A program made the translations under genes and the position numbers. From the IMG/VR virus record IMGVR_UViG_3300009182_000171, positions 1-36,390 of that record: DNA of 36,390 nucleotides; one strand, given 5' to 3'. Origin of the DNA: a virus. The notes beneath the pieces are model-generated. The model was not told where the DNA came from, made no database searches, and was given only the letters and a program-made list of their open reading frames with translations. This document shows, piece after piece, positions 1 to 36,390 of this stretch (positions within the stretch are counted from its first letter, which is position 1; every line of letters begins with the position of its first letter).

Positions 1-12
1 CTCGTTTCGACC
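1..12. repeat. Left copy of 12-bp terminal direct repeat
   Basis: The first 12 bases (CTCGTTTCGACC) are identical to the last 12 bases of the window. Joining the ends with one copy keeps a small coupled ORF open across the junction. The repeat lies just upstream of the small terminase gene, where lambda-like phages have cos, and 12 nt is the size of a lambda-type cohesive end. The two copies could be filled-in 5' overhangs or simply an assembly overlap of a circular genome. Confidence 0.8.
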
Positions 13-75
13 CGTATTGGCAGGGGCGTGGAAGGACCCAAGACGGGGGGTGGTGGCAATGACTTGAGGCTGCAT
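1..75 (-). CDS. N-terminal part (25 codons) of a 39-aa ORF crossing the ends
   Basis: The ATG at 75-73 overlaps the stop of the gpZ-like gene by one base (TGATG). The frame stays open to base 1 and continues at 36378 once the terminal repeat is collapsed, ending in a TGA that overlaps the GTG of the small terminase (GTGA). The full product is 39 residues, hydrophilic, with an Arg/Asn/Glu-rich middle and the ending GFAKGVK. I do not recognise a family. Coupling on both sides argues that it is translated, although part of the conservation could reflect the packaging site it overlaps. Confidence 0.6.
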   Translation of the reverse strand, partial: MQPQVIATTPRLGSFHAPANTGRNE

Positions 76-647
76 CACTTGGCTGCCTGGTTGAACTTGT
101 CGGTGTAGAACTTGGCTTCGCGTGTGAACAGTTCAGGGAACTTGTCGAGCATGAACGCCTGCACCTTTTGATTGATGCGCTTGGTATTGAACATTTGACC
201 AACGTCAATGGTTTGAATGGCCTTGATGGGCAGCCTGCGCTTACCCGTGCGGATCATCACAGTGCGGCCTTGATTGATCATGAACGCGCCTGGAATCAAG
301 ATGCGTGGACCATTGCGCTTGATCTTGATCGTTACGCCTTTTTTGGTTTGGCGCGCGCCGAATGCAGCCACGTTCAGTGAACGGCCACGCTTTGCTGGAG
401 ACTCCAAGGATGCCTGCAATCGCAGCTCACCCTTGAATGCGCTGGCCTTGTTGACACGCAGTGATTCATTGACCTTGCCTGCTGTGATCATGAACTCTTG
501 CCTGATCTCGCGGCTCATTGATGTTTTGGCTTGGGCCACGGTCGTGTTCAAGGCCCGCGCTGTTGCTTGTCTTGCTACATCCTCGCGCATTGTTTCCATG
601 GCTTTCATTACCGATGGAAAGTTGTTTTTGATGTCGATCGTGATCAT
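75..647 (-). CDS. Minor tail protein Z-like (tail completion)
   Basis: This 190-aa basic protein resembles the lambda gpZ/prophage minor tail protein Z family, which acts at the head-proximal end of the tail during completion. Visible features are an N-terminal helical part with an alanine/threonine-rich stretch (residues 25-45), a central Lys/Arg-rich beta segment with TKKGVTIKIKRNGPRILIPGAF (from about 101), and an MIRTG-type loop near 130. The start overlaps the stop of the 45-aa ORF (ATGA). Its location is odd: lambda Z lies next to U and V in the tail module, whereas here it sits after the replication gene and immediately before the terminase. Confidence 0.7.
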   Translation of the reverse strand: MITIDIKNNFPSVMKAMETMREDVARQATARALNTTVAQAKTSMSREIRQEFMITAGKVNESLRVNKASAFKGELRLQASLESPAKRGRSLNVAAFGARQTKKGVTIKIKRNGPRILIPGAFMINQGRTVMIRTGKRRLPIKAIQTIDVGQMFNTKRINQKVQAFMLDKFPELFTREAKFYTDKFNQAAK

Positions 648-781
648 TGCAGCCCTACCGAATCGCCCAACACGAACAGCGCACGAATGATCTGCTGATC
701 GCTTACCAGCATGCCCTGACGCACCATATCGAGGATGCGGTGCGCCTCCAGCTCTTCGGCATTGCAGTGGTCACGCAGCAT
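644..781 (-). CDS. Small 45-aa protein, unknown
   Basis: An ATG at 781-779 opens a 46-codon frame ending in TGA at 646-644. It overlaps the end of the DUF1376 gene by 11 bases and the start of the gpZ-like gene by 4 bases, so it fills the only gap in this minus-strand run. The product is acidic and probably helical (starts MLRDHCNAEELEAHRILDMV), without a signal peptide or membrane segment. No family is recognised. The continuous overlaps are the main support. Confidence 0.6.
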   Translation of the reverse strand: MLRDHCNAEELEAHRILDMVRQGMLVSDQQIIRALFVLGDSVGLQ

Positions 782-1709
782 GGGTCAGCTCCTGTTGTGC
801 TCGCAGCTGCTGCAACCGCTCGCGGATTTGGGATGGCATCGGTGCAGCCGCTTGTGCATCCCTTTTGATTTTTTCGAGCGCTGGGTCAGGCTCGGTGCTG
901 CCCGGAACGGTCAGCCTGGCCACGTCAGCACCAACGGATTGCAGCCTCGGTCGCTGTCGGTCAAGGGCAAACTGTTGGTCTTTGCGCAGCCAGTTTCGCC
1001 AAGCCCCATCCCAGTCAGTCATGGCGGTTTTGAAGGTGTGGTCACGAAAGCTGGCAGTTGCCACCTCGATGTCGACCAGCGGCGCATTTTCTTTGGCCCA
1101 GGCGCGCATCGGGCCATCGACGAAAAAAGCCTGTGGACAACTTTGGGTGGGGCGCGACTTTGGCGCGCTCTCCCCTGTATTTGGTATTGGTATTGGTGTT
1201 GGTATTGGTATAGCCGTTGCAGGTGCCTTACCTGAAACGTTGCAGGTGCGTTGCAGGTGCGTTGCAGGTGCGTTGCAGTTATCGTCATACAAGCGTTGCA
1301 GCTCTTTCATGCCTATGTCCCAGGCTGGAATGATTTCAACCTGGCGTAACGCATCAAACATTTCAGCCCGCCGATCACGATGCCGCTTCATACGCTCGCG
1401 CTCGTGTGAGTCCCGCGTTTCGTTTTGAGTTTGTTTGTCGCGCATCAGCTCAATCTCTGCATCGGCACGAACGCTCGCCCATCCTTCTTCGGCCAAAACA
1501 AAAAACTCAGTCAGCACGATTTCGACTGCCTTACGCTGAGTCTCTGACGTAGCCAGGACTAATCGGCACACCTGGCGAAGATCTGCAGGCAAGGGCTTTT
1601 CGGTCGTGTAGTACACATCAAGCAGTCGTCGGTAGGCCAGATCCTCGTCCCAGCTCAAGTGCCGCGTGGCACTGGCGTAATCACCAATGTGAAACGGGTA
1701 ATAGTTCAT
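771..1709 (-). CDS. DUF1376-type phage replication protein
   Basis: The 312-aa product starts MNYYPFHIGDYASATRHLSW, the hallmark of DUF1376 proteins, which occupy the replication-initiator slot in many phages of Proteobacteria. Residues 1-110 form this domain; a basic helical segment with RERMKRHRDRR follows, then a low-complexity Pro/Ile/Thr linker (about 160-185) encoded by DNA repeats, and a C-terminal part with Trp-rich motifs (DWDGAWRNWLRKDQQ) typical of primosomal DnaT-like proteins. The start overlaps the upstream stop (ATGA). The iterons at 1216-1301 lie inside the gene, the same arrangement as the lambda origin inside gene O. The role as initiator or loader is inferred from family and position. 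Confidence 0.75.
   Translation of the reverse strand: MNYYPFHIGDYASATRHLSWDEDLAYRRLLDVYYTTEKPLPADLRQVCRLVLATSETQRKAVEIVLTEFFVLAEEGWASVRADAEIELMRDKQTQNETRDSHERERMKRHRDRRAEMFDALRQVEIIPAWDIGMKELQRLYDDNCNAPATHLQRTCNVSGKAPATAIPIPTPIPIPNTGESAPKSRPTQSCPQAFFVDGPMRAWAKENAPLVDIEVATASFRDHTFKTAMTDWDGAWRNWLRKDQQFALDRQRPRLQSVGADVARLTVPGSTEPDPALEKIKRDAQAAAPMPSQIRERLQQLRAQQELTHAA
1183..1212. repeat. Hexanucleotide tract (GGTATT)5, imperfect
   Basis: Five consecutive 6-bp units read GGTATT, GGTATT, GGTGTT, GGTATT, GGTATA. They encode the Ile-Pro/Thr-Pro linker of the DUF1376 protein in the minus frame. The tract ends four bases before the first iteron and is more AT-rich than its surroundings, so it may serve as an easily melted element beside the origin. 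Alternatively it is a linker that arose by slippage. Confidence 0.75.
1216..1301. repeat. Iteron array GTTGCAGGTGC, candidate replication origin
   Basis: GTTGCAGGTGC occurs exactly at 1216, 1239, 1250 and 1261, and the core GTTGCAG again at 1272 and 1295. Steps are 23, 11, 11, 11 and 23 bp, so all sites face the same side of the helix. Eleven is not a multiple of three, so the encoded peptide is not repetitive; the repetition is therefore a DNA-level feature. Position inside a replication gene matches the initiator-binding iterons of lambdoid origins. Confidence 0.7.
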
Positions 1710-2032
1710 ATGGCCAACCCCTTTTGCTTTTGGACGGGAAACACTGGATGCACCTGACGGCCGGTGACGGTGCAGGCTCGGGTATCTACCTTTCGGTAAA
1801 GCCGGCCACCGGCGATCAGATTGGAGACGCGGGCACTGACGCGGCCCACATCGATGCGGCGCTCATAAATGCGCTCGTAGGCGCGCTGGATCTCAGCCAA
1901 GGAGAGGTCTGATCCGCTGATGCCGCAGCAGGTCTCGATCACATCCAAAATGTCTTGCTGCTGCTGAGCCAGCTTGCGGGGGCTGATTGAGCGAAAGCTG
2001 TCTGATTGGGTATCTAAGGTCGAAACTGTCAT
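1706..2032 (-). CDS. Small DNA-binding-like protein, replication region
   Basis: The 108-aa product has a basic N-terminus (SPRKLAQQQQDILDVIE), then a region compatible with a winged helix: LSLAEIQRAYERIYERRIDVGRVSARVSNLIAGGRLYRK (residues about 44-82), ending in a beta-like Arg/Val-rich tail. This pattern of helix-turn-helix followed by a strand with Leu-Tyr-Arg is typical of small winged-helix proteins encoded before phage replication genes. It overlaps both neighbours by ATGA. A DNA-binding role in replication or regulation is inferred; no precise family is recognised. Confidence 0.6.
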   Translation of the reverse strand: MTVSTLDTQSDSFRSISPRKLAQQQQDILDVIETCCGISGSDLSLAEIQRAYERIYERRIDVGRVSARVSNLIAGGRLYRKVDTRACTVTGRQVHPVFPVQKQKGLAI

Positions 2033-2400
2033 TCTTGACTCGCTTTCAAGACGCGGCGCAGTGCAGCGACCTCTTCGCGCAACAATCGATTTTGTTTTTC
2101 GGTTTCGTTCTCAAGACGTCGCAGGCTGTGCAAGTCGTAACCGCGCTTATGCAACATCCACAGCAAAGGTGCCTCGTTGCCGCAGACATCCATGAGCGCC
2201 GCGAACTTTGGCCAAACAATTCCTTCGGTACCTGACAGCCAGCGACTGAACTGCGCCTTGTCAACACCGAGGGCTTGCTGCAGCTCTTTGTCCAAAGAAT
2301 GGCCAGCAACTTTGGCGCACAACTCAATGGCACCGCCCAGGGTCTTTTCGCGCGCAACCTCTTCGGGCCTTACTTCAATGGGAATAGAAACTTGCGTCAT
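2029..2400 (-). CDS. HTH regulator with C-terminal coiled coil (CII position)
   Basis: The 123-aa protein has a central helix-turn-helix (about residues 38-62, with DKELQQALGVDKAQFSRWLSG) followed by VWPKFAALMDVCGNEAPLLWM, and a C-terminal heptad segment with LENETEKQNRLLREEVAALRRVL (about 95-118) expected to form a coiled coil. HTH plus oligomerising tail and its place between the Cro-like gene and the replication genes match lambda CII in position, but sequence identity with CII is not claimed. A good ribosome site (AGAGGA, 5-6 bases before ATG) supports the start. It overlaps the next gene by ATGA. Confidence 0.65.
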   Translation of the reverse strand: MTQVSIPIEVRPEEVAREKTLGGAIELCAKVAGHSLDKELQQALGVDKAQFSRWLSGTEGIVWPKFAALMDVCGNEAPLLWMLHKRGYDLHSLRRLENETEKQNRLLREEVAALRRVLKASQE

Positions 2401-2431
2401 TGGGTCCTCTCAACTGTTCTCATGCTTGTTG

Positions 2432-2450
2432 TGAGCCGTTGTGTGGCTCA
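2432..2450. promoter_or_regulatory. Dyad upstream of the CII-position gene
   Basis: TGAGCC and GGCTCA are separated by seven bases, a perfect 6-bp inverted repeat 32 bases upstream of the minus-strand start at 2400. It could be a regulator site or an RNA hairpin in the cro-cII leader. There is no U-tract after it on the minus strand, so it is not an intrinsic terminator. Confidence 0.35.
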
Positions 2451-2501
2451 AAAAGGTAAAAAAAACGATGATTCAATCATGACAACAACTGCATCACCAA
2501 G

Positions 2502-2521
2502 CCGGCTTGAGCCGGTCTTTT
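2502..2521 (+). terminator. Weak plus-strand terminator-like hairpin
   Basis: CCGGC and GCCGG flank a TTGA loop and are followed by TCTTTT on the plus strand. It lies upstream of the zinc-ribbon gene and has no plus-strand gene before it in the preceding 2.5 kb, so it may stop antisense transcription entering from the left. The five-pair stem is short. Confidence 0.3.
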
Positions 2522-2562
2522 ACGAAACCGAACTCAGCGCGGCCAAGGCCGCAAAGTGGAAT

Positions 2563-2590
2563 TTGGCGGGCGCGTCCAGACGTGTACGAT
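2563..2590 (+). promoter_or_regulatory. Predicted sigma70 promoter of the zinc-ribbon gene
   Basis: TTGGCG at 2563-2568 and TACGAT at 2585-2590 are 16 bases apart, and the start codon lies 41 bases downstream. This would give the plus-strand gene its own transcript inside a minus-strand operon. Confidence 0.4.
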
Positions 2591-2631
2591 TTAAGCTCTC
2601 ACACACAAACCGAAAACAAAAGGACGCACCC

Positions 2632-2853
2632 ATGAAAATCGATCTATCAGACTTGGCCATCGAAATTCCCTGCCCGAATTGCGGCCACAAGATTAAGAAG
2701 ACCTGGGGAAAGCTCAAGACGATGGAGCACCTGGACTGCAGCGCCTGCAGCAACAGATTCGACCTGGACAAGACGAGTCTGCAAGCCAAGGATGCCAAGG
2801 CCAGCAAGGGCATTGCGGACGCGTTCAGAACAGCACGCGGCCCCTTCAAGTAA
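2632..2853 (+). CDS. Zinc-ribbon protein, 73 aa
   Basis: The protein has CPNCGH at residues 13-18 and CSAC at about 37-40, a four-cysteine zinc-ribbon pair, followed by a Lys/Ala-rich tail. The ATG at 2632 has a ribosome site (AAAGGA) about eight bases upstream. It is encoded on the plus strand between two minus-strand genes of the lytic operon, with its own predicted promoter, so it behaves like a cargo (moron) gene that could be expressed in the prophage and would oppose the cro-cII transcript. Nucleic-acid binding is a guess from the fold; no specific family is recognised. Confidence 0.65.
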   Translation: MKIDLSDLAIEIPCPNCGHKIKKTWGKLKTMEHLDCSACSNRFDLDKTSLQAKDAKASKGIADAFRTARGPFK

Positions 2854-2908
2854 CGCAAACGCCTTTAGCGCTGCCTCTGCATCGAGGTCAAGGGAGATGG
2901 TTGTGCAG

Positions 2909-3157
2909 TTAGGCATTGGCCACCCCCTCCTGCTCAGCCAGCTCGGGCCAGATGCGTTGCCAGTCATTGGGGAATAGGTCTTTGCGGGTGATCTCACCGC
3001 CCGACTTTTCTTCGAGTAGTGCGCCAAATTCGATTAACCGACCGCGCGGAATTGAGTCGTCAACGATCCACCCATGAACGGAGGGCGTTTTTATTCCAAG
3101 GATCCGGGCCACTGATGTGGCTCCACCCATTAAATCAATGATGCGTTTGACGTTCAT
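2909..3157 (-). CDS. Cro/YdaS-like repressor
   Basis: The 82-aa protein begins MNVKRIIDLMGGATSVARIL, with a helix-turn-helix around residues 12-33 (SVARILGIKTPSVHGWI) and a C-terminal LFPNDWQRIWPEL segment characteristic of YdaS/Cro-type proteins of prophages. It heads the minus-strand lytic arm and diverges from the CI-like gene, so by lambda logic it is the lytic switch protein. The predicted promoter places the transcription start at or within a base or two of the ATG, and no ribosome site is visible, which points to a leaderless mRNA. Operators overlap that promoter. Confidence 0.75.
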   Translation of the reverse strand: MNVKRIIDLMGGATSVARILGIKTPSVHGWIVDDSIPRGRLIEFGALLEEKSGGEITRKDLFPNDWQRIWPELAEQEGVANA

Positions 3158-3163
3158 GGCTAA

Positions 3164-3193
3164 ATCATAAGGTATACCTTATATGAATGTCAA
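3164..3193 (-). promoter_or_regulatory. PR-like promoter for the Cro-like gene
   Basis: On the minus strand TTGACA (3193-3188) and TATGAT (3169-3164) are 18 bases apart: a perfect -35 and a five-of-six -10. Only six bases separate the -10 from the ATG at 3157, so transcription should begin at the start codon. Two dyad operators overlap the -10/spacer and the -35. Confidence 0.75.
3167..3182. promoter_or_regulatory. Operator 1, perfect 16-bp palindrome
   Basis: ATAAGGTATACCTTAT is a perfect palindrome overlapping the -10 and spacer of the minus-strand promoter. It defines the operator core AAGGTATACCTT and is the expected target of the CI-like and/or Cro-like proteins. Confidence 0.75.
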
Positions 3194-3203
3194 GGCATTC
3201 CTT
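3192..3203. promoter_or_regulatory. Operator 2
   Basis: AAGGCATTCCTT matches the operator 1 core in 10 of 12 positions and is centred 23 bp away, about two helical turns. It abuts the -35 of the cro promoter. A degenerate third site may lie near 3217-3228, next to the CI start. Confidence 0.6.
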
Positions 3204-3228
3204 ACATCTTTAAAAGTAGTCTTGCCTA

Positions 3229-3633
3229 ATGAACATACTTGCCGAACGACTTAAAAAAGCGTTGCAACAATCTACTGGAAAGACTCAGGCTGGTCTTGCC
3301 AGGGCTTGCGGCATAAAGCCACCATCGGTCTCAGACTGGATGAATGGAAACACCAAATCGGTCGAAGGCTCCAACCTGATAAAGGCAAGTGAATACCTGG
3401 GCGTCAGAAGCAAGTGGCTTGCTACTGGACTTGGCCCCATGAACGACTCAGAGCAATCGCCCGAACTTTTTGCACAAGAACAATCGGACACCCACGAGAT
3501 AAGTAAGTGGCCATTCAAAAGCATAACTCCCAGCCAATGGTCCTCAATCCCCTCGTATAAAAGAAGCGTTATTGAAGAGCAAATTCGTGGCGTGACCCTG
3601 AATTTAGACAATATTGGCAAACTCTCGGCGTAA
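3229..3633 (+). CDS. CI-like repressor without protease domain
   Basis: The 134-aa protein has a classic XRE/CI N-terminal domain: LKKALQQSTGKTQAGLARAC with the recognition helix PPSVSDWMNG (about residues 31-40), followed by the KASEYLGV(R)SKWLATGLGPM motif seen in lambda-type repressors. The C-terminal 55 residues lack the Ser/Lys protease core of S24 repressors, so RecA-stimulated self-cleavage is not expected. The ATG has no visible ribosome site, as in leaderless cI from PRM. It diverges from the Cro-like gene across the operators and converges on the 191-aa gene. Maintenance of lysogeny is inferred from family and position. Confidence 0.7.
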   Translation: MNILAERLKKALQQSTGKTQAGLARACGIKPPSVSDWMNGNTKSVEGSNLIKASEYLGVRSKWLATGLGPMNDSEQSPELFAQEQSDTHEISKWPFKSITPSQWSSIPSYKRSVIEEQIRGVTLNLDNIGKLSA

Positions 3634-3675
3634 TAAAAGCTCCATTTTTAAAACGTATTAAGTAATATAACACTT

Positions 3676-4251
3676 TCAATGCTGGATTGAAGTTAGCACC
3701 CCATTTTCAAAATACAAATAGCCGCCGTCATAAACCCACTGCGCACTTTCACCACTGGCGCGAGTGGTCCTATTGATTCTGCGCGGCCTACCCCACATGC
3801 TGGCCAGCACATCGGCCTCAGTCATTCCTATCAAGACACCCCGCGATTTTTTGTATTTTTTCTCGGACAAGATTGTTTGTTTTTTCATATCCTCAATGAA
3901 TTTTTCACGCCCACGCACAAGCGCGGGATCGACCGCATGACCATCCTCCAGCAAGCGTTCTACAGCGCTGTATTTTCGAGCTAGATCGTTTTTGCTGACG
4001 GCAATTTCATTTTCGTAGTGCAGCCGCTCAGCGTTACGACGCAGCCCCGCGTAATCATTGCCATCCTTGATCAACTCACAATGAGCCAGGTCAATACTCG
4101 CAACCCAAAAATCGCGACGTGCCATTTTTTCTTTATAGCTCGACAGTCTGACACCTGCACATCCTGGCTTTTCATTGAGTGGAGCCTGCGCAATTGACAA
4201 AGACGAATAAATCAAAAACATCAAAACGATAAATTTACTACTTTTTAACAT
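3676..4251 (-). CDS. Secreted BamE/SmpA-like protein, probable moron
   Basis: The 191-aa product begins with a typical signal peptide (MLKSSKFIVLMFLIYSSLSIAQA; cleavage likely after residue 23). The mature part contains a charged helical region and ends with GMTEADVLASMWGRP and WVYDGGYLYFENGVLTSIQ (about residues 142-190), a pattern shared with small BamE/SmpA-fold periplasmic or lipoprotein-like domains; there is no lipobox cysteine at the cleavage site. The gene is noticeably AT-rich, has its own promoter, and lies between the repressor and the OL-like operators, the lambda rexAB position. A lysogenic-conversion or superinfection-exclusion role is inference. Confidence 0.6.
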   Translation of the reverse strand: MLKSSKFIVLMFLIYSSLSIAQAPLNEKPGCAGVRLSSYKEKMARRDFWVASIDLAHCELIKDGNDYAGLRRNAERLHYENEIAVSKNDLARKYSAVERLLEDGHAVDPALVRGREKFIEDMKKQTILSEKKYKKSRGVLIGMTEADVLASMWGRPRRINRTTRASGESAQWVYDGGYLYFENGVLTSIQH

Positions 4252-4284
4252 TTAATTATAAAAATTGGTTAATTGAATTTTTAA

Positions 4285-4313
4285 ATAGTATATTTTATTG
4301 CTTAATTGGTCAA
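4285..4313 (-). promoter_or_regulatory. Predicted promoter of the 191-aa secreted protein gene
   Basis: On the minus strand TTGACC (4313-4308) and TACTAT (4290-4285) are 17 bases apart, in a very AT-rich stretch. An alternative -10, TATACT, overlaps with 15-base spacing. Transcription would start near 4278, leaving a leader of about 27 bases. Confidence 0.5.
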
Positions 4314-4330
4314 ACTTTTATTCAAAAAGT

Positions 4331-4371
4331 AAGGTTTACCTATTGACTTAAAGTAAGTTTTACCTAACAAT
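4331..4371 (+). promoter_or_regulatory. OL/PL-like operators and early promoter
   Basis: AAGGTTTACCTA (4331-4342) and AAGTTTTACCTA (4355-4366) match the operator 1 core in 10 and 9 of 12 positions and are 24 bp apart, the same spacing as operators 1 and 2. Between them is TTGACT (4343-4348), with a weak -10 (AACAAT, 17 bases downstream). This would place the plus-strand early genes under the same repressor as the cro promoter, as in lambda OL/PL. Confidence 0.6.
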
Positions 4372-4454
4372 TATTCCATCACACCCAAAGCGGAACGGCC
4401 CGCCCCAAGCGCAAACGAGGGGCTCAAACCGACCAGAGCGACCAGGGGGACCGA

Positions 4455-4702
4455 GGGGCAAGCCCCGATGCAGGCGGTGTGTGTTGGGTGATCGCACCCC
4501 CACTCGTACCTTAAAAAACCACTCGGATGAACAGGCGCACTTGCTGAAAGCGCCCAGCCCCTGCGCCTCACCGGCTGAACGTAAAAGGTGACCACGGCTG
4601 CGCTCTCACGTGCAGCACGGGCAGGCTATCGGCTTGGGCAAAAAACAGACGGCAAGCGCCGTTTGTGGTGGGCACTGCGGTGCACCGGGTTAGCGCCGGT
4701 GC
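4455..4702 (+). ncRNA. Structured untranslated leader of the early operon
   Basis: Bases 4372-4784 contain no convincing gene. In the plus sense there are five local stem-loops: GGGG/CCCC with CAAG loop (4455-4466), GGGTG/CACCC with ATCG loop (4486-4499), AGGCGCA/TGCGCCT (4533-4568), ACAGACGGC/GCCGTTTGT with AAGC loop (4645-4666, one wobble) and GCACCGG/CCGGTGC (4682-4702). None is followed by a proper U-tract. A long hairpin-rich leader downstream of a PL-like promoter and upstream of an internal terminator resembles RNA-mediated antitermination (put sites of HK022), which is a hypothesis only. Confidence 0.4.
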
Positions 4703-4784
4703 GGTTTGTCTCCTGAACTCTAACGCTGCTTCATGCGAGCTGCAGTGTTCACCACAAAAGGCGTTTCAACAACAGGAGAACCAT

Positions 4785-5012
4785 ATGGAGGTTTTAGATG
4801 CTCTCTCTTTTTTCTCGGCCGGACTTTTCTTCGGCCTCATCGTCGGACACTGGCTCGGCAAACAAGACAGAAAACTTGCATACGACACAGGCCGAATGGA
4901 TGCACTCTGGGAAATTCATGAACGCGAAATCCGCCGATCATTTGATCGACTGCTCAAGCCTTGCACAGACCCAGCAGCTGGTGGTCAAAACGGCCATCAC
5001 AAAACTGTTTAA
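4785..5012 (+). CDS. Small membrane-anchored protein, 75 aa
   Basis: The ATG at 4785 follows a clear AGGAG ribosome site six to seven bases upstream, which decides the start over a longer frame. The product has one N-terminal transmembrane segment (about residues 6-24, FFSAGLFFGLIVGHWLG) and a charged cytoplasmic tail. It is the first gene after the structured leader. Its 3' third overlaps the next gene in another frame by 95 bases. Function is unknown; small early membrane proteins of temperate phages often act in exclusion or host takeover. Confidence 0.6.
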   Translation: MEVLDALSFFSAGLFFGLIVGHWLGKQDRKLAYDTGRMDALWEIHEREIRRSFDRLLKPCTDPAAGGQNGHHKTV

Positions 5013-5235
5013 GGACAATCACTTCAGCATCTGCAAGCTCGATGAAGTGATGGATCTTTTGGGCGCCCGCCAAGGCTGCCAAGCCTACAAGATGCTTCGC
5101 GCGCTGCACTGCGTCAACTACAGCGACATGCCCGCCGACCTGCGAAGCCGAATCCCCGCGTTGGTCAATGAATGCCTGGCGCAAAAAGACGATGTAATTG
5201 ATGCCGTTGACATAGCGCTCAAAAACGTGATCTGA
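4918..5235 (+). CDS. Conserved-looking early protein, 105 aa, unknown
   Basis: From the ATG at 4918 the protein reads MNAKSADHLIDCSSLAQTQQ and continues as a soluble mixed alpha/beta protein with LFKDNHFSICKLDEVMDLLGA and YKMLRALHCVNYSDMPADLRSRIPALVNE. It has a balanced composition and no membrane segment. It overlaps the 75-aa gene by 95 bases and ends 22 bases before the terminator hairpin. No family is recognised with confidence. An upstream in-frame ATG at 4798 would add a Ser-rich, unlikely-looking 40 residues. Because it is the last gene before a terminator it is a candidate antiterminator, without direct evidence. Confidence 0.6.
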   Translation: MNAKSADHLIDCSSLAQTQQLVVKTAITKLFKDNHFSICKLDEVMDLLGARQGCQAYKMLRALHCVNYSDMPADLRSRIPALVNECLAQKDDVIDAVDIALKNVI

Positions 5236-5257
5236 CGCCATCAGCCACCCACCCACC

Positions 5258-5282
5258 AACCGCCCATCGAGGCGGTTTTTTT
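5258..5282 (+). terminator. Strong intrinsic terminator
   Basis: ACCGCC and GGCGGT flank a six-base loop (CATCGA), followed by seven consecutive T. It sits between 5235 and the next gene at 5300, in the middle of the plus-strand early region, so downstream genes need readthrough, antitermination or another promoter. Confidence 0.85.
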
Positions 5283-5299
5283 ATGCCCAGGGAGCCACC

Positions 5300-5467
5300 A
5301 TGACAACAAACAAATCAGGCATCAAGTGCCAAGTCACTATCAAATTTGAGTCCATGCCGGCCATGGTTTACACCGGCATTTTCAGGTGCACGGTGGACGC
5401 CACCATCGACGCGCTGGACCGCTTGGGCGAGGCCCATGGGCGCATAAGCGTTAAGGCGGTGCTATGA
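5300..5467 (+). CDS. Small protein, 55 aa, unknown
   Basis: ATG at 5300 follows AGGGAG with five-base spacing. The product (starts MTTNKSGIKCQVTIKFESMP) looks like a single small alpha/beta unit: an N-terminal strand pair and a C-terminal helix DATIDALDRLGEAHG. It has no signal or membrane segment. The stop overlaps the next ATG. It is the first gene of the tightly coupled block after the terminator. No family is recognised. Confidence 0.55.
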   Translation: MTTNKSGIKCQVTIKFESMPAMVYTGIFRCTVDATIDALDRLGEAHGRISVKAVL

Positions 5468-5595
5468 GCGCCGCCGACTGGCTGGCCGCGCTGGCCTTGT
5501 CGGCCGTGCTTTCTTTGGCATGGCAGCTGGATGACGCTGCGCCGCCCGGCGCATTACACACCCCTTTCACACTCACGCAAGAGGCAAAGCCATGA
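5464..5595 (+). CDS. Small membrane protein, 43 aa
   Basis: The gene begins in an ATGA overlap and ends in an ATGA overlap with the following gene. The product has a hydrophobic N-terminal helix (DWLAALALSAVLSLAWQL, residues 5-22) that is long enough for one membrane pass, and a short polar tail. It is supported mainly by coupling on both sides and coherent composition. Function is unknown. Confidence 0.5.
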   Translation: MSAADWLAALALSAVLSLAWQLDDAAPPGALHTPFTLTQEAKP

Positions 5596-5945
5596 AAGCC
5601 CAGGGCATTTTGTTTTTGAGCAAAGGATCACCCATCCTAAAACCCGACGCATCAGGCCGCCCGCAGCTGCTGCTGCGCGCCGTGTGGCGCGAATCGCGCC
5701 TGATTGGCTGTGAGCCCTGGACGCTGATTTGGACAGGCCAAAACGCTGCAGATTTTTACGACAACCACCGCCAACAGCTCACGCCCGGCCAGCCCATTCA
5801 TGTTCAGGTGCACAGCCTGCGCGGCTACGCCGTGGGCCACCTGACCGAGATCCATGCACAGATCGAACACTGCGCTTTGGCGCCGCGATCTTACGCCAAT
5901 TCAGACGCCGGGACCGAGAAAAAAACCACGATAAAGGAGGCTTAG
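5592..5945 (+). CDS. Possible OB-fold single-strand DNA-binding protein
   Basis: The 117-aa protein has alternating hydrophobic strands: GILFLSKGSPIL, PQLLLRAVWRES, WTLIWTGQNAADFY, QPIHVQVHSLRGYAVG, HLTEIHAQIEHCALAP. The combination of a Trp-Thr-Gly-x-x-Ala motif, a Leu-Arg strand and a Glu-Ile-x-Ala strand closing with a Leu-Ala-Pro is what I would expect of a small SSB/OB-fold protein in a phage early operon. This is a fold guess, not a firm family match. The C-terminus is charged and ends IKEA rather than with the acidic SSB tip. A strong AAAGGAGG for the next gene lies over its stop. Confidence 0.45.
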   Translation: MKAQGILFLSKGSPILKPDASGRPQLLLRAVWRESRLIGCEPWTLIWTGQNAADFYDNHRQQLTPGQPIHVQVHSLRGYAVGHLTEIHAQIEHCALAPRSYANSDAGTEKKTTIKEA

Positions 5946-5948
5946 CTT

Positions 5949-6116
5949 ATGTTGTTGCGATCTCTAAATACCTTTAGCGTGCCCTTTTTTTTGGGCATGC
6001 TTTTTATGTGCATTGCCTTTGTTTTTGTTTTCGTTTTGACAGCACCAGTCCGGCAAAGCATAAACAAAGTGCACGTCCAAAACCTTGAAAAAATTTGCAA
6101 AGGCGAATTGAAATGA
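5949..6116 (+). CDS. Small membrane protein, 55 aa
   Basis: ATG at 5949 is preceded by AAAGGAGG at about nine bases. The product contains a strongly hydrophobic segment (residues 11-31, VPFFLGMLFMCIAFVFVFVL) followed by a basic tail, so it is a single-pass membrane protein. It ends in an ATGA overlap with the next gene. Function is unknown. Confidence 0.55.
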   Translation: MLLRSLNTFSVPFFLGMLFMCIAFVFVFVLTAPVRQSINKVHVQNLEKICKGELK

Positions 6117-6547
6117 ACAACACTTTCAGCATGACAAGCATCCGCAAATTGCGCATCACGGGTTGCTCAGACCCGCAAATGTGGTACCGCAACAAAATCG
6201 GCCGCTTGGTCGATTATTGCGGCGAGTGGCCTGAGGCTTATGTGAGCCGTGAGGATGACGGGCACTTGAACAAGGTCTTTTTTCAAGATGCTCTGATTGA
6301 GCATGTGGAGCCGCAAGCTGAGCCGTCTGGACAAAGCAAAACCGAAAGCATGACCGAAGCGGCTTTGGCCGCGACAGTGACGCTGGCCGTGCTACTTGCG
6401 CTGTCATTAACTATTGATTGGCTTGAGCGCTTATCAACAGTGGGCATGATTTTAAGCCCCATCATTTTTTTGGCAGCTATTTCCGCCGGCAATTACATGA
6501 CGCGGCGATTTTTTGAGCGCGCACAGCAGCAAGAGGCGGGCAAATGA
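6113..6547 (+). CDS. Membrane protein with cytoplasmic N-domain, 144 aa
   Basis: The start at 6113 overlaps the previous stop (ATGA). Residues 1-65 form a soluble part with SIRKLRITGCSDPQMWYRNKIG, resembling the small beta-barrel-like domain found in several phage early proteins; residues about 83-137 hold two transmembrane helices (AALAATVTLAVLLALSLTI and GMILSPIIFLAAISAG) joined by a short loop. The C-terminus is charged. The next gene begins in another ATGA overlap. The domain order suggests a membrane-tethered regulator; function is unknown. Confidence 0.6.
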   Translation: MNNTFSMTSIRKLRITGCSDPQMWYRNKIGRLVDYCGEWPEAYVSREDDGHLNKVFFQDALIEHVEPQAEPSGQSKTESMTEAALAATVTLAVLLALSLTIDWLERLSTVGMILSPIIFLAAISAGNYMTRRFFERAQQQEAGK

Positions 6548-6885
6548 AAGTCTACCTTTCCGGCCCAATGTCGGGCCTGCCCGACAACAATTACCCCACG
6601 TTTAACAAAGGCGCCAAAGTCTTGCGGATGCTTGGTTACGACGTGGTGAATCCGGCTGAAAACGACATTGATGTGCAGGGGCTGGACGATGACGCGGCTT
6701 GGCATAAATACCTGCGCCATGACATCAAATTATTGATGGACTGTGATTGTCTTGTGCTGCTGCCGGGTTGGCCAGACAGCCGCGGGGCTACGTTAGAACG
6801 CTTGATTGCGCAGTCGCTGTCGATGCCGGTCATGACCTTTGCAAATGCCGTGCTTGAGTTTGGCTTTGTGGATAGCAAGCCATGA
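6544..6885 (+). CDS. DUF4406 family, nucleoside deoxyribosyltransferase-like fold
   Basis: The 113-aa protein starts MKVYLSGPMSGLPDNNYPTF and includes AWHKYLRHDIKLLMDCDCLVLLPGW and SRGATLERLIAQSL, the conserved blocks of DUF4406 proteins common in phages. These proteins share the nucleoside 2-deoxyribosyltransferase-like Rossmann fold, with the GPM loop and the GATLE glutamate at the expected active-site positions. Nucleotide metabolism or base/nucleotide signalling is plausible, but the substrate of this family is not established here. It is coupled to both neighbours by ATGA. Confidence 0.85.
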   Translation: MKVYLSGPMSGLPDNNYPTFNKGAKVLRMLGYDVVNPAENDIDVQGLDDDAAWHKYLRHDIKLLMDCDCLVLLPGWPDSRGATLERLIAQSLSMPVMTFANAVLEFGFVDSKP

Positions 6886-7301
6886 AACATCAAAGGATCG
6901 AAGCGCCGGCGTTGGCCATGCTGACTGCAATTGCAGCTAAAGGCATGGCGCGGGCTGAAATATTGCTTTTGGGTACGCACGAAAACGAGCATCGCGCATC
7001 GTCTTGTTTGGATACCTTAAGCGCGGCTCGGTTTATTGAAAGCATTGTCCATGCAAAAAACCAGCGTATTTGGGTGACGACTCGCAAAGGCCGTGTGCTT
7101 CTACTTAATTACAGCGCTTTAACACAAGCAGAAAAGTTGGCCGATTCACCCACTGTGCCCGCTGTTGCGGGGCCAAGGCAAGTTATTTACTCAGGCACTT
7201 ATGAGCCAGCGCCACATGCGTATTTGCGACAAGGCAGCGACAAGGCATTTAAATTGCCAAGCCGCATTGGCTCGAGATTGATTGAGAGAGCGCGCGCATG
7301 A
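6882..7301 (+). CDS. Winged-helix-like early protein, 139 aa
   Basis: The first 75 residues (PALAMLTAIAAKGMARAEILLLGTHENEHRASSCLDTLSAARFIES then WVTTRKGRVLL) look like a helix-turn-helix with a wing, as in small MarR/PadR-type folds: helix, recognition-type helix, then a strand with TTRKGR. The C-terminal half is Pro/Ala-rich and less ordered, ending in a basic helix. It is ATGA-coupled on both sides. DNA binding is inferred from pattern only. Confidence 0.5.
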   Translation: MKHQRIEAPALAMLTAIAAKGMARAEILLLGTHENEHRASSCLDTLSAARFIESIVHAKNQRIWVTTRKGRVLLLNYSALTQAEKLADSPTVPAVAGPRQVIYSGTYEPAPHAYLRQGSDKAFKLPSRIGSRLIERARA

Positions 7302-7771
7302 ACCGCCAACAACGACGCGCCGCGCAATTTAAGCGTGGCCAACGGCATGACCGAAACGCAGACGATCAGCACTTTGACAGCGTGCTTAACCGGGCAGCAT
7401 GGAGCCGCGTTTATGACGAAGAAAAGTCGGCGCAGCTGATGAATGACGCTCGCATGGCCTGGCACAAACTGACGACTGGCGACGGCTGCACACACGACTT
7501 TGACTTGCTTGCAGGCATGGCGAACACCGCCCAAACCGTTGTACTTGACGGCTTGGCCGATGAATTTGTTTTGGAAACTTTTAACCGTGGCATTGAGTCG
7601 CTTAACAGCATTGGCGCCCGTTTTGTGCGTGTCGGCGCATGGGGGGCCGATGCCACAGCGCTGCAAAACGTGCCCGACTTGCTTGACGCCATGGGTGTTG
7701 TGTTTACAAACATCACACCCGTGCAAGCAGTCGGGGCGATGCGGCGGTCGAACATTCAACAAATCGCTTGA
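7298..7771 (+). CDS. Uncharacterised early protein, 157 aa
   Basis: The product begins MNRQQRRAAQFKRGQRHDR, a strongly basic N-terminus typical of phage early proteins that contact nucleic acid, and continues as an alpha-helical soluble protein (residues about 40-130) with LMNDARMAWHKLTTGDGCTHDFDLLAGMANTA. It has no membrane segment. It overlaps the previous gene by ATGA and ends eight bases before a tiny ORF. No function is assigned. Confidence 0.6.
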   Translation: MNRQQRRAAQFKRGQRHDRNADDQHFDSVLNRAAWSRVYDEEKSAQLMNDARMAWHKLTTGDGCTHDFDLLAGMANTAQTVVLDGLADEFVLETFNRGIESLNSIGARFVRVGAWGADATALQNVPDLLDAMGVVFTNITPVQAVGAMRRSNIQQIA

Positions 7772-7778
7772 GGGCATT

Positions 7779-7856
7779 ATGGACAACTCAGCCAAGTTCG
7801 AAGCGCAACGCGCTTTAAAGATTGATGGAACACCTCTGAAGGAACGCAATACATGA
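7779..7856 (+). CDS. Tiny 25-aa ORF, unknown
   Basis: ATG at 7779 follows AGGG by five bases and the stop overlaps the next ATG (ATGA at 7853). The 25-aa product is basic and hydrophilic (contains KFEAQRALKIDGTPL). Its main support is that it fills the only gap in a chain of coupled genes. It could also act as a leader that carries ribosomes to the next start. Confidence 0.4.
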   Translation: MDNSAKFEAQRALKIDGTPLKERNT

Positions 7857-8521
7857 CTAAATTAGACGAAATGTGGGTAGCACTGGCTGCTTATCAACCA
7901 CAGGCCGATGCAGACGGGTATGGCGAGACTTGGGCGCGAATGTGTAGTTTAAAAACGTATGCCGCTGCTCGTGCTGCTAATGCTGCTGCTAATGCTGAGG
8001 CTGCGTATTATGCTGCTGGTGCTGCTTATGCTGCTGCTGTTGCTGCTGGTGCTGCTAATGCTGAGGCTGCGTATTATGCTGCTGCTGCTGCTGCTGCTGC
8101 TGATACTGCTGATGCTGATACTGCTGATCCTGAGTGGGCACAAAAAGCAATTAACAGGATTAAAAAAATAACTATTTCCGCACAGCCAGCACAGCCAGAG
8201 CAAGAGCCTGTGGCGGGGCACATTGGTTGGTTAGTGAGAAACAGTCAAGGCAAACTTGATTTACTGACAGAGTTGCAGATTGACTCAAGCCCAGAAAAAT
8301 ACGAGCGACTGCACAAGCTCTACACAACCCCACCCGCTCAGCGCAAGCCGCTGACGGATGTAATTAAGGCGGCGCAAGGAGTGCTTGAATGGACTGAAAT
8401 AGCGCATCGACCACCAATACCCGACCGGCTTGAAAACGGGCGCATGGTGCGGGTTCGACTGCACGCATTAGCGTATTTGCATGACGCATTAGCCGCCCAC
8501 GGCATAAAGGAGGAAGCATGA
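7853..8521 (+). CDS. Alanine-rich repeat early protein, 222 aa
   Basis: Residues 1-35 are an ordinary N-domain with DEMWVALAAYQPQADADGYGETWARM. Residues about 38-88 are almost entirely Ala with Asn, Glu, Tyr and Arg, including two copies of ANAEAAYYAA, and are encoded by an in-frame GCT triplet tract; this should form one long amphipathic or antifreeze-like helix. The C-terminal 130 residues are normal, with HIGWLVRNSQGKLDLL and LENGRMVRVRLHALAYLHDALAAHGIKEEA. Similar Ala-rich spacers occur in phage early genes, but no function is known to me. The last six codons are repeated at the end of the next gene. Confidence 0.65.
   Translation: MTKLDEMWVALAAYQPQADADGYGETWARMCSLKTYAAARAANAAANAEAAYYAAGAAYAAAVAAGAANAEAAYYAAAAAAAADTADADTADPEWAQKAINRIKKITISAQPAQPEQEPVAGHIGWLVRNSQGKLDLLTELQIDSSPEKYERLHKLYTTPPAQRKPLTDVIKAAQGVLEWTEIAHRPPIPDRLENGRMVRVRLHALAYLHDALAAHGIKEEA
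7966..8120 (+). repeat. GCT triplet tract with 66-bp duplication
   Basis: The tract is dominated by GCT codons, interrupted by AAT, GAG, GCG, TAT and GGT. A block beginning GCTGCTAATGCTGAGGCTGC occurs twice about 66 bp apart (starting near 7985 and 8051), showing tandem duplication of 22 codons. Slippage here would change length without breaking the frame. Confidence 0.8.
8494..8512 (+). repeat. Copy 1 of a 19-bp gene-end/RBS repeat
   Basis: The 19 bases CGCCCACGGCATAAAGGAG encode the end of the Ala-rich protein (AHGIKE) and contain the AAAGGAG ribosome site of the next gene. An exact second copy is at 8682-8700, one gene later. Confidence 0.85.
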
Positions 8522-8709
8522 AAATAATCGCGATTTGGATCGGATCAAGGACATATTGGATGACCGCGGCAATCTTAACGGGCATTTATTTAACCATTGC
8601 GGCACTTGGCCAAAAGGGTGATTGGTTTTTTGCGGCATCAATAGGGATTGGTTTTTGGTTGTGCTGGATTTACAGCGCATACGCCCACGGCATAAAGGAG
8701 AACACATGA
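8518..8709 (+). CDS. Two-helix membrane protein, 63 aa
   Basis: The protein has two predicted membrane helices (about residues 14-31, YWMTAAILTGIYLTIAAL, and 36-54, FFAASIGIGFWLCWIYSAY) with a very short loop, and ends AHGIKENT. It is preceded by AAAGGAGG and overlaps both neighbours by ATGA. It is bounded by exact copies of the 19-bp repeat and looks like a cassette. Function is unknown. Confidence 0.6.
   Translation: MKIIAIWIGSRTYWMTAAILTGIYLTIAALGQKGDWFFAASIGIGFWLCWIYSAYAHGIKENT
8682..8700 (+). repeat. Copy 2 of the 19-bp gene-end/RBS repeat
   Basis: This is identical to 8494-8512, encodes AHGIKE at the end of the 63-aa membrane protein and supplies the ribosome site for the ORF at 8706. 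The two copies are 188 bp apart and flank a single gene. Confidence 0.85.
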
Positions 8710-8777
8710 CACAAGAATTACTTGGCCGCGTTCATCGTGATTTGCTTGACCTTTTCGCCGATGGCAGCGCCGCATGA
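8706..8777 (+). CDS. Tiny 23-aa ORF, unknown
   Basis: ATG at 8706 is preceded by AAAGGAG and overlaps the previous stop; the stop overlaps the next ATG (ATGA at 8774). The 23 residues (MTQELLGRVHRDLLDLFADG...) form an amphipathic helix. Good ribosome site and coupling on both sides support translation; no function is known. Confidence 0.45.
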   Translation: MTQELLGRVHRDLLDLFADGSAA

Positions 8778-9004
8778 CCACCCAACTGTCACTCCACATG
8801 CCCTACCCACCGGGCTACTGCGAGCGCATTAAGTGGCAGCCGGACCTGTGGCCCAAGCATATCAAAGACGCAAAGGGCTGCACTTGGCTGGTCCTGCACA
8901 TCGGCGGCGTGCCCTTTGCACACAGCCCCACCGTTTTTTGCTGCCACAAGCCCAAAACGGTTCAACAACACACTATCAAAGACACGGAGGCTTTTTTAGC
9001 ATGA
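8774..9004 (+). CDS. Small early protein, 76 aa, unknown
   Basis: The product reads MTTQLSLHMPYPPGYCERIKW and contains a hydrophobic strand (CTWLVLHIGGVPFAHSP) and two adjacent cysteines (FCCHKP). The Cys/His content (C16, C36, CC, several His) would allow metal binding, but no standard motif is clear. It is coupled by ATGA on both sides. No family is recognised. Confidence 0.5.
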   Translation: MTTQLSLHMPYPPGYCERIKWQPDLWPKHIKDAKGCTWLVLHIGGVPFAHSPTVFCCHKPKTVQQHTIKDTEAFLA

Positions 9005-9360
9005 ATCCGTTTGAACAACTGACTAAAACGCTTACACGCCAGCCGCTCAAGACAGTCTGGCAACCCGGCTTGGCACCCAAATCACATACCCGCGTCGGCG
9101 TCATCCGCGACCTTTTGAAGCGCGAGGCGAGGCCCATGAGCGCAGCTGAGATTGCTTTCGACGCGGACCTGCCCAGCTTTAATCAGAACCTTGTTTGGTT
9201 GCTGCTCAAGTACGACATTCAGCAAGGCCGCGTGCTGTTTTCTGATGGCCTGTATGCCTGGAATGCCGAGCACGAAACCGCTGAGGTCACAGAGATTCGC
9301 AAGGCCATTAAGCTGCTCAAAAAGAGCGGCTACACGGTCACAAAAGGAATTGCAGCATGA
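9001..9360 (+). CDS. Winged-helix-like early protein, 119 aa
   Basis: The start at 9001 overlaps the previous stop. Residues about 31-85 show a helix-turn-helix with wing: RVGVIRDLLKREARPMSAAEIAFDADLP, then WLLLKYDIQQGRVLFSDGLYAW, followed by a C-terminal basic helix. This layout is common in small phage regulators. The gene immediately precedes the PrtN-like gene and overlaps it. Transcriptional regulation is inferred. Confidence 0.55.
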   Translation: MNPFEQLTKTLTRQPLKTVWQPGLAPKSHTRVGVIRDLLKREARPMSAAEIAFDADLPSFNQNLVWLLLKYDIQQGRVLFSDGLYAWNAEHETAEVTEIRKAIKLLKKSGYTVTKGIAA

Positions 9361-9593
9361 AAACCGAATACATGCTCTTGAGCATTTACAACCGTCCCCG
9401 AATTGCATTCAAAGAAGTTTGCGAAGCAATTGGTATTGCAGTTCAAACGGGCTACAACCTGAGAAACGCTAAAACGTTTCCGGTGAAATTGGCCGGCAAC
9501 CCGCTGACAGCGGACATACGTGACTTAGCGGCGCATTTGGATTCGCTGCGCAGTGATACGAAAAGTGATACGGACACATCAAAAACCCATTGA
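9357..9593 (+). CDS. PrtN/AlpA-like protein, probable excisionase or activator
   Basis: The 78-aa protein starts MKTEYMLLSIYNRPRIAFKE and continues VCEAIGIAVQTGYNLRNAKTFPVKLAG and ADIRDLAAHLDSLR, a pattern I associate with pyocin-activator PrtN-like/AlpA-like small HTH proteins. Being the last gene before the integrase, it is a good candidate for the recombination directionality factor. Its C-terminus (SDTKSDTDTSK) is encoded by the TGATACG repeat element that recurs upstream of the integrase, so the putative att arm sites run into the coding sequence. Confidence 0.6.
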   Translation: MKTEYMLLSIYNRPRIAFKEVCEAIGIAVQTGYNLRNAKTFPVKLAGNPLTADIRDLAAHLDSLRSDTKSDTDTSKTH

Positions 9594-9760
9594 AACCGAG
9601 CTACCGGCTCCAATCCATCATGGGGGCAACCGATAGCCTCGATTGGCTGTAAGTTATTGATTTGTCTAAAGAAATCATGAATTTTGCTTGTATCACTTTT
9701 ACTGAAAATTACTTGTTTTTACTATGGTTTAAGATTGCCACTGATACGAAAAGTGATACG
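9554..9760. repeat. TGATACG repeats, candidate attP arm sites
   Basis: An identical 19-mer, TGATACGAAAAGTGATACG, occurs at 9554-9572 and 9742-9760; each contains two TGATACG boxes 11 bp apart. An inverted copy (GTATCACTTTT) is at 9690-9700. They surround an AT-rich, gene-free stretch (9594-9741) that also has a small dyad TGATTT/AAATCA (9658-9677). Clustered direct and inverted boxes between a PrtN/AlpA-like gene and the integrase suit arm-type integrase or directionality-factor sites around the attP core. The core itself cannot be identified without a host sequence. Confidence 0.5.
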
Positions 9761-9770
9761 AGGTTTGTTC

Positions 9771-10757
9771 ATGGCGTCAATTGTTCGGGTGGCAGAAAAG
9801 TGGCGGGCACTTGTACGGCGCTCCGGGTTTAAAACGGTTTGCAAAACGTTTTTGGCAAAAGCCGAGGCTATTCGCTGGGCGCGTGAAATTGAATCTAACA
9901 TTGATGCGCAGCGACATACCGACACGACCGGGGCCAAGGCGCACCGCATGGATGTGATTATTACCCGATACGAAGCCGAATTTGAATTGGGCCGAACAGC
10001 TGTGAATGTGCTCAAGCATTTACGCCAGGGCATGGGGAACCTGAATTTAGAGACTCTGACCGCTAAGTCTGTAGCCGACTACGTGGCCGGGCGCGGATAT
10101 GGGCCAAGCACCGCCGCTGTCGAAATGGCTGTGCTTGGCCGGATTCTGCGCGTTGCGAAGTCAGTATGGAAAATGCCAGTCAAGCCCGAAATCATGACCG
10201 ATGCCCGAGATGCGCTGAAAATTTCGGGCAAGGTAAAAAAGTCCCGCGCCCGCAACCGCAGGCCAACTGCTGACGAACTGGAGCGGCTGTGCGCCTACTT
10301 TGATACCCGCTCCACTCTACCCATGCGAGACATCATTCAATTTGCCGTGGCCACGGCCATGCGGGCGGGCGAGATTACCCGGCTGCGCTGCGCTGACCTG
10401 GACGAAGCCAAGGCCACCATCACGATCCGCGACCGCAAAGACCCAAAGGCCAAGATCGGTAACCACCAGGTGGTGCCTTTGCTGGCGGATGCCATGGCCA
10501 TCATCGCTAAACAGCCAAGAGACGGCGATCTGATTTTCCCGTTCAAAGAAGGCACCTTCAGCTCAATTTTCCCACGCGCCTGCCAAGCGCTGGGCATCGT
10601 GGATCTGCGCTTCCACGACCTGCGCCACGAAGGAGCCAGCCGTCTGTTTGAAAAGGGCTACCAGATTCATGAGGTGGCCATGTTCACAGGGCACGCGGAC
10701 TGGTCAATGCTCAAGCGTTATACGCAGCTTAGGGCTGCGGATCTGCGCCGGCTTTAA
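9771..10757 (+). CDS. int: Tyrosine recombinase integrase
   Basis: The 328-aa protein has an N-terminal arm-binding-like part, a core-binding region around 55-135 and a catalytic domain with Arg198 (AMRAGEITRLR), His282-x-x-Arg285 (HDLRHEGAS), His308 (TGHADWSML) and nucleophile Tyr317 (KRYTQL), so the active site appears complete. I chose ATG at 9771 (MASIVRVAEKW) because the upstream extension in this frame is repeat-rich, AT-rich DNA. It would integrate the phage at attB and, with a directionality factor, excise it. It converges with the KorA-like gene, with one base between stops and no terminator. Confidence 0.9.
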   Translation: MASIVRVAEKWRALVRRSGFKTVCKTFLAKAEAIRWAREIESNIDAQRHTDTTGAKAHRMDVIITRYEAEFELGRTAVNVLKHLRQGMGNLNLETLTAKSVADYVAGRGYGPSTAAVEMAVLGRILRVAKSVWKMPVKPEIMTDARDALKISGKVKKSRARNRRPTADELERLCAYFDTRSTLPMRDIIQFAVATAMRAGEITRLRCADLDEAKATITIRDRKDPKAKIGNHQVVPLLADAMAIIAKQPRDGDLIFPFKEGTFSSIFPRACQALGIVDLRFHDLRHEGASRLFEKGYQIHEVAMFTGHADWSMLKRYTQLRAADLRRL

Positions 10758-10758
10758 A

Positions 10759-10962
10759 TTAGCCCGCAACTACTTTGACCAACTCCAACCCTGCCCTTGC
10801 CCGCCTGACCGCCTGGTAAGCGGCCTGATAATCCATGCCCACCTCCCTCGCAGCTTCAGGGACATCTGCGTAGTAAACCAGCACTTGGCGCACGACTTCG
10901 CGAGCTGTGCCAGCCCGCAGGCGCAGGAGTTGCGCCAGGGCGGCGAATTGGGCTTCGGTCAT
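10759..10962 (-). CDS. KorA/TrfB-like transcriptional repressor, 67 aa
   Basis: From the ATG at 10962 the protein reads MTEAQFAALAQLLRLRAGTA and contains REVGMDYQAAYQAVRRARAG, the helix-turn-helix region typical of TrfB-related (KorA) repressors of IncP plasmids and prophages. The start overlaps the stop of the 66-aa gene (ATGA); the longer frame upstream only reads through that gene. The C-terminal dimerisation extension of KorA is missing. It may regulate its own promoter, where two dyads lie, or the integrase by convergent transcription. Confidence 0.6.
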   Translation of the reverse strand: MTEAQFAALAQLLRLRAGTAREVVRQVLVYYADVPEAAREVGMDYQAAYQAVRRARAGLELVKVVAG

Positions 10963-11159
10963 GATTTCTTCAGCAGCGGAATTGCCGCACTGAGCAGCAC
11001 AACAATTTCGGCTTCGCACACTGCCGTTCGCTTGCCGGGTGTGCTGCCCCTGAGCGCATCGATGCGCGCACGGGTCATGGGTAAACCGGCTTCAGTGCAT
11101 GACTGAGCCAGGGCGTTTGTGTCGATGCCTGCATGCCTGAGCATTGTGAGCATTGACAT
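10959..11159 (-). CDS. Small 66-aa protein, unknown
   Basis: The product (MSMLTMLRHAGIDTNALAQS...) is mostly helical with a possible helix-turn-helix (DTNALAQSCTEAGLPMTRARIDALRG, about 12-37) and a hydrophobic C-terminus (AEIVVLLSAAIPLLKK). The pattern of skipping and turn resembles very small phage regulators. It is followed by the KorA-like gene in an ATGA overlap, so the two form one unit downstream of the late-operon terminator. A ribosome site (AAGG) lies about ten bases upstream. Confidence 0.5.
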   Translation of the reverse strand: MSMLTMLRHAGIDTNALAQSCTEAGLPMTRARIDALRGSTPGKRTAVCEAEIVVLLSAAIPLLKKS

Positions 11160-11216
11160 GATGTTTTACCTTCTGTGCAGCCTAAGCGGCTGTGAAACCC
11201 GGTGCCGCCGGGGCGG

Positions 11217-11264
11217 TGAACAGGTTGCCTGTTCATAAACTCAATTACACACGCAACAACGTGT
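11217..11264. promoter_or_regulatory. Two dyads upstream of the KorA-like pair
   Basis: TGAACAGG/CCTGTTCA with a TTG centre (11217-11235) is a perfect 8-bp inverted repeat; ACACG/CGTGT (11249-11264) is a second, with TTA..TAA flanks. On the minus strand a TATGAA hexamer lies beside the first dyad and a TTGTTG within the second, 16 bases apart, giving a possible promoter for the 66-aa/KorA-like pair that these dyads would control. They do not match the IncP KorA operator. Confidence 0.4.
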
Positions 11265-11323
11265 ATAAACAAAAGATTTCAAATTATTTTATAAGGACAA
11301 ACCCTAATATCTCCCCAAAACGC

Positions 11324-11358
11324 AAAAAAACCCGCAACCCCTTCCAGGGCGGCGGGTT
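11324..11358 (-). terminator. Intrinsic terminator of the late operon
   Basis: On the minus strand AACCCGC and GCGGGTT form a 7-bp stem with additional inner pairing (CGCCC/GGGG), followed by seven T. It lies 11 bases after the methylase stop and closes the minus-strand late operon. Confidence 0.85.
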
Positions 11359-11368
11359 GTCTTATTTT

Positions 11369-12154
11369 TCAAAAAAGGCCAGCAGGCTCAGCGGTCACAT
11401 CCCAATTGCAAATAATTAGTTCCATGCGCTCGACACCTTTGCCACCACCCACGGTGTATTTGATGGGCACCTCTTCAATGTGAAACTTCTCAAAACAGGT
11501 GCGGATCTGTGGGTGGTCATTGATGCTCAAAATGGCCTTGCCTTTAATTTCGCGCATGGTCTTGGCCATGGTTTCATACTCCTCCCACGGGAATGGCACG
11601 CCATAGCCCTCGGTCTCCCAATAGGGCGGGTCAAGGTAAAACAGCGTGTGCGGCCGGTCGTACCGGCGCATGCACTCCTTCCAATCCAGCCGCTCAATGT
11701 ACGCGCTGGCCAGGCGCAAATGCGCCGCGCTCAAAGACTCTTCAATGCGCAGCAAATTGACCGCCGGGGCCGTGGTGGCCGTGCCCCAGCTTTGACCCTG
11801 CACGCGGCCACCAAAGGCCTGATGCTGCAGGTAGTAAAAACGTGCAGCGCGCTGAATGTCGGTCAGGGTTTCGCTGGGCGTCATCTGCGTCCACTTGAAA
11901 ATCTCTCGGCTGCTCAGCGCCCACTTGAACTGACGCACAAACTCCTCCAAGTGGTTTTGCACTACGCGGTAGAGGTTGATCACATCGCCATTAACGTCGT
12001 TGATCACCTCCACTTCGGCGGGCTGCCTTAAAAAATACAGCGCCGCCCCACCCGCAAACACTTCGACATAGCAAGTGTGAGCGGGGAACCGGTCCAAGAT
12101 GGTGTCAGCCAGACGTCGTTTTCCGCCAAGCCAGGGAATGATGGGATTTGCCAT
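11369..12154 (-). CDS. D12-class DNA N6-adenine methyltransferase (Dam-like)
   Basis: From MANPIIPWLGGKRRL the 261-aa protein shows the D12-class order: PWLGGK (7-12), SAM-binding EVFAGGAAL (31-39), NDVNGDVIN (52-60) and catalytic DPPY (175-178). Such enzymes methylate adenine, often in GATC, though the target cannot be read from the sequence. No restriction enzyme is adjacent, so it is a solitary methylase, probably protecting phage DNA or tuning regulation. The ATG at 12154 is preferred because homology begins there; a GTG at 12223 would extend into the stem-loop region. It is the last gene before the late terminator. Confidence 0.88.
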   Translation of the reverse strand: MANPIIPWLGGKRRLADTILDRFPAHTCYVEVFAGGAALYFLRQPAEVEVINDVNGDVINLYRVVQNHLEEFVRQFKWALSSREIFKWTQMTPSETLTDIQRAARFYYLQHQAFGGRVQGQSWGTATTAPAVNLLRIEESLSAAHLRLASAYIERLDWKECMRRYDRPHTLFYLDPPYWETEGYGVPFPWEEYETMAKTMREIKGKAILSINDHPQIRTCFEKFHIEEVPIKYTVGGGKGVERMELIICNWDVTAEPAGLF

Positions 12155-12181
12155 GTGAGAGTCCAGGTAGATTGATACACT

Positions 12182-12307
12182 AGGCCCGCCTCCCGGGAGG
12201 TGGCAGGGCCTTGGCTGGCTCACGGCATGAACGTGAAATAGCGGCTGGTCAGTGGTGCTAGTAACACCGCTGGCCGGTCGCTCTGTCTTTACACCAGGTG
12301 TAAAGAC
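12182..12307 (+). ncRNA. Candidate structured RNA: four consecutive stem-loops
   Basis: In the gene-free stretch between Rz and the methylase, four stem-loops follow each other almost without spacers: AGGCCC/GGGCCT enclosing CCTCCCGGGAGG (12182-12211); TCACG/CGTGA with a 7-base loop (12220-12236); an uninterrupted 18-pair stem with loop CTAGTAA (12240-12282); and GTCTTTACACC/GGTGTAAAGAC around one base (12285-12307). The 18-pair stem uses four G-U wobbles in the plus sense; on the minus strand these become A-C mismatches, so the RNA is predicted from the plus strand, opposite to the flanking genes. No clear promoter or U-tract is seen. A C4-type antisense RNA is one family to test. Confidence 0.5.
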
Positions 12308-12316
12308 GGGATAGGG

Positions 12317-12787
12317 TCAGTCAGGCACAGCGCCCGGCTTGGCAATGCGCCACAGCATCAGTGCGTCGGCGGCGTGGCCATCGGCGGCCGCAGCAATGGC
12401 TGCGCCCTGCTCTCCAAGCGTTGCAAGGTCTCGCGCCATTGCAGCGAGTAACTGGTTTTGGGCTGCGCTGTCAGCGGTGCAGGTCTCACCACCGGTGGCA
12501 GCGGCTCGGACGGCTTGGAGGTCGTTGCGCAGGCGGTCAAGCTCGCTAGACACAGCCAGGCGGTCAGTTGTGATGCGGGTTTGAGTTTGAGTGCGGGCAT
12601 GGATCACCTCGATTGTGTTGTTGGCTTGCTGGATGGCGGCCACGGCACCTTGGTGCACGGCCTCGGTTTGCGCGGCTTGTACCGCGTCACGCTCATGGCG
12701 CGCGCCCAATGTGTAGGCACGCCAGTGGGTGCCCAGCAGGGTCAGCAGGCCCACCAGGGCCAGGGTGAGGCGGATGGACAAGCTCAT
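12317..12787 (-). CDS. Rz-like inner-membrane spanin
   Basis: The 156-aa protein has an N-terminal signal anchor (residues 5-20, IRLTLALVGLLTLLGT) and a long periplasmic helical region rich in Ala, Gln and Arg (about 35-140) expected to form a coiled coil, the architecture of Rz i-spanins. It begins in an ATGA overlap with the amidase stop and fully contains an Rz1-like lipoprotein gene in another frame. With that partner it would span the periplasm and disrupt the outer membrane at lysis. Confidence 0.8.
   Translation of the reverse strand: MSLSIRLTLALVGLLTLLGTHWRAYTLGARHERDAVQAAQTEAVHQGAVAAIQQANNTIEVIHARTQTQTRITTDRLAVSSELDRLRNDLQAVRAAATGGETCTADSAAQNQLLAAMARDLATLGEQGAAIAAAADGHAADALMLWRIAKPGAVPD
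12358..12600 (-). CDS. Rz1-like outer-membrane lipoprotein spanin, nested in Rz
   Basis: The 80-aa ORF lies entirely inside Rz in a different frame. It has a signal peptide ending in the lipobox LTAC (Cys24), a Pro-rich mature part (SEPLPPVVRPAPLTAQP) and a polar C-terminus, exactly the Rz1 plan. A GAGGTG ribosome site precedes its ATG by about five bases. The pairing with the enclosing gene makes the assignment strong despite the overlap. Confidence 0.85.
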   Translation of the reverse strand: MPALKLKPASQLTAWLCLASLTACATTSKPSEPLPPVVRPAPLTAQPKTSYSLQWRETLQRLESRAQPLLRPPMATPPTH

Positions 12788-13314
12788 GACCCGGCCACCT
12801 CAAACGCGCACACTGCCCCGGCAATGGCCATGACCACCCGGTCTTTGCGCGCCAAAAATGTTTGCAGGTCGCCCGCGTTGGTGATGAAAACCATTTCTAC
12901 AATCAAGCCCCCAGCCTGCACAAAGGCCAGCCGCGGATGCTGACTTTGGCTTTGGTCGATCCACCCGACCTCGCCGCGCAGTTTTTGCCCCGTCTCGCCC
13001 GCAATGGCGCGGGCGATGCGCTGCGCCACGGGCTTGAGCGCGGGCGGCGCGATCACCTCTACGCCGGTGGCCGTGGCCGGGCCAGCGTTGCAGTGCAGCT
13101 CGATGGCCAGGTCGGTGCCTTTGATCATGGCCACAGCTTGCGGCAACGGCAAGTTCACGCCCTTGCCGCCGTCTTGAAAAACAGTGTGGCGCATCTCCAG
13201 CAAGCGGGTGGCCACCATCTCGCGCATGTTAAGCGTTATTGCGGCCTCTTTGTAGCCGTTGGCACAGGCGCCAGGGTCGGGGCCGCCGTGGCCTGCAGAG
13301 ATGAGGTATTTCAT
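12784..13314 (-). CDS. N-acetylmuramoyl-L-alanine amidase endolysin
   Basis: The 176-aa protein starts MKYLISAGHGGPDPGACANG and has the zinc amidase (Amidase_3) residues: His9 in SAGHGG, Glu23 in YKEAA, His74 in ELHCNAG and catalytic Glu140 in GLIVEM. There is no signal peptide or separate wall-binding domain, so release would need a holin. The ATG at 13314 has AAGG about eight bases upstream, better than a longer upstream start. It precedes the spanin pair in an ATGA overlap, forming the lysis cassette. Confidence 0.88.
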   Translation of the reverse strand: MKYLISAGHGGPDPGACANGYKEAAITLNMREMVATRLLEMRHTVFQDGGKGVNLPLPQAVAMIKGTDLAIELHCNAGPATATGVEVIAPPALKPVAQRIARAIAGETGQKLRGEVGWIDQSQSQHPRLAFVQAGGLIVEMVFITNAGDLQTFLARKDRVVMAIAGAVCAFEVAGS

Positions 13315-13336
13315 AATGATGCCTTGAAAAATCAGC

Positions 13337-13801
13337 TCATCCGAGCCCCAATTCAGCCCGGGCAGCTTTAGCTTTAGCTCGAGCCTCTTCAACACGCGCC
13401 GCAAAAGCCTCGGTCATTGCTATTTCTTTTGCCGTCATGCTGTACTTTCCAGCAAGTTGGGCGATGTTGATTCTGTTCAAATAAGCCTCGTCGTCTTGAC
13501 TGTAGACGGCACGAATGTGATCTTGTAATTGACTGGCAATGAGCTGAAATGCTGGAGAGTCTTTAATTATTTGCGCTTTTAAATCATCAGATAAAGGTGG
13601 TTGCAAATGTTCGATACTGGCTTTAACTGCTTCAGGCTGATCTGCGGGCAATGTGTAGTCATTTAACAATGCGATCACCGTTCTCCCATCGGGCAACAAA
13701 CACAACTCTTGGCTGGTTTTTTTAAATGCATCAAAAGGTGCTTGCAGAATATGAGTGGTGATGGCATCTGTCACCTTTCGATAAGCATAAAGAGTTGGCA
13801 T
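13337..13801 (-). CDS. Tail-tip-associated hypothetical protein, 154 aa
   Basis: The protein begins MPTLYAYRKVTDAITTHILQ and contains LCLLPDGRTVIALLNDYTLPADQPEAVKASIE, then a helical, Lys/Ala-rich C-terminus. It lies directly after the J gene, the usual place for tail-fibre chaperones or small proteins associated with the receptor-binding tip. It is not an accessory protein of a diversity-generating retroelement that I recognise, and no reverse transcriptase follows. Function is unassigned. Confidence 0.55.
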   Translation of the reverse strand: MPTLYAYRKVTDAITTHILQAPFDAFKKTSQELCLLPDGRTVIALLNDYTLPADQPEAVKASIEHLQPPLSDDLKAQIIKDSPAFQLIASQLQDHIRAVYSQDDEAYLNRINIAQLAGKYSMTAKEIAMTEAFAARVEEARAKAKAARAELGLG

Positions 13802-13859
13802 TTTGGTCTTTCTAAAAGTTCAAATATTTGAGGCCCAAGGGAGCAACATGGCGAATAAA

Positions 13860-16800
13860 TTACAAATAAGTAGCTGAACGAAATCCGGCCGTGTTCAGTG
13901 AATAATCACGTCGGTTATATAAACTCAAAGACCAAATACCACTTCCTCCCGCACCGCTCACCTGGCCACCCGAAAGCGCAATAAGTTGGTTCGCCCTGTT
14001 TTCATAAAAATAATCATTGCCAAATTGATTAGAGCCACCAATACCTGAGGCGAGCGGTATTCCAGCACATGCAGCATTCCAGGCCAATCCACTTGTTGCC
14101 GCACTCAAGACTTGGCCTGCCGACCCAAAGTATTTCGTCCCTGTGACCATTAAACTTTCATATGTAGCGCCAAGGTTGTCATACATCGCAGCCAATCCAG
14201 CAGAGCCCCATGCGTCTGTGGCCAATGTATTCCCGCTGGTTATTGAGGAAATATCTGTACTCGGTTTGAGTAAATAGTAATTATTGGAGTCACTGGTTAT
14301 GCCAAGATTGATCTCCGACACGTTTCCGTTTAAATCCATCACTCCACAATCCTGCCCGTTATGAGAAACCCGCGATGGTAGGTTGGCTGATCCGGTTTTA
14401 CCCACTCCAAAAACAAAACTGACGTAGCTGATGCTGGGGTCGTTGAAGTCATTTAAAACGCCGTTGTTGTTCCCTTTGGGAAAATTTGCAGCGGGCATAT
14501 ACCAGGCGCAATAAGTAGTATTTGAGCTGGCACTGGCGTGCGCATTGGCAAGAAGCGCAAGTGCAGAATGAATAAAGCGGCTGTTGCAGAAAAACCGAGG
14601 CCCTCGGGTTTTTGCGGCATCAATTGCTCCCCAAAATTCATTTGCAGGCGAACCCGTGAGACCGCTGAATGGCGCTGGCCATGTTTCGCATAGCAAGGGA
14701 TTTGCGTTCTGTATGCTCGATGCGATGCCCGCGTTGTTTGAGCACATGTACTTATCGATAAAAAAACCAAGGCAGATGCTACCCGCGTTGTAAAAAGCTC
14801 GATGCATTGCATAGCCAGCAGCATTCGCTGTTGCCACGTCTGAAAATTCGATATAAGCCTTAATGTCTACTACATTAACTTGCAAACCATTAAACCCTGT
14901 CCCGTACTTATAGTAAAAAGCAGGGATGTAAACCATGATTGATCCGTCGCTATATCTGTAATTTCCGTAATTCGGCGACGCTTGGTCTGTTGTGCCTTGT
15001 AGTGCAGTAAATCCGACTGGAATTTGGGGAGCGACACCCACCCCAAACCCAAGAGCACCAGGGCTCCCAATGCTATTGATCTGGGCTGCCGCAGCTTCGA
15101 CGTCGTAGGAAATGGCGACTGAAGACCCCATATTTCCGATGCTGCTAAATGGCACAATTCTCAAATTCCATAGCACTCCAGGATTTGATCGCCAGGCAAA
15201 ATTTCTGCCTTTTAAGCTGCCCAATATTTGTTCAGTCTGGCCATTGATTGATCCATAGATCACTGCATATTCAAACGGCCCGTCAACATCAAATGACAGT
15301 ACCAAGTCAGCAAATGCAGTACTGCCAATAGTGACAGGGGTCGAGCTGATGCTGGCGTTGCTGACCTTAGGGATCGAAGATAAAAGCGTGCGATTGGGTG
15401 CCGCGGTATATGTGCCATTTAAAACGTACGGCCAAAATTCATCTGGCAGTGGTACCACGGTCACACGCGCACCAGATTGGTTGTCTGATGGCTCAATTTT
15501 GGCAACAACCACTTTTAAGCCCGGTGTAGGCTTGAAGTCGTAGATCCACAGTGCATCCATCGGCTGGCCATTTGTTCCGGGCAACGCCACGCCGTTAGGC
15601 CAGGCCTCAAAATTCACTGTGCGAGTGGTGCCAGTAAATGGCATGATGGTGAATACTCTGTACTGAGTCTCGCCGACCAAACGCAAGCCTATGTATCGAC
15701 TACTGACGCCTTCGGGGCCTGTTGCTGGAATAGTATCGTCCAGGGTAAGCGTGGCCACGCCTGCAGTCAGGACCGCAGACTTAACTCGACCGCTGTAACC
15801 CCACTGCGTCATATCGTGACTTAAGGCAAGCACAGTGCCCCTGCGATATGTCATGTATTCAAGGTCTTGCTCAAACACGATTGACTTGGCCATATAAATG
15901 TTTTGTGCCATGGCGTGACGGGCCAACAAAGCAGCATGTGCCTCGGTCGTGATGCCCATGTTGCTTAAGCGTGCGGTGGTACGCGGTAATGTGACACCGG
16001 GCGCAGTTACTCGCAGACTATTCCATTGGTTTTTTTGTGCCCGCTCGAAATAGCCGTACTCGATTTCATCAGACCTGTCGTTACCGTCATAGGCTACGCT
16101 GAATGAATGCGTTTTGATATTCCCCATGTTGATAACACCCTCTATCGGGGCTGTATTGTCCAACCACTGAACACCCAAGCGGCCTTCAGCCCAGCTGATG
16201 GTGCCTAGGCCCGCATATGCAATTGCCTCCAACAAATCGGCGGTACTGATAGCGGACTGAATCACTGCATCGAAAGTCAAATCTTTAAGACGACACCACA
16301 CCATGAAGCGCTTTAGTCCATCGACATCAATGCGACTATCATCCCAGCCCAGACCAGCAATGAGCTTTCCGTTTTCATCAAAAATTCCGCGTGCAAGCAG
16401 TAATATTTGCGCCCCAGGATTGCTCAAACCGTTTTCTCGGTTGGTAGCGGTGGCCCACGTACCACCCGACCACCAGGGCATTGGTGCAGCGGTCGCGAGC
16501 CAATTTAAATTGTCGATTGCACCGTTCAGCTGACCACTGGCTTTAATTGTCAAAGCCACAATACCCTGACCTGGGTAGCTTGTTAAATCCTGTTGAAAAG
16601 ACTTGAGCACTGTCCAAGTCACAGCATTTTGTGCATTGGTGACAGTTTCATTTGCGGTTTTTTTTCGCACTCGAATATCGTATTGGCCGCTTGTAACCTG
16701 CAAACTCAATTGCACACGCAAGGGCTTACTGGAGGCGTTTGATAAAGTCACTGAAGATGGCGAATCACCAGGGCGAGGTGGCCACGCGGTCCAAGCCTCG

Positions 16801-17774
16801 GTGCCCACAACCGCATACTGCACATCCAGTTGGACCGTTCGAGCCTCATAAGCGCCAGTGCTTGAACTAAGTCCGAAAATACTGCATTCCAAATCAATGC
16901 CAATCATCACTGTGTTGATGCTTGTGGTCCGCTGTACCCATGGACCCGCATTCGTCGAATCAGGACAATCTAAAAGTGCGCCTGCAATACTGTCTACACT
17001 GTTGTTGGGCAGATTTGCGGCGTAACTGTTACCAGGCAAACCCACCGCACTGATGGCGACGCCTTGATAGCTGCTCACTGGTGTTTGACCGACGCATAAA
17101 GACTCGACGCAGTAACAATTTAGACCCGCATGAAATTGCTGAACCAGGTATTGATCTTCGCCGCCAAAATACGTCCACGGCTGACCTGCTAAGTCGGGAA
17201 CGACGTAAGGCTGTCCCAGCACCAAGCTCATGGGCTCCCATAGCCGTGCCTGATTGCGCCCGCCGCTCAGGCTGTACGTCGGTTCGGCATTGTTGGCAAC
17301 CCTCATTGACCCACTGCTGGGCGGCGGAAGTAACTTGTTGATAATCATTGCGCCGCCAGCAAACACGACCGCTCCTGCAACGGCAAGACCTACGCCAGAC
17401 AAACCGGTTGCGGCAGATAACCAAGCATTACCGGCCCCCATCGTGACAAAAGCAAGCGCAGCAAAGGCAATGATCTTGATCAAATCTTTTTGAACCAAAG
17501 AGCGGCACTCGATTACCTGCCCATGGTGCACGCGCACCCTGCCCCACATCAAAGCGGGCACTTTCAGGCCGCCGACCTCGACAACCCAGGTGTCGGTCAC
17601 GCCATGGCGCTCTAACACTTGCAGCAAGGTTTCACCGTCGCGCATCAAAACTGCTACGCTGACTTGACCCTGCGTGGTCAACGGATGCGGGGTGACCACC
17701 AGGTGCGCAGATCGCGCCTTGGCATCTGTAGCGTCGCTTGTTTGGACCACGGTTTGAGCTTCGATCATTTCCAC
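13860..17774 (-). CDS. Tail tip/host specificity protein J (TipJ-like) with FGE-like C-terminus
   Basis: The 1304-aa protein is the central tail tip protein. Residues about 40-90 resemble the small beta domain at the start of TipJ proteins; 95-150 hold hydrophobic helices (IIAFAALAFVTMGAGNAWL and VGLAVAGAVVFAGGAMII); 170-600 and 600-860 are the beta-rich J core with fibronectin-like parts. From about 915 the protein changes to a Cys/Asn/Trp-rich domain with DLNGNVSEI and the ending NRRDYSLNTAGFRSATYL, matching the formylglycine-generating-enzyme/C-type-lectin fold used as receptor-binding domain by many phages. The start is GTG at 17774 or ATG six bases later; it overlaps the NlpC gene. It determines host binding and probably DNA ejection. 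Confidence 0.85.
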   Translation of the reverse strand: MEMIEAQTVVQTSDATDAKARSAHLVVTPHPLTTQGQVSVAVLMRDGETLLQVLERHGVTDTWVVEVGGLKVPALMWGRVRVHHGQVIECRSLVQKDLIKIIAFAALAFVTMGAGNAWLSAATGLSGVGLAVAGAVVFAGGAMIINKLLPPPSSGSMRVANNAEPTYSLSGGRNQARLWEPMSLVLGQPYVVPDLAGQPWTYFGGEDQYLVQQFHAGLNCYCVESLCVGQTPVSSYQGVAISAVGLPGNSYAANLPNNSVDSIAGALLDCPDSTNAGPWVQRTTSINTVMIGIDLECSIFGLSSSTGAYEARTVQLDVQYAVVGTEAWTAWPPRPGDSPSSVTLSNASSKPLRVQLSLQVTSGQYDIRVRKKTANETVTNAQNAVTWTVLKSFQQDLTSYPGQGIVALTIKASGQLNGAIDNLNWLATAAPMPWWSGGTWATATNRENGLSNPGAQILLLARGIFDENGKLIAGLGWDDSRIDVDGLKRFMVWCRLKDLTFDAVIQSAISTADLLEAIAYAGLGTISWAEGRLGVQWLDNTAPIEGVINMGNIKTHSFSVAYDGNDRSDEIEYGYFERAQKNQWNSLRVTAPGVTLPRTTARLSNMGITTEAHAALLARHAMAQNIYMAKSIVFEQDLEYMTYRRGTVLALSHDMTQWGYSGRVKSAVLTAGVATLTLDDTIPATGPEGVSSRYIGLRLVGETQYRVFTIMPFTGTTRTVNFEAWPNGVALPGTNGQPMDALWIYDFKPTPGLKVVVAKIEPSDNQSGARVTVVPLPDEFWPYVLNGTYTAAPNRTLLSSIPKVSNASISSTPVTIGSTAFADLVLSFDVDGPFEYAVIYGSINGQTEQILGSLKGRNFAWRSNPGVLWNLRIVPFSSIGNMGSSVAISYDVEAAAAQINSIGSPGALGFGVGVAPQIPVGFTALQGTTDQASPNYGNYRYSDGSIMVYIPAFYYKYGTGFNGLQVNVVDIKAYIEFSDVATANAAGYAMHRAFYNAGSICLGFFIDKYMCSNNAGIASSIQNANPLLCETWPAPFSGLTGSPANEFWGAIDAAKTRGPRFFCNSRFIHSALALLANAHASASSNTTYCAWYMPAANFPKGNNNGVLNDFNDPSISYVSFVFGVGKTGSANLPSRVSHNGQDCGVMDLNGNVSEINLGITSDSNNYYLLKPSTDISSITSGNTLATDAWGSAGLAAMYDNLGATYESLMVTGTKYFGSAGQVLSAATSGLAWNAACAGIPLASGIGGSNQFGNDYFYENRANQLIALSGGQVSGAGGSGIWSLSLYNRRDYSLNTAGFRSATYL

Positions 17775-18214
17775 GTGTAAAACCCTTCAATCCGCTGACC
17801 GCGCCAACCAAAATCACGCAAACGCGTGAGCGACGCGCTGCCCATGACCGCACTGTTGTGCAGCACCCAGCAAACGCCGCCAGACATAAATATGGTGCCG
17901 ATGTGCCACAGCGCATGGCCTGCGTCGTTAAAGCTGGTGAGCAACACACCACAGCCGTGCTGTGGCTCGGCAATGCGCACGGCCAATGCGTCACGCGCCA
18001 AGCTGATTTGTGTCACCTGGTGCGCACGGCCTTGTGTATGCGTTTGCAACGCGGCAGGCAGTAGCACATCCACGCCAAACACCTCGCGCTGCACTCGCAA
18101 AAAAAGGTGGCCGCAATCGAACTTGCCGGGGAGGTATTCAGTGCCTATGTAGGTTTGGGCATCGTTGAAGTCTTGCACTTCGTCACGCGCTGTTGATTGG
18201 TATAAATCGGTCAT
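17765..18214 (-). CDS. NlpC/P60-type tail peptidase (lambda K-like)
   Basis: The 149-aa protein carries the catalytic Cys34 in KFDCGHLFLR and a His in DAGHALWHIG (100-104), in the order of NlpC/P60 cysteine peptidases. It is located between the DUF1833 protein and J, the place of lambda gpK. It probably cuts peptidoglycan stem peptides during entry or assists tip assembly. It ends ten bases inside the J gene. Confidence 0.8.
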   Translation of the reverse strand: MTDLYQSTARDEVQDFNDAQTYIGTEYLPGKFDCGHLFLRVQREVFGVDVLLPAALQTHTQGRAHQVTQISLARDALAVRIAEPQHGCGVLLTSFNDAGHALWHIGTIFMSGGVCWVLHNSAVMGSASLTRLRDFGWRGQRIEGFYTWK

Positions 18215-18219
18215 GTTGT

Positions 18220-18687
18220 TTAGCCGGGGAAAAGTGCAGGCGCATTGGCTGGATCAAAGCGCACACGCACGGTCGTTTGACGCATCGTGTCATCTTGTCC
18301 CATGTTGGCGGTGACCAAGGTGGGCGTGATCTGGATGCCGGACAGTTGCGAAATGAATTCATAGTCCACAAGTGTCGGCGTGGCGCGGCTCACGACGCGC
18401 AACGAGGCCAGCAGCGCAGCGCCCACAGGCAAGCTCTCAATGGCGGCCGTCAGTTCGCGGCCCACGTTGTCAATGCGGATCTGCGCACGTGGATTTTCTT
18501 TTTGCACTTGCGTGGGCAGCTTGACCAAAAACGGCAAGCCGGTATAAGTCTGCCCACCAATGATCCAGTCCCGGGTGTCGTTGACAACGCGCACCGGGCT
18601 TGTGAAGCTGGCGTGGTCGATGATCAGCAACTCCAAATACCCGTCGGTATCGGTGATCTGCTGCAGCTGTGCAATAGATTGAGCCAT
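18220..18687 (-). CDS. DUF1833 minor tail protein (lambda L position)
   Basis: The 155-aa protein starts MAQSIAQLQQITDTDGYLELLIIDHA and has the strand pattern YTGLPFLVKLP and ENPRAQIRIDNVGREL expected of DUF1833 proteins found between the M-like and NlpC genes of siphophage tail tips. It ends with TTVRVRFDP. It begins one base into the stop of the previous gene. It should form part of the ring or hub between tail tube and J. Confidence 0.75.
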   Translation of the reverse strand: MAQSIAQLQQITDTDGYLELLIIDHASFTSPVRVVNDTRDWIIGGQTYTGLPFLVKLPTQVQKENPRAQIRIDNVGRELTAAIESLPVGAALLASLRVVSRATPTLVDYEFISQLSGIQITPTLVTANMGQDDTMRQTTVRVRFDPANAPALFPG

Positions 18688-19055
18688 CAGTACGCGCTCC
18701 GCAAATATTCAAGCTGCAAACTGCGCTCTGCAGAGGTCCATGCGCGGGTGCTGGGCTTGAGAGAACCAATGTTGCCGCCCACAATGCGTGCACGCACCAC
18801 GGTGCTGGTGCGCGGGTTGGTCCAGTCAAACCAATCGGCACCACCGTTGATTTGGGTGTACACCCAGCTTTCAAAATCAATGGCGTTTTGTTTGGTGCGA
18901 AAGTACAGCGTGACCGGCACGGTGACCATGGCGTCGCTGGCCATGCGCCGCTGCTTGGCGACGCCGCGCTCCATCTCAGAGCGCAGCACCACCGTGGCCG
19001 GGGTTTCGGATGTGTCTGCCCAAGCGATGTCGACGTAAGCGGGAAAGGTGGCCAT
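18687..19055 (-). CDS. Minor tail protein M-like
   Basis: The 122-aa protein is beta-rich with AMVTVPVTLYFRTKQNAIDFESWVYTQINGGADWFDW in the middle, close to lambda gpM-like/phage minor tail proteins that cap the tape measure. The gene order tape measure - M-like - L-like (DUF1833) - K-like - J is standard. The start is separated from the tape measure stop by no spacer. Confidence 0.7.
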   Translation of the reverse strand: MATFPAYVDIAWADTSETPATVVLRSEMERGVAKQRRMASDAMVTVPVTLYFRTKQNAIDFESWVYTQINGGADWFDWTNPRTSTVVRARIVGGNIGSLKPSTRAWTSAERSLQLEYLRSAY

Positions 19056-21380
19056 TTATCGGGCCCCTTGCGGAATGAACCGACTGCTGATCGCATTGAA
19101 TGCGGGGCCAGAGCCTGCCGAGATGTTGCCTGCAATGCCTGACTCAATTTGACGGAGCATGACGTCCAGGGTGATGCTACCGTCGCTGTTTTTGCGCTGC
19201 TGCACGTCGGCTGTTTGGCCGCTGGTTGGCATGACGTTGACAATGACGTTAGAGCCCCCGCCGTTACCCGACATGGTGACGGGGATGGTGCGGCCATCAG
19301 GCAGGGGGACATAGGCCTCGTTCATACGGCCTTCGCCAAATATGGAGAGCTGCGGGCTTGTGGCAATGCCGCCGTTGGCGTACTGGTTTAAAGCCATGGG
19401 GCCGTAAGGCGTCATGACGTTGCCGTTGGCGCTTGTTGTGATGTATTGGTCAAAGCTGCTGGGCAAAGAGGGCGCCGTTTGGCTTGGACCCATTTGGCCA
19501 CCGCCAAACAAATACCCGAGACTGTTTTTCAGAATGCCCGAAAGCGGGCCCGTTATGGATTGCTGAACTTGAATGCGAATCAGATCGCTGACGATCGAAT
19601 TGGCTAGCGAAGAAAAATTGAGCTTGCCGGTCTTGACAAATTCGACCATGGCGTCTTCCATGCCCCTGAAAGCGTTGGTCACCGCATTTTTGGTGGCGTC
19701 GCCCATTTTGGCGGCTTCGCGCATGTAGTCGCGCAGGCCGTCGCTGAGGCCGCGCAAGGCATTGTTTTGCTGGTCGAGTTGGTCGGCCTGGATGATGTTG
19801 AACTGCGTTTGCGCTTCGCTTGCAAAGCGTTTGACGGCAGCCAGGCGGCGGGCGGCTTCAGCTTGCTCAATCAGGCCCGCGTTTTGATCGGCCATGATTT
19901 GTGACTCAGCCTGAGTCAGCTTGATGCTCAACTCACGCTCAAAGCGCAGGCGCTCAATTTCTGCGCTGGTTTTACCGATGTAACCGGCATTGATTTGGAG
20001 GGCCAGCGCCTCATCTCGCAAGGCCACCAAGTTTCGGGCGTATAGCTCTTGGGATGCCTCTTGCAGTGCACCGCGTTCTGACAACGACTTGTTTTCTGCA
20101 GTCATGACCAGCTGCTTATAGCGGTACAGGTCAATCTCTTTCGCCAAGCTCAGGGCTTGGGTGCGCTGCTGGGCGGTGAACTTGTCACCGCTCACCGCCA
20201 GCATGCGCTGCACTTCGTCAACCTTGCTCATGGCGCCACCCAGGGCGGCGTATTGAGTCGTCAGGCTGTTGATGAAGTTGGCCGCAAAGTCGCTTTGGGG
20301 GCCGTCTTTTTTAGGGACAATGGGTGCTGCAGGCTTATTGGTCGAAACGACTGATGCTGGCTTTTCGAGGTTGACCAGCTGCTTGAGGTTTTCACTGATT
20401 TTTGCGGATGCAGCAATCGCGGATTCAAGCTGCACCCTGATGTTTTTAACGCGATCGGCCGCGCCAGAAATGCCCGATTCAGCTTGTTTTTGCGCAATGT
20501 CCAACTGCCGACCAAGTAATGCAATGCCATTGCCTCGGGCTTTCAGCTCCGACTCCATGATGCCCGCTGCATCCATACCAAAGGTGGACTTTAAGGCTTC
20601 GCGCACTGAAATAAGTGCAGCCACAAAGGTGTTTGAATTTTCTGCAGCCTTTAAAAAATCGGCTGCCATTTTGTTCAAGCCCGGCAAAAAATCGCCAATC
20701 AATTTTTGGTTGACTGCCTCTGAGTACAAGCTCATTTTTTTCAAGCGATCATTGAAGTCTGCCGCTGCCTTGGCCGCACCGCCCCCCAGCTCAATGCCCA
20801 GGCGCTTAGCTTCGTCAGCTGAAGCCGCAAGGCCCGCTGCACCAAGGTTTAAAAATGGAATCATGTCCTCGCCGGACTTGCCAAACACTTTCATCGCCAG
20901 GGCGGCTTTTTCGGGGCCGTCGGCCCAGCCTGAGAATTTTTCGGCAATGTCCGTCAGCACCTGCTCGGTGGGCCGCAGGTTGCCCGCCGAGTCTTTGAAA
21001 GACACGCCCATGGCTTTGAAAACGCTGGTGGCTTCGTCGCTGCCGCCCGCAGCGTCGCCCATGATTTTGGCGAGTTTTTTCAAGCCCTGGCCCAGCTGCT
21101 CAGTGCTGGTGCCCACGGTCTCGCCCGCATAACGCAGCTTAGTCAAAGACTCGACGCTGACACCAGTTTTCTCGCTCATGTCGTCGAGCTTGTCCATCAG
21201 GTCCAGCACGCCTTTGAAATGCTCAATGCTGAACGCGGCTGTTATGGCTGCAGCCAATGGCCCCATGAGGCCGGTGACGCGGGTCACGGTGTCGCTTAGG
21301 CTGGCCATGTTGCGCTGGGCAGACTCGATGGCGGCCTTGGTTTGGTCGACAGCGGTGAGGACTATTTTTGCTTCTGCCAT
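19056..21380 (-). CDS. Tail tape measure protein
   Basis: The 774-aa protein starts with an alpha-helical domain typical of tape measures (MAEAKIVLTAVDQTKAAIES), followed by the conserved helical block FSIEHFKGVLDLMDKLDDMSEKTGVSVE and IAEKFSGWADGPEKAALAMKVFGKSGEDMIPFLN. Residues 350-560 are coiled-coil rich (QAEAARRLAAVKRF) and the C-terminus is Gly/Asn-rich with a GRTIPVTMSGNGGGSNVIVNV motif. It is the longest tail-shaft gene and follows the chaperone pair, as expected. It sets tail length and helps DNA pass the membrane. Confidence 0.9.
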   Translation of the reverse strand: MAEAKIVLTAVDQTKAAIESAQRNMASLSDTVTRVTGLMGPLAAAITAAFSIEHFKGVLDLMDKLDDMSEKTGVSVESLTKLRYAGETVGTSTEQLGQGLKKLAKIMGDAAGGSDEATSVFKAMGVSFKDSAGNLRPTEQVLTDIAEKFSGWADGPEKAALAMKVFGKSGEDMIPFLNLGAAGLAASADEAKRLGIELGGGAAKAAADFNDRLKKMSLYSEAVNQKLIGDFLPGLNKMAADFLKAAENSNTFVAALISVREALKSTFGMDAAGIMESELKARGNGIALLGRQLDIAQKQAESGISGAADRVKNIRVQLESAIAASAKISENLKQLVNLEKPASVVSTNKPAAPIVPKKDGPQSDFAANFINSLTTQYAALGGAMSKVDEVQRMLAVSGDKFTAQQRTQALSLAKEIDLYRYKQLVMTAENKSLSERGALQEASQELYARNLVALRDEALALQINAGYIGKTSAEIERLRFERELSIKLTQAESQIMADQNAGLIEQAEAARRLAAVKRFASEAQTQFNIIQADQLDQQNNALRGLSDGLRDYMREAAKMGDATKNAVTNAFRGMEDAMVEFVKTGKLNFSSLANSIVSDLIRIQVQQSITGPLSGILKNSLGYLFGGGQMGPSQTAPSLPSSFDQYITTSANGNVMTPYGPMALNQYANGGIATSPQLSIFGEGRMNEAYVPLPDGRTIPVTMSGNGGGSNVIVNVMPTSGQTADVQQRKNSDGSITLDVMLRQIESGIAGNISAGSGPAFNAISSRFIPQGAR

Positions 21381-21384
21381 TTTT

Positions 21385-21714
21385 TCAACCTTGCTTGCTT
21401 TGCCAAATCTTCAAAGTCTCTCGCTCCATGACTTGCACGCCTTCCACCGCTTGCGGCCATTCGGTCTTCTCGACGCCTTGCATCTCCAGCATGAATGGCA
21501 GGGTTTCCAGGCGCAGCCCGATCGCGCCGCCAGGGCCCACGTGCCACTGCGTGTCCATGGCGCTGAACACTTTGAAGGCGCTGACGTTTTCAGGCCACAA
21601 GTCAAAGTGCGTGGGCGCTGCAGGCCGCTCGGCTTTGAGTCCAAAGGCTGCGAGTGCTTGATCTTGCGCTTGAACATCGTCAAAACCCTCAATCAAGCAC
21701 CGCGCAGCCTCCAT
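21385..21714 (-). CDS. Tail assembly chaperone frameshift partner (DUF1799)
   Basis: The 109-aa frame (MEAARCLIEGFDDVQAQDQ...) has the DUF1799 pattern, with FDLWPENVSAFKVFSAMDTQW and LRLETLPFMLEMQGV. It is in the -1 frame relative to the gene upstream and begins at an ATG overlapping that gene's stop (TGATG). A slippery heptamer directly before the stop should also make a fused product, with LMEAARC following the upstream protein. The fusion would be about 219 residues and acts in tail assembly with the tape measure. Confidence 0.75.
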   Translation of the reverse strand: MEAARCLIEGFDDVQAQDQALAAFGLKAERPAAPTHFDLWPENVSAFKVFSAMDTQWHVGPGGAIGLRLETLPFMLEMQGVEKTEWPQAVEGVQVMERETLKIWQSKQG

Positions 21715-22043
21715 CAGTTTTTTCTTTTTGACGCCGTGAGTTCGTTCAGGTACGTGCGAAAAATCTCACCGTGTGACGCTGGGTAGGCGTCCAGCAAGTC
21801 GCTCAGCGCGGTGAAGCTGTACGCCACATTGGCACCAGCGTTGTCTTTCATGCCCGACCAACCCACAATGATCTCGCTCAATACGCTGGCATCGTCTTTT
21901 TGCGGCGCATCGGCGATCCAGCCGGTCAGCTCTTTTTTGCCCTTGTGCTTGAAGGTGAACTGCACCTGCAGCGGCTGCACCACGCCGGGTACGCTGAGTT
22001 CAACGGCGGCGGTAAATGTTGGATTCGGATTGACTTGAAACAT
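21714..22043 (-). CDS. Tail assembly chaperone (lambda G-like)
   Basis: The 109-aa protein MFQVNPNPTFTAAVELSVPG with VQFTFKHKGKKELTGWI and IIVGWSGMKDNAGANVAYSF resembles the phage tail assembly chaperone group (TAC) that lies between tail tube and tape measure. It ends with SKRKN and stop TGA, immediately after the heptamer A AAA AAC, so it is both a free protein and the N-terminal part of a -1 frameshift product. It should be absent from mature virions. Confidence 0.8.
   Translation of the reverse strand: MFQVNPNPTFTAAVELSVPGVVQPLQVQFTFKHKGKKELTGWIADAPQKDDASVLSEIIVGWSGMKDNAGANVAYSFTALSDLLDAYPASHGEIFRTYLNELTASKRKN
21717..21723 (-). promoter_or_regulatory. -1 ribosomal slippery heptamer A AAA AAC
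   Basis: In the zero frame of the G-like gene the codons are AGA AAA AAC TGA, giving the canonical X XXY YYZ slip site followed at once by the stop. Shifting back one base continues as CTG ATG GAG GCT, the reading frame of the DUF1799 ORF. This matches the programmed frameshift in tail chaperones of siphophages. Confidence 0.85.
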
Positions 22044-22048
22044 GCGGT

Positions 22049-23008
22049 TTACTTGGTGTAGATGATGATGTCGTCGTTGCCGGCCACGGGCACGCTGCGC
22101 AGGTCAAAGCCGATCAGGCGGCGGCCATTGACGTCTTGTTTGCTGGGGTTGGTGAGTTGCACTGCGCTTAAAAACACGCCCACAATGGCGCCGGCTGCGC
22201 TGCCGTGCTCCAGGCTGATCGCCTGGGTGGTGTTGGATTTGACGTTACCCATAAAGGTGACCTCTTGCGAGGCAGACAGATCCAGGTTGAAGGTGCCGGT
22301 CACGGCGCGGTCGGTGATGTCGATGTACTCGCCGCCCAGTAGGGCGTTGTATTGCACGTTGTTGCCCAGCGTCAACTCCAAGCCCTGGCTGGTGTAGGCG
22401 GTGCCACCGGTCACGGTGCCCGTGGCGTAGGAGCCGCCCAGCTTGACGTCTGAGGTATTGGGGTCGGTGATGACTAATGGGGCCTTCCAGGCGGTCAATG
22501 TGGTGGTGGCGTTGGTGGTAGCGGTGACACCGCCGTCGCGGCCGGTGAAGCTGAATGCAAAGGTGGGTCGGCCACCAATGCTCATGCTCAGCTTGAAGGT
22601 GCCCTTGGCACCCAAGAGCTTGTGCAGCACGCCGTCGTCGTAGTAGTAAAGCGTGGCGCTTTTTTGGTTGCTTGGCGTGTCAGGTGAGTAGGCTTTGTAG
22701 CCCGTCGCACCGGTCTCGGCCATGCCGCAGGCGCGCAGCAGTTCGCCCCATGGGGCAGCGGTGCCAGCGGTGCCAGAGCCTGCCAGTTCAACAGTGAAAT
22801 CGATGGACGCATAGCCCGTGCCCACCAGCTGCTCAGATGCGCCGAAGTACGGGCGAATCAAAGCGCGATCCACGTTTTGAGCGTTCAGCGGATTGACGCT
22901 GACGTTGCTGATCAAGAGGGCATTGGCCGCGCCGGTGGGCGTGGCGTCGGTGCCCTCGGTGGTTTCGATTTTGGCGAGCAGCGCCGTGTTTTTGATGAAC
23001 CGTCCCAT
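22049..23008 (-). CDS. Major tail tube protein
   Basis: The 319-aa protein reads MGRFIKNTALLAKIETTEGT and is Gly/Thr/Ser-rich with many strands, ending with FDLRSVPVAGNDDIIIYTK. The opening helix-strand and the QALISNVSVNPLNAQNVDRALIR-type segment (about 30-50) fit the phage tail tube family of lambda-like betaproteobacterial phages. At this length it is probably tube plus an extra Ig-like domain. It lies between the terminator-like gene and the assembly chaperones. Confidence 0.8.
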   Translation of the reverse strand: MGRFIKNTALLAKIETTEGTDATPTGAANALLISNVSVNPLNAQNVDRALIRPYFGASEQLVGTGYASIDFTVELAGSGTAGTAAPWGELLRACGMAETGATGYKAYSPDTPSNQKSATLYYYDDGVLHKLLGAKGTFKLSMSIGGRPTFAFSFTGRDGGVTATTNATTTLTAWKAPLVITDPNTSDVKLGGSYATGTVTGGTAYTSQGLELTLGNNVQYNALLGGEYIDITDRAVTGTFNLDLSASQEVTFMGNVKSNTTQAISLEHGSAAGAIVGVFLSAVQLTNPSKQDVNGRRLIGFDLRSVPVAGNDDIIIYTK

Positions 23009-23014
23009 GGTGGG

Positions 23015-23446
23015 TTACTCCAGTGTTGAAGATTGAATGCGGTGTTTGACCATGCAGGTCAAGAGCGCGGCGCCCATGCGCTCTTGCTCTTGATCAAAGT
23101 CGTAGTTGATGCTTAGCAAATTGCAGTCGCTCACCAGGCCGCCCAAGGTCGGGTCAACCGCCAGGCGGGCGTATGCACTTTGCAAAACTTGGTCAACGGC
23201 TTGGTCGGGCGCCAGGGTGGTGCTGCGTGCGTAACACTCCACGACCACGGTGGTGTCGACATTGACGGGTGCGCCAAACAGGGCCAGCGGGTCCAGCTCG
23301 GCGCTTTGAACGCGCACCACAATGGCACTGGTCCATTCAGCGGCTAGCGGCTTGGTGCGCGCGCGTGAAATGTTGGGCGACACAGCCGGTGCAGCGCTGA
23401 GCGCAGCGACCATGGCGGTCACGATGTTGTTGAAGGCGGTGGTCAT
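23015..23446 (-). CDS. Tail terminator-like protein (lambda U position)
   Basis: The 143-aa protein begins MTTAFNNIVTAMVAALSAAPAV and has AIVVRVQSAELDPLALFGAPVNVDTTVVVECYARS, an alpha/beta pattern shared by gpU-like minor tail proteins that cap the tail and dock to the head. It overlaps the head-tail joining gene by four bases and precedes the tail tube gene, as expected for a tail terminator. Confidence 0.7.
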   Translation of the reverse strand: MTTAFNNIVTAMVAALSAAPAVSPNISRARTKPLAAEWTSAIVVRVQSAELDPLALFGAPVNVDTTVVVECYARSTTLAPDQAVDQVLQSAYARLAVDPTLGGLVSDCNLLSINYDFDQEQERMGAALLTCMVKHRIQSSTLE

Positions 23447-23721
23447 GCCAGCTCCAGCGTCAACACACTCAGGCCCGTGCCGTCAGGCTCGTGCTGAGTG
23501 ATGGTGTAGCTTTTGCCGGTCACGGCCACGGTTTGGCCTACGGGGTTTGCGGGCACGCTGGCAGTGGGCAGCGTGACCACGGGGGCCACGCTGCTCATGC
23601 CATAAGGGCCCACATTGCCCAGGCTGGAGGCTGCATCAAAAATGACCGACACCTGCACCCCGCCGACCGTGGCCAGCTGGCCGAAGTCGGTAAAGAAGGG
23701 GATGAGGGTTTCGGTCAGCAT
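23443..23721 (-). CDS. Head-tail joining protein (FII-like)
   Basis: The 92-aa protein MLTETLIPFFTDFGQLATVG with VIFDAASSLGNVGPYGM and ITQHEPDGTGLSVLTLELA matches the FII-type head-tail attachment proteins of siphophages (a short beta-barrel with a DGTG loop). It follows the capsid gene and precedes the U-like gene in the standard order. It would join the neck to the tail. Confidence 0.75.
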   Translation of the reverse strand: MLTETLIPFFTDFGQLATVGGVQVSVIFDAASSLGNVGPYGMSSVAPVVTLPTASVPANPVGQTVAVTGKSYTITQHEPDGTGLSVLTLELA

Positions 23722-23738
23722 GACGCGGCCTATCAGCT

Positions 23739-25718
23739 TCAGGCGGTGATGGCGTCAACCATGGTGGCAAACGATTCGATGTTGCGGATGGCCACATCGA
23801 CGTCCTGCAAGGCCACCACGCGGACGGTGCCAGCGGTGCTGCCGGTGTAGGGGTCAACCATCAGGTCCAAGCTGCCCCACATGCCGATCATCAGGTCGGC
23901 AAAGTTACCGAAGATGATGGCCGACAAGTTTGTGCCAGTGCCTTTGGTCAGGTTGGATGGCACGGCGTTGGTGACCGCTGCGCTGTAACCGTTCAAAGGT
24001 GTGTTACTCGGGTCCCAAATGGCATTGCCGTTGGAGGTGACAAACTTCTCTGTAGACTTCAGTTTGCCGCGCACTTTGGCGTTGGTCAGATAACCCATGG
24101 TGTTGACGTCAGCATTGGCTGCCGCGATGGCTGTTTCCAGCGCAATGATGTTGGCCCATGCGGGTGCCAAGCCGTTGGTACCGCCCACCACCCCGGCTGT
24201 GACTTGCGTCATGATGCCGCTCGGTTGGTTGTTGCCGCTGCCTGTGCCATTGATGGCGGCTTGTTGAATGGCGAGACCGAGTACCGTGGCCAAGTCTTGC
24301 TGCACTAGGCCGTCCACGCTGATGCTCGATTGCAGCAACAAGCGACGGCTGATGTCGGTATAAGCGCCAACGGTTTTGGGGGTCATGGTGACCTGACCAA
24401 AAGTTTGTTGGCTCTCAGTGGGCGATGCGTTTTCAGCGATCCAGTAGGCAGTGGCTGCACCGGTTTGTTTGGGGATGGCAATTTGACCGACCAAGCCGGT
24501 CATCATGCGTGCGCCGAGGCGGTCAATGACCATGGCGTTGCGCAAGATGTCGATAAAGTTGTCAGCCAGCAAGTCGGTTTGCACGGTGTTGCCGCCCGCG
24601 CTGGCAGTGCCGACCAACAAGTCACGTTTTTGCACCTCGTAAGGCACAAACATGCCCTGCGAGGCTTTGCCCATGACCTTGGCCACAGCGTCGCTGGTTT
24701 CGCGCTCGAAAGCGGCTGCACGCTGAGCAGCTTGGTCGGTGGGGTTGGCCAAGGCGTTGATTGCACGAATCATGCTGTAGTTCTTGACTTCTTTGCCAGA
24801 CATGCCGATGTCAGCGGTGGGCACAGGCTTGCTGGACATGATGCGGATGGCTTCGGCTTGGAACTGCTCAACAGTTTGGCCTTCTTGAATGGCGCGCATG
24901 GCCATTTCAGCGCCGCCGGGGATGGTTTTGGCAATGGCGGTGATTTCTTTGGCGTGGTCGCGCTGGACGGGGGTTTCGATGGTCATGATTTTTCCTTGGG
25001 GTTTTGAGGTGCTCGATGCGTCTTGCATGGCTGGCACATCGGTTTCGGAGGTGGTGGTGGGGGGGTTGGTGGCTTCGGGTGCCTCGGCCTCTGGGTCGGC
25101 GGGGTCGTCGACTTCGATCTCGATGGTCACGCTCACACCGCGCTCGTCTGTGGTGGAGGCGCTGCGGCCCACGCCCACCGAGGCGTCTGCGGGGACAGAC
25201 ACCAGTGACACTTCGTAAGGCGTCCATGAGGTCACGCGGTAGGTTTCCACACCATCCTCAGTGCTCTCTAAAACAGCCTTATTGATCATGTAGCCGACCG
25301 ATACGTTGCGACGGATGCCGCCAAGTACGTCTTGCCACACTTCCTCTGCTCGAGCGCTTTTTCCAAAGCGCACAACGGCGCGACATACCCTGTCAGCGCC
25401 GATCTCGACAGATTCGACAACGCCCACGACATCTCGGGTGTCGTGGTCGCATAAAAGGTTTGCGCCGCTGCGCAGGCGGCTGGTGTCTACGTTGCTGGGA
25501 GCGCAGCCCAAAATTTCGATGCCCCAATAGCGCTCATAGGGCAACTCGCTGGCAAAGGCCAAGGTGGCGGTGCGAGCGGTTTCGTTGACAGCGGCCCTGT
25601 CAACCAACAAACCGCGAGACAAAGGGGTTTTGTCGTGGTTGATTTTGCGCAGCAAGTCGGCCGACATGGCGCGATCTGTGGTAGCGGGTGTTTGTTTCAT
25701 GCCGCTCATGTTGCCCAT
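23739..25718 (-). CDS. HK97-type prohead protease fused to major capsid protein
   Basis: The 659-aa protein combines two genes of HK97. Residues about 30-205 are an S78-type prohead protease, with His in NLLCDHDTRDV and Ser in RRNVSVGYM. An acidic/Pro/Thr-rich linker (205-250) is followed by a scaffold/delta-like helical region (255-335) and the capsid domain (about 340-659), starting near VPYEVQKRDLLVGTASAGGN and ending IRNIESFATMVDA. The fused protease probably removes itself and the delta region during maturation. It is unusual beside lambda-type terminase and portal. A 41-bp repeat sits directly before and over its start. Confidence 0.88.
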   Translation of the reverse strand: MGNMSGMKQTPATTDRAMSADLLRKINHDKTPLSRGLLVDRAAVNETARTATLAFASELPYERYWGIEILGCAPSNVDTSRLRSGANLLCDHDTRDVVGVVESVEIGADRVCRAVVRFGKSARAEEVWQDVLGGIRRNVSVGYMINKAVLESTEDGVETYRVTSWTPYEVSLVSVPADASVGVGRSASTTDERGVSVTIEIEVDDPADPEAEAPEATNPPTTTSETDVPAMQDASSTSKPQGKIMTIETPVQRDHAKEITAIAKTIPGGAEMAMRAIQEGQTVEQFQAEAIRIMSSKPVPTADIGMSGKEVKNYSMIRAINALANPTDQAAQRAAAFERETSDAVAKVMGKASQGMFVPYEVQKRDLLVGTASAGGNTVQTDLLADNFIDILRNAMVIDRLGARMMTGLVGQIAIPKQTGAATAYWIAENASPTESQQTFGQVTMTPKTVGAYTDISRRLLLQSSISVDGLVQQDLATVLGLAIQQAAINGTGSGNNQPSGIMTQVTAGVVGGTNGLAPAWANIIALETAIAAANADVNTMGYLTNAKVRGKLKSTEKFVTSNGNAIWDPSNTPLNGYSAAVTNAVPSNLTKGTGTNLSAIIFGNFADLMIGMWGSLDLMVDPYTGSTAGTVRVVALQDVDVAIRNIESFATMVDAITA

Positions 25719-25751
25719 GAGGGTGTGAAATTTTCAGTCCAGGCGTTTCAA
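25711..25751. repeat. Copy A of 41-bp repeat before the capsid gene
   Basis: These 41 bp equal 33415-33455 except for one base. The copy overlaps the start codon of the protease-capsid gene and lies after the stop of the 74-aa gene. On the minus strand the element contains CTGAAAATTT; with its flank it has two such boxes about 23 bp apart. Confidence 0.9.
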
Positions 25752-25756
25752 AATTT

Positions 25757-25981
25757 TCAGGGGTTTAAAAAGGCCACCAACTCTTGTTCGCGCTTTTTGC
25801 GGCTGCGTGTTTTGACGGGTGTGTAAGGCACCCAGTGCCAGGGCGTAAAACGCTTTTTTTCTTTGGCTCCACCGGCTTTGCTGACCTCTGCTTCGGCAAA
25901 GTCCACAAACCCCTGCACAGCCGTGGCCAGCGGGCCAAAACCGATGCCTTGCAGGGCAATGACCAGGGGTTTGAGCTGCAT
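25757..25981 (-). CDS. Small basic protein after the fibre gene, 74 aa
   Basis: The protein (MQLKPLVIALQGIGFGPLATAVQG...) has a hydrophobic-amphipathic N-terminal half and a strongly basic C-terminal half (TPVKTRSRKKREQELVAFLNP). It starts two bases after the 1203-aa gene stops and is the last gene before the capsid fusion. An alternative frame extends to 25734 but lacks a better start. Function is unknown; it travels with the fibre-like gene. Confidence 0.55.
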   Translation of the reverse strand: MQLKPLVIALQGIGFGPLATAVQGFVDFAEAEVSKAGGAKEKKRFTPWHWVPYTPVKTRSRKKREQELVAFLNP

Positions 25982-25983
25982 GC

Positions 25984-28900
25984 TTACACCTCGGCCACGG
26001 TGGTGGTGGTGCCCTCGGTGGTGATGCGTTGGCTGACCGTGCCTGCCACCCGCGTGCTGGGTGTGACCACCAGCGATGCGCCGATGCCGTGCAGCTTGGC
26101 CACTTTGGTGACTTGGGCCAGCTCTGCATTCAATTCAGTGCGCACCGCACTGGCCAGTAGCGCCGCATCAATGGCGGGCTTGACCAATGGAATCTCCACC
26201 CGCAAGTTATCGCCCGCTCGGCGTGGATTCAGCACGTATGCGCTGTTGATGGCCTTGGCTGGCAGGGTGTTGAAGTACCCGGCAATCTCCACGCTGTTGA
26301 CACCCGTTCCCAATGTCAAAAACACGCCTGGCTGATTGATTTGAATCTCGTCGGCCTCAATGTCAATAATGGTGCTGCTGCCTGGTGGCAACAAGGCCCG
26401 CATGGCGTTTTCAAGGGCCAGCAACCGATGCACGATGGCCTTGGCTTGCTCCAAGCCGGGGATAGCCATGTCGGCTCCAAAGATCACAGTGAACACGCCG
26501 CCCGCATTGCTGACCGTGATGTTGGCCAGATAGCCCGACACATCCAGCGCGGTGTCCACATCGGGCTCGGTCACCATGTCCGCTTGAATGGCAAAACCGC
26601 CCGCGCTGGTGCTTAAGGTGCGCACGTAGGTCAAATAACCCAGCGTCCACATGGCCAGCTCGACCGGTTGGCCAAACTCGACGATCAGGTTTTTGGATGT
26701 AATGCCCGTGCTGTAGCCAAAGTCGGTAAACGCGCCCGTGGTGCCCGCACGGGCCACCAGGTTGAATGCGCCACCACCAAACCTTGCCACGCTGCAAAGC
26801 GCAAACAAACTGACGCCGGTGGGCAACGTGGCAGGCAAGATAGGCCGCTGGGTGACGCCCGACACAACGGCTTTCACAGCGCCCACCCCGCCCTTGGTGA
26901 GGGTGAATGCGCCGGTGCAGTCGGTCAACGTCACCACCGCCTCGGTGGCCTTGCTGACTGCCAAAGCGCCACTGAGGGACGTGCCGCTCAAAGCAATGTC
27001 ACCCGTGGCCGTGAGGGTGCTTGACGTGCCCAAGCCCAAAGAGCCCGCAGCGGACACAGTGCCCGTGCTGGGCAGGCCGGTGACGGCCGTGATGGCGCTC
27101 AGGGTTTGGTAGTTGGGCAAGCCGCTCAGGGCAATGTTGTTTGCGCTGATCGGCGCATACGTGCCCGCAGCCGTGGCCTGGGCGTTCAGGGTGACGTTGC
27201 CCGATGTGGTCAGGCCGCCCGTCATTGTGACGCCGCCCACAAAAGCCGCTGTGCTGGGCAGGGTCACCATGTTGCCGGTGACGTCAAAAGCTGTTGCAGC
27301 GGTCATGGTGACGTCATACGCGCCCAGGCTCACGTTGGTGCCCTGCTTGGCCGCGATACGGGCCAGCGGGATGCCCGAATTGGTCGTCTCGAAGTACGCT
27401 GCATAGTCATAGATACGGTCGGGGTTTTGCAAGGTGGTGTAGGCCGCCACGGTGGCCTTGGTGGCTTGCGTGATAAATGCGTCTGCGATCAAAGAGACCG
27501 AGACCGACAAGTCGGAAGTGGCGGGCGTAAAGGTAAAGCTCTTCGACGTGAAGCCGTACTGCGCAACCTTCACCCTCCAAGTGCCCGTGCCGCCGGTGGT
27601 GTCCAAGGTGTAGGTGGTGCCGCTGGATGCAACATAAGCAACTTGACTGCCTACGCCATTGCTGACGTAAATTTGCGAGCCTGCCGTCAATCCTGTGAGG
27701 TTCAGCGCCGTGACGATCTGTGTCGTGACATTGCTACCCACAGTGCCGACCGTTGCGCCGCCTGCCAGGAGCGCCGTGACCAAGCCTGTGCCTGAATTGC
27801 TGATCGTGCCGCCCACCACTTGCGAGGGGCTGGTGAAGGTGACTGTGATCGCCGTATTGGAGTTATAACTGAGGCTGCCGGTGATCGACACGTTGGTCAG
27901 ATTGGTGGGTGTGGCCTGGGTGACGTTGCCAGTGATTCTAAGAGTTGAAAGCGCTCCTGATGCCGTAAATGCCGTACTTGCATTGGCGCTGGTAAGTTTT
28001 GTTGCCGCTGTCAAATTGTTGACTTGTGTTGCCGTCCAAGTTGACAGCAATTCCAATTCTTTCCCTGTCGGCGACAAGAAATTTGGTGTCGCAAGATTTT
28101 GCGTTAGAAAGTATTTTAAATAGTCGTAAAGCCGGTCAGCATTAAGCGCAGTTCCTACATCAATTATTTTGGTCGAGCCATTGATTGTTATGCCAGTTTG
28201 CGAGCTGGCATCACTTGTGTAATAGGAATCAGTTACAAGCGGGTTGATGTACGTAATCGGTGCTGTCGGCGTAAACGTTTGTGTAATTTCTGCAATGTCT
28301 TTTCGCCGGGCTGTCAAACTGAACGGCCCAAAATTTGTTGTCACATTAGTTCCGGCTGCAAATGTTTGCCAAGCCAACAAAATTCCCGCCGCGCTTGTCA
28401 CTGCGCCATTAATTGCAGTCGTCCCGCTTGCGTTAGCTATGCGTAAATAAACCGGATTACTTGCGTTGTAAAACGTGCCAGGGAAGTAGGTAAATATTCG
28501 CGTCACAACCGTCGAGCCGGGGTACACCGAGTCTCTGCTGATCGTGCCCACGGTGCCCGCTGCCAAATCTTTCCAAGTCTCATCAACCAGACTAGCAGTC
28601 CCTCCCGAACCGACACCGTCGCCAGTAATAGTAAGTGTTGATCCTGGCAAAACTGGATTAGTTAAGACCGTTTGCCCCCCGCTACGGGCAAGATAAATAT
28701 AAACGTTCTGCGCAATACCGAAACTGCTTTGCTTGGAGGGCAATGCTACGTTGGCATAAGTGCCATTACCGAACTGCGCGTTAATGCCTGCATTTGCACC
28801 AATCGCAAGAACGCGAGTTTCGTTAGAAAATCTCAGTGATCCAAATTTTCCGGCCAGTGGCTCCAAGTGCGTGAACCAAGCGTTTGCAGAGGCTGTGCCC

Positions 28901-29595
28901 CCAGCATAAACAAGAGCCAAAGCAGACATTCCGTTTGATTTTGTACTAGGCGCAAAAAAGTCCTGACGAACTGCACCGCCAGGTGAGTTACATGTGTAAA
29001 CAAGCTCGCCGTTCCAGACGTTTAAAAAACCATTGAAAAACGAGTACTGCACGTTGCCGGTGTAGGTCATCGCGCCGCCGTTTCGGAACACCAAAAAACC
29101 ATCGTTATTGTTCACCCGATAACCAGCGGTAGTGCCGAATGTCAGGGTGCTGAAATCGTCCAGCATGAATACGGCGTTGGAGTTAATCGTAACGCTGGCC
29201 GTTACAAAGTTGATGCTGGTTACATTGCCCTGTGCAATTGTTGCGGCCTGCCCAGCCACCGCAGTAAGCATGTCACTCCACACAGTAGGCTCTTGAAATG
29301 TAAATGCGGTCGCAGTTGCAAGCGTGTAAGTGGAATCGGCGTTGTCCTTTTTAAAAGCAATGCAACCAAGGTTGCTTTGAATGCTGTGAATTAGCAACGA
29401 AATACCGCTGACAACAATAATCGACCCAGGGCGCAATTGCGTGGTAAATGTTGTGCCCGTGCCTGTGATTGCCGCTGCACCAAAAGTGCCCGCGCCAAGT
29501 TTGACTGTGGTGGGTGCGCTTGTGATGGCGCCTGTGCCAGCGGTGGATGTGTTGACCGTGACGGTAAATACGTTAGATGCGTAAGTAACGGCCAT
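25984..29595 (-). CDS. Large fibre-like structural protein, 1203 aa
   Basis: The protein is Thr/Ser/Gly/Ala-rich and almost entirely beta, with many short hexad-like repeats (e.g. TGNVTQATPTNLTNVSITGSL). A motif DR(L/I)YDY..YF occurs twice (about residues 485 and 725), marking an internal duplication. The C-terminus (LHGIGASLVVTPSTRVAGTVSQRITTEG) resembles an ending I have seen on other phage structural proteins. It sits between portal and capsid, so it could be a head fibre, decoration or side tail fibre. No enzymatic motif is seen. The tail tip gene is elsewhere, so this is an additional adhesin-like gene. Confidence 0.65.
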   Translation of the reverse strand: MAVTYASNVFTVTVNTSTAGTGAITSAPTTVKLGAGTFGAAAITGTGTTFTTQLRPGSIIVVSGISLLIHSIQSNLGCIAFKKDNADSTYTLATATAFTFQEPTVWSDMLTAVAGQAATIAQGNVTSINFVTASVTINSNAVFMLDDFSTLTFGTTAGYRVNNNDGFLVFRNGGAMTYTGNVQYSFFNGFLNVWNGELVYTCNSPGGAVRQDFFAPSTKSNGMSALALVYAGGTASANAWFTHLEPLAGKFGSLRFSNETRVLAIGANAGINAQFGNGTYANVALPSKQSSFGIAQNVYIYLARSGGQTVLTNPVLPGSTLTITGDGVGSGGTASLVDETWKDLAAGTVGTISRDSVYPGSTVVTRIFTYFPGTFYNASNPVYLRIANASGTTAINGAVTSAAGILLAWQTFAAGTNVTTNFGPFSLTARRKDIAEITQTFTPTAPITYINPLVTDSYYTSDASSQTGITINGSTKIIDVGTALNADRLYDYLKYFLTQNLATPNFLSPTGKELELLSTWTATQVNNLTAATKLTSANASTAFTASGALSTLRITGNVTQATPTNLTNVSITGSLSYNSNTAITVTFTSPSQVVGGTISNSGTGLVTALLAGGATVGTVGSNVTTQIVTALNLTGLTAGSQIYVSNGVGSQVAYVASSGTTYTLDTTGGTGTWRVKVAQYGFTSKSFTFTPATSDLSVSVSLIADAFITQATKATVAAYTTLQNPDRIYDYAAYFETTNSGIPLARIAAKQGTNVSLGAYDVTMTAATAFDVTGNMVTLPSTAAFVGGVTMTGGLTTSGNVTLNAQATAAGTYAPISANNIALSGLPNYQTLSAITAVTGLPSTGTVSAAGSLGLGTSSTLTATGDIALSGTSLSGALAVSKATEAVVTLTDCTGAFTLTKGGVGAVKAVVSGVTQRPILPATLPTGVSLFALCSVARFGGGAFNLVARAGTTGAFTDFGYSTGITSKNLIVEFGQPVELAMWTLGYLTYVRTLSTSAGGFAIQADMVTEPDVDTALDVSGYLANITVSNAGGVFTVIFGADMAIPGLEQAKAIVHRLLALENAMRALLPPGSSTIIDIEADEIQINQPGVFLTLGTGVNSVEIAGYFNTLPAKAINSAYVLNPRRAGDNLRVEIPLVKPAIDAALLASAVRTELNAELAQVTKVAKLHGIGASLVVTPSTRVAGTVSQRITTEGTTTTVAEV

Positions 29596-29880
29596 TTATC
29601 CAGCCCTTCGCGCAACTTCGGGTACACCCTTAGACCAGCTCGGCTGGGTCATCAAGATGTAGCCGGCCACCATGACTATCGTGAGCACGTCGCGGCCATT
29701 CACGGCCTCGTAAATCAGGGCATACACATACCAGCAGGCGCTGGCAAACACAGCGGTGTAAAGCGCCACCCAACGGGTGGCGATGCCAGGCAAACGCAGC
29801 CTGCAAAGGCAGGCACCCATGACGTACAGCGCCGCCACAAAGGCCGTGTCACGAACAAGACCGAAAGCAATCTCTATCAT
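29596..29880 (-). CDS. Membrane protein, 94 aa (holin-like)
   Basis: From the ATG at 29880, overlapping the previous stop (ATGA), the 94-aa product has three hydrophobic segments (about 9-25, 37-60 and 65-80), with FVAALYVMGACLCRL, WVALYTAVFASACWYVYALI and DVLTIVMVAGYILMTQ. This is a typical small holin or antiholin-like profile, although the lysis genes are located 17 kb away. A longer upstream reading would overlap the previous gene and is not needed. Confidence 0.6.
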   Translation of the reverse strand: MIEIAFGLVRDTAFVAALYVMGACLCRLRLPGIATRWVALYTAVFASACWYVYALIYEAVNGRDVLTIVMVAGYILMTQPSWSKGVPEVARRAG

Positions 29881-30236
29881 GGCCTTCCTCCGTCGATGCC
29901 TGCGCTCAATTTGGCCAGCAGGCGGTGCATCAGCGGTTGCGAGCCAAAGCCGCATACCGCGCTGGCCAGCAGCGTGAGGTGGCGTGAATCGACCCCCGAA
30001 AACGCGGGCATGATCTTGACAAACACCGTGCCCAGCAACCCACCGAGCAAGCCCGACAAAACAATGTGCACAGCCACGCGCATACGTGAGATTTGCTCTT
30101 GGTTGTGACCCTGCATAAAGCTGGCCCCAATGGCTGCCCACAGCACCGGCGGCAGGTCAATGCCACTGGTCTGCAAAAACACCGCCGTGATGGTAGCGAT
30201 GACGCTCGACCCCGCGATGGAAACCGGCTCAGCCAT
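29877..30236 (-). CDS. Holin-like membrane protein, 119 aa
   Basis: The protein has an N-terminal hydrophobic helix (IAGSSVIATITAVFLQ), a second (LPPVLWAAIGASFM), and a third (VAVHIVLSGLLGGLLGTVFVKIM), and a charged C-terminus. Three helices with a short N-terminus and basic loop are common in holins. It overlaps the papain-like gene by eight bases and the 94-aa gene by ATGA. The pair 119 aa/94 aa may be a holin-antiholin system separated from the endolysin, but this is inference. Confidence 0.6.
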   Translation of the reverse strand: MAEPVSIAGSSVIATITAVFLQTSGIDLPPVLWAAIGASFMQGHNQEQISRMRVAVHIVLSGLLGGLLGTVFVKIMPAFSGVDSRHLTLLASAVCGFGSQPLMHRLLAKLSAGIDGGRP

Positions 30237-30690
30237 CGTGAGCCTCCATGATCAACATTTCTGGCGTGACGCGGAAGGTGGGCGAACTGCCCCGACTCAT
30301 GAGCCAGCAAAGCTCAAAGCAGTATTGGAGCCAACTGACGCGAACCATGGGGCCAACAAAGGCCAGAAGGCTGAACCAGTCATAGCCCTTTGTCAGCTTG
30401 TAGATGGCGCGTTGAAACAAGCCCAGAGGTGCTTCACGTAAATCATTGAACAGCTCGATGGCTTTGCCATCGTCACCGCCAACTTCAAAGAGCAGCCAGC
30501 TCTCAGGCGTCCAGTTTCCAGGCTGAAGCACTTGAGCGCCGTGGCTGCCGGTGATGTGGTACAGCGCACCGTCAATGACGATGCCACCATGACAGAACTG
30601 GCTGACCAGGCGAACCTTGATCAGAGTGCAAAACAGCCGCTGGATAGCGGTGGCGTCTTTGGCGGCGTCACGCCGAAGGGCTATTTTCAT
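30229..30690 (-). CDS. Permuted papain-like (YiiX/NlpC superfamily) enzyme
   Basis: From the ATG at 30690 the 153-aa protein shows a His in FCHGGIVIDGALYHI and, later, a Cys in WLQYCFELCWLM; His before Cys and the YC-x-EL core match permuted papain-fold amidases of the YiiX/YaeF type. The natural substrates of these are peptidoglycan- or lipid-linked amides and acyl chains. The N-terminus is basic and there is no signal peptide. It is co-transcribed with three membrane proteins, so it may act in lysis, exclusion or as cargo. The ATG is preceded by GGAAG. Confidence 0.6.
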   Translation of the reverse strand: MKIALRRDAAKDATAIQRLFCTLIKVRLVSQFCHGGIVIDGALYHITGSHGAQVLQPGNWTPESWLLFEVGGDDGKAIELFNDLREAPLGLFQRAIYKLTKGYDWFSLLAFVGPMVRVSWLQYCFELCWLMSRGSSPTFRVTPEMLIMEAHDG

Positions 30691-30955
30691 TTGGTACTTC
30701 CATGAAAAAATTGCGAATTTCGGGCCACTTGAATTCAATGATCAGCGCCCAGGCAAAGCCCAGGGCGGCGTAGATGGCCACGGCCTTGAGCAAAGGACCA
30801 GTGGCCTGCACTTGGTAGGCACCACTGACCATGCCCACCAGCGGGATCGTGATCACGCCAAACAACCGAGCCGGCACGGCCACAAAGAAGGCCCGCCACA
30901 CTTGCTTGGAACAGCGGCCAAAGGCGTTTGCCAGTAGATGTTTGATGCCGGTCAT
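30668..30955 (-). CDS. Two-helix membrane protein, 95 aa
   Basis: ATG at 30955 lies four bases after the portal stop. The product has two membrane helices (about 23-46, FFVAVPARLFGVITIPLVGMV, and 56-75, LKAVAIYAALGFAWALI) separated by GAYQVQATGP, and a charged C-terminus. It overlaps the papain-like gene by 23 bases. Together with the two downstream membrane proteins it makes a three-gene membrane cluster that is not part of the usual head module. Function is unknown. Confidence 0.6.
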   Translation of the reverse strand: MTGIKHLLANAFGRCSKQVWRAFFVAVPARLFGVITIPLVGMVSGAYQVQATGPLLKAVAIYAALGFAWALIIEFKWPEIRNFFMEVPNENSPSA

Positions 30956-30959
30956 TGGG

Positions 30960-32834
30960 TCACCGCTCAAAGATGGTGACGGTCTGCACAATCTCGTCGT
31001 TCTTGTCGCGCTCGACTTTTTGCACTGCACGTTTGGGGTGGTTGTCGATCACGGTCACCTTGGATGGCTGCACCTGGTTGGTGACGTTGACCACGGGCGC
31101 GGCGCTGCGCTGCTCGGGCATGATGGCTTCGACGGTGACGGTGGTCTCGGGAACGTTGACTTCGTTTCGCACTTGCACGGTGGCGGGTGGTGTTGATACG
31201 TGGTTATGCACATCGGTGCGCACGTCGGGTGTGTGGATGTGGATGGGTGGCTGCGTGCCGATGCGTTGGCTCAAGCTGTCGATGGCTGACAAAAGGGATG
31301 CGTGTTCGAGTGCGCGATGGTCGTCCATACTTTTGGCCGCGGGTGTGGCGGCTGGCTGCGCGCCTGTATTGGCCGCCGTTTGTGCGCCTGGTGCGCCGTC
31401 GTAGGCGGTGAGCTGCACGTCGTACAGCTTGGCCAGCTTTTGCGCTTGGCCGATGGCTTTGATGGTGTCTTCAAAGTCCAAGCCCATGGAGGCGCTCAGG
31501 TCTTGCGGCGCCATGATGCCCGCTTTGACGGCCAAAATCTTGGCGTTCATGTCGGCTTGCGGGTCCACCCACTCCCAGCGGCGGGGTTGCCATTCATGCT
31601 TGCTGAATTTGGCGATCTTGGCAGCGGGCAAGGCCGAGCCATTGGGCATGGTGATGGCACCCGACAACAGGCTGAATTGCAGCCATTGTTTGAAAACAGG
31701 CTCCACAAACACGCTGATAAACCACTCTTGGTCGGCCATCCAGCGGTCGCGCTCTTCCAGCGTGCCGCTGCGGATGCTTGAAAAGCTCACACCCTCCAGG
31801 TCGTTGGCCAGCGAGTGATAGGCAACACGCCACCCGGTAGCAATGCGCTGCAAGGTGGTTTTGACGAAGGGCCCAAAGTTTTGCTCTGGGTACTTGCTGT
31901 CATAGGCCTGAAAGGTTGTGCCGATCGGCAAAGTGTCAAAGGTGCCCGGCTGACTGACAGTGATGTTTTGCCCGTTGTTGACTTCAGTACCAATGGCGGG
32001 CGCCGCGCCATCTGGCGTGGTAAAAAATCCGTAGTGGTTTGCGCCATGTTCAGCGGCCAGCAGCGCGCTGAGTTTGAAGCCGCCCAGGTGGTGCAGGCTG
32101 AGCATGCCGGGCGCCATCCATGGGATGCCGCGCATTTGTTCTGGCCGGGTGATTTTGAAGCGGTGCAGTGTGTCGTCAAGACTGACGCGGACGCGGCGGC
32201 GGCTGGAGCGCTCGCCGTCATTGGGGTGGGCCTCAAACACATGCAGGGCTACTGGTTTGCGGTAGGCGTTGACTTCCACGCCCATGATGACGGTGTTGCC
32301 GCCTACACTGCCGCTCATGGTGGTGTCGATCCGGTCTACATCGATGACCTGCAGCGCAAAGCCAAAGCGGTTACCGGCCTCTGCGCCTTTGACGATGCGC
32401 ACCAAAAATTCGCCGTCGGCTGGCAGGCTGCTGACCAGGTGCGAGCACAGCTCCGTGAAGCTCATGTGGCCCGTGATGTCGCAGACCTGAGCCCACTCCA
32501 CCCATGCGGCCTCGATGGCGTCGTTGGCCATGTTGTCGGGCTGGCCGGGCTTGTCTTCCACGCGCATCTGCAGCCGAATGCCGCTGTGGCCGATGATGTT
32601 GTCTTTGACCATGCCCGCAAACTTGGCGGCGTAGTCGTTGTTGTTGACCAGCTCGCGGGCGCGTCGACGAAGCAAGTCCAGGTCATAACGCAGCTCTTGA
32701 TTGATGCTGTTGGCGGTGGCTAGCCATTGGCTGGTGCTGTTGTCAATGCGGGCGGCCTGAAACCGGCGCATGCTCAGCGCTGGAGCGGCTTTTTGGCTGA
32801 GCCAGTTTTTGGCCAGAGTGATGATGGATGCCAT
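30960..32834 (-). CDS. Portal protein (lambda gpB family)
   Basis: The 624-aa protein is a lambda-type portal: ELRYDLDLLRRRARELVNNNDYAAKFAGMVKDNIIGHSGIRLQ (about 45-95), FEAHPNDGERSSRRRVRV (200-215), IPWMAPGMLSLHHLGGFKLSALLAAEHGA (240-268) and RWEWVDPQADMNAKILAVKAG. The C-terminal 150 residues are extended, with a Pro/Ala linker and HIHTPDVRTDVHNH. It forms the dodecameric DNA channel at one vertex and docks the terminase. It follows the gpW-like gene by two bases. Confidence 0.92.
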   Translation of the reverse strand: MASIITLAKNWLSQKAAPALSMRRFQAARIDNSTSQWLATANSINQELRYDLDLLRRRARELVNNNDYAAKFAGMVKDNIIGHSGIRLQMRVEDKPGQPDNMANDAIEAAWVEWAQVCDITGHMSFTELCSHLVSSLPADGEFLVRIVKGAEAGNRFGFALQVIDVDRIDTTMSGSVGGNTVIMGVEVNAYRKPVALHVFEAHPNDGERSSRRRVRVSLDDTLHRFKITRPEQMRGIPWMAPGMLSLHHLGGFKLSALLAAEHGANHYGFFTTPDGAAPAIGTEVNNGQNITVSQPGTFDTLPIGTTFQAYDSKYPEQNFGPFVKTTLQRIATGWRVAYHSLANDLEGVSFSSIRSGTLEERDRWMADQEWFISVFVEPVFKQWLQFSLLSGAITMPNGSALPAAKIAKFSKHEWQPRRWEWVDPQADMNAKILAVKAGIMAPQDLSASMGLDFEDTIKAIGQAQKLAKLYDVQLTAYDGAPGAQTAANTGAQPAATPAAKSMDDHRALEHASLLSAIDSLSQRIGTQPPIHIHTPDVRTDVHNHVSTPPATVQVRNEVNVPETTVTVEAIMPEQRSAAPVVNVTNQVQPSKVTVIDNHPKRAVQKVERDKNDEIVQTVTIFER

Positions 32835-32836
32835 TT

Positions 32837-33385
32837 TTATTGCCTGACCTGGATGCGACCGGGGTTGCCCTGGCCATTGGCGATGCTGGTGGCGATGTTT
32901 TCGCGGGCGACTTCGGCGGTGAGGCGGTCGCGCAGCTGCAGCAGTTCTGGAATGCCGTAATGAAACAATTCTCGGCCAGCGATCATGTAGCGCATGACGT
33001 TTTCGCTGGCGGTCTTGGTCAGCGCTGCATTCACATTGTCAAGCATGATCTTGGCGGTGCTGCGCGTGTCGATGGCGCTGGCGAATGAGGCTTTGATCTC
33101 AATGTTGCCGCTGCCCACGGTGTAGACCTCGCCCGACTTGCTGACTTGCGCGCGCCAGGCGTAGGTGCCAGCCGCCCATGTGGCGGTGACGGTGGCTGCA
33201 ACAGTGACCAAATAGCTATCGGACTGCATAGCGCCGCTGAAGTTGTAGCGGCTACCAGCATTGACCAGCATGTAAGCCAAAGACCAGCCCGTGCTGGCCG
33301 GGTAGTCGGTCAGCGTTTTGAGCCATTTGGCAGTGTCGCCAGCAATGATGGAGCTTGGTTCGGTGGTGGCTGTAAAAGCTGTCAC
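32837..33385 (-). CDS. gpW-like head-tail joining protein with extra N-domain
   Basis: The 182-aa protein has an N-terminal beta-rich part (residues 1-105, with DYPASTGWSLAYMLV and WAAGTYAWRAQVSKSGEVYTV) and a C-terminal helical part ending MRYMIAGRELFHYGIPELLQLRDRLTAEVARE, which looks like the strand-turn and helix of gpW-type joiners that read YxIxGRxV...LLxLRDxLxAEVxRE. The location between TerL and portal is the lambda W position. The start is GTG at 33385 with AAGGG nine bases upstream. Confidence 0.65.
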   Translation of the reverse strand: MTAFTATTEPSSIIAGDTAKWLKTLTDYPASTGWSLAYMLVNAGSRYNFSGAMQSDSYLVTVAATVTATWAAGTYAWRAQVSKSGEVYTVGSGNIEIKASFASAIDTRSTAKIMLDNVNAALTKTASENVMRYMIAGRELFHYGIPELLQLRDRLTAEVARENIATSIANGQGNPGRIQVRQ

Positions 33386-33414
33386 GGGCGCGGACCCTTA
33401 AAAATGAAGTCATC

Positions 33415-33455
33415 TTGCCCATGCGGGTGTGAAATTTTCAGTCCAGGCGTTTCAA
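33415..33455. repeat. Copy B of 41-bp repeat before the gpW-like gene
   Basis: This copy differs from 25711-25751 at one position. It occupies the gap between the stop of the Mor-like gene (3460 region, 33460) and the GTG of the gpW-like gene. Both copies are placed at a gene junction in the same orientation, 7.7 kb apart. Confidence 0.9.
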
Positions 33456-33459
33456 TTTT

Positions 33460-33798
33460 TCAGCCAAAAAGGATTTGCCGGATGCGCCGTTCGGATAGCT
33501 CATAGCGACGCTCCAGCAGTGCCAGGCGCTCACCACGTTGCCAGTCGCGCTTGATCGCTTCGTTTCTTTGGCTGCGCATGGTTTTGGTTTGGTGGGCCAC
33601 GTAACAGACCTTCACGGTGTCGCCAGCCCAATCGTGGCGCACCTGCTTGCTGATTTGAGCGGCCAGCGCGGCGTTGAAGGCGGGCGCCATCTCGATGACT
33701 CGGCGCAGCACGTCATCGATCAGATCATTGTCAGCGGGCACAAAAGGCGGCTCGCCATCGATCAAATCGGGTGTTTTGGGTGTGTATGTTTTCACCAT
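33460..33798 (-). CDS. Mor-like HTH protein
   Basis: The 112-aa protein begins MVKTYTPKTPDLIDGEPPFV and ends RNEAIKRDWQRGERLALLERRYELSERRIRQILF, the recognition helix of Mor/C-type transcription activators. The central part IEMAPAFNAALAAQISKQVRHDWAGD resembles the Mor dimer domain. It begins 7 bases inside the TerL stop. A Mor-like activator between terminase and portal genes suggests that it controls late or middle transcription. Confidence 0.7.
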   Translation of the reverse strand: MVKTYTPKTPDLIDGEPPFVPADNDLIDDVLRRVIEMAPAFNAALAAQISKQVRHDWAGDTVKVCYVAHQTKTMRSQRNEAIKRDWQRGERLALLERRYELSERRIRQILFG

Positions 33799-35810
33799 GT
33801 TCGGGCTGGTCCTGATGTGCGTGACGGTCTGCGCATTGGGTTTTGCGCAGCCTGGGCGGGGTTGGTTGAAGTGGTTGAAATTGTGTTGACCAGCGGCGCG
33901 GGTTGGGGCTGCGCAAACAGGTCAGCTGTTTTGGGCTCGACGGCCTCGGCCAGCTTTTCCCACATAGCGCTGGTGTAGGCGTGCAGTCCCAAAACGTGGG
34001 TGCAAAAGATGGCGTAAACGGTGCAGTCAAGCACCTCGTTGCGGGCCCGCTTGGTGTTGACCCACTTGTACTCAATGCCGCGGCTGGTTTTTTGGGGCAC
34101 GCGGCTTTCGGCGGTAATTTGCACAAAAAATTCAGGCGACAGGTCTTTGCTGAAGTGCACAAAACCCGCGCCGGGCTGAGAGACCATCAAGCGGCCATAG
34201 ATAAGGTCTTTGGCGGTGTCGGTGCCCACGTACCACAGGCGCACGCCGCGCTTGAGCACTTGCCCGCGCCAGTTGACGTCTTGAATGGTGGCTTTGCCTT
34301 TGACCATTTTGCTGGGCTGCGGGTCACCACGTACGGCAAATACGCGCATGCGTTCACGCAAGCGACAATAGTTGTAGGCCTGGTGCGTGAAGTGGCCACC
34401 CGTATCCACAGCCATGGCCTCGATGCGCATGCCGCGGCCATTGGTATGCGTGAAAATGGTTTCACGGTAGGCGTCGAGCTTGTCCCACTCGCGTTCGTCG
34501 GCGGGGTTGGCTGGGATGACGGTGTAGTCCACCGCCCACATTTCTTCGCCGCGCCCAATGGCCCAGGTGACCAGTTCAAATCGATTGTCTTGCACGTCGC
34601 AGCCGGTGACCAACACCAGGCCGCCAAAGGGCACTGTGAAGCGGCGGTAGTCTTCGGCACGGCGGGCCAGGGCATTTTCATCGGCTTTTTCAAGTGTTTC
34701 TTCCCAGCACTCGCCCAGTGTTTCGTTGATGAAACCTTCTAGTGGGCCGGTCTCGCCTGCTTTGCCTTTGGTGCTGGCTTCTAAAAATTCGCGCACGATG
34801 TCAGACCATTCGCGCTGCGGGCTGTAGGCGGTCCAGATGTGGTAGGCCACATGACGCGGGGCGCTGCGCTTGTCGCCCTGGGCGTTGGTCCATACGGCGT
34901 CATGTCCATAGCGGTACTCGCCGCACTCGCTCACCCAGGCCGCGCCGTCTTGCCAGATGCGCAGGTAGTCGGCCTGAGTGATGGCACCGTGGCAGTGCGG
35001 GCACACATGGCGCACGGTGACCGAATCCGCGCCGTCCCACTTGAATCCATGCGCTACTTTGGAGCCACCCCACAGCAGCGGGTGTTCAGCCGTGCAGTGC
35101 GGGCATGTGACGTGGTAGGTCATGCGCGCGTCGGCATGCTCTTCGCGGTATTCGATATGGCTCAAGCCCTTGACTCGGGGCGTACTGCCCGCGATCAGCT
35201 TGGGGAACGGAGCGCCCTCCAAGCGGCCACGGGCCAGGGTGATAGGGTCTGATGACTTTTCGATCTTTTGGTCAAAGCCATCGACCTCGTCCAGCATGGA
35301 CACGGCTACGGTGATACGCCGGTAAGCCCGCGCGGCCTTGCCGCCCAGGATGTGCAGCACCGAGCCCAAGAACGACTTGAGCTTCATGGTGTCTTCTTTG
35401 CCCGACAGCAGCACCGGTTTGATGGCGTCCACATCGCGCAGCATCGGGTCCACCTCGGACTTGACAAAGCTGTCGCGGTCATCGTCGGTCGGCTGCCACA
35501 GCGCTTGCTTGCGGCGGCGGTGCACCGCGTTGTAGGCCATAAAGGCCAGCAGCGTCTTGGTGTACCCGACCCGCTTGGCCTTGCGTACCGTCACCTCCTT
35601 GATGTCGTCATTGCTGAAAGCATCCATCCACCCGATCTGGAACGGGTAAGCAGTCCATCGCCCTTGCGTGTGGCTGGACTCGGCCGACAAGAAGAAGTTT
35701 TCTTCAGCCCACTGGCTCAGCCGCTGCGGCGCCACGGCCTGCAGCGGCGACAAGCCGGCCGTGACCGCTGACAGCACAGCGCGCAGAGTTTCGGACGGGG
35801 CGCGGCTCAT
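33792..35810 (-). CDS. Terminase large subunit (lambda gpA family)
   Basis: The 672-aa protein has the gpA pattern: atypical Walker A RKAKRVGYTKTL (76-87), Walker B VSMLDEVDGF (170-179), two CPHC knuckles (CPHCTAEH about 240 and CPHCHGA about 270), and the nuclease part with VDTGGHFTHQAYNY (about 475) and KTSRGIEYKW. It packages DNA through the portal and cuts at cos. It overlaps TerS by four bases and the Mor-like gene by seven. gpA family members cut specific sites, which supports a cos phage. Confidence 0.93.
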   Translation of the reverse strand: MSRAPSETLRAVLSAVTAGLSPLQAVAPQRLSQWAEENFFLSAESSHTQGRWTAYPFQIGWMDAFSNDDIKEVTVRKAKRVGYTKTLLAFMAYNAVHRRRKQALWQPTDDDRDSFVKSEVDPMLRDVDAIKPVLLSGKEDTMKLKSFLGSVLHILGGKAARAYRRITVAVSMLDEVDGFDQKIEKSSDPITLARGRLEGAPFPKLIAGSTPRVKGLSHIEYREEHADARMTYHVTCPHCTAEHPLLWGGSKVAHGFKWDGADSVTVRHVCPHCHGAITQADYLRIWQDGAAWVSECGEYRYGHDAVWTNAQGDKRSAPRHVAYHIWTAYSPQREWSDIVREFLEASTKGKAGETGPLEGFINETLGECWEETLEKADENALARRAEDYRRFTVPFGGLVLVTGCDVQDNRFELVTWAIGRGEEMWAVDYTVIPANPADEREWDKLDAYRETIFTHTNGRGMRIEAMAVDTGGHFTHQAYNYCRLRERMRVFAVRGDPQPSKMVKGKATIQDVNWRGQVLKRGVRLWYVGTDTAKDLIYGRLMVSQPGAGFVHFSKDLSPEFFVQITAESRVPQKTSRGIEYKWVNTKRARNEVLDCTVYAIFCTHVLGLHAYTSAMWEKLAEAVEPKTADLFAQPQPAPLVNTISTTSTNPAQAAQNPMRRPSRTSGPARTW

Positions 35811-36337
35811 TCGTCAACCTCAATCAAGTCTGGCTCGGCCTCGGCTGGCGTCATGGTCTTGCTGACCAGCTCAGCCGTCGCCCTCACCCACTCATTGCGG
35901 GCGTTGGCCAGCAGGCTCATGACCTGATCACGCGCAGCCTCTGGCAAGTCGGGGCAGGTTTTGCGTAGGGCAGCGGGCAGCTGGTCAAACCGCTCGACCA
36001 CCGACTGACTGGCCGTGGCCAGCACCTCGGCCAGCATCGCGATCGGCGCGTACTCGCTGCGGGCGACAGCGTTTTTAATCTCGATGCCCATGCGTTGTTC
36101 ACGCGCCAGGGCTGCGCGCTCTTGTACCAGGTCCAGCCCACCAAGTTCCTCTGACTGGCGGCCAGCCGCTACCTCGCGCAGCCAGCCACAATACTGGCGC
36201 ACCTGCATGTGCAGGGTCTGCCCGCGCTCAACAATGCAGTCGGACACAAGCTGACTCACCCTGGCTTCACTCACGCCAATGACTTCGGCCAGCTCAGCCT
36301 GCGAACCCTGTCGATCCAATGCCTCAGCTGCCTTCAC
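35807..36337 (-). CDS. Terminase small subunit
   Basis: The 176-aa protein starts at a GTG (MKAAEALDRQGSQAELAEVIGVSEARVSQLV), an N-terminal HTH (about residues 12-32) as in Nu1-type cos-binding subunits, followed by helical oligomerisation and C-terminal regions. It overlaps the TGA of the junction ORF (GTGA) and TerL by ATGA. The location just after the terminal repeat agrees with a cos-recognising protein encoded next to cos. Confidence 0.88.
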   Translation of the reverse strand: MKAAEALDRQGSQAELAEVIGVSEARVSQLVSDCIVERGQTLHMQVRQYCGWLREVAAGRQSEELGGLDLVQERAALAREQRMGIEIKNAVARSEYAPIAMLAEVLATASQSVVERFDQLPAALRKTCPDLPEAARDQVMSLLANARNEWVRATAELVSKTMTPAEAEPDLIEVDE

Positions 36338-36378
36338 TTAACCCCCTTAGCAAAACCATGAAACAGTCCGATTTCGCG
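36334..36378 (-). CDS. C-terminal part (14 aa and stop) of the ORF crossing the ends
   Basis: This continues the frame that enters from base 1 when the 12-bp repeat is collapsed. It ends in TGA at 36336-36334, overlapping the terminase GTG. It encodes EIGLFHGFAKGVK-like residues at the end of the 39-aa product. Confidence 0.6.
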   Translation of the reverse strand, partial: REIGLFHGFAKGVK

Positions 36379-36390
36379 CTCGTTTCGACC
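36379..36390. repeat. Right copy of 12-bp terminal direct repeat
   Basis: The last 12 bases equal bases 1-12. They contain the small dyad TCG-TTT-CGA. They lie 42 bases upstream of the small terminase start on the minus strand. Confidence 0.8.

Follow-up and report, generated by a model that had tools for sequence, protein, structure and literature searches.

Methylases and Mom-type enzymes are used by phages to protect their DNA. How these often harmful modification genes stay silent until they are required has, to our knowledge, been worked out chiefly in Mu. The com-mom system of Mu associates com with a modification gene, the start site of which lies in an inhibitory mRNA structure (PMC6483171). 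Three described RNAs are also relevant here: ctRNA_pGA1 (RF00236), an antisense RNA of plasmid replication genes; C4 (RF01695), a phage antisense RNA with stem-loops (PMC12197685); and VpdS of vibriophage VP882, a trans-acting RNA of ~50 nt (PMC12197685).

The locus compared here with these systems lies in a viral DNA of 36,390 nucleotides (IMG/VR record IMGVR_UViG_3300009182_000171), referred to as the window, which is the whole stretch analysed. Comparison with homologous loci indicates that one folded stretch of it encodes, on the + strand, a genuine small RNA of about 103 nt that has not been catalogued before. This RNA family is new, its genomic association is both strong and unexpected, and a role in control is plausible.

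The search against Rfam that had been proposed in a first-pass annotation of this DNA, C4 model included, returned no family that scored above its cut-off, whether in the window or in the 20 homologous loci examined. Permissive scans gave weak and scattered matches, apart from a full-length resemblance of the KS9 copy to ctRNA_pGA1 (44.5 bits, for a cut-off of 45 bits that was reached by no copy scanned). This resemblance is not shared by the other copies, which scored far lower against ctRNA_pGA1 or gave no match; twelve other phage loci, like the window, had no Rfam match at E <= 0.01. In the KS9 copy, the heptaloop hairpin, the joint, the long hairpin and the U tail align to the ctRNA_pGA1 model, and both RNAs lie opposite a gene leader and carry a variable recognition loop. 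Unlike ctRNA_pGA1, the phage RNA has an additional palindromic hairpin and a closing helix, and its partner is not rep. Membership was rejected because the score is below the cut-off and because the RNA lies opposite the leader of a DNA-modification gene, not of a replication initiator; by analogy, the phage RNA appears to work like ctRNA_pGA1 but is not filed there.

Nor did C4 appear when the window, KS9, L034 and the 12 other phage loci were scanned permissively, and its antirepressor neighbour is missing, the neighbours being a D12 methylase and lysis genes. Of the suggested C4-like antisense regulator, the antisense part is thus kept, as the best-supported class, and the C4 part is abandoned. 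As in Mu, several cassettes include Com, and one of them (JD024) has the RNA with Com and Mom. Mu differs in having no such RNA; here the inhibitory strand is predicted to be complementary to an antisense RNA, and Com is missing from many of the cassettes with the RNA. VpdS is a phage small RNA in a phage that also carries the RNA described here. No description of an RNA at modification genes was found in the open literature searched (subscription literature being outside the scope of the search). A 2010 survey of 104 RNA motifs includes C4, and its consulted passages and table contain no motif at a DNA-modification gene (PMC2864571). A strand-specific RNA-seq study of a B3-type phage, a possible carrier of the cassette, does not mention the RNA (PMC9936078).

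Fold, covariation and limits of the RNA

Folded as RNA, the + strand of 12170-12320 reached -79 kcal/mol (z -6.4, with 0 of 200 shuffles as good), while the - strand gave a weaker fold (-57.9 kcal/mol, z -3.4). The letters of the 126-bp stretch 12182-12307 are as first reported, and its folding on the + strand is far better than chance. The reported 18-pair stem (12240-12257 with 12265-12282, loop of 7, also recovered by a scan for terminator-like structures) is unbroken and contains exactly four G-U pairs on the + strand, which are A-C on the - strand; the TCACG/CGTGA stem is present at 12220-12224 with 12232-12236.

Homologues were searched by comparing the neighbouring D12 methylase with IMG/VR and retaining the best 80 of hundreds of loci, in almost all of which a similar block, encoded on the other strand, immediately precedes the methylase. 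Two named phages, KS9 and BgVeeders33, were found by DNA alone. Homologues with strong covariation were obtained from well over 150 phage loci. In an alignment of 54 copies, 87.8% of cells were paired, against 37-52% when partners were slid, and double changes occurred in 30 of 37 pairs; covariation among homologues had been set beforehand as the test of the RNA. With 150 copies, the top covarying column pairs were nearly all pairs of the proposed structure, and weighted cells at paired positions were G-U in 357 cases and A-C in 47 (about 8:1). This excess places selection on the + strand RNA, in agreement with the first-pass annotation.

In weighted homologues, the motif TAnnnT is found at -8 to -6 before the start of the RNA model in 91% of cases (control offsets, 3-10%), and is extended by G at -8 in 73% and by T at -9 in 48%. 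No conserved -35 was found upstream of the RNA in homologues, and a simple scan returned no sigma-70 promoter with a -35 box; the conserved promoter is instead an extended -10. From its location, the start of the RNA is predicted at G12188 (model position 7, a purine in 94%). As the terminator-like end lies near 12290, with a U run that is longer in most relatives than the TCTTT of the window, a length of about 103 nt is predicted. The fold of 12187-12290 is -55.6 kcal/mol (z -4.3), and the covariance model matches the window at 12182-12290 with 79.6 bits. Judged by comparison of homologues, the RNA has its own promoter and terminator opposite the target strand, as is the criterion for a cis-encoded antisense RNA. 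The positions between the -10 box and the start (12183-12187) are C-rich and conserved, which may be compared with stringently controlled stable-RNA promoters. The features of the locus are listed in the table.

Table. Positions, strands and supporting evidence of the features at the RNA locus in the window
Feature	Positions	Strand	Evidence or remark
Partner gene: D12-class DNA adenine methylase of 261 aa	11369..12154	-	PF02086 E 8e-24; PHROG 56 E 3e-93
Methylase mRNA start region (ATG 12154-12152)	12150..12166	-	Predicted pairing with the antisense of hairpin 2
Extended -10 promoter TGaTACACT	12173..12181	+	TAnnnT conserved in homologues
Predicted small RNA, ~103 nt	12188..12290	+	Covariance model, covariation, fold
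Hairpin 1, CCTCCCGGGAGG, gapless 12-bp palindrome with palindromic tetraloop CCGG	12189..12200	+	Palindrome in homologues, covariation
P2 5' strand CAGGG, pairs with 12281-12285 and closes the three-way junction	12204..12208	+	4/5 pairs double-changed
Conserved unpaired junction CCTTGG	12209..12214	+	Column conservation
Hairpin 2: CTGGCTCACG, loop GCATGAA, CGTGAAATAG	12215..12241	+	Covariation
Leader segment, predicted translation-inhibiting strand	12215..12228	-	Predicted to pair with the start of the methylase mRNA
Hairpin 3, inner part of the 18-pair stem 12240-12282, loop 12258-12264	12243..12280	+	Covariation
Terminator-like end: CTCTG (3' strand of P2), then U run TCTTT	12281..12290	+	Covariation, homologue comparison, terminator-like scan
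23-bp perfect palindrome GTCTTTACACC-A-GGTGTAAAGAC	12285..12307		Overlaps the 3' end of the RNA

The fold suggested by the comparison is a 5' hairpin, which is an uninterrupted palindrome, followed by a three-way junction in which P2 closes hairpins 2 and 3; it replaces the four adjacent stems that had been read as one RNA. In the GC-rich first stem of that earlier scheme, the outer half GGCCC (12183-12187) falls in the promoter region, probably between promoter and start point, and CAGGG covaries in relatives with CTCTG (12281-12285), from which the present arrangement follows.

In 93% of weighted homologues, hairpin 1 comprises a palindrome of 8 nt or longer without a gap; its sequence takes many different forms, and even the letters of the tetraloop covary (positions 12 and 15, in the loop). 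A single hairpin does not suffice to account for this, whereas the pairing of two RNA molecules, or palindrome repair in DNA replication, could. The binding motif of Com was considered as an explanation of this hairpin and rejected, the motif not being constant. In the CCTTGG junction, five of the six model columns (28-32) are 80-92% conserved and the sixth 72%.

The heptaloop of hairpin 2 is hypervariable in a clade of 32 copies (entropy of 1.35-1.88 bits), with arms and flanking columns at or near 0. Plasmid antisense RNAs likewise have a variable loop on invariant arms. Pairing of this loop within the RNA was rejected because its columns covary with no others, and no fixed site complementary to it was found in the flanks. 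In hairpin 3, an apical TG...CA is conserved and 13 of 15 pairs are changed on both sides (helix 5).

The 11-bp dyad of the earlier description exists (12285-12295 with 12297-12307) but is outside the conserved RNA and confined to the nearest relatives. The 23-bp palindrome that it forms occurs once in the window and is shared with loci L005 and L008, and imperfectly with L007; owing to this narrow distribution and to its uniqueness in the window, it was rejected as a part of the RNA and is possibly an operator.

Association with phage DNA-modification cassettes

In the window, the D12 methylase gene and the lysis genes that flank the RNA are on the - strand on both sides, so that the RNA is indeed, as first noted, antisense to late genes on either flank; no com gene lies between RNA and methylase. 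The lysis gene at 12317-12787 is called Rz from its position and its synteny with phage KS9, and matched no model in Pfam, PHROGs or NCBIfam.

The RNA was present in 77 of 80 D12 methylase loci (the best 80 of hundreds), in addition to KS9 and BgVeeders33, and in 74 of 80 loci with Com (PF10122), 25-40 nt before Com. A scan of viral contigs using the RNA pattern only returned 55 loci, of which 53 passed the covariance model; among the pattern-found loci with enough sequence, nearly all had a divergent methylase or Com cassette. The divergent partner is almost always a D12 methylase, Com with a methylase, Com with Mom, or Com with an ATPase and a formyltransferase. The last type is derived from loci L231, L235, L255 and L257, in which the RNA precedes an ATPase-like protein (SYRAxRVKSLFNV signature) with no divergent methylase. 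A Com-like zinc finger stands before the ATPase in three of the four, and a formyltransferase-like protein was found in the two with contigs reaching far enough. This cassette is a possible, uncharacterised phage DNA-modification system.

Fifteen named phages were scanned, 13 of which (B3, JD024, KS5, TJ1, Aval, VP882, PhiKM, AM106, phiHAP-1, S1, Meadow, KS9 and BgVeeders33) carry the RNA once, in the orientation of the model and beside a modification gene, and two of which (Mu and Smp131) have no such RNA. In the well-studied phages B3, KS9 and VP882, it accounts for a formerly unannotated gap and offers a testable prediction in each. A 261-bp piece of PhiKM, comprising the RNA and the methylase start, matches 552 of 5,426 complete E. 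coli genomes, for example in a Mu-like prophage (L367, NZ_CP023844.1, ~1029067-1029327). Carriers are lambda-like, Mu-like and P2-like phages as well as E. coli prophages, and this range indicates that the cassette moves as a unit. A conserved RNA travelling with modification cassettes across phage types would be a general control device.

Predicted opposite-strand leader and candidate modes of action

Neither the tie of the RNA to DNA-modification genes nor the leader on the opposite strand had been noticed in the first-pass annotation. Hairpin 2 is similar, in its 5' half, to the region in which the divergent gene starts: in the window the corresponding segments are CUCACaUGGCA and CUCACGGCA, in KS9 they are GGCUUUCACaaUGGCA and GGCUgaUUCACUGGCA, and Pseudomonas phages have GGCUUGCA. 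The longest stretch shared by hairpin 2 with its own start region was 5.57, against 4.42 for permuted regions (sd 0.105), while for hairpins 1 and 3 own start regions were no better than permuted ones. With RNA and gene arranged head to head, the likeness amounts to an inverted repeat, and a read-through leader would pair with the start site.

The predicted duplex of leader and start region was -12.9 kcal/mol for own regions and -9.9 kcal/mol for permuted ones (z -12.8), and the start codon was buried in the folds of the whole leader in most of seven examples. Eleven further named phages, not used to form the idea, gave -13.2 against -9.6 (sd 0.90); pairing of the leader is weak in B3 and AM106 (-8.4 and -7.5). 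In PhiKM, all nine pairs are kept by means of two G-U pairs that are possible only on the mRNA strand. Over all mismatches between start region and hairpin 2, G-U pairs of the mRNA strand numbered 9 and those of the opposite type 19, so that overall the mRNA strand is not favoured. By prediction and permutation, the start site of the modification cassette would lie in an inhibitory mRNA structure, which is the criterion drawn from Mu.

The RNA probably helps to control when the DNA-modification gene switches on. Our preferred reading, to which an even chance is given, is that it is a cis-encoded antisense small RNA belonging to a movable phage DNA-modification cassette (in order: the RNA, often com, then methylase, mom or another modification gene) and acting on a translation-inhibiting leader. 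Upstream phage transcription would read through on the - strand, producing a leader complementary to the RNA, and this leader would fold over the ribosome-binding site and start of com or the methylase. The RNA would pair with the leader, as any oppositely encoded RNA can, and duplex pairing, or cutting by RNase III, would make the start site accessible and so determine how much modification enzyme is produced. Release from inhibition is the more straightforward prediction, since the RNA covers the sequestering strand and starts about 34 nt short of the start codon; the RNA may, on the contrary, repress, either directly through the duplex or by way of RNase III or interference with transcription. 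The hypervariable heptaloop may serve as a recognition loop that prevents cross-action between the RNAs of different phages.

Antisense action on its own leaves three features unaccounted for, namely the palindrome of the 5' hairpin, the conserved CCTTGG junction and the conserved loop of hairpin 3. A broader and more tentative version, which we consider doubtful, describes a widespread new antisense family that sets modification through the leader, dimerises through the self-complementary 5' hairpin and has its heptaloop diversified, which would insulate the modification genes of co-resident phages from one another's RNAs; such diversification may be compared with that of plasmid copy-control RNAs, which act on replication.

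The conserved unpaired junction, together with a promoter and a terminator-like end proper to the RNA, would also suit a phage small RNA that acts in trans on mRNAs of the host or of a phage, CCTTGG or the loops serving as seeds and the RNA being a passenger of the cassette. Phage Hfq-binding RNAs of this sort exist (VpdS and PreS; PMC12197685). We regard this as unlikely: strict head-to-head linkage to DNA-modification genes in unrelated phages points to a local target, as do the matches to the start region, and the loop has no fixed complementary site in the flanks.

Direct repression in trans, by the 3' arm of hairpin 2 on the ribosome-binding site of Com or the methylase (which resembles the displaced 5' arm), appears quite improbable. 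On the core, the likeness of the start region to the 5' arm (z -9.0) exceeds its pairing with the 3' arm (z 4.2), differences that keep 3' arm pairing are 18 of 72, with no bias, and four pairs at most are possible in the window. These results stand against a duplex of 3' arm and start region that is stronger for own than for permuted regions (-9.5 against -8.3, z -6.4), with 8 to 9 contiguous pairs seen by eye in some loci (e.g. L017, L019 and L022).

Com is an RNA-binding translational activator (PMC6483171), and the junction and loop might recruit such a phage or host protein to act on expression of the modification gene. The frequency of the RNA at Com loci and the conservation of unpaired positions are consistent with this role, which is nevertheless judged very unlikely, as many phages, including the window and KS9, have the RNA and a methylase without intervening com, and the Com motif CC(N)2-3GAG is not constant in the RNA. 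That the element is only a bidirectional terminator or mRNA-stability element between operons, without an RNA of its own, is least credible: the 18-pair stem is terminator-like on the + strand, but hairpins 1 and 2 and the closing helix covary, the promoter is conserved, the U run is on the + strand only and the G-U bias is strand-specific.

Two minor observations concern individual loci. In phage B3, two small genes annotated as hypothetical, ORF45 and ORF46 (L340, 2234-2459), are encoded opposite the RNA, adjoining it or within it, and may be spurious. A 16-bp palindrome, GTGCAGACGTCTGCAC, is present unchanged in seven loci (L015, L040, L062, L069, L076, L081 and L083), in three of which it is located shortly after the RNA.
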